Below are positions 1 to 64,000 of a stretch of 64,000 bases of DNA, one piece after another (the first letter of the stretch is position 1; the number at the start of each line of letters is the position of its first letter). The notes under the pieces are model-generated. The model made no database searches, was not told the DNA's origin, and was given only the letters and a program-made list of their open reading frames with translations. The stretch comes from Neospora caninum Liverpool (Eukaryota; Apicomplexa; Conoidasida; Eucoccidiorida; Sarcocystidae). The stretch is taken from NCBI RefSeq assembly GCF_000208865.1, contig NC_018394.1, positions 3,165,797 through 3,229,796 on the forward strand, read 5' to 3'. Made by a program: the position numbers and the translations under genes.

Positions 1-3000
1 GGTGAATTGCCGGCAAGGCAATGTGCCAAGCAACGACGCAGGCGATGGAATGCCTATTGTCGATATTATTGGTCCCGAAGGCCTGCGCAACCTGCTGCGG
101 GCAATATTCATAGTAAGGATACTGCGTCCCTGTGCCTTCGGCAGCTTCAAGCTCCACAAATATGGATTGCCTTGTTACCGCCATCGGTGCGTATTCGTTG
201 AACGTGCCAGAACAAACGGTACCCCTTTATACGAGGCGGAGACGGCAGTGGAAATCTTCTTTGGACGATGCCTCACATTTCACTGTCACTCAACAGACAG
301 TTTCTCTGCAGATATCCGTTTGTGCGAGGCGAACATGGAAGGGCAGTGGACATCCTCTCCAATTCTGATCTCTTGCGCGATTTCCACTTCTTCAGGGAAC
401 CCACGTTCGGCGATGCGCGCCTTACCGGGTCCACGAGCTGAAGGGTGTGCCATGTCTTCACCACGGTCGGCGGTGCTCTCACGCGACGCTTCCAGAGCTT
501 CCCAAGTAATGCCTTTTTTCTCCACCGCAAAAAAATTGACAATCCCTGTATCCCAGGTGCTCTGTGGGGGTCACGGATAAGCCATTCGTGCCCTCATGCC
601 TCTGACTTTCAGCGTCACAACTCAATTGCAGCTTGAAAGCGCTCTCTACAGCGCACGTAGCCTGGATTTGACTGTGGCCGTTCAACCATTCCTCTCGCAG
701 AGTCCCGCAGCTTGATATCCGGGACTGCATGCGGCTGGCACGTGCTCTATCACTGCAGAGTTCCCTTCGAAGCAGAAGGAGGAAGCGATCTGTGGCCGTC
801 GCCTGATGGCTCATATGATGTGTTCAATGATGGAGAAACCAAGGTGTTGGCCGTCCCTATCCGGGTAAGCGCTGACACGAGTTACGGGACGCACACCGGG
901 ACCCACAACCGTCGGTCCCTGTGTTTCTCTCATCCTTCAATTATGCGTCTATCGGGGTTTATGCGTGCGGCTGTTGGGTTCAGCACAACGTGCCTACTGT
1001 CGGCTATGTCGTGGAGGAGTTGGGGAGGACGCGACGACGCCTTCATGCTGCTGCGCTTCAGCCGGTCGTGCAGAGAAACCTGCAAGCTCTTGCTGACTGG
1101 CCTGCATTGAAGGACCAACCTAAGGCAGTTTATAAAGTAAGGGCAAACACACCCCGATGTGAAAGCTGAAGACGGAAGTGACAATTATACCTTTGCGTCG
1201 ACTGCAATTTCCTTTTCGCAAGGCATTCTTGTCGGCCGTGTGAAGGTTTAGTCCGTGCCCGCTCCAGATTCGCCATGTGGCTGTCGCTCCCGCCTCCGCT
1301 GCGCAACCGTGCCTCCGTTTGCTCGTGGGTGATACGTGGCAAAGGGGTTCCAACGCAGAATCGAGCAGGTGCTGGGTGTAGTACGTAGTCACCGTTGAAC
1401 TCCGCGGAGGCAACCTTTTCTGTGAACATCCATTGAAAAAGGGTCCGCAATCGAGGGTCTGCTGGAAAACGTGCGCGTGTGCTTGGTGCAGCTTCTGTCA
1501 GCACTTCAACCTGGAGATTCCTTCACTTTTCCGGATGGCACTCGTATAGACTACGATGACGCCTTTGAAGATGAAGCACACCATCTTCGCAAATTCTGCA
1601 TTTGCGTGGACACATGCGACGCCTCTCTCATCGCACAGTTTGCAAAAGACTGTGATCTGATGGTAAGGGTCTGCCGCGTTGTTTTGCAGAATGTGTTTTC
1701 ATTCACTTTGCGTACTGTTGTTCCTGTTTGTCTAGTTTGAATACCATTGCTGTGCATCTGGTTTCGTATGACTAAATATGCATTCGTCGTACCTCTGTTT
1801 TACCTCGTTGAATCGAGTCCTCACGAAACTGGGCGCGAGTATAATTACGGTTGGTGGAGCGGTGCACTCACCATAAGTAGTCATTCCAGACCTCTGTTTG
1901 AATCACATGCTGTTAATCGTACACGCAAACAGTGCGAGAGCTGAGCAAGCTCGAGACTGCACGCGCCTCGTGATAAGTGTGCGTGCTGGTGATCTGGCGT
2001 TTTGCCTTCAGATTCATGAAAGCACGTTGAGCGAGTCGGGGGGGACTCCAGGAAGCGAAGTCGGTGTAGACGGGAAAGACGATTTGATTAATGAGTATCT
2101 GCCCTATGACGCGGAAAAGGCCTCTACAAAACCCCCCAAAGAGCAGTGCAAAGCAAGGCCAACCCATGGCAGTGAAGCTGTAGGAGGCTGTGCCAGTGCA
2201 GCTTCTGGGAGTACCGCGGAGGCTCGAACAGGGTCGAAACGCAAATGGACTGCATTGGACGAAGAGGCTTTTGCAAGAGGGCATTCGACTGCTGCCATGG
2301 CTGGAGAGTACGGCAAGCCACGAAGTCTCGTATTTCGCAGTATCCTCTAGCTGGACAGTGCGAAAGGAACTGTCCAGGCCCGCCCAGAGTTCCTTGATTT
2401 AGAGGGTGTCAGAAGCGGACTAGCAGTCAGTGTGGCGCAAATATGAGGGTCATGTGCATGTTGCCTAGCCGTCAGCGCAGTTGAATAGGTGTGACACTCT
2501 ACCATCAGTGTATGCGTATTGCTGTGTTTTGTGCTGTGTTCCCACAGATTCGCAGGTCGCGCCGGCGCTCAGAGGCTCGTGCTGACGCACTTTTCCCAAA
2601 GGTTCAAGGGAGATGCCAGTCTTGGGTCTGTCGCTCTGATGAAAAGCGTTGAACGGGAAGCTTTGTAAGTCGGCATGATAGGCAGTTGTGGAAACGTCAC
2701 AGACGGCAGCTTGTTCAGCTGATCTACAAGAAGATTGCCCGTAAAACACCAGTGTGTCGCAGCACCTCAAGGCGTGACCGAGGCCCGATGATAATAACTG
2801 TTCCGGGACTGTCGCAGTATTGATGGAATTAGAATAATTGATGCGTCTCGTGTTAGCTTTGTCGCGATTCTGCGAACAGTCGACGAAACCGAACTTTCAT
2901 ATTTGTCAGTCTCTTCTCTGCGGCATGAGTTTAATTTTATGTTCAGGAATGCAATGTTGAATGCTGAGCGGTGGGTATGTCAGGCAGCGTCTAACGACGT

Positions 3001-3244
3001 TTCTAAAGAGGGACGGAAGGAGTGTATACCGTACAACCCAGGGACGGTCCAGAAATGCACCAGCCACCATGGATGGCCTCCTCGAGTGCTGGCAGCTTTC
3101 GATGGGATGACCTTGCATATACGAAGACGCCGTACGGGCCCTGCACAAGGGACCGCACCCAGTCAAGAAGCTGCGAGGGTACGTACAGTGGATACTACCG
3201 ACGGAGAGGAAGCTGTAGATGGGCAGGAAATTCCGAAGCGATGA
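1..3244 (+). CDS. tRNase Z (RNase Z / ELAC family), 5' end outside the window
   Basis: This is a zinc-dependent endonuclease of the metallo-beta-lactamase fold that removes 3' trailers from pre-tRNAs. My exon chain is 2-112, about 703-864, 984-1136, 1492-1662, 2012-2312, 2556-2664 and 2947-3244, and all junctions keep phase. In order it shows the GPEGLR motif (exon 2-112), a metal-ligand His in a RHNVPTVGY block (864/984 junction), the VYK-LLSALQPGD block with an FPDG turn (1136/1492), the VDTCDA metal-ligand Asp, the IHEST version of the HEAT motif (1662/2012), an ERGHST-like FARGHSTAAM block, the LTHFSQRF metal-ligand His (2556 exon) and a final RVLAAFDGM strand. The HxHxDH motif must lie upstream of the window. 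The intron 2313-2555 begins with GC. An unrelated-looking stretch of about 60 residues lies between the HEST and GHST blocks, and about 60 more precede the last strand. The acceptor near 703 is the least certain border. Family assignment is firm; compartment is unknown. Confidence 0.85.
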
Positions 3245-5195
3245 TATAATAAACACACCCTGTACGGCAACGTTTGAGTAACTTTGTGCTGAAGAGTTCT
3301 TCCGCAGCTCGCAACAGTGAGGGCGGGTCAAGCTATTAGGAGGCGATGTCGTCAATGGATCGCAGGGGCTACGTCGACTATACCAGTCGATCAGCGCCGG
3401 CGTCGGATCAACCGAGTTTCAGAGATACAACCACCAAGGACGGTGTCAGCTGATTGACGCAGCACCCGCGGAGAGTCACTAGGGGATTTGATTCGGAATG
3501 TGCTGGACTGGGGCGGAAGTTTGCCTTAGGGAGTCATTTACTTTGATTACCACGGGAAAGACTAACTTCAGAGAATGAAGATTCTAGGATTAACTAAGTA
3601 TTCAAAATTATTTCGAAGCCACAAGTAGATCGTAGAAGCAGAGCGGGAAGCCGGTGACTCCACACGCCCTGTGGGAGAACCACATTACGGTGACGTCTAA
3701 AATCGGTTTCGTCTCACGCGGAAGATGCACACGATGCTTTCGGTCCTGGTATCGAAGCACATTCTTGTCCTCATGTGACGCACAACGGTTCGCAACTCTT
3801 CCACCGGCATTTCGCTCACGAGAATGGGAATTTATGGGGGCCTGGCAACGGACCATAACTCCACAAGGGGCCCTTCAATGGAACGGATCGTACTGCAACC
3901 TCAGTGGATCAGAACAGTGGAGTTAACTGACGTGGTGATTACTTTTAAATATTTTTGTTATTGCTATATCGTTTACTACTATTTGGTTTACTATGTTGTG
4001 GTTTTGGATTGCCTAAATAGAGTCTTACAAACTACAGCGAACGTGTCTCTAGCCCGTGACAACTTGCGCGCCACGTTGAGCTGTGGCTTTACCTAGTAGT
4101 AACCAGTTGGTTCTCGACTTCATGGACTTGATAATTCGTGCTGTGGTGGCGGAGGGTGATGGTGCACGCGCCGGCCTCATGCGGTGTGTTCTCCGCAGTC
4201 GAAGTTTACTAAAGGTGGAACCAGATACTGAGTGTTTTGCACCTGCCGTACAGTTGAATAAACTGGGAACACGTAAACGATACACGGCTGGTAAACCGGA
4301 CGAACTGCAGGTTGTGTCTAAGCAAATCGTGAGAATGAATGTGAGACGCTGGGGCCTCTGCTTCGGTCTGCGGCATGGTGACGAAGTGGCCGAGACTTTT
4401 TAAGTCGAAGAGGCAGGCGGCTGTATTGGGATTGTCCTTTTATCATTGCGCTGGCGCCGTCGCTGGGATGAATACAGGAACTAGACGAACGTGTACAGGT
4501 GCTCTGCATAGGACGGATGACAGGCCAACAGCTTACGCCGTAGCAATGCCAACAGCCGTTACCACAGTAAGGACAGAAGGAGATGGCTTGAACCGGGAGG
4601 TAAATGCGGCACAGTCTAGCTGGACATGTTGACCTGCATGCATGAGTTATTCACTGTCGGGAGGCAATGACTGCAACGAGACAGTGGAACCTTCGCGGCT
4701 GTTAGTTGTGATTTTCAGTCAGACGAGTCTAAAAACGCCGAAATATTTCCGTCTTTTCGAGTGGAACCAGTATTGTCGGAGAACCTCTGATTTCGAGCTG
4801 AAACAGCGAGTGTTGAACACACGTCCACGGAATACGCCACACTGCGGTCAGCACGAGTGCTGTTTAACAATCACGGGTGCGTGAAAAAACCCCATAGATG
4901 GAGGCGAAAAAACAGGCGGCTCCCTGGCTCTTCCTGTTTCTGCTCTGCTTTTCGCTCGTCCCCTTGTCGGCCTCTGCTATGTCTTTCACAGCAGTTGGTC
5001 GGTGCCGGACGAGACACCATGGACTGCTTTGGAGACTGTTACGCCCCTATCTGCAGTGAAAATGGGGCCTCCTCCGCCGTGATGAAGCCGTTTCCTCGTC
5101 GTGTCTCGAATTCATCTGATCCGTCTACTGGTGATGAAACCACCTCTTCTGGATTGACCGGGACAGGTCTGGCAGTCGTACCTACTTTCGGGGTC
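3245..5195. other. Intergenic, no gene seen
   Basis: This stretch lies between the convergent ends of the tRNase Z and rhoptry kinase genes. Short open frames occur, but none has a credible start, splice pattern or recognisable motif. About 3940-4020 is AT-rich. A TGCATGC heptamer sits at 4635-4641, but it lies beyond the 3' ends of both genes, so it has no obvious role. Confidence 0.5.
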
Positions 5196-7103
5196 TCATC
5201 CTGTCCACTGGAGTAACGGAATATCTTCCAGGGCCTGCTGCGGATCAAGTCGAAGAACAGACGATTTGCGTAGAAATCCCCTTACCATATCGCGAAACTG
5301 CCTCGGGATGTGATGACAGCGGCTGAAGTCAGGAAGAGAAGTATGAACCCTGAGTAGAATTCCGGCCACCTCTGTCAGACGGGACGACGCCTTTATTCCG
5401 AAGGGATAGGCACCACACCACAGCTTGTACACGGATATTCCTAGCATCCATGAGTCTGTGCGAGACGTGTAAGCAATATCATCCCGCAGACGATTGACCA
5501 AGCAGGTCGCCATTTCTGGGGACATATAAGCTGCCGTTACCACAGGTGGAAAGTAGTTGCTATTCCCTCTGATAATTTTAGTGAAATCGGAAAGCAGAAG
5601 CAATCCGGATTGTTCCACAAGAAAATTCTGCAGTTTCACATCGCCATGAACAAGTCCGAACGAGTGGAATCGTGCAAGCAGCTTGACCATCTGAATCGTA
5701 GAACTCATACGAACGCGGAAAGCAGTGTCGCTGTCCACATCTTTCAGTAAACGAACCAGTTCGCCCAAGTCCCCTTGCGCTTTCGGGAATAGAGCGCAAG
5801 TGCTGGCTACGCGGAAATGCCTCCGTACATCCTGAAAATCGGGTTTCCCCTGAACTCTGAGCTTCAGAATTGGCACCATAAATCGGAGTTCCGAATAGAT
5901 GCGCAGAGGTGTCCACTCGGGGGGGAAACCATTGGTGACATCGAATTCTTCCTCAATGCTAGCGGACAAGCCTTCCAGTGGCATACCGGAGCGATCGTCT
6001 CGAATAAATGCCTTAAGAGCATATGCCTGCCTGGTGCCAGGATGCTCAACATGGTACACAAGACCGAAGCCTCCACCGCCAATGAAGCCGCGTTTGATCA
6101 ACACGATAGGTCGGCCCCCCGGAACAGTGGAAAACCAAGTCTTTTCTGCGGAGCTTATCAGGTACGATCCGATTATTTTCTCGGCTTCTGTCAGGTTTTT
6201 CTCCCTAAAAGCCTTCTGACGCACACCAGCTTGCATCCTTGCCGCCACCAGGGCGACATCAGCTTGCCCCGGTTCGTTGCCTTTCAACGGTGGAACTACC
6301 GGTGGGCGGCCCGCGTCCCAAAACCTAAGGCGTGCCAATCGGGGCCTCACGTGTCTTGCGACAAACTCCCCTATCCTCTGTTTTGCACGCTGACCCAATT
6401 TTTGCAGTGCGCGTTTGCCTACCCTCCAGAGTCGTCCGACATTCTGTTTGATTCTTGTGCGCAGTCCTGACCTTGCTGGTCCTGTCTGCGCCTGTGGGTG
6501 TCTGTTAAGGGGACCTTCCCCCTGCAAAGCAAGTCGATCGAAAGGAGCACCATCTTCAGGGTGTAAATGAGCATCGACATCCCTCTCTTCCCGGGCACCT
6601 GCAACAGCGTCTCCCTCATCGTGGATATCACCGGGATTCTCAATCAGAGACAGCCCCGTCGGCCTTGCTAGGTGCTGGCTACCGATGGCTGTCTCCTCAG
6701 TCAGCAGCGTGTAGTTGTTACTCCAGGAAGCATATCCATGGTTTCGCCAGGAAGGCTTTCCACGGGAATGGAAATGCGATGTTGTTCCCCGTTGTGGAAG
6801 ATGGGTTGCCCCCCCTGCCCGCGGCTGGGTTCTGTGCGCCGATGCCTCCAAGCCCCCGAAGACATCATTTTTCGCGCGTGACCGCAACGGAAGGGCAGAG
6901 CTCTCGAGATATAAACAAGAAATTGTGACTATCAGAAAACAAACCGTCATCCCCCCGGCCAGGTTCAGCCAAGCCTGATGGCAGCGAGCCATCTGATCTG
7001 CCGTGCGACTAGCCGCCGGGACGGAGAACCGAGACAGTGGCATACGCCTACATTTGTACCTGTCATACAAACAGCCAAACTGTTGCTTCACAGCCAGTGA
7101 CAC
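5196..7103 (-). CDS. Secreted rhoptry-type protein kinase (ROP2 superfamily)
   Basis: This is a single-exon frame of 635 residues from the first ATG. The likely start is Met38 (ATG at 6992), because it directly precedes a hydrophobic signal peptide (about residues 47-70). Residues about 212-260 are rich in Arg and Lys and form amphipathic helices, like the RAH region that binds ROP2-family proteins to the parasitophorous vacuole membrane. The kinase domain fills the C-terminal half. It has a glycine loop GGGGFG (342-347), the ATP lysine in YALKAF (364), the catalytic loop HGDVKLQN (HRD changed to HGD, Asp488 kept), the metal-binding motif as DFT instead of DFG (Asp506 kept) and SPE for APE (528-530). 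Key residues are thus present and activity is possible. I cannot assign a specific ROP number. By family knowledge it would be injected from rhoptries into the host cell or the vacuole membrane. Confidence 0.88.
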   Translation of the reverse strand: MSLAVKQQFGCLYDRYKCRRMPLSRFSVPAASRTADQMARCHQAWLNLAGGMTVCFLIVTISCLYLESSALPLRSRAKNDVFGGLEASAHRTQPRAGGATHLPQRGTTSHFHSRGKPSWRNHGYASWSNNYTLLTEETAIGSQHLARPTGLSLIENPGDIHDEGDAVAGAREERDVDAHLHPEDGAPFDRLALQGEGPLNRHPQAQTGPARSGLRTRIKQNVGRLWRVGKRALQKLGQRAKQRIGEFVARHVRPRLARLRFWDAGRPPVVPPLKGNEPGQADVALVAARMQAGVRQKAFREKNLTEAEKIIGSYLISSAEKTWFSTVPGGRPIVLIKRGFIGGGGFGLVYHVEHPGTRQAYALKAFIRDDRSGMPLEGLSASIEEEFDVTNGFPPEWTPLRIYSELRFMVPILKLRVQGKPDFQDVRRHFRVASTCALFPKAQGDLGELVRLLKDVDSDTAFRVRMSSTIQMVKLLARFHSFGLVHGDVKLQNFLVEQSGLLLLSDFTKIIRGNSNYFPPVVTAAYMSPEMATCLVNRLRDDIAYTSRTDSWMLGISVYKLWCGAYPFGIKASSRLTEVAGILLRVHTSLPDFSRCHHIPRQFRDMVRGFLRKSSVLRLDPQQALEDIPLLQWTG

Positions 7104-7760
7104 TCAACGGTGAAACCATCGAAATATCCAATTACAGAAGAAAGAAACTGTGCTATGTAGACTTAATTTTAGCTCGCTTCTGACCTGGCTCGCTATGCAC
7201 AAATTCGACTGGGACCGAATCAAAGACGCTTGCGCTTATCCCCCCAAAAGAAACCAGTTTCAGGAAGGACACTGCAACGGGTTCTTTTTGATATTCGCAT
7301 AACGATCACAAAGCAATCACGCTGAGAACCTGATCACAAACTTCCCGCTCTTTGTAACCCACACAAGTAAGAACAAGACAAACCCACGGAACGCATTAGT
7401 AACTCCGGCTCACCACACGAGGAACGCCGACAGCTTGATCCAGCAGGTAACGCTGGCCCGTGGCGTGCTGGTTGCATCCTCGCCAGAGCAGACAAGGACA
7501 ATCGCTGTTCCTCTCAGCTTCTTCGACAGGCGCCCTGTTGAGACCAACGATGGGGCCTTGACGTCTAACATATATAGGGCCGTTTGACGGTCCGGTTGTC
7601 AACTGTTCTCGTCGCCTGCACTGCGCCTGAGCGTTTCATGACTTCGCGTGATGGATAGTTTTTCTATTAGCCTAGGGACCGCCAACCCGATCGTTTTGCT
7701 ATGCCGAGCTCTCTTTTCTGGCTTTTTTGACGATATAGGCGGTCCTCACCAGAACATGGC

Positions 7761-7767
7761 GCATGCA
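7761..7767 (-). promoter_or_regulatory. TGCATGC promoter-type motif
   Basis: The palindrome-like heptamer reads TGCATGC on the minus strand, about 770 bases upstream of the preferred ROP kinase start. This motif is enriched in promoters of Toxoplasma genes, including secretory-organelle genes. One copy can occur by chance, so its role here is inference. Confidence 0.3.
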
Positions 7768-9974
7768 TATTTTACATTAGTTTAAGATGGGCTCGTTATG
7801 AATGGTTTGCACAGCAGATTCGTAGGCCAGTGCATTATATCAGGTAACTCGGGTGCTCTCTCCTACTTCGCGCCCTGAGTATTTCCTGATCATTCCGAAA
7901 AGTCTGTCTATGCGACTACTCCGGGTCGCCGCGCTACAGCAAGGGGGGGGGCTCTAGGTAGGATATCCGCAGCCGCCTAACTACTTTCTGAATGACCATA
8001 CGTAGTGAATTCTTTCGGGCATAACTTCGAAACTCAATCTTTTTCACCTCAAATTCAGGTCGTCTAATCAGTGGTACACTGCCTCGGAGTTGACCCGCTA
8101 TCCTCACGCCTTGGACATCGCTTGCCCTTTCGCGGTTTTGTCTGGTCTACCATCACCACTATTATTAAAAGATCCGACAGAAGTCGTACAAGTGCTTTGT
8201 ACAAAAGATGACACAGCAATCTGCATGGATAGAGCAACGTGCAGTAACGTGGGCCGCCCCTATGCTTTTGGATGCAGTCGCCAGCCGCCCCATGCTACCT
8301 GATTTATATAGTCATGCTGTGATTCTTGTGGCTACGGCGTCGTAACGTGCATTCATACGGTCATTGGCATATCATATGGGGTCGCAGCTGTAGGAATTTG
8401 GCTGAAGTGACGTTGCAAGGAAAGGGCCACAGTGCAGCAGCGCGACTCAGTTTATGTACAAAAGCAGAGTACTGGTTTACGGTACTCGTTGGCAAGGGAC
8501 CGGCGGAGATGTGTGCGTTTTCCTAAATACATTGATTGCTCCCTGATTCAATGCAGACAAAGCCTTGATACAAGCTCGCCGAGAGATGCATTGATTGGGA
8601 GCATTTCCCACAGCGTTCCAAATTCCACGGTCTAACTCCTTTTAACCAGATTGGAGGCTTTGTGGAGGACCACGTAATATGCGAACCGATTACAACGATG
8701 TCACAGACGTTCACTTGCTAACCCACAGTTTATTATTGGGCTGGGACACGATTTGATGCCATCTATTAATAGGAGAAGGCGCTGCTCCAGTCCGGCTTCC
8801 GACCCATGACATATCAGATTTCTACGAAAAGTGCGTTCCTCTCGACCAAAGAATCTACGAGTGTCCCTCAGTTGTGTTGTCGGAGGAACAGCGTATCACC
8901 CTCGTGTACCCTGAAACGACAACACTTGTTCCACCTCCGAGACACGTATCCCTTTCAGGCTTCAAGTGGAGGTCCCTGTTTCAATCCGGCAGCGCCCATC
9001 CATTTCCACACACGCTTTTAGCCCAACATCAGAGGCGTTTGGAAATCAACAGACGTCCATTGTACAGACCGTTGAGGGTCATACCTTGGGCGTGCATGTC
9101 TTCTGTATCTCAGAAACAACTCAAAAGACCAAAGAACTTCTTCCTTTGGCTTCGTCCGTGCCACGAATTTTTTAGAACAGCTGTAGGTGTTATTCGAGGC
9201 CTCCTGTGGTATGAGAGATTGTTATGTACTTACTTGCAACTCTACAGTCGCCACAGTCTCGGTCGATTGTCAGCTCATGCTGTGATTCAAGCAGGCCATG
9301 ACTCGGTCTGGCAGGAAACGAAACCTGCTAACTCCTTCAGCCATGCCTCTGCGTTAAAAGCGCACTGTATAGAGAGAAAGCACAGCGACCGTTTTGCCCC
9401 TCAGACTCCAAACTCAGCTCACGTGCTAGCGGTCGGGGCATGTTATATTGGAGGTGATTCCATATGGAGTGATCAGGCCTCTGCCTAGGCAGGATCATCT
9501 CCGCAATTGAAGAAAAAAATGGAAAGTCTTTACGTTCAATCAGCGACCGTTCCCCTGATTGCACTCACGCAGGTTGAACTACACCTCAGATTACTGCAAC
9601 GCTGCTTGGCTGGTCGTGCCGGACTGGTTGGCTTAAGTGGAGGACGCCCCGGTAAGCCTGTAGACGTGCTAACTGCCGTCCGAGGCGACGATTCACTGTT
9701 TTGTTCACGTATTTGCTCGAACGTATGGCAGCATCTCGTCAATGGTGTGGCTCGGGAGGTGCGCGAATGTTCCCTGCGATGCGACGTCCTGGCAAACTCA
9801 ACCTCTGACATTTCCAGCGTAGATTGCTCCGCTCCTCAAAGCAACACAGTCTATTTGGACTGCATGTGACTTTTGTCTGTCCATGAAAATACTGACGAAT
9901 GTCAGCGGCGCGCACACCAGATACCCGTCCCCAATCTCACAGTGGTTTTGTGTGGTGGGGCGCATGGTCAAGTA

Positions 9975-9981
9975 TGCATGC
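9975..9981 (+). promoter_or_regulatory. TGCATGC promoter-type motif
   Basis: This TGCATGC copy lies about 640 bases upstream of the start codon of the DPY30-GAF (radial spoke) gene. The evidence is the same as for the copy at 7761, and it may be a chance match. Confidence 0.2.
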
Positions 9982-10621
9982 ACGAAACATATTCATGTCA
10001 TGGTTACTTGAGTCCCCTGTAGATGTGCTTGTTTGCCCCCCTCTCGCATGATAAGCACATTATTACCATACTGCCTTCTAGGCAGCCTAACGACTCTCAC
10101 GGGCGACCAGCAGGCAATGATTACGCGCCGGCTGCCTATGAAATGTTTATTGAGGAGGGTTTCCGTTTCTTTGGACTTCGACAAAGAGTTGACTTTAACT
10201 GGATATCTACATACCTTACGCCCCAGCGAAAAAGTGAGAGGTTCAAAGGAGAATCGTCTCTAAAACTGAAATTCCCCCGGCATGCTCCCTGCGACTACAA
10301 CCTGAGGATGATTTGATCAAATGCTACCTTCTGGATGTACATCGTGACGCAAGTTATGCATCCACCTAGAAAAGAACCGACCGGCTCGATGCAACAGCAT
10401 CGCATACTACTGCTTTGAGGACAATTTGACGGAACTAGTACGGGTTCAGGGCAGCCAGAGACACTGGTCCGGCTGACAAGCTCGGATCGCTTGGCTGTTG
10501 CTTTGTATGCACACCGCGAAAAGCTGAAGCGCATGTGCTGTTGCATTTTCTTAACAGGACGTACCGGACGTTTCGGCAACTGGCCCACACCTGTACCTCC
10601 ATATTGCATTCATAGCGCAAG

Positions 10622-13600
10622 ATGGAGGGATCGACCGGTGTACTAAACGATAGTGACGCTGGCGACCAGCATGAGAGCACCGCTGTTCCCAAAGAGAGAC
10701 AACTGGCGGAATCTCTTGCTACAGTTCTTCAACAGCACAAAAAGACACAGGCTGAAACACACGTGTACCTGGAAGAAACTGTCGCCGGGCCTCTATCTCT
10801 CGCCTTCGCCGCCGTGGTGAAGACACAGCCGCTTGGTCAGTGAGTCGTAGTGAAAGTGACAGTCGGAAACATACTGAGGTTACTATTAATTGCCGAAGTT
10901 ATCAAATACGATTTCTCAGTGCGTCGAGCCATGCCACACCCTATTGCTTTTCTTTTCGACGGCAGCCACTGAGCAAGGGTAAACGGCATACGCTGCTACA
11001 GGTGGCATTCTAGGAACGCTCTCGAGGGTTTCGAACACCTGTTCTGTGTAGCGTTGATCTCCTCACAAATTTATCCCGCACGGGGCAACCTATGACCCCC
11101 GCTCGACTTTCAAATGCGGAGGGTAAATTATCGGATCCGCTGCCAGGCTTTAGTTTTGCGGGATTTCTTGGATACACCGTTTCCCCGTAGCATTCTGTTG
11201 AGGCCCCTTAAATGTGTGTTTACTAGATGAGACATGCGATTGCCAACGAAGCGAACACGACGACAGATACAAGGAGATGCTAGTAAACAGCCCAAACAAC
11301 CGAAACCACCAATGAGAGGCAAACACGCTGTCGGACTGCGGCTCTGCGAATGCACCAACAGAAAACGAAAACCCACAAAACCATCTATCGTTGGCGCCGG
11401 CTTGTATAGATACGGCATCTTCCTCATATAAGGCTGGATAAGCGAAAAAACCTGCGTCGCGTTCTTGTTTCTGGCTCCGTTACACACGATCTTCATGTGT
11501 GCGCCAGCCCCTTCCCAGGTGGCAACTCCGGATCAGCCAAGGTGATGACATGAGTAGCTGTCATGTGGTTGTTTCTCGCCAGACGCGATTAGTTACCTCG
11601 TTCATTGGCTTCGCCACTATGTGGCACATGAACAACAGAAAGACGTTCTGCTTCAACAGCGAAAGGTACTTCATTTTAGGGGCTGTCTTTTCGACAGATG
11701 CTAGCGCCTCAACACGCCCAATCTTACAGGATACCGGCATGAGCCGGTCCACTGTTCGGTGGTTTTGGCAGGCGGACACACACAAGGTGGTGAGTTGCTC
11801 GTTCGTTGCGTGCCCGAAGCTCAAATATTTCTTTGATTTATCAAAAAACTGAGATGCAACCTTTTGCCCCCCTGCGTGCTTACTGTCAATGCCAGCTGCT
11901 GGCTGCGCGACGCCACAGTTTACGGCTTCAACTGGAAGCTGCAGAGAAGGAGCGCGGTGAAAAGGCAGCGAGATTCGATTCCCAAGGACTCACTCGTGAA
12001 GACCGTAAATTCCTCGACGCTCTTGAGTTGGTTGACTGGATGGGCGAAGAAGAATTTCAAAATATTCTTGACTACGTCCGGGAGGCCCTGGGAGTCTGCG
12101 CGTGCTATGTGGCAAGCCTTCATCATGATAAAGATCGACAGAGTCCCGTCCTGCATTATGTCTACGCTGACAAAAGAAGCAGATTCCTGGTCGACTGCTT
12201 GCTTGAGGAGGTGAGAAGGTCTCTCAGAATCAGTATCCGGCAGCAGCGACGTGAAGAGGCACAAATGCACCAAACGATAATGCCCGTTTCACTGTATATA
12301 TTTCCTGCCGCTTCTTGTCTGCGCTTCTTCGCTCCGCTCCATGGACGATGGTAGTGCACCTTCTGGGGCCGAAGCGTACCGATTTACCCGGAATTGTCCC
12401 CTGCATCGGGCCACTGCGTTGTGATCCTTTGCTCTAACTCGTAGACATGCAACGACTATTTCGTTTCCCCTGGAGAAAGCCACCAAATCCTGACGAGGCA
12501 CCTTTCGCCGCAATGACGTTGACCAACAACATCGTAGGTGACGAGATATCTGAACCATCCTGTGCTGATACAACGCATTCACGTGACACATTACGGTTGT
12601 ATGTGGTCCGGCCGTTTCTATACCTGACCCTGCTCTGTGTTCTGCTGTAGAAAATCATGCTCCTGACCTGATGACTCCCGCTTGAGTCTGAGATAGCAAC
12701 CCGTAGCATTCTAACGATTGACGTATATTTTGTGTGTGCAGGATGAAGGCGTCCTTTGGGATGCTCTAGCAGAGCCAGAGGAGGAATCCGAAGGGCAGAA
12801 GGATGATCAATCGACCGAAGACGGCGAGGAAGAAGAAAATGCGGGATCTGCTGAAGCATCGGCGGCAGACGTGGAGGGGCGTCATACGGAGCCGTCTGAG
12901 AATTCTGCCAGCCGACGGACCGTGAAAACTCTCTTTGTTCCGGACACGATGGGAGAGGAGAAACTGAAATTCTGGGGCATGACCCGGCCTGGCAGTTTCG
13001 CAGCCGTGCCGATAATTCTCGACGACCCTGCGTGTCAGGAGAGTGTCGACGTGATGAAAGAGTACTTGCTAGAAGTGAGGGAGCGCGACAGACTCATAAA
13101 CGAACGCCTCGCAGCAAAAGAACGGGCAAGACTAGAAAAAGGTTCGTCTCTTCACGAAAGTAGCCACACTCCGGATTCGGAACCACAGAACGTCTCAGCG
13201 CTGCAGTTCGGCTTCCCAAGGAAACACATGTGACTCAAAAGGGATGGAGGAGCTCTAGCAAGCGACCGATATCTCAGGGCTAACGAATACACACTCGTGT
13301 GGCTGCAACTATGGCTAAATCTGCCTCTGCTGAGGGTAGCATCTTACAAACTTGGGACTACTTCCGACTGTTCACGTTGCTGCAGAGAAATCCATTCAAG
13401 AAGCATCTGCCGCTGACTCACGTGGAAAGAAATGTTCGACGGCAGCATCGCAGCATGACACCGACGAAGACGAGGACGAAGAAGAAGGGGAAAACGAAGA
13501 AGGAGAGGAAGATGAACTGCCAGCTCCAGTGTCTGAACCCGAGCTCGTTAAAAAACAGTTGAAAATGATTTTGTGCGTCGATACTCTGGGAATGCAAGAC

Positions 13601-16600
13601 GCCCTCTCTCCTGAACAGCTGAAGCGACTGGCCCATTTTGCCGCTGTTGTGAAGGAGCAGTGCATCCGCACACGAGCGGCTGCCGTCCGTAAACAGGTGA
13701 GTATTTGTGAAAGTTTTTAGCATCTTCTTCGACAATGCCGAGCTCCTCCGCAGTACGAGACGTTCGCCATTTGCATGGGATGTCGGCCCAAGCACCGGGT
13801 CACCGAGACCAGGGGTTCGTCACCACCTTTCCAGATGGTGTGACCCAATCGTAAAAAGATTTTTAGGATCGACGTCGCATGCTGGAAAGCCCATGATGTC
13901 TTCTCCAATGTCTGAATTTTCGCTGCCCCCCTTTTCACCCAGGCCGACGTTGCTGTAAATGAAGTTAAATTGAAGGAGCGCAGCAACCAGGTTGCAACGG
14001 CCCTAGAGGAAGAAGAAAACGACGTCGAAAATGCAGTAGAGTTAGAGAAAAGACGCGTTTCTGAGGAACTTGCCGCAAAGCTTCACAGGGAGCAGGAGGA
14101 CAGAGAAGCCCGAAGAGAGGCACGTCTTAAAAAAAGAGCAGAAGAGAAGAGAGTTCATGATGATGCAAGGCAGAAACAGAGAGCCGAGCAACAGAGAATT
14201 AGAGAAGAAAAACTGCTGAGGCGAAGGGAACAAGAAGAGCACCACCAGATTGTTGCCGACAAGCAACGGGAACGACAAGCAGGCGCTGCTCGTTTGGACG
14301 ATGAGGCAGGGATCCGCGCAGATGCAAGCGTGAGGGATGAGAGAAAGACTTTGAAAGGCAATGAATATGAACATGACGAAAGAGAACACGCAGCAGATGC
14401 CCCGTTAGGTGCCCTTGGTGATGAGGACGAGCTCGATGTTGATAATGGAATCGATGAAGAGGATGAAGACGAAGACAATGATCGGACAGGTGGAGATACT
14501 GGAGAATATGCGGTCGATGAAGAAGAAGTAAATGAGCCGCTGGATGCTTCTGTTTTCCTGGAGGAAGCTGAGGCCAAAGTGAAGTTCCAGGCAGCTACTC
14601 GCACACTTGTCTCCAAGATGGGAGATGTTCTGCTTGAACTGCGTAAGGAGAACACCCTGAGGCTTAGAAAACGCGTTGCTTGCCATGCAAAGCGATTTAC
14701 ACATTGTGGAAGTTCTCAAGCGTAGCTGCGGATGTAGCCTGGAACTACTTTTATAATCCACGCAGGTATCAAGCCTCGTCGCGAGCTCTTATGGAACACG
14801 TCTTGACCGTCAACAAGGCAACGTTTTTTCAAGCGAAGCGTTCCATCCTATACTTGTGAAAATCTTCTTCCACTCATCCAATCGACCAAGACTCATGCTT
14901 TAGCTTCCTCTGCTACGTGTGCACACCAAACCACACAGTTGAGAAACCAGCAGACTCTGCGGTGGCCATAGATATTTCGACACAGTGAATCCAACGTCCC
15001 TGAATCCTGATGCACACACATTGCTTGGCCTTGGTTGGCAGCTTGGATTGCATTCGCCTAGCATCTTAATTCCCAGGTGACGTCTCCAGTCAACGGCGAT
15101 GGTGGTTTTCGGTAGCCATCTGGCTGCTGACGGTGTGAGTGTTTCAGAGCAGATGTTCATCCAAACTATTCCGTCGGCCGTTCCAATAACTGCGGCTTGC
15201 CTCCTCCTCCTTGGAGACTCAGTCGCTTCACTGCGCGTCAACTCCAAGTTGCCAGATAGCGGCTTTGACTGGCAAAAGATCCGCAGCAGGATTGTACCAT
15301 CCCTGCTCCTCCGCATCGGCACCTTCGACCCTACAGGTACAAACATTCGTTCGCAAACGCTTACGAACATCGTAACGCGCGATTTCCCTTTGAACCGCCT
15401 TAGGCGACCAACGCCAGCAGCGTGCCACGGCTACTGGGACTGTTGTGGCAAATGCAGCCAAGGCTGTCAGGAAAAGAAAAAACACCTCACGTCCAGCCTA
15501 ACAACATAAGTGGCGAATGAACGGTCGGCCGACACGAGACAGCCAGCCAGTCACAGACGTATGTCAGACTGAAGTGACTGCAAGATTTCCAGCGCTAGGC
15601 TTTCAAACCTCTGCTCTGCCAACATGTTCCGGAGAATTTAAGCGTACTAGAGAACCAGCCTGGCCACAGGGCCAGGCTTAACTCCTGCAGCGTGGTTTCA
15701 TCTGTGTAACCTGCCTGACATCAGCCTCAAGGCACACACGTCCGTCGCAGGCGCCTGTGGCCCCTCAAGAAATTGCGCTACTGCAACAGATTGAGCGGAT
15801 GATGGAGGAGGCTAGCGACGGGGACGAAAGGGCACCCGATCTATCGTCCCCTCTGTTTCTTCTGGAAAGGTGGCTGGCGGTAAGCAGAGACTGATCGAAG
15901 ACGCGTTTACAAGATAACTGCTTTTCGCTCGCAGTGCGCACTCTCTCAGAGAATCCTACTTAAACAGCAGTTAGCCCATCTTAACTATTCATGTAGACCG
16001 AGACGATTGTTGCCTGACAGAGACAAGACCATCTGTGGCCAGGAATGTCCCAGGGGTCGCTGGGCTTGCTCATCAGTAACTCATCGGCCCAACTGAAGTT
16101 GCTGATGGAAAACGTTGCCACAGCGTACGGAGACTTGCGGCACTCAGTTGTAACGCCATGGAAAAGTCAAGTGCGTTTGCGTCTCGGCCCGTAATACTCA
16201 TTTGAATGAATACATCATCGAGCTTGGTTCAGACGATGAGTTTGCGTGCCACACAGACCATTCGCCGTGTCGTGCGCCCAGCGTAAGCATTCCGCCAGAC
16301 ATGTAGGCTAATTTGGCATGAACGATCCAGCATTTCAGGGAAGCAAATGTGAAGTCCGATTTTCATTTTTGCACTCCATCCCGCAAACACAAGTGTTGCA
16401 CTGTGACCGGGCGCAGAGACATGAGTTCCGCTGTAGCCGGCATGCCAGAATCTCCTTCCTGCAGCCTCGCCTCTGCAGCGGTAAGAAGTGCACTCTGGCT
16501 TGCTGCTTTGTCATCACCCGAGCTTTCGCAGCTTGCAGTTGACTATCGCCGGAAACACCTCATTGCAACAGCGATGACTTTGTATCGGGACGCCAAGATT

Positions 16601-16693
16601 AACAAGCACACGCTCCCGAAGCTCGAGGATGCCGACCCAGATTTCACGGGGATTCCCCTGGATCGTGTATTGGCCGTTTGGGAGGAAGAATGA
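10622..16693 (+). CDS. Radial spoke protein 2-like protein (DPY30 + GAF domains)
   Basis: I read ten exons: 10622-10835, 11583-11665, 11896-12210, 12742-13141, 13386-13696, 13943-14642, 15148-15336, 15725-15879, 16021-16170 and 16532-16693. All phases agree and the product is about 892 residues. The N-terminus carries a DPY30 dimerisation motif split by intron 1 (YLEETV...QPL, then DAISYLVHWLRHYV). Exons 3-5 form a GAF-like region (RKFLDALELVDW through FAAVPIILDD and MILCVDTLG). Acidic low-complexity runs follow each half. Exon 6 contains a strongly charged helix rich in Arg, Glu and Gln, probably a coiled coil, then a conserved-looking C-terminal part. DPY30 followed by GAF is the architecture of Chlamydomonas RSP2, a radial-spoke stalk/head component of the axoneme. 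The last exon may start further upstream than 16532. In a coccidian it would act in the microgamete flagellum. Confidence 0.8.
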
Positions 16694-17651
16694 AGTGTCT
16701 ACTCTTATCTGGCGTCACCCGCCGCCGTCACTGCATATACTACTTTTAAGCTTCCTGTGGTAGACAACAATGGACTTTCCTGTTGTCCAGTGACCGTCTG
16801 ACCCTCCAAGAAGGTATTCCTCCTTCGGAAATACAAGTGTCAGGCATCCATTTTGTGAATGGAACAGCCGTTTAGCACGCCGCGCACATACGTAGGTTCT
16901 TCCTGTCACTACGTCAGTTTGGGTGCCGGTGAACACCGCTCACAAATACATAGAGAGTTCACGGGGGGCTTGTCTAGTCCAATTTGCAGGCGCATAACTT
17001 GAGCCAGAGACTCACCTTCGGCATATCGCCACGCCTGGCAGGCATCTGACTTTAGAACGGAAAGAGCCAGACTGTCGGCTGATCGGGTTCAAGATCTAAG
17101 GGGGCGCCGTAGCAAGCAAAAGTGATCCAAAAAACCACCTTGTCGTCGATCTCACAGTGGCCCGGAACCATATAGTTGCTTAATGAACAGGACGCCTCCT
17201 TGTTCATACTCTCTGACAGCGCTGCGTTTGCGGATCTAGTATGCGTAAATCAATCGACTCACTAGACACCAGAAAGCACGGATAGAGGATCTCCACGGCG
17301 GAAACTGTTTGGTTGTTGTCAGCCAAGTGGAAAAGCCCATAAGACTGGCATGATACCGGTGGAGACGCTATGACAAAACACAGCAGGAAAAATCAATGTG
17401 ACAACGCGATGACATTGCATCTACCCAACTACCTGGCAAGCCGCCACAACAGTCTCGTCGTGCCGCTAGCGTGTAAGAGGTCACTGCCGTGGCCTTCACA
17501 CATTCATGCACCACAAAAAGGAACGCAGCACAACAGAATGTCTCTTCCCCAAAGACGAACGGGTGACGAGTGCTCCTGTTAGCAGGTGATATTCCCTGAG
17601 CTTCCGACCTGTTGCAAAGCCACAAATGCTCCAACGCTTGAACAGTGAGGT
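16694..17651. other. Intergenic between convergent genes
   Basis: This stretch holds the 3' flanks of the radial-spoke gene (plus) and the HAD hydrolase gene (minus). No coding signal, RNA gene or repeat was recognised. Confidence 0.5.
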
Positions 17652-20600
17652 TTAATAAGTGATTGAACTCGTAATGGGAGATTCAGTTGGTGGCGGCATA
17701 GTGAAGTCCTGCAGGATGGTCTCTTCCTTTTCTGTAAGGCCTGTCCACCGCAACCACGGCATCATCTTGTAGGCCTCGAGCCATTCAGGAGGACAACTCG
17801 TGAAACCATGGGTCCACTGTCGGGCAGGTATGTCTGCCGGCGTGCCCATCAGCTTCACCAGCTGGCTGCTTTCCTTTAGGTATTTGATTCTGCACGCACC
17901 AAAAGGGCACATCACTGAACCCGAGCAGTCTAAGTCTGGACCTTGGGTGAATCCACAGTGCTCGAGACAGCGGGTCCAGCAAGTCGTTTGGCAAGCTCGT
18001 GGGGTTTTATTGCTGATCTAGCAGGGGAGAAAGAAGGGAAAAGAACAGGTTGCCATGGGTTTCTCACCCTTCCCGCAGCTTCACTTCCTTCCTCAGCCGA
18101 CTACACGGGACAGCAGTGACATAGGCCTACCTCTTCTGGGAGACGCGAGCCTGTCACACATGCAATGAAGGGTCTACGACGGAGACGCGCGCTATGCAAT
18201 GCCCATCCCCCGTGAACGGTGGGAAGGGCTGTTCCTACGGATGGCGCGTGCGGTCACGCACTCCCTCACGTTCGTTCTTATGCACAGGAATCGCGCACAT
18301 GCGAGCACCAAGGGAACCCAGCACTGCAGCCTTCCTACCTGCCGGCTAAAAATGCCTTCACTTTGTCGCCAATCGCTGAATGCCCCCATTCACAGAAATA
18401 GAGGCGCGCCCTAGCTATCCTGAGGGCACAAATGGCGTGACACAACACCACCAGCGCCAAGAGAGATGTGGACAATCATACTTCAACGAGGGCACTCACC
18501 GTGCTTGCCGCTAACAGCGACAGCAACCACTTGCTTGAATAACCTAGCTGTGCAGACGCGGTAGCTTACCCGCTGTCACGAGACAATGCCAGAAGACTGT
18601 GCACGTTGCCATCAACCACGTGCGCTGGCCGCCAGAAGTCGCTTCTCGGCTTCCACCTGTCCAGAATTGAGTTCACCAATGCCACTTTCTCCCGGATTGC
18701 GCCGTCGTCCACTCCTGTCTGAGATCGCTCAGCATCACACTCATGCACAACCGTCCAGATATGAAACCAATCAGAGCTAGTGATCTGTGTCGCCACGTAT
18801 ATAGAAGAGGAATACACAGCAGGGCAGAGGAGAAGGCAGTCAAAAAAGCGTGGTGGCATCACGTAACGCCGCGGCCCCAGAGGTTAACGTCAGAGGCACT
18901 TGGAATTGAGCTGGTGGATGAAGAAGCGCCAACGGACGGCAACTCCGTTGCGCCATTTCCCGTGCCCCATCCCATGCAGGCGAGGCAGGTAAATTCACAG
19001 ATCTCGATATCTGACGATTTCCTTTCCTTTTGATCTACGTCGCAATAATGCGCCGCGTGATATCGCAGCGCGAATTGTAATATCGAAGTAGCATAATTTA
19101 TGTCCGACCTGTTCACTGTTTTGCGCGGCCGGTACAGCCTCCATTTTATCCCGCCCGTACAAGAAGAGGAGCTTCTTCGCGTTGGCATGGTCGAAGTTGA
19201 GGCCCATCAGTTGTAGCATCCGCAGAAGATCTTCTGACCGTTCCCACGAGGAGATGATGTGCACTGGACGTTGCCAACTCTGCAGCGACGTGGACAGCAG
19301 AACCAACGCGTTTTTTGACTCATTTGCAGAAAGCAAAAACTATCTTGCATTTGAGCTCTCCAACAGGGCATTGGTCGGCACGCACATTGTCTATTTCTCG
19401 CACTGCGACCTTTTCACATGTGAACGTCGCTCGAACAGGAAATCATCACACAGTCAGCAACGAGAGCCGCTCACGCAGCGGTTCCTGGGAGACCCGTTTC
19501 TTCGTCTCTCGTGTGTTGCCTACGTTGATGTGGTTGTTGATCAGGCATATGGCGGCTGGGTTGAAGCCCTCGTAAGCTTCACGTCGCTCATCGTTAGGCG
19601 TCAGATGGCCTGTGTCACTTCGATATTTGACATGCTCCTCCCAGCCCTGCAGGTCATTTCTTTGCCATTCTCTCCGAGCAGAGTCAAATTCCTGAACACA
19701 CACAGTGCCATTTATCTCATCTTTGATTCCTGGGATTTGATAAAGATCGGTCGGGGCGGGCCGACTCATATCCAAACGCCAACGGCAGTCCTACAACTTC
19801 ATACCAAACCTCCGCACAGGCAGCTGCGTGTTCAGGGAGGGTTGTACAGGCGCCAGCAGTTCGGTTCAGGATTGAGCCTCGACTGCGAACGGAAGCTCGG
19901 CTTCAGGTTCATCTGCTGTATCTCAAGTGCAAAGTGAGAGTACCGTATTACTCTAGACCATGTGGATAGCTTACTTCTTGCAGTTGCTCTGGGGTCACAC
20001 CATACTGCCGATACAGCTCGGCACGGCGGGCTCCTCCTTGCTTTTCCCAGCCGCGGAGACTTCTGACAACCCACGGAAACACCCCGCCGGCTCGCTTGAA
20101 AGCAAACACGTCTCTCACGGCGCCCATGTCGCCCTCGCGAGTCAGTAACCACATTCTTTCTACGTCGTCCATCGTTCTCCACTGCGCGTCAAAGGCTCGC
20201 TGGCGTCCTTCCACGAACTCGTCGACGGTCTCCCCTCGTTTTGCTTCTGTTTCTACAACAACCTCGAGGACCCGCCGAAGCGCCACCATGAAGTCTGCTA
20301 CGCTTCGAAGAGCTAAGGAACGGCGTAAATCACGGGCGCGCTCGCGCAACCAGAACGGCGCCTCGCCCCCAAAACGAGCAGACAAAAATAATGGTGGCAA
20401 GGAGACAGATGAAGTTGTGGGCGCCGTTCCATCGAGGCTACACGCCTGCTGTACTTCACCTTCACTCCGGATAGACATGTTCTCCGACTCAAGTTTCCTG
20501 CATGTGTGTTGCTTGAATGCAGAATGAAGGTGTTCCGTAGAACCACTCTCTATTCTTCGCCACGCGCGTACAGTGGTCTGAAGGAGCTCTCGCGTGTTCG

Positions 20601-21744
20601 TGTGGATGACGTTCTCAAAATCGAGAATATACACGTCTTCAGGGGCGGCCAGATTCATCTCTGGGCCCGGCAGTTCCCGGTCATCGCAGAAACTTAGTGG
20701 ACCTAAGAAACGCGCTTCGGGTGGGATTCCATTGTCGACTTGTTCAACGCGCTTGCGCTGCCCAGAACCAGGATACGCATCAGTTCTGCGAATAGGCGTC
20801 TCTGAGTCGACGAGGAGATTCTGGCCAATGGGGAACCTCTCAGCGCTAGTTGGAGGGAAAGGAGCAGAGAGAATGGGACTGCTGTGCTCAGGAGCAGTTG
20901 CTGCTTGTGCGTCCTGGAGGGAGAGTTCAACTGCGCCTCCAGCCTTGTGTGACGCTTTCTGCTGTTCGTGCAAAGACAAGAGCGGAGCCAAGGGACTGCT
21001 GCTGTGAGGCTTGAGGAAAGACGCGTGCACTGGAGTGTCATCTGGTTCAATATCGGGAATCCCGTTCGTGCGAGAGCTTTGAAGGATAGGTCGTGACCGC
21101 TTCAGCATTCGCAGCATTGCTTCCAGCGGTCCAAAGAGGCGGTTGCGCCGGGAAGAACGCGGGGAACTAGCTACGGCGTGTTGCAAAGCAGACACTTGGA
21201 ACACAGCGGCCTGTTTGCAAAAGAAATAGGTGTACTCACCGCAGAAAGCGAACATGTCACTCCCGTATGAATCAGTCCCTCTTCGATCTGCAGCCAATTG
21301 TTTCACAAAACTGGAACCCACATGTGCTGTTGTCAGTCCCCTTGGATTTTGATGGTCGTATGAGAAGGAAGTCTGTGGAGGAGAATGAGTCTCCAGGACT
21401 TGGAACACAGACCCTCTGCGTCCGCCTCGTGTACTGCCTGCGGTCCGTCTACCATCCTGAAATCTGTCAGCTGCTGCGCTTTCGTTCCTTCTAGAATACC
21501 TCAAACAAGGTTCAGCACGATACTGCAGAGGAAAGGACGAGGCACAATTGATGTCACCAGGGATGCCAGGGGTTGGCATGCAGACATGGCCGCGACCTTT
21601 CAGGGGCAAGGACTGGATCGCGTCGGTCCTCAGTCGACTTCGCAAAAAAGGCACAGACGCATGTGGGCGACATCGTACCAGCATCGGAATCCCAAGAAAG
21701 AGGGATAGGTAAGGAAAAAACAAAAACCCACGAGGAAAAACCAT
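17652..21744 (-). CDS. HAD-superfamily hydrolase-like protein, plant/algal type
   Basis: I read five exons on the minus strand: 21744-19975, 19691-19524, 19279-19109, 18718-18570 and 17889-17652. Phases agree and the product is about 831 residues. The ATG at 21744 opens a hydrophobic stretch (residues about 5-25) followed by a basic region, which fits a signal peptide plus transit-like leader. Plastid (apicoplast) or secretory targeting is possible but not shown. About 350 disordered residues follow. The HAD core then starts with motif I as LDFENV, where the usual second Asp of DxD is Glu. A helical cap follows (FVEGRQRAFDAQW; EFDSARREWQRNDLQGW), then the motif II strand VHIISSW, a motif III Lys in GRDKME and a motif IV-like HVVDG. 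The order resembles the plant HAD-like proteins that end in a WGYN/DF segment, here WTHGFTS...ILQDF. The substrate is unknown, and the motif I change may lower activity. Confidence 0.72.
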
Positions 21745-24700
21745 AGTCGAGTGGCGGTAACCCGTACAGTGGCTAAGAATTTGGAGTCATTATGCACCAC
21801 ACACGTTAGGAAGTTGGCAGTAATACACGAACAGTTTCCATATGCAGATGACTCTTATAATGTATCACAGAGAGAGTATGCTCACGACCATTGCCGCCGA
21901 ATTTTCGTCAGTGTAAATGAGTCATCCTTCGGAGAAAACGAGCGGATTGGCCTGGTATTCTCAAAGCAGGCCGAGACTCGGTAGGCAGCATGACTATCCG
22001 CTTCCCATCAGTATCCGGCTGTTATACGGACGAAAAAGGCACAACAGCGTACACACACATGATAGAGATAAGGGAGAGGCGAATACGTTTGAAAGCGTTT
22101 CTGTGACCTCTGCCAAGCGGGATGAGACCTCGGTGATCGAGGCCCGCATATATATTAGCCACGGCGTTGCCTGCGAAGAATTGTCACCCCTCTCTTCGAA
22201 ACGTTAGGATTAGGCAATACACCAATACGGTTATAGCTGTGGTCAATACAGAAAGGAGAAAGGGATGGGGGGAAAACCCAGAACCGCTTGCGATCTTCAT
22301 CGTTAGACGAAACTACAAGCCGCACTCTTTGAAGTCTCCGGCTCTCGCATGTGGTGACTTTGCGCGGAAATGTGGAAGACAAACTGGTAGGAGTTTAAAC
22401 GGCATAGCATCCGATGGGTACAGGCACCAAGGGGTAACAAGTATCGCTTTTCTTCCTCTGAACAAACATTTTCTAAACGCGGAAAGTGACATCCAGACTC
22501 CCCGCCCCAGCAGATGTCTGCTGCGACGCAGTGCATGCGAATCAATTGTTGGGGCATGACAGTTGGCGAGGCCGTGACGTTCCTCCTCCATAGCCACCCT
22601 AGAAAAATGTCAGTCGCCGAAGCAAAACGGTAGCGCGTTACAGTTATTTGAGACAGCCTCGTTTTGAGGCGGAGGCGAGCGCCTCCGGAGTGACTGCGAA
22701 GCAGAGGGACAAGCTGATGAAAGCTGGTCCCATTAGTCAGAGCCGTTGATTGTGGTGACAGATCGCCCGAGACGAGACGACTGCAACCGCAACACATGTG
22801 CTGAGAGCGAGCGCACACACCAGTTTCATGTGCCCACTTGGCAGTTTCTGGGGGCCCGCTGTACCATTTATTTCTTTTATAGGTGTTAGAATACATTATC
22901 GGACACTCCTATGTAACCCTGCCACAATGTGGCACTGACCTGGCGTGAGAAATGGGGAGGGAGTCCCTCCACAGGACCCTAAACATGGTGGCACTGACCC
23001 CGCAGGCGATGCTGTATTCTGATGCCCCCCCGACAGACTTTCATTCGTGCCCCCTGTGAAAACCAAAAACTCTTCAGCAACTGCATGTACCAAGAATATC
23101 TGTGAAAGACTCGAAACATAAAAGACGTAAAGCGTCACAAAAAGGACACAGCGGTCGGAAAAGAGACAGCGGATTGCAACATTGCGGCGATAGGCCATGG
23201 AGTGCTTGTTGCTTGCTCCACAGACTAGGCCGCCAATGACAATTGTCCGGAAAACTATTTGTCGACTGATCCCTGGAGGGTGTCCACTCACTATGAGGCC
23301 ATAAGGTTTATTTTGGCAGCTTGGTTGCTCTGCTTTTCTTTTTTTACGTAAACCCCGAAAACTCTGGAAAGGTCTACCGATGAATATATGCAGTGTGCAT
23401 CGGCAGCCCCTCCACAATCTACCGTCACTACTGCTACAGGTGCACAGCACGCAAACGGCTAGTTACAGAAATAGTTCCACGACCGAAAAATCATAACTTA
23501 TGGTTACCGCCGCACTACACTCCAGATCCTTAGAAATCTATATATATGAAGACGCATCTACTATAGGATGTTCGCTTAACCCCAATCCGCGCCTGGCTGT
23601 AATTGTCAACGCCTCCAAACATATCTGGTTGGCCATGACAGAAAAATGTGATGCCGTCGTAGCTGCGGGATTTAGTCTGTCGACGCCAAAAGTGTTCTCT
23701 GTTCTACACCAATCGGTTTTGTCCTCAGAAGCTCAGCCTTCATATAGCGCATGACAGATCTGATCTTGGAACCAGGAAGTACGTAGTCTATTGAACTGCT
23801 GACTTCTGGTAGTGATTGTTGCCTGAGGCAGCCTGCTAGCTCCGACCCTTATCTGAGAGGTGCAAAGTTTTGGAGGCCGTTGCGTTCCTGAATATCACGG
23901 CGTAGTCTGTCCTTTCGCTTTTCAAGTTCCCACCGACTGCATATCCGTCTGTACCAGTCTTCCGTTTCACGCTTTGCTATTTTCGCGACGAGCGGACAAC
24001 ATGGAATTCACGGAAACAGTCTACCTGTTATCTGACAAACACGTCAGTTGCGAAAAACTGGCACAAACTGTGGTTGTATAAAGCAAAATAAGTTTTTGGC
24101 TGGGAAAGCTTGGCTCAGCTGGGATGGTGGCTAAAGTAAAGAGTCACTGATAATGATCAGTCTACCTGATTAACGCGGCAACCAGGAGCCTTCTTTTGAG
24201 CACCCGTCCGTGTAGCGAGGCAAAGAAAAACAAAGGAGGATAATCACGTCTTTGTGGACACACGTCGGCTAGATTTCCACACAGCGTCCTTGAATCTGGC
24301 CCACTCATCCTGGGCCAAGTGGCGTCGAGTTTTATGTGGACAACAGGTCAACAAAAAACTGCATCTTGTGAAACGAATGGAGGTACGGCCGCAGCCAGGT
24401 AGCTATCTAGCATGGGTCTGTCCGTCACGAGACGAGAATCGCCCAGACAATCGCTTACGGATCACTGCTATAGGGGCTTCACGCACCCGAGAAAGTACCG
24501 GGTGCCGAACTACATTCGCAGATGAGATGCGGACGAGCATTGCCACGTGGCCAGCCAGCTTGTGACGCACGCTCGTAGGGCAGCTCAGGACGCCGCGCGA
24601 GCTTGGCGACGCTTCGGATTAATAGGGAACCTTGGTGACTTCAGTATAGTTTTTCTTCGTCTTTTCGCTGCACGCCATCGTAAGAGGTGGCCATCCGCTT

Positions 24701-24775
24701 TTGGAGTTAAAACGTCCCCGACAGCGTGTTCCACCTTCTTTTTGGGTGTTGTGTCACTGTTCGAGATTACACAAG
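21745..24775. other. Intergenic between divergent genes, no gene seen
   Basis: This lies between the start of the HAD-like gene (minus) and the start of the SRS gene (plus). A 184-codon minus-strand frame (22896-23450) has no ATG at its start and no motif. No RNA gene or strong repeat was found. Confidence 0.45.
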
Positions 24776-25795
24776 ATGTCACTTTTAAGCCGATTTGCCG
24801 TGCTGAGCGTTGTCGCTCTCAGCTTCGAGACTCCGATGACGCTAGCAGCGGAACCTGAAGCAACTTCGTGTGCGAATGCCGGCTCAGCAATTGACTTCAT
24901 CATACAAAAGTCAGGCCACGTTGCCCGTTTCAACTGTCCTACGGCTTTGGAACATGTCAACCCAACATACAAATCAGGCGACGAAACCGAAATCTGCACT
25001 ACAATCGACTGTTCGAGCAAAGCCGCTATGAAGACTCTTCTTAGCGACGCATCACTCACAGAGGCGTCGGGTTCCGGTTCTTCTGGAGGGAAAGATTACA
25101 CACTGAAGGTCGACGTGTTGCCGGAAGAGGATAGAAACATTTATTTCCTGTGCCAGCCATCAGCGGCCTCGGTCTCAGCGTCCTCACTGCCGGTTCGACG
25201 CCTGGCTCCGGCTGTACCATCGGACAAGTGCAGCGTACACATTGTTGTAAAAGCAGCACCAAGTGAGTCTTTGGTTTCGCGCCAATTTCCTAAATGAATT
25301 TCTTCTCTGGAACGAGAGTGTTTCTGATGTGCAACTATAACTTCATCTTAACATTCATTGCTTAATTTTCAAACTTTGCTCCTTGTGTGCTCCACAGAGG
25401 CTCCGGTCTGCTCGGCGAAAGATCAAACTCTTCAAGTACAAATCACTGCAGCCAACTCAGACGCATCTTTCGTGTGCGGAGGAATTTACAATATCAGACC
25501 CACTGATCCGACCAAAGTTTTTCAAGGAGACAGCTGTATTAACGAAGCAGACTTAAACTCGCTAGTTCCAGGCGCCTCTATCGCGACTACGGCAGAAAAC
25601 GGTCTGACAAAGCTCTCCGTTAACAACCTTCCAGACCAGCCCACGAAACTTTGTTATAGATGCGAAGACGATTCCCAAAACATCTGCAAAGTACTGGTAA
25701 CTGTTGCAGCATCTCCATCGAACGCCACACGTCTCGCGGCTCAGGCAACCCTTGGCGCTCTCCTGGCCGTTGCAGGACTGATGTACATGGCTTGA
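24776..25795 (+). CDS. SRS (SAG1-related) GPI-anchored surface antigen
   Basis: There are two exons, 24776-25262 and 25398-25795, joined in phase 1, giving 294 residues. The start follows an A-rich context (acaagATG) and opens a signal peptide (about residues 1-24). Two SRS domains follow, each with six cysteines: domain 1 in exon 1 (from SCANAG to KCSVHI) and domain 2 in exon 2 (from VCSAKD to ICKVLV). Each domain is expected to form three disulfides in the SAG1 sandwich fold. The C-terminus is a short Ser/Ala/Thr spacer and a hydrophobic tail, a GPI attachment signal. By family knowledge these proteins coat the zoite surface and mediate attachment and immune interaction. The intron falls exactly between the two domains. 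I cannot name the individual SRS member. Confidence 0.92.
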
Positions 25796-26079
25796 GTGAA
25801 TTGAAAAGTACCGCACCGTGCTGTGGTCGGGTTTAATTCCAGATGTGAATGTTTCGCCAGGGTAAATTGTTGGCATTCTGTCCCGTGTCTCGGACCTTCT
25901 AGCTTTTGAAAATCGCAGCGAAGCTGGGGGGGCAACCTAGAAGGCTACATTACATGTCTAACATCGAATTGGCGCCAGCGGTTTACAAGAATCACACTTG
26001 TCATTTACGTGTCCACACCGAAACTGGATATTGGTAACCACGATAATATATCGACAAACGCACAGACCACGCACGGTAC

Positions 26080-27213
26080 TTACTCTTTCTTGTTGAATAC
26101 CTCCACCCAGCACTGGACTCTTGACAAAAGGGCATCCAATGCTTCTGTTCTTTGTTCACTCGCGAAAAGTCTCTTGCTTCTGTACGGAGCAGCCAGCAAG
26201 CTCAAATCTCCGTGATCCAAATCAACTTCCTCCTCGTCGATATCACTTAGTTCGGCAAGGGATTCTTCGCGACCACTGAGAGAATGGTTCGCCAAATATG
26301 TACCATGAGGTCTCGACCCATAGCTGCCAGACCCCACGAGATTCTTAATCTGACATTGACAAACAGTTGCGTCCGCCACGGTTTTGCTATGATTGAAGCT
26401 GCCATTTTCAGACTCATCTTGATTTTGCTGCGACATGCTAGCTGTATCTCTTTCGGGACGTCGATTCTGGACGTTTTCATCGTGGCTCACATTGCAGTGT
26501 GTGCGCTCGCCACTACATTGAATATCGTTCAAAAGGCCTCCTGGCGGCCGATTCTCCGTATTACCGCGACTCCGTTCTCCGCTGCAACTCGGCACATCGG
26601 CTTTGAAAACATGAACCCGAGTTCCCGTCAAGGATTCCGGGTGGCCACTGTTCGAGAGGCAATTGTCGTCCACGAGTGAAGAGCTCGCACAGGCGGTTGC
26701 GCCGCTCGTATTATTCGTGTCAATTTGCACATCATCACCTTCACCAGCCTCTTGAGCGTGCGGCCCTGCGTCGCCTGCCTCTTCCCCCTGTCCCTGTTCA
26801 CGTGATAACATTTCCGGGTCGCCCGAAAGCCGCCAATCGGCGTCGTCTGCCATATTGGCATCATTCCTACCAAAGTCTGATGGGTGTACGCTGCAGCACG
26901 TGCTTGCATGGTGGTCAAGTCCGTTTTCCACAGTTCCAGTCGTTTGATCGCGGCCATCGCCCATATGCTGATGAGCATGTGAACCACGGCCGGTGAGCCA
27001 CATCCAGGCTTCCGATCGCCGCCGCCGGACACTTCTTCGCAATTCTGTGTTTCCTGTTCGCCTGGTGTACACGTCAAGTATCGTGATGCTACCCGCTTTA
27101 ATCGTGTTTCCAAAACGACGCCCGCATAGAGCCTGCAGCCACAAAAGAAAGGCGGAACGGCACAGGATTATTATTTTTGCCCCGAGCGTAGCGGCACACC
27201 TCTCTCGTTTCAT
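26080..27213 (-). CDS. Unrecognised secreted acidic protein
   Basis: This single-exon frame of 377 residues starts with an ATG at 27213. The first 36 residues contain a basic start and a hydrophobic core (IIILCRSAFLLWL), a credible signal peptide or anchor, followed by an Arg-rich patch. The rest is hydrophilic and disordered, rich in Asp, Glu, Ser and Gly, with no known domain. The C-terminal 60 residues look more structured: an acidic run (SDIDEEEVDLDHGD) and then an amphipathic helix. The shape is like many coccidian dense-granule or rhoptry proteins, but that is only an analogy. Other long frames overlap it in other phases, so coding status is likely but not certain. Confidence 0.5.
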   Translation of the reverse strand: MKRERCAATLGAKIIILCRSAFLLWLQALCGRRFGNTIKAGSITILDVYTRRTGNTELRRSVRRRRSEAWMWLTGRGSHAHQHMGDGRDQTTGTVENGLDHHASTCCSVHPSDFGRNDANMADDADWRLSGDPEMLSREQGQGEEAGDAGPHAQEAGEGDDVQIDTNNTSGATACASSSLVDDNCLSNSGHPESLTGTRVHVFKADVPSCSGERSRGNTENRPPGGLLNDIQCSGERTHCNVSHDENVQNRRPERDTASMSQQNQDESENGSFNHSKTVADATVCQCQIKNLVGSGSYGSRPHGTYLANHSLSGREESLAELSDIDEEEVDLDHGDLSLLAAPYRSKRLFASEQRTEALDALLSRVQCWVEVFNKKE

Positions 27214-27551
27214 CAGGATTCAAAGCGTTGATCACACTGAGCGATGACACGGCACACGACGTAAACAGCATCAGCAACGTGCTCATCAAAAACGTTCCTG
27301 TGTGCTGACAACACGGTTTGTTCCCAGAAATAGGATACGACTGTCTGATCCGAACGGTTTATCTTCCCACGAAACGAAGTATATTCAAACAGCGTAGCGC
27401 CATATTGCGGTTTTGCGTAGATAACCTTGCTCAGGTAGAACAGGAACGCTGAGGTAATTGCCGACAGAAAACCAGCAAAGGGGCCAAAGAAGTCACTGCT
27501 CTTTTCTACATTGCGCTGCAACCAGGGAACCTGCGCACTGACTCAAGCACG
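27214..27551. other. Intergenic or 3' flank between two minus-strand genes
   Basis: This lies between the stop of the giant histidine-phosphatase-like gene and the start of the secreted acidic gene. A 102-codon minus-strand frame with a hydrophobic segment occupies it and has a possible splice acceptor (gcgcag) at its upstream edge, but no ATG. I leave it unassigned. Confidence 0.4.
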
Positions 27552-30500
27552 TCATCTGACTGAATTTCCGGATGTGTATTTCAGTACGCGAAGGCCCTGT
27601 GAAAATTCCACTCGGCGCAGCGGAGCCACTGTTGGCATTCGACTGAAAGTGACACTGCAACCCGGCTGCCTCGCACGACCGTTACCTACTTGCAGCAGCT
27701 CTCGTATGACGCATGCATGCGTGATCACTAGCACTGCGACGGAACCATTCCTCGAAGAGTCACCGTCCCGCTCCTTCTCGATGCTGCCACTGACTGTTCC
27801 GGACGCCGCATCGGCCTGTAGACTCCTTCCTTGACGGCCTGCCGCAGAAAACCCCGCTTCAAGCGACGAGAGAGGGGGCAACCACAACCCGGACGCCACG
27901 CTAGCCGCTACGCACTGCGCCACAGTCCTTTTCATCAGAAGAACCCGGTAACCTCTCGGTGACACTTGTGCATGTCCGTCACTCCAGAAGTTATCCTTCG
28001 AGCTACGTGTGCTACTCATCCCTGTTGCGACGCCTCTTTTGTCCTTGCCACACGGTACACCGGCCTCCTCGGACAAGCGATTAGCCACATGCTCGGACTC
28101 AGGTGCCATTTCCTCGGTCCCACTAGACGCAGACGCCTCCTCCACCCCTGTTTCGTTGTATTGGCGGCTGCGCCCTATCCTTTCTAACAAAGAACCCAAC
28201 AAGCTATCACTCCAATGCCTACATTCGAACCTTCGAATCGCCATGAGGGTTCCCGTCTTCTTTTCCGATGTCGTGGTACTGTCATTGGCGTTCTTGCCAC
28301 AGCCGTTTCCGCTGCGGTGGTTGTCCCAAGGTTTTGTTTCGTTGGCGTGCAACTCGACACCGGCGTCGTCCTTCGTGGTGTCGGTTCTTACGCACTGCCT
28401 CTCGATTGTGGTCAGGGGGGATTCATAGCGTCTCGTGGTGGCTACGGTCCCATCATCCGGGGTCGGCCCCCCGCTGCCATCGCTCCCAGTACCGCTGAGG
28501 CCGTCACTTTCTTCGTAATTACTGCTGGTGTCGTTATTGCTGGTGTCACACCCAGTGGAGCTACCGTCGTGTCCAAATGGAGGCGATGGGGCCAAAAAGC
28601 CGGCGGCTGCACATTCAGCCAACGCCCCAGCGAGGGAGCAAAACAGATCCGTTACAAATCGCGAGGTAGCTTTTTGGAGATTGTATCCTGGCCGAGGTTT
28701 CAATGCATCGCAACGAGACATGTTTCTGTCTCGCGTCCCGGATTCTGAGCTCCCGTCCGGAAGGGACTTCTGTGGTTGTCGCAGACTGTCGAAGCGCTGG
28801 CGCGCTTCGTCAGTGATGAGGGCAGCCCGACAACGACGGGTAGCAGAACGGAGCTTCCGTTCCTCAGCAGGTAACATGGCTCCACACGCGGAAACCCTGA
28901 GAGCCGAAGAAGGCTGCTGGTGCCTGACTGCAAACTCTGTTCCGCTATCCGAACCATCATGCTTTGGATTGCGAATGCTGCCCCGTTTTTGTCGGTCGTG
29001 GCTCGTCAATGATTCTCGTTCGAAAGCACACTCGCAGACGGATGAAGTCGACATACGGAGTGCCAGAATTCCTGATTCCCTGCTGGCATAATATCTAGTG
29101 TCGGGGAAAGAGCGTGCACGGCGTAGTTCGAACGTATGCCATTTTGACAGTGATTTCTGTTCCATCCAGGGTTTCGCACCTTCAGCAGGTTGTCGCCCAG
29201 GGATTGCTTTGTTCGAGGCTGTGAGGGAGGGGATAGAAGACGCACGGCGTACGCAGCATTTACTCTGGATTCGCGGTAACACTCCTTCCACAGCGCCGGC
29301 TGACTGCCACATGGACAGAGGAAAGCGAGAGTTAGAGTGCTCCTCATAGTCAATACGGCCACTCTGTTCTGGACGACCACGAGCAGGCGTCTCCCTCGGT
29401 GCCCCTCTTCCATCATCGTGTGCACGCTGAGACTGGACCCAGCCATCCCTCCCTTTGGCCTCGAAACTTGCGACGTGCAACAGCTCGTTTCTTCGTTCGA
29501 GAGATGGTTCAGTAACCAAGTATCCGTGAACGCATTTCTGTGACGTCGATAGCTCCTCTGCGGTCGCCAGCTGGTTTGTTGCCAGCTCATCCCGCACAAA
29601 AGATGTTTGCGGTTCCGGCCGAATCTGACACTCTCTACCCCCATCATCTTTGTCTTCTAAAAACTCCTTGAAATGTCGGCTCCGTCCGTCACAGACTGCC
29701 TTCACGCACATGTCTGTACCATATTTTACCGAAGTAACACTGTCACAGCAGAAGTCTGTCATGTGGATTATAGGGTCCATTTCCTGCGTGTCGCTCCTGA
29801 GTCCGCTGATTAAAACATTCAACTCCGGCTCAGATCTCGCTGCGCAACTTCCATTGTTGGAGCCCGGATAACGTACACACGTTGGTTTGCCTTCGTAGAC
29901 CCCACTGCCCGTTTCTGTTTGCAGCAGAGAGCCAGCGATACCCTCGCCATGCTTCTTGCCTCCTTCAAAGGTATTTCCGCGCATTGGCTGGCTACCCTCA
30001 ACAGCAGAACGGCAGACGAGAGGCTCTTCCGTTAGCTTATTTATGTGGTTCGCGTCATCGTTCGATGAAGTGTAGCTTGGCAACAAAGCACACCCGTTTG
30101 GGGTATCGCCTGTTGGGGTGGAAGTTGACAGGCACTCGGACTCATTTTGCATGCACTGTGCATATTTGCCCCATGAGAGTGAGCCACTCAGAGTCGAGGC
30201 GTCTTGCTCCTCCTTCTCCCACTTTTTTATTCCTACGTTGACTGTTGGCTCTCCTTTTCTCTGCCGCAGTGGCGTCTCCTTTGAGTCACAAGTCCCTGTT
30301 ATATCGCGAGGGGACTCTTCCTTAGGGCACCAATCCACCTGACTGGCATAGACGTTCCTGTTTTCACCGTCATACAAAACCCGAGACCGCGGTCCTACCA
30401 TACGTGGCTCCGTACTTTTCGGTGCGTTGACAATGTTCCCGTGACCACTCTGATCATCCACTGTTGCACGTCCTACAGCGATATTGCCCTGACTGCCGTC

Positions 30501-33500
30501 GGTGGAAAGTCGTCGTTCCTCCATAGCACCAGATTGATTATCCGGATCACGAGAGAAGCGTTCAGATGAGTTTTTGTTTACATCGTCTGGTTGAGCATTC
30601 GCATCTCTCGTTGGTAGTTCTCCGCTGATATCCATATTCTTGGGATCCAACCACGTTCCTTTGGCCTCGAGGGGAGCCTCAGCGACGACATCGCCGCCTT
30701 GGGCAACGGCAGGAGGGCAACTTGACTTCTGTGCATCCAGCTGAGAGCCTAAGCCGTCCTCAGAAGACTTACGCTGCGGCCGCTCTGTGACAGCACTCAG
30801 ATCCTTAAGGACCGCCACGCTATGCTCCCCGAGTTGACTAATTTTTGTGGGCATGGTGTCTCTGGCGTGTATTTCACTCCGTCTGTCGGTCGGTCGTGTT
30901 TGCAACCGATCCCCACCCATTTTGGGCAACACATGTCGAGGGCTGAAAATCTTGTGCCCTTCCTCGAAGAACAAAAACTGTGTAAACATTGTTCTTTGGC
31001 CGTCAGTTAACGTAGATGTGGTGTGCATTTCGCCACTTCCATGCTTAGCGTATCCATGCGAGGAGCGAACAGAGTCTTCTTCTCCGTTGCTGGAAAGAAC
31101 GGCACTCCGCCCAATGCATTTCATCTGCGAGACCTCGTTTGAGGATTTCACTGTCGTCAGTGAAAGGGATGCGCTTTCCTGAGTAGTTCCTCCGCTGCTG
31201 CTGCAGACAGGCACCTTCCCACTCGCGAGATGAGTAACACCCTGGTCCTCCAAGGCAGTCAATGTTCCAACAACAGCTTCACTTGTGTATCCTACATAAC
31301 CTGCATCACCAGCACGCCGACATGGTTCCGGCACTGAACACATCCATTTGCCCTTTCCCAGCTCCGTCGGCGTCTCATCTTTACCAATTCCTTCAGTGTT
31401 AAATTTTGGGGACTGGACTGCAGCGGTCGCTGACAAATTAACGGATGCAGTATTTCCAGTTCCATCGCTCGTCCCTGCCGTCGCCAGGCCAGACGGCGTT
31501 CCGCGCCGGGCAGCAGCCTGTCTTTCTTTAAGAATCTGTTCAACCCTCGTGCTGAAACACGCCTCACTAGTTAATGTTACCTCGCTTACTGCATCCATTT
31601 GAGCCGCCTGAATCTCCGCCTGTTCAGCGTTAGTGGCCTCGAGCTCGTGTGCCCGATCGCTCAGCTTAGTTTTAGTATGTGTGCATCCATATTCATGTTC
31701 ATCATCGGTAGTTAATCCATGTTGATAGAGCATTGATGCACACGATGCAACGCTTGCAAATTCAAATTCTTCCAGGTCGTCAGGCCCCTCAGCGCCGTCT
31801 GGGCTTCCGTCGCCCAGGTGTACCACGTCTCTGGTAATGCATTCTGCTGAGAACACGTAGGCGTCAGCACTGTTCGGCAAGCAACCGGCGGACGCCGTCC
31901 GTCTTGAATCCTTCGCCTGACGTAATCCGTTGTCCTCATTAACGTCCTCGCCATCCGGAGAGCCTATTACATCAGTCCTCTTCCTCCGCCTTCTCCGCCG
32001 TCGCTGTCGTTTTCCTGTCCCTGAATTGACAACGCTCTCCAATCCGGGCTGTGCTGACTGTGTCCCCAGAGATACGACGACCTGCTTATCGGCTGCGGTT
32101 CCACAATCACCTGGCTGCGAATGACAGAAGGATGTAAATGATACACCTTGCTGTCCAGGATGACCCATGGAAATGTCGTTCATCACATGCAAACTGCAGC
32201 TGACCGAAGAAGACATGTCACCGCTGAGGCAACGGCCACCGTCTTCTCGAGCCAATCCAACTGAACCCTTTGCAGAAGGATCCGAGGCTTGACTTCCCTT
32301 GACTGACTGCGGAAGCACAGCATTTATTGGGGAGGGTGTAGCGTCGTTTGTTAGCGGCCGAGTAATGAACGGAGCTCGAGGTGAGTGACATGTACCCTCC
32401 CAGGCGGGACGGCTGTTGCCCATTAAGGTTCCTATAGCATCGCACCTCCTCGTTGTCAAGCCTAAATCTCCCCCTGTGCCGTTTTGGTTGGCACTTGACC
32501 CAAAACAACCTCCACCAACCTGATTCGCTACCTCACACTGATGGTCACACCACGCCTTCGAATCGTGAAGCGACTGACGGTCTCCTACCGTAGTCTCCTG
32601 ATTTTTTTGTTGTGCAAATTCGTCACCGCCACGGTCTATAGAACGACAGTCCAAGGTCGGCCGGTGGCAGCATGTGCAACTTTGCTCCCTCTGCTTCGAC
32701 AGTTGGCAGCCAGCTGCAGACGGACAGTTACCCGTAGGTGGGCTGTTGTCGGACGGTTGCGACTTCGCCAAAGAGTCTCTCGACGAACCCCACTTGAATT
32801 GTGTTTTGGCACCTCCAACATCTCCCGCCACTACTGGTAGTTGGACGGAAGGCGAAAGAGTTGTGGACGACCCTGAATTACATTGTGAGCCAGGTGTGTA
32901 GGCACGAGAGTTTCGTACCACTGAATACCTGTCCTGGAACCGAAGCTGGTCCATTCGTCGACTTCCCCTGGCTTGGTCTTCTCGAACGGAAAACGGCTCG
33001 ACGGCACAGGACGCTATTCTGTGGCCCAAAGCGTCCGCACCGCCCCCTCCACCAAGTTCTGTCGACGTGAAAGCAGACTCCCGAACCGCCAATGAAGGCC
33101 TCAGCAGTTCACAGCAGCCTTCGTCTCCAGCAGGAATATAACGGTTTGTTTGGCTGGAAACAGCGGGAAACACGGGCATGCTGCTGGAGAGGCCGCCAGT
33201 ACCCGCAGTGTGACCCGCGTTTGCTAACGAACATGATAAGGATGACTCAGGTTTGTATGCTGCGCCGGTCTCTTCCTCTCGTCTGCCTCTCTCAGAGGCG
33301 CTAACCCGGGCAATGGCTCGCCGCTGATCCATGGCAGCCGTCGCTATGAAGTCCTTCAAATTCAGCGACAGTAGAAATTCGCCAACCAGAGCCTCCAAAA
33401 AGAAGAAGACCGCGCGCTCCCGGATATCCTCCAAGCTTTCCCCACCTACATTTGCAGCCACCACAAAACCGACACAAGCACCATCTTTCATCGGTGGGTG

Positions 33501-36500
33501 ATGTCCCTCTAACTGAACAAACTGAAAGTATGAGACACTCTCTACCCTGTATAGAGGTTCATGTGCATAATAGTGACATCATTACGCGAGAACTCACTCG
33601 AGGACAACTTTCCTTCTGCCGCGGCATTCTCGCGGATGTTCCATCCCCACTCCAGCGAAGGAAGCGCCAATCACGGAAACTAGCTACCGGCATATAGACA
33701 CGCGGTGCTCCAACAACACCGACAGTGACTTTCGGGCTAAGAAAGCCGCTCATAGCCTTGCTCCAAAGAGGCGGGGCCTATCTGAAAATGAACCCAACCA
33801 TACTTCTATTTGAACGCGGCAAATCATGCAGCTACCTCCACAAAGCAGTGCATGGTGACTTGCACCACAAAACCCGCTTTACGAGAGTGTGCTCGCGGAC
33901 GTCCTCTTATAGTCATTTTTCGCCTTCAAATACAGAGCCTCCCGTACAGGCACGAACATCCCCAGCCCACCCACCAAAGCTACCTCTTTTGTCACATTTA
34001 ATGAAACCGTGCACGCAGGAGCGTTCGAGAGTTTCACCTTACTGACGGGCGGACAACCGTTCGTTTGTTGATGTAGAGCCAAACGAGTGCTTTGTTTCTC
34101 CACATCAATCTTGTACGCCACCAACACACGTAGGTATACCATTTGCGTAGACCGTCTACCAAATATCTGCACCATCGACTACCAGAAATATGTATTTTCA
34201 TTTGCTAGAAGAGACGGTGGTGATAGAAACAGACCTGATATTCCGTGAACTCGCCTCGAAGTGTCAGTGGACGCATCGAAAGTGAAGATCATATGAAGGT
34301 GGCAAAAACACTCACCGGGAGGGCGGAAGGTTTCCTTCGAAAAGCCAGCTTTTATAGCCCGCCGCATAAACTCAGCATTTGACACATGAGCCAGAGCGCC
34401 TTTTCTTCTGTTACCCAGTCGCCTATCGTCGACGTAGGGACTCTCCCGATTTACCGTCAAAATTACGTTCTTCATTTCCTAACGGAACACAGTAACACAT
34501 TACCGGTTGCGGTATAGCCGTCTTTCACCATGGAGGCCGGTTTCCTTGTTACATAAAAGCAAAGCTGGTAGCCGTTTAATCGAGAGATTTATAGCGAACC
34601 GTGTACACTGCCGGACTGACTGTGCAAGCCTATCACTCAACGTAGCTCTTCACCAGACCACTGCCGAACTAGCGGGCGCCGCAAAGCAAGCATCGGCCTT
34701 GCAGGATGCGAACCATAAAACGCAAAGTCTGCCGAGTCTCCTAGACTTCGTATCATGATAATAGCCACGACCTACTGTACCGCCCCACTACCTGGACTGC
34801 CATCGTGTCCCTGTGTGCGACAATCACCTCCTTTGAAGGGTGTTGTTGTGTCTGTCAGAATTGATACAGCATATATTCATGACCAATTTGCGGTCAACAC
34901 TCACGCATTTCTATAGGCATACCTGACATGCTGTGTCGTCGCTGCAATAGATCATAGTGAACCGCATGGGACGAAGAAGCTTGGCTGCTGCGATTGCTTG
35001 TTTTTGCCCTTCTTTGCTGAGCACTTCAACAAGACGTTCTTGTGCTTCCATTGGGCAACCGGAAGGCGAGACAGTGCTGATGTTCTCTATTGCGCCGTGG
35101 TCAACCCAAGAGTAGTCTTCCTGTGATCTTCGACTATCGGGTTGAGTCGATACGCCAGATGGTAGGGTCGGCACAAACGAGAAAGCATCCGGAAACGAGA
35201 GGTCAGGCACACGCCTCGTATGAGATTCAATGTGGTTTGCCTCTCCCCATGATTTCAAATTGCCTTGGTCATATACATCTTTCCACGGCTGCGTTTGCCC
35301 ACTTCTGGCGGATCCCAGATCTTCAACTGTTAAAGGCTTTTCGCTGGCATAGGCAGCCGGCGAGCCGCCAGGGGCCAACTCCGATGAGGAGATACAAGAT
35401 GCTGCGATGCGTTCACCTATCTCTAGCGCTGTGCTTGCAGGGCCCGACCACCCTGTATCAGCACCTCCTTGGACACGCGACGTCGCTCCGCAGTTTACCA
35501 GAAACACCTTCAAATGGGTTGCTTTTGGATTCAAAGCTCTGGCACGCCTGAGTACAGACCTGAGTATGAACGTTCGGCAGCGTCTCTGTTGCGCTTTGGC
35601 TTTGTCCGCTAGTCCTTCTCCCGTCGATGTACGTGCCGCCTCCGAAGACTTTCGTGTTTCGCTCTCTAACAACTGGACGCCTTGCACCTGATTCTGAGGT
35701 CCAGGATGTCGGTGAGTTTTCACTCCTTGATGGCTTTGACGTGTAGACTGGTACACATTCGGAACCCCTGCAGCTCGTAAGGGTCGAATCCCTTTGCCGG
35801 ACATAGATTCGCGCTGGGACGCCTGATGTGGGCGCTCCGCAACGGCGTGAGACGTCGGTGGATCGAACCGCTGCTGCTTACGTAAATGCATGTTGGCTCT
35901 CTGGTAACGGTGGACGGCGGTTGCCTCCTGCACCGAGCAACTCCGAGGTCTGCCAGATGCCGGCGATCGTGGTGCTGTGTACCCTGTTATGTCGCACTGC
36001 GGGTGGAACGGAGCCAGCGGCAGAAGATTCTTCTCACTTCTGTGCTTGGATGTTTCCACGGCATTGGAAGGAAGTCCGCCCTTTGAAAATTCACCGCTGC
36101 TAGCAATGTGCTCATTTGGATGTCCCACAAAATGATCACTCCCCTGGCGTTGTCTCGAATTGGAGGAATGAAAAAACGCCGGAATGCTTTTCAATGGTTC
36201 AGTGACATCTACATCTTCATGAGGGAATGGGTCGTAACCATGAGACCGCCAGGGACCCCAGTTGATGCGTCTCAACCCTCCTGTGCGCCAGACGCACTGA
36301 GTCGCTGGCACGGAGTTGAAAGAACGCAAAGGGCGGGGAGGCGGAGCTGGTGCGTTGCTGAAGCCGGCAGGAGGAGTGATACTCTCACCGCACCTTTGTC
36401 TCTGAAGAACAGACCTCATTTGTGTTGACACAAGCCTCTGATATTCTGTTGAACGGTCATGACGTTCTGCATTCAGTAACCGTGCCTCGTAATCAGGTGA

Positions 36501-37880
36501 ATCGGCCACAGGTGCTGCACGGGTCCTCGCTAATATCCTCGCGTGACGGATGTAGTCCTCGTCCATGGACACGCCACTGGAGGTCTTCGTATCGAGACTG
36601 CCGTAGCCTGCAGAAGGCCTCGCCCTTTTCCAGCAGTGGCCGTTCATATGTGGTCGTGACACCAAAGTATGTGCTGCTTCTACCGTTGCATTGCCAGTAA
36701 CTGATGAGGGGTAAAATCTCCGAATTCCAGTCCCATTCTCATTTATTTGCTGTTGATGTTCCACGATAGTCCCTGGCGTGGGAAGCGTTCTCTCTGGCGA
36801 ACAGAAAAGCTCCTGGGTTACCTGCCTACGCAAGTCCCTCCAGTCTAATGGAGCTGAATTAGACAGCGTAAGGGAGACAGAGTCATGTGCGAACTGTGAA
36901 CAGCTCTGCTTACCAAAACCAGTTTTGACGTCGAAGGGGACGTCTGGCGAACGTGACCGTTCTGTGACATAAGATTTGTTCCTTAATGAACTTTGGATTA
37001 ATCGGCGCGTACCAGCAGCGACTGACGACTGCACCACTGAGGCTGGTCCCGCAGAAGACACCGACTCCATCGCGTGGGTATCTCCAGGATCCACTGAAGA
37101 TATGAAGCCACGCGGAACCTGCCCAGTGTTTGTAGAACTGCTCTCAGACAACGTGTCGGACATTGAAGGAGGCCCTACGCTACTCAATATGGGGGCCACT
37201 GCAGAGAGGAGAACAACAGGCTCCGGCAGCTGGCATTCCTCACCCACCAGGACAGCAGCGTCCCGCGACCGGGCACCATTGGAATTATGTTCCATGGCTG
37301 CGTCGCAAGGGACGGGACCACCGGGTTTGCCTGTTGAAGACTTCCTCTGACGTGGTGTACGTGACTGGCCTGTATCACGATATCGCAAAAGAGAGCTAGA
37401 GTCCGACTGGCCGCTTTCGAGTGCCCGGGATCGAGCTGTACGGAGAATGTCAATCACCTGCCCCGACCCACAGGCAGGCGTATCCAAATTGGGGGCAGAG
37501 TCCATTCGTGACGTTTTAGGCCGCTGGTCTTCGCTAGTTGGATGCTGTCCACAGTGCCATGGGTCCGGGGACTCTAGCGCCGCGAGGCTTGTTGGCGGCT
37601 TGGATAAACGCAGAAGTGACTCAGGTGTGAATGCCATAGTTTGCCACGGCGGCGGAGCGACTGACGCCAGCCACTGTGGCCAAACGGACACACCTACTTT
37701 TCCTTGACCTAGTGTCCTCAAACGTCTGCATTCTGAAAATAATGCGTTCGTGAGTTCGTTGCTTCCTGACGAATCAGGCTGCTCTCGATTGTACCACACC
37801 TGTTCATCGGTGTGGACCTGCACAATGTCACCACCAGCATCGGCTGCCTGCAAACAGAATGACCCAATTTGGGGTTCCAT
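27552..37880 (-). CDS. Giant histidine-phosphatase (phosphoglycerate-mutase-like) protein, probably inactive
   Basis: Three exons, 37880-34923, 34478-34316 and 33445-27552, join in phase (0, then 1) to about 3,004 residues. Both introns interrupt the phosphatase core. The first strand reads VFLVNCGATSRV (NCG at 35495-35487), where the family has RHG. Next comes LSKEGQKQA and IYCSDDTACQ at the end of exon 1. Exon 2 has RRLGNRRKG and ends in FRPPG. Exon 3 opens with GESLEDIRERAVFFFLEAL, completing the GGES motif. The last strand, VLVITHACVIRELL, lies near 27720 and keeps the second catalytic His. About 1,900 residues of Ser/Gly/Asp/Gln-rich disorder separate the last two core elements, and about 800 more precede the first. 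Loss of the RHG Arg and His suggests a pseudophosphatase. The start is the first ATG in the open frame; a strong acceptor just upstream (actacag) leaves a 5' exon possible. Confidence 0.75.
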
Positions 37881-40800
37881 GCTAATACCTGTAGTTAAAC
37901 AAAAACCTAAGTGGAATTCCCTCGACGAATCAAGCTGACACCGAAGGGTGCCACTTGTACCAATGCAAGACACACAAACAGACACCACTCCAGAGACACG
38001 GTGCGTCGCTTAGAAAGCTGCTCGGAACACAAGAAGTAGAGACGCGATCAGATAAAAACAGTGAGCCGCAACTTGCCATTTCATCGAAAATGGGATACAC
38101 AAGCAACGCAACGGTAATTTTTCATGGGCTCGGTGTGAGCAGGATCCTACTTTCTACCACGCCTGCAGCCACTTGCTGGCAATAGAACTGGTGGCAGGAT
38201 TGCACAACCGACCTTTGGACCCGGAGGTCGATCAACACAAGGAGACATGTTCCGAACTACAGCGCATTCACCGTCTCAGGGGTCCAATGGTCTTAGTCTG
38301 TTGAGCGGGAAGCGGGGGGGGGCAGCATACAGTGCAGCCCTACCGCTGCCACACGTACTATGGGAATGACGCAACGAAGCAGGGGGGGTTGCAGTGCTAG
38401 CGGCGGTTGGTGGTGGTAGGCCATGATAACGTAGCGGTGCCACTATCTCGCTGTCGCCGGAAATATTTTGTGTTAAGAATAATATATTATTATGAGACAG
38501 CACAGCTGTGGCATCCTGCCAAGGAGTTCTCTTCAGTAACCTCTACTCAGTCTCCGCTCTACTGGCGTCTCGAGTATCGCGGGGCAAACCAGCTGCTGCG
38601 TTGGTAGTGTTAGACGGTGGCTCGGGAACGTACGCAGAGCAGGGCTAATGTTTTACGGAGACGCGTTGTTTCGCATAGAGACGTAGAACACCCGCACCAG
38701 TCCTGGCTGCAACATCTGACGGTGAACTGTTGTTCCTAACTAAATCTTGAACAGACATTCACGATCTAAACCGGTAGTCCAACTCGTACCCTTGCATTTT
38801 CTCAAAGTTATACAGTTTGTTGGTAAGTGTGTAACCAGCGAGCAAAAAATCCTTTTTCTCCCATAACTTATTCCATTTATTATATTGTAAACAAATTTAA
38901 ACACGGCTACAAGAGTTACACGGGTTTTCTTCTTCAGTGCAGATTGGTAGCGGCTTTCACAGAGCTAAGGTAATTACGTCATGCGAGTACGTCATGCCGA
39001 GGCGGATATGCTGAACCTGCATAGCGATCCAGGCTCCGTCTTTAGAATTTGTCGACTCCCTGCGCATATACCGGATCCTATAAACCGGAGATCAATTTAG
39101 ATTACGCAGAATATCGTGACGCTCAGACTTACGGATTCAGTTTGGCTCTCAGTACCGCTGTATCTAAAAGCGGTTCGCTGGCATCCTCATTCCTCACATG
39201 CCCCTTCTGTGTGTGTGAGAAAAATCCCTCAAAGTGATGAAAAAGAAAATGAGACTAAGGCTACAAGCCACACCCGCCGGCAAACGAAAAGCTTGACTGC
39301 TGCCATGGATCACCAAATCCATGATCGCCATATTTTACGACTCTACGAGAGCAACAAGAATAACTGAAAACGACGGACAGGGGGCGGCTTTAGCAAGGGG
39401 TTGCAGTCAGTATTTCAAAAATGTTCAACCTAGGGGAACAGCGTAACACATGGAGGAGATTGGTTCTTTTCCACTTGATTCACAAGTTTGCCTGATGGAT
39501 CAGCAGAGCGGTGCTTATATGAAGTAACTCGCTGCGACTAAATAATCAGTGGTTGTCGCATGTGCCGACGTGAGTGCCTGTTAAGGTGTCCCTCAAACGG
39601 CGATAAAGCACCGAGCAGAATTTTACAGACACTGTGACCTACCCTGTCAGCTGAACGTGTTGGGTAGCGTTTCAGGATGCACTTATTTCTTTTTTTAAAA
39701 AAACCATATGTTTCATGCATTGAATACAAACCACAGGAGTGAACAATCATGAGAGGAAGTCGCAGGATGTGTCCCACCCCCACTCATGCATCCACATCGA
39801 GAATGCGGTGGCTGTAACGTCGTGGCCGATGATGTCGTCCATATCGAGAATGCGGTGGAGTAACGCCGTGGCCGAAGATGTCTCGTTAACACCTAGTAGA
39901 ACAAGACAGGAGAGCGACCCTTAGCTTGTGGTTTTTCCAATGACCCGCAACGAATTGGAAGGACGCCGCTCGATGAGAGCATGCATTAAGAAACCTGACA
40001 TGTGGTTGTGTTCTTACAGGCAGAACCGGACCCTCGGACTCACAATTACGTGGCTGTCGTGTGCTACAGTGGATTCACATGTCGTATTAATATGGCAGCT
40101 TCCAAACACACAACTATTCAGAATCGGGAGGTTTAAGCTATGCCGAAACGGTATGCCCGTCCCGTTGTTGGAATTCTCCTTGGCTTAAACTGCTGCAACG
40201 CTCAATCCGTAATCTTAGAGTCCCAGCGTAATCAACCCTCCATTCTCCCCGCGTAAGAAGCTTCACCTGATCCACAAGGGTGAAGCTCGCTACATTGGTA
40301 CATCAGTTGCCTTGGATTGGCAATAGCCGGACAGACGACAGGATCTTGCATGAACGGAAACCTAACCCGACCTCGAACGGAGTTGTCGGAGCATCTGCAA
40401 ATGGTGGGGTCGCATTTTACGGTCACTGCTCCTGGTTGCGAATACTGGGGCCGTAACTGCACAACCGGGGTCCCTGGCTCGGTCACTGCTGATGAACACA
40501 TACACAGAGAGGTCAAATTCCAGTATGTATGTGCGTCAATGGAAGGGCTAAGTGTGTTACATATGCTGGCCTTCGTTCACTCGCTGTGACTACGCGCATG
40601 CAGGAGCACGCGGTCTTTTATAAAAACGCCGAGATTACACTCTCTGTGCTCCGGCCTTGGCAGTGGGAAGCAGAAGGTTGAACTGTGACTCTGAGCCACA
40701 ATAGTATGGGGGGGAGAACTCACATGGAACAGAAATTGAAGATTACCTTTTCACGAATCCCATGTTTCATCTGGACATCGTCACCTCGATATGAGGGGAC

Positions 40801-41277
40801 TTTGCATGCCCCTCGCCTATTGAGCTGCCCCTCAAAAAAATTAATTACAGCTAGCGTTTTGAAGAGACAGAAATGCAATAGTTTACCACAGCCAAAAGGC
40901 AATGTGGCCGTGCTTTTTGTACTAGGCAAGAATTCCTCCTTTCGGGGCAGGAGTTTTTCTTTCTCTCTCCAGCCACGAAGATCGAACCCTAGGCACCAGC
41001 GCTAGGATTCTTTCGCAGTACTACAGCGGCGCATGGTGCCTATGAAGCCCAATTTCAGAGTTACCACGTACGGCCACCCTCGAGCTAAGCTAACCGGTGC
41101 ACTGTCTTGACCCGGGTTTTCTGGGGCTTGTAGTGACCGCAGGGTGGAAGTGCGGGCGGGCGATGGAACGGAGCCGCCTGACAAGCTCGTTTCTCTCTCC
41201 CGGTGACCCAGTCAACCTGAAATTTCCGTCGGACTACATTCGGGAAACGATTTTGTGCTGGATACGGAGCACTGACA
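37881..41277. other. Intergenic between divergent genes, no gene seen
   Basis: This region separates the giant phosphatase-like gene (minus) from CFAP52 (plus) and should hold both promoters. An AT-rich patch lies at about 38820-38900 and a short tandem duplication at 39796-39885. No open frame shows motifs or a splice chain. Confidence 0.45.
39796..39885. repeat. Tandem duplication, two units of about 46 bp
   Basis: The segment starting atcgagaatgcggtgg is repeated immediately downstream (39796-39839 and 39842-39885). The copies are about 85-90% identical, with one short indel. It lies in intergenic DNA. Confidence 0.75.
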
Positions 41278-44200
41278 ATGTCAGAACCCTGTGAGAAAGA
41301 TTTGCAACTCAAGGCCGTGGTCGGTTTTAGTGGGACCGTACCAAATGGGCTGATACTCCACCCTGACCCTTCTTACCTAATCTGCGGGTTAGGCTCCGCT
41401 GTCGTAATCAGAAACGTGAAAACAAAGTCCCAAAAATTTCTGCAGGGGCATGATAACAAAATTAACTGCATTGCTCTCAGCCCGTCTGGACGGTTCATAG
41501 CTTCCGGTCAACGCACACACAAGGGTTTCCTTGCAGATGTCATAATCTGGGACTTCGTCCAGGGCAAAGAACTACACAGACTCCGGTGGGTTTCGTTCGG
41601 TAACAAACGCGTCGCCTTTAATATAATTGCAAGCTGACCCTGCTCACTCTGGAGTATTCCAACTGGGCCCAGCAGTGCTATGTGTACCTCAACTAAGCTA
41701 GCCTTCGCCACCTGTCTGTTTTCATTTATATTGAAACGGCACTTAGAGTTCTCAGGCTTTGACGATACGGCCGCCTTCCAAAGCCACCATTTTAAGCGCA
41801 AGACGTGTTGGTATCACCAGGAATCTCGTCAGAGGATTCCACCGCCCAGGGCATTGTTCATTCTTAACATTTCTGCTGTCCCCCCTGCCGCATGTGAACA
41901 TGGTAGTAGACAAGCTCAAACGTATGCTCTGATTTTGAGAAGCTACACCCTAGAAAAGGGAAGGCTAGAGAATAACGGCAGGGAGAGCAGAGTTCTGACG
42001 CACCAGCACCCGTGTGCACGGACGCAAGACGTTATGCCCGACTTTCCGTTCACTGGCATAGTGAAGGAAACCTAGCAATCCGGCCACCGTAGACATTTTC
42101 GAGAACGCGTAACCTGAAAAGAGGAGTCCAAATCTGAGATTGTCGGACGTGTATATTTCTCTAGGGGCGCATTCTGTGAGGATTCACACACTGAACAGTT
42201 TCTGCCCGGCATTGTTCGGTGTCTCAGGCTCCACAAAGAATCCGTTCAAGACCTCGAGTTCTCTAAAGATGAGAGCTACTTGGCGACACTTGGAGGCCAG
42301 GATGACAATAGCTTGGTCATCTGGAACGTGGCGGACGCAAAGGCCATCTGCGGGACGACAGCTGCAGCAGATACCGCGCTATGTGTGAAGTTTTTTAACA
42401 ACACGGAGACATTCCTGCTAACTGGTAATGAAAGGAAAGGACACGCTTCAACAATTCAATAGTCCCACAGAAATTACTGGCCGAGACTTTCTTCCGTGAC
42501 ATATCCGATTGTACTTAGAGTTCTTTCATTGCTTTCCTTTTCGGTTTTTTTCACACACACGCATCCCAAGGTATAGTTGCGCAGGTAAATCAACAAAGAA
42601 GCACGTTGCTCTCTAGATGGCTGGCCTCTCTCCCATCTGTTCTGCGATCAGCGGGCTACTACCACGTCAGAATTTGGCAACTTGACGTCAAGAACAAGAA
42701 ACTCCGTCTCCACGAATGCCAACTTGGAAAGCTTCAACGTATCGCGCAATGCGTCCTGATCACGCCCGATGACTCGCTTGCATACTGCGGGACTCAGTCA
42801 GGTGATTGGGAATCTTTACGAGAGAGGGGGGGGGACCTCGTGGACGCCCTGTTAGACAGGCTTCCTCTATTCGAGGCAAGTTTGGGAGCAGATAAGAAAC
42901 TCAAGGGGCAGAGCAGACTCACAACCCCTGGATGTTGGCTACTTATCAGGCTGATCAACGAGACCCCAAGATTTACTGATGGACAAGCCGCCCAAAATCG
43001 TTAAACAGTGAACAGTAACTCGACTATTTGCATATGCGGTGCATGACGAAGATTCTTCACGTTTTGGTGATGGAGGAACAACCGCTGATCCATTCTGCAT
43101 ACCTAGACAATGGTGCGTACGGTTGGATGAACTCTGTGAAAAACCCAGGAAGAATCCCGTGGCAATAGCTTGTTTGTTCGCTGATGCGCTTTTGCATACG
43201 ATCTCTGACATGAGCTGGAAATGCCGGATGTGGTATGATGCGCATGCGAACGCCTATAGGTTTCACTCTCTTCATTCATGTGTCGGTCCCAGCAATCCGC
43301 CGAAAAAGGACGCCATCCTCCTGTGTCTCTTCCCTTCTCTCCGAGTAGGCGACCTTTTGGAAATATCTCTTAGCCACGGCCTTTTCAAGAGGTCGGGCCC
43401 TGCCAAGGGCGTCTTTCCTCAAGGAATAACCTGCAGTGCACGCCTGCCGGATGGGGATATGCTTGTTGGGACAGGAGAAGGAGTACTTGCGAAGATTGAG
43501 GCGGACTCGCTAGCGACCAAAGGGACGTGCCAGGTTCTCGGCGCAGTGACAAGCATCGCCCTAGCTCCCGACCATCAGCACTGTTTTGTTGGGACAAAGG
43601 TGGGAAACATTTACTGGGTCGATGTGGCTTCGTTAACTCCGGATATCCGATACACGTGCCATGTAGACAGAATAAACTGCGTCACGTTTCCTCGAGACCT
43701 TTCAGAGCTCTTTGCGACCGCGTCCATGAACGAGATACGCCTCTGGAATGCACGGACGTACCAGGAGTTGCTGCGCATACACCTTCCCCTGCTAGAATGC
43801 TACTCAGTGGCGTTTATGCAAGACGGTGCCTCAATCATCTCTGGCTGGTCAGACGGCAAGGTCAGGGCTTTCCTGCCTCAGTCAGGACGGCTTCTCTACG
43901 CTATCCACGACGCGCATAAAGATGGGGTCACAGCCATTGTTGGGACGCAGGACAGCAAGCGAATCCTCAGTGGGGGAATCGCAGGAACTGTCCGAGTGTG
44001 GAGCACTGGCGAACGCACTCAAAAAATGCTGGCAAGCTTGAAGGAACACAGAAGCCGAATTTGGTCACTTCAACTGCGGAAGAACGACATGCACGTAAGT
44101 GCGCCACTGCCACTGAGTGCAGAAGAATTCGCTTTCAGAACGGAAGATACAGCTTCCGCCCACCTTGGCTGACGCCTGGCATCGCAAGAAGCCTGTGAGC

Positions 44201-45618
44201 CTTGTTTTCGCCGTGAAGCAGAAAAGTGTGTCCCGTCTGCGGTTGCTTCACTTGTCTGTTTTGTCCAGGCGGTTTCTGCTGCGGCCGATGGAAGTATCAT
44301 AGTGTGGGATCTCGGAACGTACACATCAGTCATCTCTCTCGTGGAAAATACAATATTCAAGGTAAGACAGTGTTTTACTTGCAAACCACTGAAAGCGTTC
44401 AGGCGGAAGTGTTCACGTTAACTCAGCCGACGGCTGGGCATCTACCAAAGGGAACAGTCGCGGTAAACACCAATCAAAGTTCGTTCGCACGATACGCCAT
44501 GATGCTGTGCGTTGAAGTGATTGTTGAAGGTGGCATCGTCATCTGCAGGGCGTACAATGTGGCAGGCTATACAGATTGCGTCGAGGAGTAGTGTAATACC
44601 GGGGCGACGTCTGCCGTGTTGCTCGTGTCCCGTTTTCATTTAGCGTCGGAACGACCATATTAGTGTTGCACGATAGCTGAGAACCTCAGAGATACGAAAA
44701 CATCCGGAGGTCTGTTGCTTCTGAATATGTTACCGGCTTCTCCGACTGACGACGTCAGTTTTTCTGTTGCGTCAAAGAACGGACAGATACATCACCAAAA
44801 GAAAAACCATCCTCTGACTGCCGCGCGTTGTCTTTGAGGAAGGAGACTGCTCTAACGTCGACGTTTACGCATATCTGCAGAGCGTTGTATACCACCCTGA
44901 CGAGATTCAGCTGCTCGCAACTGGAAGTGACAGGAAGGTTCATTTCCTTGATACTTTCGACGGGGGCAAGATACGCGTCATCGAGGCGGCCGATAAGGGG
45001 GAAACGAACTGCTTGGCCATCACGAAGGATGGGAATTACTTCTGCTCGGGTAAACGATGCTGTACGAAAATCGGCGATGCCTTTTAGAATGAAGCCAAAC
45101 AACTGGAGGGAGACGCGTTGCGCCAAGCGTTGCAACTTGGTCCTGCATCCCTAACGTGACGGCACCGTGTCGTTGAGGGTATGGTGTCGCTGTCGCTAGA
45201 CGTGTAAGGTTGAAACAGCAGCTGGGTTGTTCGTATTGGGCCTTCGCTCCATACGTAAAAAAAATGCCCGACGGTGACCGCATCACAAGCGTCTCCTTTA
45301 ATTCGAACTCCTCGGCATTCAGACCGACATGCCATGGCTGGTCCATGTACAGAATTATGTACCTCCCGACTCGCTGGTTTTGCGCTGTCGCCTGTTTCGC
45401 ACTCATCAGGTGGAGACGATAAACTGTTGCGGCTGTGGGACTACGAGAGTGGTGAACCTTTGTACAGCGGAATTGCCCATACAGACTCAATTACCTGTTG
45501 CTGTATCAGCCCGGATCAATCCACTCTGGTTTCAACGGGGCAAGAAGGCGCCATCTTTGTGTGGGAAATTCCAGAAGAGATCAGAGGTCCCCCCCGCTCA
45601 GACGCAGAGGATCCCTAG
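41278..45618 (+). CDS. CFAP52: Cilia- and flagella-associated protein 52 (WDR16), WD40 protein
   Basis: I read seven exons: 41278-41585, 42228-42424, 42652-42801, 43349-44094, 44269-44361, 44881-45049 and 45410-45618. Every junction keeps phase and the product is 623 residues, the same size as animal CFAP52 (about 620). The N-terminus has the family block VVGFSGTVPNGLILHPD. Repeats follow with LQGHDNKINCIALSPSGRFIASGQ and a GF-ADVIIWDF strand, RLHKESVQDLEFSKDESYLATLGGQDDNSLVIWN in several pieces, then GYYHVRIWQLD, GDLLEISL and further WD40 blades to the C-terminal GAIFVWEIP. CFAP52 is a microtubule inner protein of the doublet seam in motile axonemes. In a coccidian, only microgametes build such axonemes, so stage-restricted expression is expected. 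The start ATG opens the conserved N-terminus directly. Confidence 0.95.
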
Positions 45619-46834
45619 CGTGCAGTACAAGAGCTCAGAACAAGAAAAAGTAAAAGCTCTCCCACTTGGTTCCGGTTTGCCCGGCCAACATGTGAGGTGT
45701 CGGATAGGGGTAGGCCTTCCCTCTGTGTTTAGGCGAACGGAGTGACCATTAACATGGCGGATTCGTAGTCTTGTAGGGCCGTCGGCATGTTGAGTCTGCG
45801 ATCTGCCAGCGCTTGACGTCGGCGAGAGCAGCTTTTGCTGCTTGCCCGTTCATTCCTTTACGCCGGCATCACTGGTGACCGATATTTTGTCCCGTTGGTC
45901 TAAACGGCGTGTCTCGTTCCCTAGCCACTTTGTTTTGTAGCTCACTTCCACATTCCGACCAGGTTCCGCATTTGGCGGTTGTTGCTCCAGGTTGATCGAT
46001 CCCGCTTGTGTTGACGCGTCTGCAACTCGACTGCCCGTCATGTTTTTTGTTTCGGCGTCCGAAATGGATGGCTAGTCACTTCACTTGAAAACTACGTCAC
46101 ACCTCTGAGTTCCCATATGAACGCGACACTGCAGCATATTTGGGCGTCGGGATACCGACCTAAGGCGCCCCAGCAGTCCATAATTACGTGGGGAAAAAAG
46201 AGGGGGGCACATGCGCCACCGTGGCAAGGTGACGAAACATGTCCCGACATCACAGCCTCTCGAAGGAGGCAGTCCCAGCCAGAAGCGAAGGCGGCATTAT
46301 CGAGGTTTGTTCACACTGTTTCAGCCTCTGCAAAGGCCTGCGCGTTCGGCGGCACCTGCGCATGCACGTTTTTGGCTCAGCTACCTCATTGAATTTCAAG
46401 CTCTGCATCCCGTGTGCGCCGGTCCAGCCCCTACCGGCTTCAAAACCTTTGAATTGAAGTGGGGAGAGCGATCCGGACAAAGCAAGAGCATTAAGGGCGC
46501 TGTCTTGATGAGAGAGCACCGTCATCGGTGCCTCTTCAGTGCTTCCTTGCTGCGGGCGTGTAGCAAGCTGGAAGCCGAAAGAGCCAGCAGAGGCTGCCTG
46601 GGGAATTTGACAGGATACGCTCTAGGGAACGGTTAGTATGAGCAGACGAAAGTTGCATGCTCCGACGAAGTCACTTGCCCCACGGCATCCCCTTCCGCTT
46701 GAATCCTTCCTCAAAATCGCAAAAAAAAGGTCAGCTGGGCTACGCTTGCCTGCAATTCGATGCCGATACTCACGTACAAGGCTGCAACGGCCGCGGCGAG
46801 GCTTTCTGTCACCGAATGACTTACCAAGAGAGGT
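45619..46834. other. Intergenic between convergent axonemal genes
   Basis: This stretch holds the 3' flanks of CFAP52 (plus) and the dynein intermediate chain gene (minus). Open frames at 46211-46636 (+) and 46250-46525 (-) overlap each other and show no motif. Nothing else was recognised. Confidence 0.5.
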
Positions 46835-49800
46835 TCACATGGCCATCCAATGTTTTCCTTGTCGGTCAATCACCGCTTGAAGTCTTTCTCTCTGCTCGAA
46901 GGATGAATACCGCGGAATGTCTTCGTCTTGAACCTTAATGACGGTGGCGCAGCCCTCTTTATCTCCCACAACCAGCACGGGGCAGTTTGGCGCGAACCTG
47001 AAGCAACAACCGAAGCTCCTCAACAGCCGCGATCACGTCTGGGGAGGAAGGGTCATGGAAGGCCAACTCAGAGGCCGAGATGGGAAACCGCTGTGACCGG
47101 CAGACCTGAAGAGATCATCTGCTTGAACCATGTCAACACTCGTTGCTCGGCTCTGACTAGCGCTAGAGTAGACAGTTGCGACGCCTACGCCTGTGCAGTA
47201 ATCGGCGGCAGTTGCTGGAAGCAAACGACGCCATTCCGTCCTGCTTACCGGACAGTTGTCATCGACCGCCTGGCATTGCTGCTCTCTCTCTGGGGGTAGC
47301 GAATCACTACTGGGTCCGCCGTCTGTGTGGAGAGATCCCAGAGCTCGACTCTTCCGTCTCCCATGCAGGCGGCAAATTCCGTCGAATTAGTAGGGCACCT
47401 TTGTAGGGGAACAGAGTGGACGACAAGCAGGAAGAAAGCATGACAACTGCAATATGGATGAAGTGGCGTGACAGATGATCGGTAAGAGACTACGCTTGCT
47501 TTGTTCGGTTCCGTGGCGGGCCGAACCACGCGTCTGCCGAATCCGCTCTCAAGGTCACGAGTATATTCAGCCTTCCTACGTTCCGTGCCTCGTCGTAAAA
47601 AGTTTCATATACAGGGTAACGAGGTACCGCTTACACACTCCACGGAAAATACTCACCAGGAGAAGTCGGTAACTGCGCTGTATTGCGTCGATGGCGGAAG
47701 AGTCGCGACAGCTGCTTCGGGCTGTTTGATATTCCACAAGCGTATCGTCCCGTCATCGGAACAGCTTGAAAAGACTTCGCTATCAAAGGGGTTGTATGCA
47801 ACCTGAGGCCACGCGAAACGCGCACCACCAGAAGAACCATGCACCGCAATTCTGAACGGTCAGGGGTACTGAGAAGAGGGTGACCTCATCGTTTTCAGGC
47901 AAGCAGCTGCTGCTGGGCGGCGTCTCCAAGCCCTCTTTCCGGGGAACGTACGAGGCAAACGCTAAGCAGAAGCCATTCTGTCTGCGCACACATGTATCGC
48001 CTACTCTGTTGATAGGTCCGGTGTGGCCGACGTAGGTGTCGAGGTACTGCTCGTTGTACGACGTGGAGCACCTGTGGACCAAGCCCTCGTCAGTGCCGAT
48101 GACATACGTGGAAGCGTCCTGGCCGCTGATGTCAATACACAGCCCCGACGCGTACATAAAAACGACGGCGTCGTTCGCCTGGTCGACGCCGCTCGTGTTC
48201 CACGTTATTTTTGTACGGGGGTTGACGACGCGTTTCATCGACATCATTGTTGTCCGTTCCAATACTGACAACACATTGCACACGGACAAATGCCTACATC
48301 GCCCTCACGCAGGCTGGATTGACAAGCATGAGCAGGGAACCTCTGAAACACGAACCTCTAATTACATGGAGGGACAGGGTGGCTGCCTTGCGGCAGCCTG
48401 ATGGCGCCAGAAGGGGTGAGGCGGTGCATTAAACATAAATGGGAATGCGTATAAGCCTCTTCCAATAGGTTTCATGGAAAACCTAAAATTCGCATGTTTG
48501 TTTGGATACTCTCTGAGGCAGGATTATTTATAAGCTTTTTCTGGAGAGTATATAATATATGGATTACTGTTATCACTCGTATTAACAGCGAGAGAAAACT
48601 ACTACTCAGATGCTATAATACAACCTATAAAAGGCAATATGAAATGTTTTCTGCAATACCAATCAGCTAACAACTGAAGCTAGGGTTAAGGAGGCCTTTG
48701 TTTACAGCTTGTACCGTTACATTCCGGAGCATACCGTTTTATTCGATTGTCAAGACCATGTATTGTTATTATCACATTATAAGTAGATAATGGTACTAGG
48801 AAATGGGAGATCACGGTAGTTCTTGGGAAAACGACTTCTGAACCCCCAATATAGATTGGTACAAAGAAATACGCGTACCACCACTCGTGTTCTACTGCCT
48901 GCCCGCATACCCTCAGCAGGACTTCGCGGAATCCTCAGAAACGGTGAGAGTGGCGTGTAGACGCTGTCCTCACCTTTCTTCATCGTCCACTGGTACACCT
49001 TGCCATCCCCCCCAATGGAGAGCAACTGCTCTCCGGGAACCTTGTCAGCTCCTCGATCAACCCAGCGTACGTCCCATACGGCATCGCTGTGTCTGCTGCA
49101 ACCCTGCATGATTTAAAGAGCCATACAGTGTCCGCAGTCTGAGTGAAAAAGTGCGATGCATCTGGCTGCTTGGTTTCACCGTTCCTGACGCTTAGCTTGG
49201 CTGTAGGTCCGTTTCGCTCTGCACGGCGGCTTGTACAAGCACTCTATCCGACGATGCAGAAAACGAGAGTCTTTTATTGCCCCATTGCAGAGACATTTCA
49301 GCCGCCTGGTAGAGACAGAGAGGCTCCCAGGACACTGCCGCAGTAAATGGTAATCTCGGCTGTATATCGAGTCGGCTGTTATGCCATCTAGAGTGTGAGC
49401 TACACGCTATCTCTACAGAGTTGAGTACTACTGGATTGGCTACCCATTAATTCTCAGTCGACGCAGCTGTAGTTGTGCTGACAAGTTGTTCCTGTCTACA
49501 GAGTTCGTCACAAAAAATGTTTTCTCTCATTTGCATCACGGCTGGAGCGACGACGGGTAACATTCCTACCTGCATGGACAGGACGGGGTGGGTTTGCAAC
49601 ACGGGCTGGTCGTTCGGCTTTCTGAGGTCCCAGAGAACGAGGTGCCCGTCTGCCATTCCGGCAGCCAGAAGGTTCGGATTAAAGGAAGAGAAGTGTAACG
49701 ACAGAACGCTGGAAGGCGTACGAAATTTCCTGTCAGGGTAGAGCGGATTTCTCAAAGACCAAAACAGGACCCAGCCGTCTGCACACAAATCGAAAGGTGA

Positions 49801-52800
49801 CTTGCCCGACCACGGGAGCATTGGCAGAGAGGGATTTCCCGGGATCGTCGTTCTCCTCGCTGGGGCGCATTCTAACAATCCATCGGGTAACAAAGTGGTC
49901 TACGTCACGCCTGTCCCCGCTCCGCTACTCTGCTCATGCGGCGCGTCGCCTCTCCCCCCAACGCTACAATGAAGCCTTCGACACACCACCCTCCAGAGCA
50001 TACGCGCGTGCTCCCTTGTGCCACTCTGTTTGCGTGAAACAGCGGCCGAGTGTGTGAATGTGCTAAGAAGCGAAGAAAAGAATGAGGTGACTAACCGGCT
50101 TTTACCAACCTGATGATGTGCCCGTCCGGGCAGCAGGACTCGTTCCGTAGGCGACCGCCAACAAGTCTTGGTTTCCAGGGTTCCAGTTGGCAGTGGAAAC
50201 ACTCATTGAAGCTGTGAGTGCCCGACCATCAAAATCGAAGAGCTCTTTAAACCCTGCAATTGAGGAATTCAGTTTCGGAAGTTGCTCGTCATCCGGCGTG
50301 TCTCGATCATCGCTGTCCTCGTCAAACTCCTGGTCCCTGTCGTCCTCCTCAGCAATAATTCCTGAACCCACATCCGCCTTTGCTTGCGCTACGCAACGTT
50401 CTTCTCCCTTGCTCCGCATATGGAGCGGAAATGGTTTCTGTTCTGTAGCCGATGCAAAAGATGAAAAGTTGCGGAAATGCAGCCAGGCAGCAGCAAAGCG
50501 GATGCTGCCAATGGATATTATCGTGTTCCACGGCGCAGCGCATTTCATCCCCGTTGCTTAGTTGTCTCTCTAATCACCACTTCCGTATCCACCGAACCAC
50601 GAGGGAGCGGGTGTGGAGAAAAGCAGCATTGGTGCTCAGCAGCAAAGGCAGATCCCTTTGCCCGTGACTGGTGAGGGAGGAAAACGAAAGATGGTCCGTG
50701 CAAAACTGCAAACACAGAGTGACCCACGAGTCCCCAAGTACAGACTCCAGCGTCAGCCAGTTTGAACGCGTTCGATTAACGATGACGCCATGATAATATG
50801 ATAATAACCATAGGTATGTGCCACAAGATGTATGATTTCCTTACTCAGCATACCTCCGGGAGGTGACGTTTCTGGGAAGAGACACGGCCCTTCATTTTGT
50901 TTGACGCCACCCTGGGGACCTGGACACTGGGAGAAGAAGTTGCGGTAGGACATATGCTCACTATGATATCGAGTTTGAGCGAGGATTCTCTCGATGATTA
51001 CTAGGCTGTTTAACAGGTAGCTCGGAAGAGGGAATTCCTTTCCAATCTGCCAAGGCAACCTTCCCACCGGAGAATTCTCCTCAGATGGCGGACTCGCTGG
51101 ACCGCGTCGTTCGTCAGTGGCTGAGCCGGACCCGGGGACCTGAATGGAGGGCCGATGGCGCCGTATGCTCCTTGCCGAGTTTCCGCCGTGCAGGAAGCTC
51201 GGACCGGCTGCTCAGACCGGCCACACAGAAAGCGGTTTGGCACGGATTTGCCACTAGTACACACTAGTCGAGGTGTCCACTTTTGTCAACTGCAACGAGT
51301 CCCACGGCAGAAGGAGAAGCGACCGCAGCTCCGGTTTGGTCCTTTGGAAGTGCCATTCACTGCTTTAACAGCGTGGTGTGGAGTGCTCCACCAGACACGA
51401 GTCTGATTCATACAGGACCCCACAGGCGAACAGCTGAAGTGCGCGAAACTTCAACCTGAGGCTGATGGGTACTCTCTGGGCAGCATCCCAACACAAGGGG
51501 TTGCAGGAAGAACACTGCCAGTCCCCCAAAAGAGAAATGGATCATGCGCCGGAACCCGGACTTCCGCAGGGATACTAGAACGCGACCAACTGCCGGCGAG
51601 ACCAGAGAGGGGCTAAAATAGAATGTCTATTGCAACGCTCGCAGCAAATCGTCAGTGAGCAGGGGTGCTTGGGAAGCCATACATTCGCTTCGACAAGCTT
51701 TCAAGTATTCAGTTGTCAGCCGTCAGCGCTGCGAGCGAACGACGGGCGGTCGAAATAAAGGTGGGGCTCTACTTCATTACGTCAAATGCTTTACTTTACA
51801 GCGTGTATCCAGATGCTTACCTCCCAAGCCAAGTTTCCTGTTGGACTCTCGTGACGGTCCGCCAGCAATGGGGCCGTCGTTCCTCCGTGTCTTGAGCGTC
51901 GTGTACCCTTTGTGCAACGAGGCAGTAGTCACATCCTTGGTTGTGCCGCCGTCAGAGACGTCGCCCCAACTGGCTGCTTTTCGAGTAGCCGAAGATACGT
52001 GGAACGGGTAGTTTTGTTGCACTGAGATGTTATTCACATCTAAAAGGCTACCCGGCATCTTTAAGCCCTTTTCTGTATAGCTGTGAGCCTCCTTTGCCCA
52101 CTGATGTTGGAGCTCGTTGACGCTGAGAGGGTAAGGACCGGCACACATCACACAGTTTCCAAGCAACAAATGTCTCCGCGTAGGACGCCCGATGAGCACT
52201 AGAAGTCACGAAACTGTACCAGTCGTGAAGACTGATAGCTGCCTTACACGTAGACGCGACAGGGACTCGTTGTTCGTTCTACCGAGTTGAGAAAGTATAG
52301 CCCTCTCGAGTCAACAACCTTGCAGCGCAGGACCTGCTCGACTCTCTAGGCAGCAAACACATAACAGAGAAACCACTCTTGCCGGCAGTATCGAACGGCG
52401 GCCGTCCCTACACGCAGTTAACTATGGCTCCCCCGCTGGCCTTAGGTTGGCTGAAGCTCTCAGATTTTTGTGCAGGAGACTGGATCCTCGGAACTTGCCC
52501 GTCTGACGGAAGCAGTCCTATGATGCAGAAATACCCGAGAGGACGCATTGCACGCAGGTTCGCAGAGATCGCGACATCTCCGAAGCTCTCATCGGCCACT
52601 ATTCAATACGACGATGCCACGGAACGGGGCCAGTTCCCTCCCCTTTAGGAAGCCTGGCAGCTTTAACCGTCGCCCAGAGAAGGGGTTTAACATGCGGAAA
52701 GACAGCCTGTCTGGAGCACTTACCGGGGTACAGCGAAGGTGTTGAACGCATCAAAAATGTCCGCCGGGCTGACAGACACTCCCGCTGACACCGGCGCAGG

Positions 52801-53311
52801 AGGCAGTGCTGAGATCTCCTTGTTTTTCTGAGGGAAGTTAAGGGTCTGTGAGTGATTAGCCACATACTTCTCTGTCAAGCACTTGGACGCCGCGAGTTCA
52901 TCGTATTGCTTGTTTCGATTGGTCAGGCGCCAGTATTCCTCAGTGTCAACAAGAACCACGAGGCTGGGTTGGGAGAAGTAGATTTCTGTTGCTGATTCTT
53001 GCAAAGTGATTTCCACTTGCGTCTCGAGCAGTCCTTCGCTGACCTCCCGTGCGTGGCAGTTAGTTCCTTGAGGGTACGGCAAACCGTCCTCTGCGGTCGC
53101 AGTTGCAGCACACCAAAACGGCCCGTTTCACTAGCAGCTTGGTATATAGGAGCGCGGCGTCCTCAAACCTAGAGAGCATACAGAAGATGTTACAGATGCT
53201 TTTTCTCACCGGCCGTGGGGCCTTCTTCGTCGTCGTCTGCATCTGCGTGCGAAGCAGACGTGGCTCTTTGGTCTCCTCGCCAGTCTTTTCCAGGCTGTCC
53301 GGCCATCTCCA
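46835..53311 (-). CDS. DNAI1: Axonemal dynein intermediate chain 1 (DNAI1/IC1 type), WD40 protein
   Basis: This is an outer-arm dynein intermediate chain that links the motor complex to the doublet microtubule. Minus-strand exons: 53311-53210 (tentative, with ATG at 53306), 53090-52724, 52122-51821, 51096-50854 (start uncertain; 51046 is the alternative), 50442-50110, 49778-49570, 49103-48974, 48264-48005, 47802-47657, 47398-47249 and 46997-46835. Phases agree and the model gives about 799 residues. Family landmarks appear in order: ETQVEITLQES and PKNKE-like FPQKNKE (N-terminal part), IIERILAQ (for the ERMVNQN block), WNPGNQDLLAVAYG, GWVLFWSLRNPLYP, HSDAVWDVRW with LLSIGGDGKVYQWT, VIGTDEGLVHRCSTSYNEQYLDTY in pieces, FSSCSDDGTIRLW, the SW-CPTNSTEFAA junction, MGDGRVELWDLS, and the final PVLVVGDKEG. 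Further 5' exons upstream of 53311 are possible, because the first 80-100 residues typical of the family are not recognised. Confidence 0.92.
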
Positions 53312-55642
53312 CTGTGGAAACCGTTCGGCATATATTGGGAGAAAACTGTCAACACATCGTGGCGGATGAACTGGATTTCCTGGCCCTGTAGGGTATCCAG
53401 GCAGCCTCCAGGGCATCGGGCTATTCGACGTCCCCACATCGTGTACGTGTTCACCTGCTGTGGAGACCGAAAAGGAGGGTGAACGCAAAACGTCGAGAAA
53501 GCAACAAGTGCTGAAATGTGAAAAATGGAAACACAAAGTAGTACACCGGAAGAGAGCAAGGTTTTTCAAGTCCTTTTGCTGCTGGGTATGCTGACGGCTT
53601 TTCGAGTGACACGATGGTGGCGCAGGCGAGTTCAAGCTTCAACTCATCTAGCATTGCACGAATTATACTGTTGAAGCTGCTGCTGTGTTGGTGGCAGAAC
53701 TGCGTTCAGACTTACAGATCTTGTCCACATCAGTGGGATCGCCATTTTGCTGGCGGACGCACGAGGCCAAGGGCCTTGGTGTGACTATTTTGCCATTAAG
53801 CAGGACGTGAATTTGTCCTGCTGCTGGGAGGCAGCCAAAAGGGAAGTTTTGGTTATGAGAGTATGTTTTTCACAGGTGCCTCAGGGACGCGTGGAAACTC
53901 TCACGGCACTGGTCTCCCACTACAGCCTTCAAAAGAGTGCAAAACGCAGTTGCCAGCCTGGTATGTCATTAGATGGGTGACCTTAATATTTTCTGACCTG
54001 ACTTGTGTTTGCCCAGGTGTTGCCGCTCCACCGCACCAAAATACTGCGGCAGTGTGTACTGGAGGACTCCATATACACTGCGTTTACTAGCGCTCTCATC
54101 TCCAAGGCCGACTGCGACGAAACAGTTATCGAGTTTCGTCGTATCGCACTTCGTGCCTATAGTACCAGTGTACAGGAGTGGCCTGCTTGTCTGGTTTTCT
54201 CTTGTCTGAACTCGACGATCTCTAGATGGGGAACGGAGAGAGCTGCAATTGTAGTGGTTGTTTACAACAGTGACTGCAAGGGCGTCACCAGGGGATCGCC
54301 TTTCGCATAGCAACTAAGCCTACACAAACACCTCAGTGATTGTCCTGGTTCCTGACTCCAGGATTGCCTCACCACCGAGTTCAGTGTCTCTTGTGTTTCG
54401 TATGTTTGATTGATTCCCCGAGAACGTGAAAGCGGACTTCCGTATCTGGCTAATGTTCTTGCTGCTGCGGCTGAAACTCGTCAGTGCCTGACCGGAAGAC
54501 CTCACGCGGAGAGAGGAACTGTTGTTCTGCTGGCCCCTGGCTCTGTTGACGTCGGCACCCGCGGGCGGCTTAACTTGCCGGCTTTGTACGGGCTCTGCCA
54601 TTTCCTGGGAAAAAGCACTAGTGGATCCGTACCTCTTGCTCGGCTATCTCTGACAGCGATACCCGTTCAGGGAGAGCTGCCTATCGAGTGCAAACAGATC
54701 CCGGGGCGCGCAAATCCCTGGAGCTCGTGAATCGACATCCGCGCTCAGAAAGCAAAGTCGAGGTTATGGCAACCGAGGTACCATGTGACAGTACGTGAAT
54801 AGCGTTGACTCCCGCTCCGAGAGCGGAACGTTTTTTGGAGCATGTACTCACAGCGTCAGCTTCTCCAGGATCCGACTACTGGAATGCCGCCGTGGCTTCA
54901 CATGAGGAGCCCGGCAGCCAAGGTCGCTTACAACCTGAGAAGTATCTTCCCAAGAACCACGGAATCGAGCCGCCTAAATGACCAGGCCGCGTGGCCGGTG
55001 GTTTGGACCACTTCGGTTCTTGAAAAGTTTTAGATAAACGACATGTGAAGAATTGGACCAACTTTCACGCACGACGATTATTACCCGACAAGGATTTCCC
55101 TATCTTTGGACCGTCATAATACAGCCGCCGTTTACATGTTACTGCGCCGGGCAGGGATTATATACTATCCTCTAAAGTGGTATTAACAGTATCTAGTGGT
55201 GCTGTACAACAGACGCTCTCCTTGAACGGCTTCAGGTGCTGTGTTCGTTCGGCATTGCCTTCGAAACGTTGACAGAACGCGAGAAGCATCACATGGCAAA
55301 ATGCGTTTTGCTGCAGCGATCTCGGATGCCGTTTCCCCAGTGAGAAAATATCCTGGTGAACTGCCACGCCATTGAAAAACGGCAAACATAATTGCACAAG
55401 GTGAAACAGAGGGAAAGTGAGAAATCTTGAATCGAATTGTGAACCTGTGACGCTAAACAAAAAAGGAAGAGCCGTTGGGTAGGTAGCGGTTGCACTGCGA
55501 CTCTACGAAAGCGCTGCCGTGGCACTCGAGTTTTCTTCCGCACCTTTGCCCGCGCACTTCGGCAGAGCGAGAGAGAGAGTAGGTTGGACCCGACAACGTC
55601 TTAGAAGACGAGGCAATGACTCTACAGTATTAATTTCACCTT
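53312..55642. other. Region with uncertain coding content
   Basis: This lies upstream of the dynein intermediate chain gene. A minus-strand ATG frame (54601-54320, 93 residues, Ser/Arg-rich) with a possible donor near 54352 could be a 5' exon of that gene or of a separate one. On the plus strand, 53878-54170 has two acceptor-like sites and open frames of coding-like composition. No family motif supports either strand. Confidence 0.3.
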
Positions 55643-56612
55643 TTACTGCTTCGGAGAGTAGAAGTCGGGGCTAGTCATGCGACGGACGTCGTTGAACCTG
55701 TTCTTCACTCGGTACTTGCAGTCCTCGTTCATTTCGGGAGAGCCTGGAATTGAAAGGGGAGAGCATGGTTACCGGTCTGCCGAGCGTTAAATGCTGAGAT
55801 ACATCGCCGAGTGGTTTACGCTAAGCACGCTGTAGGCAATGGAAAGCTTCTGAAGGGAAGTTGCGTCTTCATTTTCCCAAAAGACTCTCAAACATGTCGG
55901 GGTTTCTCCCCCGCCAGCGTTCTGGTGACTTTCCTCTTCATGGATCGGTGCCTGTTTTCGCACTGTGTATTCGAGTATCCTGCTTTTCCACGCGATCCGC
56001 TCTGAATTTGAAAGCTCACGCTCGGCGCCCTATGAAACTAAATTCGCTCCTTACTGAGCTAGAGATTCGCTAGATCCTATTGAACCCTTCACAAGTGCAG
56101 AAGACGACACGAGGCATTAAACAGGTTCTTCCGGAGGGACGCCGACCAATCTAGCTGGCTCTGCCGCCTCGAAGGCAGTACCGTCAGGGCGGTGAGAGGG
56201 CACATCGGGGACGTCTCGCATGGGAAAATGCGTCTTGGGAAAATTCCGCCGGTGGTCTGCCTGTTTCCCATGTGAACGGGAAGTCAGAAAAACAGTGGTT
56301 ACATGAGTGTCAAGCTCAGTACGGTACGCAGGCCGACTGCCAGCTGACGGTATTGTTTGCGACACTATTCGTTCGATCAAACTGGATGCACTCAATCCAT
56401 CGGTGGCTCGTGCAGCTCCGTCGTTTCCGCTGTTTTCCACCACAGCATGCTACGGGGAATCCGACCAGTGCAGTAGCTGAGCCTCGCCACTGCTGCTGTA
56501 ACTGAATCAGCTCGCTTTGACGACCGATCGCTGGCGTCGGGGATGGCACATAAAGTGACCTAGTCGTTACATGCAACAGAGGAAAAAGGATGTGTTCGAT
56601 GAAGGCGAACAT
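55643..56612 (-). CDS. Tentative small gene of unknown function (about 110 residues)
   Basis: The last exon (55743-55643) reads GSPEMNEDCKYRV, then about 20 residues ending in YSPKQ and a stop. It follows a clean pyrimidine-rich acceptor (tttcaattccag). The exon before it (56260-56182) ends in SHRPDG, and its donor (gtactg) matches in phase. A possible first exon starts at the ATG at 56612 and would end near 56455-56470 with gtcgga or gtagca, in phase 0. The product would be a short hydrophilic protein with a hydrophobic N-terminus. I do not recognise it. The start lies only 32 bases from the first seen exon of the oppositely oriented phosphodiesterase gene, so one of the two 5' ends is probably incomplete. 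The final exon is the best supported part. Confidence 0.4.
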
Positions 56613-56644
56613 TTCGTCCTGATCTTTTAATTTGAACCGGACAC

Positions 56645-59600
56645 ATGTGGTTCGAGATCTGTAGGAGCGATGAGGGTCACCTTCGGGTGCCTACCCTCTG
56701 GAATCACTTCAAACAAAACAATGACTTCCTTAAACTTCTATTCACAGAGGACTTTCTACCCGAGCATCAGAGACTTGGGATAGTTTGGCGCTGCTGTAGG
56801 TTTCTTGCCTCGATCTTCATTCTGTTCGCCATCAATGCGTACACCTACTCGTGGGGGATGGTTGACGTGGCCACTACGCTGCGGAACAGGTACGTGTGCG
56901 ATGCTTTACCACGGCTGTGGATTCGTCTAACGAAACTCTAGATCAGTAACGCTGATACAGGAGAGCCACCGTACGCGAGCATCGTGCGCACTTTAGTTAC
57001 CTACTGTCTTTGTCACGGACAGAACGCATCGCTTTCCTCTCCCCTAGGGAAATCCCCGAACCGCGTACCAGCAGCAAGGAGGCAAGAGTGAAAAGACACG
57101 GGACGCCAATTCCACAAATGAGGTGCACATTTGTAGCTAACAGGGGTTTAATCTTGCTATTCCCAGACGCGGTTTAGCCATCGCTGAACATGTATTATAT
57201 GAGTGATCCCAGGCAACAAGGCAGAATGTGGAAATGTCCGCGCCATGTAGGTGCCAGTAGAGAATCGGATATTTGCGTTTTCGTGAGTGTGACGGAATCG
57301 ATGAGACCGTGAAGAGATGCACTGGTACCGCAGCACAGAGGCTTATCAACATGCACCCAAAAGTTTGAGCTGAGCGCGTGCGCTCCTTAGCCGTCACACA
57401 TCACACAGGGTGGCTATCTAAGGTGCCGCGTGGCATAAAGGACGGGAGTACGACTTATTTTTCTCTCCTCTCCTCCGCAGGACAGACTGCCTGATGACTT
57501 GCACGCAGGAGAACTTCCCTGAAGGAGGCTGCGAGGAAGAGCTCGACAGAACGATCGAGTACCGGGGAAACAAGTACACACGATTCTTTTCTTTCCCAGC
57601 TCCTGAGGGCGTCACCCAGTCGAAGTACTCTGGTGACTACTTTGAGTCGTACACGCGCTGCGAAGACATGGCGCTGGATCCTTCTGGCGCTCTTTGGAGA
57701 CAGTTTGCTTCGCAGTCGTACCGTCAGCTGATCATTCAACAAAATTATACGAAAGTCTGTGAAATCTTCAGAACCTCCGCGGACTTCTGTGACAATCACG
57801 TAAGTCCGCTGGTTTCTGGACAGTCCCAAACGGATCCACACTTTGACACTGGCCGACAATAGCTTCTTAGGCCAGACGTCTCTGGGAACGAGTCCACATG
57901 TACCCTGTAGCAGGCACTTGTGGCGATCGGTCGTGGCTAGTTCGGGCTCTCCGAATGTCCGCGAGTCCAGCGGAACAGCCACAAGCTGCGGAAATCCCTA
58001 AACACATTTTCAAGGTTACTGTGGAGGCGCGGCGGTTGTAAAAACACCTGCTAGACCGTCTCTCAACACGAACGATTTCTCCTCTTCGTGGCTCTGGAGA
58101 GGCGCTCTGACACCGTCAGCCGCAGCCACAGTCCGCCCAGTTGTTCACTTCCGGGTGGTGTCTCTCGAAGAGACGTGGAAGATTGCAGAAAGGAGGGACG
58201 AAGGCAGCCTCTCCTGCGTTTGGAGTAGTCCGAAAAAGGATAGATAACAGGAAACGGACGTCATGCGTAGACCAGCACAGAGGCGCAACGCATCGTCAAC
58301 TGCGAGCCAGCGGCTCTATTTGCACGGCAACGCGGCGCTGACTGACAAACTTAACGAGTACGCTGATACGTGAAGTGGATAGATCCACACCTTGTGGAAA
58401 ACACTGAATCTTCGTGTGCGCAAACTGGTGTTTGGTCACATGCAGGAGGATAGGCTTCACACCTGCTTCCTCGGTTGCCGCCGACCCGAGGACACGGCGG
58501 CGACGGGGTATACCATGGACAATCGTCCACCTTGTGTGTCAGGCGAAGAAACGCGACCGCCTTTACTTTGCATCTACCCGGATGATATCGCCAAGGATAC
58601 GTTTTTTGACAAGATGGTTGGGTCCACATGCATCTACGCTCACGCAATTAGTGCCGACAAGGATTCCAGCGTCTCGTCCGCGTTCGCGCCGCCGATCTGG
58701 TGTTTCGGGGCTCTCCAGCTCTTCGGCGCGATCTTTGCCGCAAATTTCTTGCAGTTGGTCTTTGAGATCCTGCTGCTTCGGGTCCTTGACATGGCGGACA
58801 AATTCATCGAGCAATCCCTTGCTCTCCGAAGTCGCAAATGCCTCTACATCTCGCTGATATCTGTCATCTTGGGTGTCGCAGTGTTCGTAAGTCTCGGAGC
58901 CGTGACGATCCTCCGACGAGTAGGACTCGAGACTGCCTTAGTCATATCGTTTTTCCTCGCCCTCGCCGTCGACCAAGTCAAGTTTTTCCTTGTCCAGCCC
59001 ATCATCTGGTGGGTTCTCTTGCGCCGATGCGGCAAATTGTCACCCGCCGGAGTTCAAGAGTACGATGACGACTATCTCACGCTATTCCAGGCAGAAACGT
59101 CATTGGTAGACACAGCAAGGAAGGCGGTCGGCGACTTCATGTCGACGATTGTTTTCCAACGCGTTCTTCTCAGTTTTCTGCTCGCGTACACCGCCTTCCT
59201 TCTGATCGAATTCCTCCTGTTGAATAACGTGCCAGACTACAACCTCGTCGTTGTTCCCAACATCGACCAAGTAAGGCTTCAGGACCCGCCGTCGGCTAGC
59301 CTTTGGCATTTGCCAAATGCGAGGCTACACCACCAAGCGCAGCTGCGGGACGTGAGCAGCTTGCGGTCGATACCAAGAGAGAGCAGCCTGCTGTGAAAGT
59401 ATTTCCTTGGCCAATAATAAAGGAATTTGCCGGGTGACCCCATTTCAATTCCTCAGGAAACATCTCAGTTGCACGGGTGACCTCCGCCAGTGTTCTGTGG
59501 GACATAACGCAGTGAATCGAGGCGGTGTACTTGAAGACACCACATCCCCCTGCCGAACTTCTGAGAAGCCGAATCTCGGTTTTGTAGAGCCTTTCGCCTG

Positions 59601-62600
59601 CCGGGTACACTTTCAACAGAGGCTCGCCAGAGGCCGCACCATTTGCTCCAGGGTTTTTGCCTGAGTTTGACACACTCTGGACACTCCCAGGCGTGGTGTG
59701 GTTGGCCTTTCGCTTGCGCTCAGGGACGGGTTATAGCAAGGCAAATCGACAATGTCTTCACAGTCATCTTCGCATTGGAGGTACTAGGGAAGTTCGTTGG
59801 GTACGGCCTAATATATCTGAAAGACCCTATCGAATCCTTCGATACTCTTGTCGTAATGACGACCTTCACCTTGCTCATTTTGGGCTTCTACGTATCTGGA
59901 ATCGGTGAGTCTTTCACGAGGGTTTCAAGTTTCCGCGAACGCGAGAGCAACGGCTCGTTACTTGCCGCCACCTCGCGTGTCTGGTTGACACAAACTCGTT
60001 TGGAGCTGGACTGTGTCCCTTTTCTTCCTCTCTGACCAGTGAAACTGTAGCCGTGTATCACCTTGCCCATTCTTTAGAGTTTTTGGTTAATTGCAGCATG
60101 AAAACGAGATGAGCGAAAATGTCAGAACAGAAGGTTCTCTCGGCGAACGTGTAGCTCATTCGTTTTTTCTCTCTGAGCTCGAAGCTTACTGCCGTGCGCA
60201 AGTCGCCATGTCTGTTTCTGCAGGTCTGCTGCGTATTCTTCGACTGCTCAGTGCGTTAGCGTTGCTGCACAAGTACCCTGACTCCAGAGAGCGACGCCCC
60301 GAGTGGTCTGCAAACAATTCCTCGAAGTTGGAAAAGGCCTCTTCGATAGTCGAAGGCCTGCTGACCAACGTGCATATTCCCAAGTACTTCAAGACGGAGC
60401 TTGACTGGGTCTGGGATTCCATTCTTTCCAACAAAGTCTACGACACTCATGTCGAAAACGAAGAGGAAGAAGAGGATCAGGCGACAGAGGCAAGTTTTAG
60501 GCTCTCTCTTTTTACCGAGAAGTCCGTTCAAAAATGTGCGCCTATCCAATACCTGATCGCTTCGATAGAACAGCAGTGCCATCCAAGACGCTAACCTACG
60601 TCCCCGGGCAGAGGTACAAGCATGTGTGCGGCAGCCTACCCTGTACGCGTTTGCTCACGATCTCACCGTTTGCACGCTGCGGATTTCACTCACCACCTTG
60701 GTGCTTGCTTGGGGGTCTGCGTGTTCCGCGTACGCCGCGCCATCACAACTGGAAAAAACGGCAGAGACGTAGCTGTACAAACGAACCTTCGCTCTCGAGC
60801 AGCATGCGCGAAAGCTGTTGCTGGCCCTTTACCCTGGAAAAGCTACCCTAGTGGGAACGTTTACAACGCTACTCTCGACGTATCTATACTGACTTCCGGC
60901 CTCATGCCTTTTCTCTCAGACCATCATTGCCAGCGCCGACGCCTCCCGCAAGACGCAAGCAGCCGTGCGCGCGTCTCGGGCTCAGTCGCGGGCTTCCAAA
61001 GTTCCTCACGGCTCGTCAAGCATGGTGATCGGCAGCACGAACGGCCGCATTTCCGGTCAAATGTTGGAGAATTTGAGGGAACCGGACCCAAGAATGATGG
61101 ACGCTGCACTGTACCGGTCTGACACGCGCAACCTCGATCCCCTAAGTAAGGTTCTTTCTTAACATGCTTTCCTCGAGCGCAACCGAGGGTGTCCGCATTC
61201 TCGCAGTACCCAACCGAGCCTCTCTTTTCATATGTCCTGCACTTCAAAACGAATGCCGACTGGGTGTAAAATCACCACATTTGTCCCGTCCAGGAGTACA
61301 GAGAGGCAAACGTCTGCCAGTGCCGGACTGGTTCTTTACCTCTACTAAACCTACAGTGTTAGTGGATGCAACTTCCAGAGATGCTCTCTCGAAGAAACCG
61401 CTTTCCTAGTTTCCTATGAAGCAACCGGTTTCCTAGTTTCCTACAGCGGATATTAGACTTGCCCGGAGACGAGGGGGTAGTCGTTTCCCGCGGATGCGCG
61501 ATGTGCTTGTTGGCGGCTTTCCACGGGTGTGAGGCGCAGAGTCTACGCAGCGTTGTTCCCTGACATGCATTCCACGTTGCTCTCCCGTGCAGCTGCCACT
61601 GTTGGTGGAATGAAAAGCGCACCCTCAATGTTCACAAAGGGGAGCAAATCAAGCACCATGATGGGTTCCTCGGCCTCTAAGTCCTTTCGGACAGAACGAA
61701 ACAAAAAGTCTATTGACATTCTCGCAGTTCTTTATCAGGCGTCACAAATCACGGGTAAGCAGGGACACCAGACCGCACGGAGCACCCCTGGCTTTTGACT
61801 TGCACTCTCGAAGCTGTCAGATTCTTCTGACGCTTTTACCTCTGGGCGTGGACGTCGTGGACCTCAGCGAGTGTACGAACAGCTTGGACTCATTCGCATT
61901 TTTCAGAGGTTCAGCGATGCAAATCTAAGCTTGCCCAAAGCGTGATTCAATCTGCATCTTCGTATGAAATATCAACCTATTCTTTCGCTCAGTAATGGAC
62001 AAAGACAGTTGACTCCCATGCAGAGGAAACGGGATTGATGTAGACTCTATAGTGAAATGAGAAAGCGTATGCCCATGACTTGTGCCTCACGGGGAAGACG
62101 AAATAAAGACGTGGGTTTTTCCACCGAAGCGGCTCGGTGAGGAGACACCACGCGGCCCACATTTCGTTGATGCAGTCTGAAGTCAAGCTGTCTGTGCCGC
62201 GCCTTGTTTGCCGCTGATCGCTGTGTCTTTCGAAAGCTCTGAGGTGACGGGTGTTGTTGTTTCCCCCAGGTCTTCAGGGAGGTGTCTGGGTATTTGTTGC
62301 TATCCTGTTTTATGCATGCGAACAGGGGCGGAGCAGGAGCAAGTAAACGAGGCCATGCGGCCGTTCGACGAATGGCAGTGGGACGCACTGCATGCCAGCG
62401 ACGTGTGCGACATGAATCTCCTCCCTGTCGTTTTCGTCCGGGCAATTGCGACCTTCCCGACGATCATGACGAAGTTAGTTAAGACTCAAAAAAACAAAAC
62501 TACGGCTTATCCCCGTCTGCTAACGTCCACATGCGCTCTATTCTCAATCCAGCATGCGCCTCGGAATTGTCGAGGGAACGGGCCGAGATCAGTGCCTGTA

Positions 62601-64000
62601 TAGACTGGGCTACAGGCGACAAGCCTTCTAACTAGTGCGTGGAAGACTCTAGGGTATCACTGCAATCACGTCACCAGTGGCGACCAGCTTCCCTTCGCAC
62701 CCCGTTCTATTTGTGCACTGGCGAGATGTGGAAAACCTGATCCAAACCCTCTGATTTTTTTCACAAGTTTTGGCCGTGGGAAACCACTCTCTGAGCGCCT
62801 CTCCGCGAGTTTAGGCTTTTGTGCAGACCCAAAGTTTCAGCTGGAGTAACTCGCGGGGGCAGTTCCCTTACTGAGTCAAATTTGAAGGGCATAATAGAGT
62901 CCGTAGTCCGTGAAAGAAGAATTCTTTTGCCTTCTATAGAGGCGTCGCGCTATAAAACACGAATTCGAAATTCGGCATAAGTCTTGCGATCTCGTAAACG
63001 AGACTGTCGCTTTGGTTCATGCCTCTGCAGATTCAACTTCGACTTGGACCGCCTCTTCGATTTCCTGAAAGTCGTTCAAACGTCATTCCAGAAAAATGTG
63101 AAGTTTCACTGCGCAGCACACACTGCCGACATGATCCAAGCCATGCACTATTTCCTCACGATCGGCAAGCTCGGAACGCTGCTAAGTGAGCCCAGGACGA
63201 AAAAGCCATAGGCACTAGCTTTAGTGGCTGCAGCTGCCAACATGATACGGCTTCAGATTCATAGAGGAAGGCAGAAGTCGCGTCAAAACACCTGACACTC
63301 TCTTGCCCCTCTTTTACCTTCAGTGCCGTTGAAGCCGTATGTCCCAGGTGCGTTCTGTGCACCTGGAGCCTGCTGTGGGCCAGCAGCGCTCGTTGGGAGG
63401 TCAAACGAAAGAGGCGCCCGGAAACGCACCGCGCGCCCAGCCGCTTTCTGCTCCCTTTTTACCCACCTGTTTATTTTGCCCACGCAGGCGAATACGATGT
63501 TTTCTTGTGTCATTTCTGCGCCCTGGTTTGCCACTTTGGCCATCCGGGCGTGTCCAACACATTTCTGGTGAAGTCGCGTCACCCACGTGCTATTCGGTAC
63601 GACGACGAATCAGTGAACGAGAATTATGTGGCGTCGACAATTTCGTGCTTGGTGGCACGTGATGAGTACAACTTCTTTGGTAAGCACCGCACGGGGGCCA
63701 GAAAGGGGTTCGAAGAGCACTCAATCTTCTCTCTTTTGGGACGTGTGCATGACGTGCAAGAGCGTATACACCTGGTCTTGACAGTGGACCATCACACCTT
63801 GCCCCCCACCAACGTTTCTGTACTGCCTATGCCACTGAGGCTGTCTCAGACCTTGCGGCGTAGACCATCCACTTTAGTTTTTTTTGACCGATTCGAGGCA
63901 CTGCACGAAAGCAGCTGGCAGCTCTCATCGTAGGGGCATCCACTTTAGTTTTTTTTGACCGATTCGAGGCACTGCACGAAAGCAGCTGGCAGCTCTCATC
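56645..64000 (+). CDS. Voltage-sensor-like membrane protein fused to cyclic nucleotide phosphodiesterase, 3' end outside the window
   Basis: Eleven exons join in phase: 56645-56889, 57481-57799, 58446-59270, 59724-59904, 60224-60489, 60920-61145, 61593-61754, 62326-62473, 63031-63185, 63324-63347 (24 bases) and 63488-63679; coding continues past the window. Exon 1 has one membrane segment, exon 2 a cysteine-containing outer loop. Exon 3 has three membrane segments and an S1-like helix (VLLSFLLAYTAFLLIEFLLL). Exon 4 gives S2 (FTVIFALEVLGKFVGYG) and S3 (FDTLVVMTTFTLLILGF). Exon 5 gives S4-like GLLRILRLLSALALLHK. No pore helix follows; the chain turns cytosolic and acidic. Exons 8-11 carry the PDEase domain: W-WDALHASD, FDFLKVVQ, FHCAAHTADMIQAMHYFL and a GHPGVSNTFLVKS block with YDDESVNENY. 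The intron 60490-60919 begins with GC. The role inferred is membrane-linked control of cAMP or cGMP. The first ATG may not be the true start. Confidence 0.85.
61396..61443. repeat. Short direct repeat in an intron
   Basis: Two copies of an approximately 21-base unit (aaccg, one variable base, tttcctagtttccta) lie at 61396-61416 and 61423-61443, within the intron before phosphodiesterase exon 7. It has no evident function. Confidence 0.6.
63866..64000. repeat. Tandem direct repeat, 64-base copies at a 71-base period
   Basis: The block beginning catccactttag and ending gctctcatc occurs at 63866-63929 and again, apparently without change, at 63937-64000, separated by gtagggg. It sits in the intron after the last phosphodiesterase exon seen and runs to the window edge, so more copies may follow. 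Confidence 0.9.

What the first reader, a model, noticed from the sequence alone, without database searches (positions are those of the whole stretch)
59180..63679. Voltage-sensor-like S1-S4 module fused to a phosphodiesterase domain
Seen: four consecutive hydrophobic helices with S1-S4 character, the fourth with Arg at three-residue spacing (RILR) and a later HK. They are followed not by a pore but by a cytosolic linker and a PDEase domain. Known: voltage-sensing phosphatases (Ci-VSP/TPTE) use the same logic with a lipid phosphatase. Inference: this may be a voltage- or ion-responsive cyclic nucleotide hydrolase controlling cAMP/cGMP signals, upstream of egress or gametogenesis pathways. The extra N-terminal membrane segments and Cys-rich loop recall polycystin-type proteins, which makes the combination rarer.
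Basis: partly seen in the sequence, partly recalled or inferred. Interest (0 to 1): 0.85.

Follow-up and report, generated by a model that had tools for sequence, protein, structure and literature searches.

The report
Voltage-sensor fused to dead phosphodiesterase
A gene of the cattle and dog parasite Neospora caninum joins the voltage-sensing half of an ion channel, without its pore, to a cyclic-nucleotide phosphodiesterase domain whose catalytic metal site has been replaced, so it is probably a conserved membrane-bound receptor or scaffold rather than the cAMP/cGMP-degrading enzyme it is annotated as.

Summary
The fusion is real. One 12-exon gene (window 56645 to about 65259, past the window's right end) encodes 1064 aa: a membrane helix, a Cys-rich loop, three more helices, an S1-S4 module and a PDEase_I domain. 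S1-S4 matches only the sensor half of Ion_trans (profile 3-110 of 241); no pore follows. The combination is in print for Toxoplasma TgPDE4 and TgPDE16; this gene is inferred to be the TgPDE16 orthologue. The 'hydrolase' inference is unlikely. The metal motif HDxxH reads CHFGH (CHYGH in Cystoisospora) and the purine-clamp Gln reads His in all three genera seen, although this domain is the best-conserved part (91% identity). The 17 other N. caninum PDE loci found keep HD; the paralogue (TgPDE4 type) is disabled by different substitutions but has four S4 arginines at three-residue spacing. A metagenomic relative combines a sensor with intact PDE motifs. Best reading: a sensor-PDE family whose two coccidian copies became pseudoenzymes, perhaps membrane cyclic-nucleotide receptors or partners of active PDEs in intestinal stages. 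Voltage sensing, nucleotide binding and inactivity are untested. This copy's S4 keeps two arginines, so voltage sensitivity is doubtful. Polycystin kinship found no support.

The parts
56645..56889 (+). Exon 1: start codon MWF..., first membrane helix TM1 (about 56777-56845)
   Evidence: Joins exon 2 in frame; N-terminus similar to P0015-P0017 (BLASTP E 9.5e-7 to 2.2e-6 against three subjects; tblastn E 0.017 against two stretches). The public model P0001 starts 71 residues later, at M72.
57481..57799 (+). Exon 2: Cys-rich loop, first part
   Evidence: nine loop cysteines plus C274 at the TM2 border invariant in 4 of 4 rows of A6 (two of each paralogue).
58446..59270 (+). Exon 3: end of the Cys-rich loop, TM2 (58704-58790), TM3 (58836-58916), TM4 (58935-59018), S1 (59154-59228)
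   Evidence: hydropathy (TM4 2.08).
59724..59904 (+). Exon 4: S2 with F479 and E482, S3 with D503 (charge-transfer-centre residues)
   Evidence: Ion_trans match; D472, F479, E482, D503 invariant in 6 of 6 rows of A5.
60224..60489 (+). Exon 5: S4 (GLLRILRLLSALALLHK; R527, R530, H539, K540) and a helical linker motif (60319-60444); GC-AG donor
   Evidence: same order and register in metagenomic P0025.
60920..61754 (+). Exons 6 and 7 (60920-61145, 61593-61754): cytosolic linker, no pore helices
   Evidence: Highest 19-residue Kyte-Doolittle mean in residues 542-742 is 0.36; Ion_trans match stops at profile position 110 of 241.
62326..62473 (+). Exon 8: start of the PDE-fold region (residues 742-790)
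63031..63185 (+). Exon 9: PDEase_I with H817 and H821 (FHCAAHTAD)
63488..63679 (+). Exon 10: degenerate metal motif CHFGH (63529-63543) in place of HDxxH
63680..64000 (+). Intron 10, continuing beyond the window. Exons 11 and 12 lie in L010 308-487 and 964-1259 (C9:3230104-3230283 and 3230760-3231055) and carry D967 (kept) and H1018 (invariant Gln replaced)

Best explanation
The gene encodes a member of a small coccidian family (inferred TgPDE16 orthologue, paralogous to TgPDE4): TM1, Cys-rich loop, TM2-TM4, a pore-less S1-S4 voltage-sensor-type domain, a helical linker and a class I PDE-fold domain that has lost its bimetal centre. Most likely the PDE fold no longer hydrolyses cAMP/cGMP but is kept as a cyclic-nucleotide-binding or protein-binding module (receptor, or competitor/partner of active PDEs), held at a membrane and possibly tuned by membrane state through S4 and the linker, in the intestinal (merogony/sexual) stages. 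Shown: domain order in one splice-consistent gene, sensor half without pore, conserved charge-transfer residues, reduced S4, replacement of two metal ligands and the clamp Gln, strong conservation of the PDE part. Inferred: catalytic inactivity, ligand or partner binding, coupling between sensor and PDE fold, stage of action in Neospora.
For: Splice-consistent 12-exon model; proteins with both domains in three genera. Sensor: Ion_trans E 1.1e-8, profile 3-110 of 241; PDB profile hits Nav/Cav, Hv1 and VSP entries (best 60 of 104 and of 152 shown). F479, E482, D503 and R530 invariant in 6 of 6 rows. PDE: E 6.7e-47; Foldseek TMt 0.82-0.89 for 49 of the 50 listed chains, all PDE4, 0.68 for one (PDE part block pLDDT 45-90). 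Metal site: alignment to PDE4D places C857-H858 at the HD pair and H1018 at the invariant Gln; same in 3 of 3 genera. Control: HD kept at 17 of 17 other N. caninum PDE loci; of 32 proteins returned by the three searches 26 have HDxxH and the 6 without are the six coccidian sensor-PDEs. Neospora-Cystoisospora identity: PDE 294/322, TM2-TM4 101/158. Zinc ligands two His and two Asp, and cAMP bound in D201N PDE4D: PMC13095499 (passages). PDE4D5-D556A, changed at a metal-binding residue, has dramatically reduced activity (printed as '<99% reduction') and acts dominant-negatively: PMC7460819 (passages).
Against: No activity, binding or gating was measured. H821, C857, H858 and D967 could still hold one zinc, so residual or altered chemistry is not excluded. 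The Q-to-H change also weakens the case for nucleotide binding. PMC7720076 predicts TgPDE16 as cAMP-specific and excepts only TgPDE4 and TgPDE14 from having most signature residues; its Fig. S1 was not seen, nor the TgPDE16 sequence by name. S4 keeps two arginines only. The sensor fold was not confirmed by structure prediction. Only three orthologues were seen, one (Hammondia) lacking everything before S2. Expression in Neospora was not looked up.
Confidence: 0.62

Rival explanations
1. One reading: a voltage-gated, active cAMP/cGMP phosphodiesterase, working like a voltage-sensing phosphatase.
For: Same order of parts; metagenomic P0025 has a sensor with three S4 arginines at three-residue spacing and intact PDE motifs, so active sensor-PDEs may exist elsewhere.
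Against: In this protein HD is CH and the clamp Gln is His in three genera; S4 has fewer charges than its relatives.
Confidence: 0.1
2. Pseudoenzyme tethered by an inert membrane anchor: the S1-S4 module is a relic without voltage sensing, and the PDE fold acts as scaffold or dominant-negative partner of active PDEs.
For: S4 positions 533 and 536 are neutral in 3 of 3 genera; the PDE part is far better conserved than the membrane part; dominant-negative precedent PMC7460819 (passages).
Against: F479, E482, D503, R527, R530, H539 and K540 are invariant in three genera and the paralogue has four S4 arginines, so the sensor is not simply decaying.
Confidence: 0.3
3. The S1-S4 module is a proton or cation permeation pathway (Hv1-like) whose activity is set by nucleotide binding to the PDE fold.
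For: Pore-less S1-S4; an acidic S1 residue (Glu in Neospora, Asp in the other five rows); entry 3wkv (listed as 'Ion channel', Hv1 as I recall) matched by the family profile at 3.1e-8.
Against: The Hv1 S4 motif (recalled: WRxxR with a following N) is absent; the nearest matches are Nav/Cav sensors.
Confidence: 0.08
4. Ordinary polycystin or channel relative with a fused PDE.
Against: No PKD_channel match, no PDB match for the N-terminal region, no pore half.
Confidence: 0.04

Closest known systems
Toxoplasma gondii TgPDE16 (TGGT1_258508)
   Same: Orthologue by elimination: the other clade B copy, TgPDE4, fits P0015 (T. gondii, 1037 aa; 118 kDa), and the Hammondia protein P0003 (609 aa) has the size given for TgPDE16 (68 kDa) and the same CHFGH and S4.
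   Different: [quoted passage not shown] the full gene here is 1064 aa with eight predicted membrane helices and a degenerate metal site. The TgPDE16 sequence itself was not seen by name.
Toxoplasma gondii TgPDE4 (TGGT1_229405)
   Same: Same architecture from MWF start to PDE (P0015); PDE also degenerate.
   Different: S4 has four arginines at three-residue spacing (RLVRLYRLHR); its PDE lost other residues (H to R, H to W, D to N) and keeps D of HD and the clamp Gln.
Ci-VSP / TPTE voltage-sensing phosphatases
   Same: Pore-less S1-S4 followed by a cytosolic enzyme-fold domain (recalled); 4g7v 'Voltage-sensor containing phosphatase' matched by the family profile at 1.6e-7.
   Different: Effector is a class I PDE fold, not a PTEN-like phosphatase; four extra N-terminal helices; sensor nearer Nav/Cav.
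Metagenomic sensor-PDE P0025 (JGI)
   Same: S1-S4, linker and PDE in the same order; the coccidian sensor-plus-linker profile scores 59.4 bits against 6.8 for the best of 300 shuffles.
   Different: No N-terminal TM1-TM4 in the sequence held; PDE motifs intact (HDMGH, Gln kept); organism unknown; linker alone scores only 6.2 bits against 4.9 for the best shuffle.
Human PDE4/PDE1 catalytic domains
   Same: Fold (Foldseek to PDE4, TMt up to 0.89) and alignable sequence.
   Different: HD pair and clamp Gln replaced; no UCR or calmodulin region recognised.

Membership tests
Class I cyclic nucleotide phosphodiesterase (active enzyme) | PDEase_I fold/sequence | tested here: met
   E 6.7e-47; Foldseek to PDE4
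Class I cyclic nucleotide phosphodiesterase (active enzyme) | H-D-[LIVMFY]-x-H-x-[AG]-x(2)-[NQ]-x-[LIVMFY] signature (given in PMC10865986) | tested here: not met
   CHFGHPGVSNTF. Four HD-keeping relatives (P0018, P0019, P0021, P0028) also miss the full signature at other positions, so the HD pair is the telling part.
Class I cyclic nucleotide phosphodiesterase (active enzyme) | four zinc ligands H, H, D, D | tested here: not met
   H821, C857, H858, D967
Class I cyclic nucleotide phosphodiesterase (active enzyme) | invariant purine-clamp Gln | tested here: not met
   H1018 in 3 of 3 genera
Class I cyclic nucleotide phosphodiesterase (active enzyme) | hydrolysis of cAMP or cGMP | not testable with these tools
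   needs an enzyme assay
Voltage-sensor domain (Ion_trans S1-S4) | sequence match to S1-S4 | tested here: met
   Ion_trans 3-110 of 241, E 1.1e-8; PDB profile
Voltage-sensor domain (Ion_trans S1-S4) | charge-transfer centre (aromatic and acid in S2, acid in S3; recalled definition) | tested here: met
   F479, E482, D503 invariant in 6 of 6 rows
Voltage-sensor domain (Ion_trans S1-S4) | S4 with several Arg/Lys at every third position | tested here: inconclusive
   R527, R530, then S533, A536, H539-K540; paralogue has four Arg
Voltage-sensor domain (Ion_trans S1-S4) | four-helix bundle | tested here: inconclusive
   helices predicted but block pLDDT 41-57
Voltage-gated cation channel | S5-P-S6 pore after S4 | tested here: not met
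   match ends at S4; highest hydropathy of residues 542-742 is 0.36
Voltage-sensing phosphatase | PTEN-like phosphatase domain | tested here: not met
   PDEase_I instead
Polycystin (PKD_channel) | PKD_channel domain match | tested here: not met
   no match; no PDB match

The most novel reading that the evidence does not exclude
A family of voltage-sensing phosphodiesterases exists outside coccidia (active copies such as P0025) and was inherited by coccidia, where it split into two pseudoenzymes: one with a full four-arginine sensor (TgPDE4 type) and one with a reduced sensor (this gene), which convert membrane state and cyclic-nucleotide occupancy into a protein-binding signal during the parasite's intestinal sexual phase.
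Probability: 0.25. Interest if true: 0.85.

Novelty: new variant of a known kind. Interest (0 to 1): 0.62.

Why it matters
Electrical control of an intracellular effector without a channel pore is known to me mainly from voltage-sensing phosphatases and a few fusions (recalled). A sensor joined to a cyclic-nucleotide PDE would link membrane potential directly to cAMP/cGMP. In coccidia it would mean that two of the 18 annotated PDEs of Toxoplasma are probably not enzymes, which changes how PDE knock-out, inhibitor and substrate-prediction work is read, and it makes specific tests possible: gating currents from the TgPDE4-type sensor, nucleotide binding without hydrolysis from both PDE folds.

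Tried and rejected
Polycystin kinship: Pfam and a PDB profile of the N-terminal region gave nothing. Structure prediction with 3 orthologues was useless (mean pLDDT 31.8); with 9 rows the PDE part folded but the sensor stayed under 60, so the fold search of that model speaks for the PDE part only. Grouping the metagenomic sensor-PDE with the coccidian clade by a PDE tree failed to resolve (31 rows, P0005 and P0017 left out): coccidian PDE4 and PDE16 join at 95/89, but the tool warns that long branches meet there, and P0025 is unplaced. Sequencing error as an explanation of the degenerate motif rejected: three genera agree. Change of N to C in the YHN motif was not counted as a defect because P0019, an algal PDE with HD, also has C there. 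NCBIfam gave nothing of use. Literature: searches (15 of 55 listed; none; 15 of 48 listed; 15 of 23 listed; none, five phrases such as 'voltage-sensing phosphodiesterase') showed no paper on such a protein; one search gave three papers that name TgPDE4 or TgPDE16, all read in passages (one section of two of them in full or in part). PMC9619220 had no passage on either. Protein searches were capped: about 8,000 candidates scored, and 1,462, so other sensor-PDEs may exist unseen.
Full report
Where it is. The window is part of contig C9 (4,923,984 bases) of a 57.5 Mb, 14-contig genome. The best protein hit for the gene is 'putative cAMP-specific phosphodiesterase [Neospora caninum Liverpool]' with a longest contig of exactly that length (P0001), so the organism is N. 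caninum.

The gene. Twelve exons fit without a frame break: eleven introns, ten GT-AG and one GC-AG (donor after 60489). The protein has 1064 residues; exons 11 and 12 lie beyond the window in L010. P0001 agrees except that it starts at M72 (losing TM1) and reads 12 codons into the GC-AG intron; P0002 and P0003 lack those 12 residues, and the N-terminus of exon 1 is similar to the paralogues P0015-P0017 (BLASTP E 9.5e-7 to 2.2e-6 against three subjects only; tblastn E 0.017 against two genome stretches), so the model here is probably the better one. No transcript was available.

Domains. Pfam finds two: Ion_trans, residues 424-539, profile 3-110 of 241, E 1.1e-8; PDEase_I, 816-1042, E 6.7e-47. 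The Ion_trans match ends after S4, and the highest 19-residue hydropathy mean between residues 542 and 742 is 0.36 (S4 itself 1.33, TM4 2.08), so there is no pore. A whole-genome search for Ion_trans gave nine exon matches, this gene being one.

The sensor. A profile of three orthologues matches Nav and Cav sensors in the PDB (best 1.8e-12, sodium channel type 10). A profile of six family members matches Cav3.3 at 3.3e-23, entry 3wkv ('Ion channel'; Hv1 as I recall) at 3.1e-8 and the voltage-sensor phosphatase entry 4g7v at 1.6e-7 (whole-chain E-values, summed over several stretches in four-domain channels). F479 and E482 in S2 and D503 in S3, the positions of the charge-transfer centre (definition recalled), and R530 in S4 are invariant in 6 of 6 rows. 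S4 reads R527, R530, S533, A536, H539-K540, identical in Neospora, Hammondia and Cystoisospora. The Toxoplasma paralogue reads MRLVRLYRLHR, four arginines at three-residue spacing, and metagenomic P0025 has three. The family thus looks like a real sensor family, but this copy has a reduced S4.

The PDE fold. Alignment to PDE4D puts C857-H858 on the HD pair and H1018 on the invariant glutamine; H817, H821, H861 and D967 are kept. A review gives the zinc ligands of PDE4B as two His and two Asp (PMC13095499, passages). These substitutions are shared by 3 of 3 genera (the residue after CH is F, F and Y). As a control I examined the motif at the 19 N. caninum PDE loci into which I grouped the 53 exon matches (a review says 18 PDEs): 17 have HD (16 read directly; one, on C8, ends an exon with CHDI and resumes with AHPG), this gene has CHFGH and its paralogue WDYQH. 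Of 32 proteins returned by three searches, 26 have HDxxH; the six without are the coccidian members of this family. The fold is kept: of the 50 Foldseek rows listed, all PDE4, 49 have TMt 0.82-0.89 and one 0.68; block pLDDT of that part is 45-90, lowest at residues 811-830 of P0001, 81 at the motif.

Selection. Between Neospora and Cystoisospora the PDE part is 294/322 identical (91.3%), the linker 156/200, S1-S4 92/121, TM2-TM4 101/158 and the loop 112/180. A domain that has lost its metal site yet is the best-conserved part is not a dying gene. In the PDE tree the two coccidian groups join at 95/89 support, each on a long stem (1.15 and 1.17) with short branches inside; the tool warns of long branches meeting.

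Paralogue and relatives. A protein search with the paralogue's PDE exons returned Toxoplasma P0015, Besnoitia P0016 and Neospora P0017, all with PDEase_I plus Ion_trans, and P0025 from a JGI metagenome (729 aa, ten member sequences) with both domains and intact YHN..HAAD, HDMGH, AADIAN and Gln. A profile of the coccidian sensor-plus-linker regions (six rows) scores P0025 at 59.4 bits, against 6.8 for the best of 300 shuffled controls; the sensor alone gives 38.4 (best shuffle 8.3) and the linker alone only 6.2 (best shuffle 4.9), so the linker link is suggestive and part of the sensor score may be general kinship of sensors. P0020 (ENA, a fragment from S4 on) scores 13.4; P0018 nothing above shuffles. 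The PDE4-type copy lost the H164, H200 and D318 equivalents but keeps D201 and Gln; this copy lost H200, D201 and Gln but keeps H164 and D318 (PDE4D2 numbers partly recalled). The losses differ and are at least partly independent.

Literature. [quoted passage not shown] it predicts TgPDE4 and TgPDE16 as cAMP-specific. PMC8809380 (passages) reports portions of pfam00520 in TgPDE4 and TgPDE16. PMC10865986 (section 3 part 1 and passages) places both in clade B with human PDE1 and free-living alveolates, expressed only in cat stages. The word 'voltage' occurs in none of the three, and the passages I saw do not mention loss of the TgPDE16 metal site. Searches listed no account of a voltage-sensing phosphodiesterase; only the top rows were seen and the library lacks most subscription papers.

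Mechanism. The most likely working is a membrane-bound pseudo-PDE: D201N PDE4D was crystallised with cAMP bound (PMC13095499, passages), and a metal-site mutant of PDE4D5 with dramatically reduced activity acts by displacing the active enzyme from partners (PMC7460819, passages). Either could be the retained function. Whether S4 movement is coupled to it is open; my own estimate is about one in three for real voltage responsiveness of this copy and higher for the TgPDE4 type.

Verdict.

Noticed in passing
window 60490-60525: GC-AG intron donor; the public model P0001 reads 12 codons (ASFRLSLFTEKS) into this intron, absent from orthologues.
   Followed up: yes
window 63866-64000: A perfect 71-base tandem duplication (1.9 copies, 100% match) in an intron of this gene at the window's right edge.
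   Followed up: no
P0025 (JGI metagenome protein, 729 aa): A sensor-PDE with intact catalytic motifs and three S4 arginines: a candidate for an actual voltage-gated phosphodiesterase in an unknown organism.
   Followed up: partly
G000:C10:207878-209830: Paralogue (TgPDE4 type): PDE with FHNAIR, WDYQH and NAANYS, i.e. different metal ligands lost than in this gene.
   Followed up: yes
window 57482-58703; P0015, P0016: Nine loop cysteines plus one at the TM2 border are invariant in both paralogues (4 rows), yet no library searched recognises the loop: an unassigned ectodomain.
   Followed up: partly
P0002 residues 829-840: 12-residue insertion in the PDE of the Cystoisospora model, absent from the other two orthologues; possibly a splice annotation error.
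   Followed up: no
G000:C8:1014710-1020414: Four Ion_trans matches in tandem: probably a four-domain Cav/Nav-like channel gene in N. caninum.
   Followed up: no
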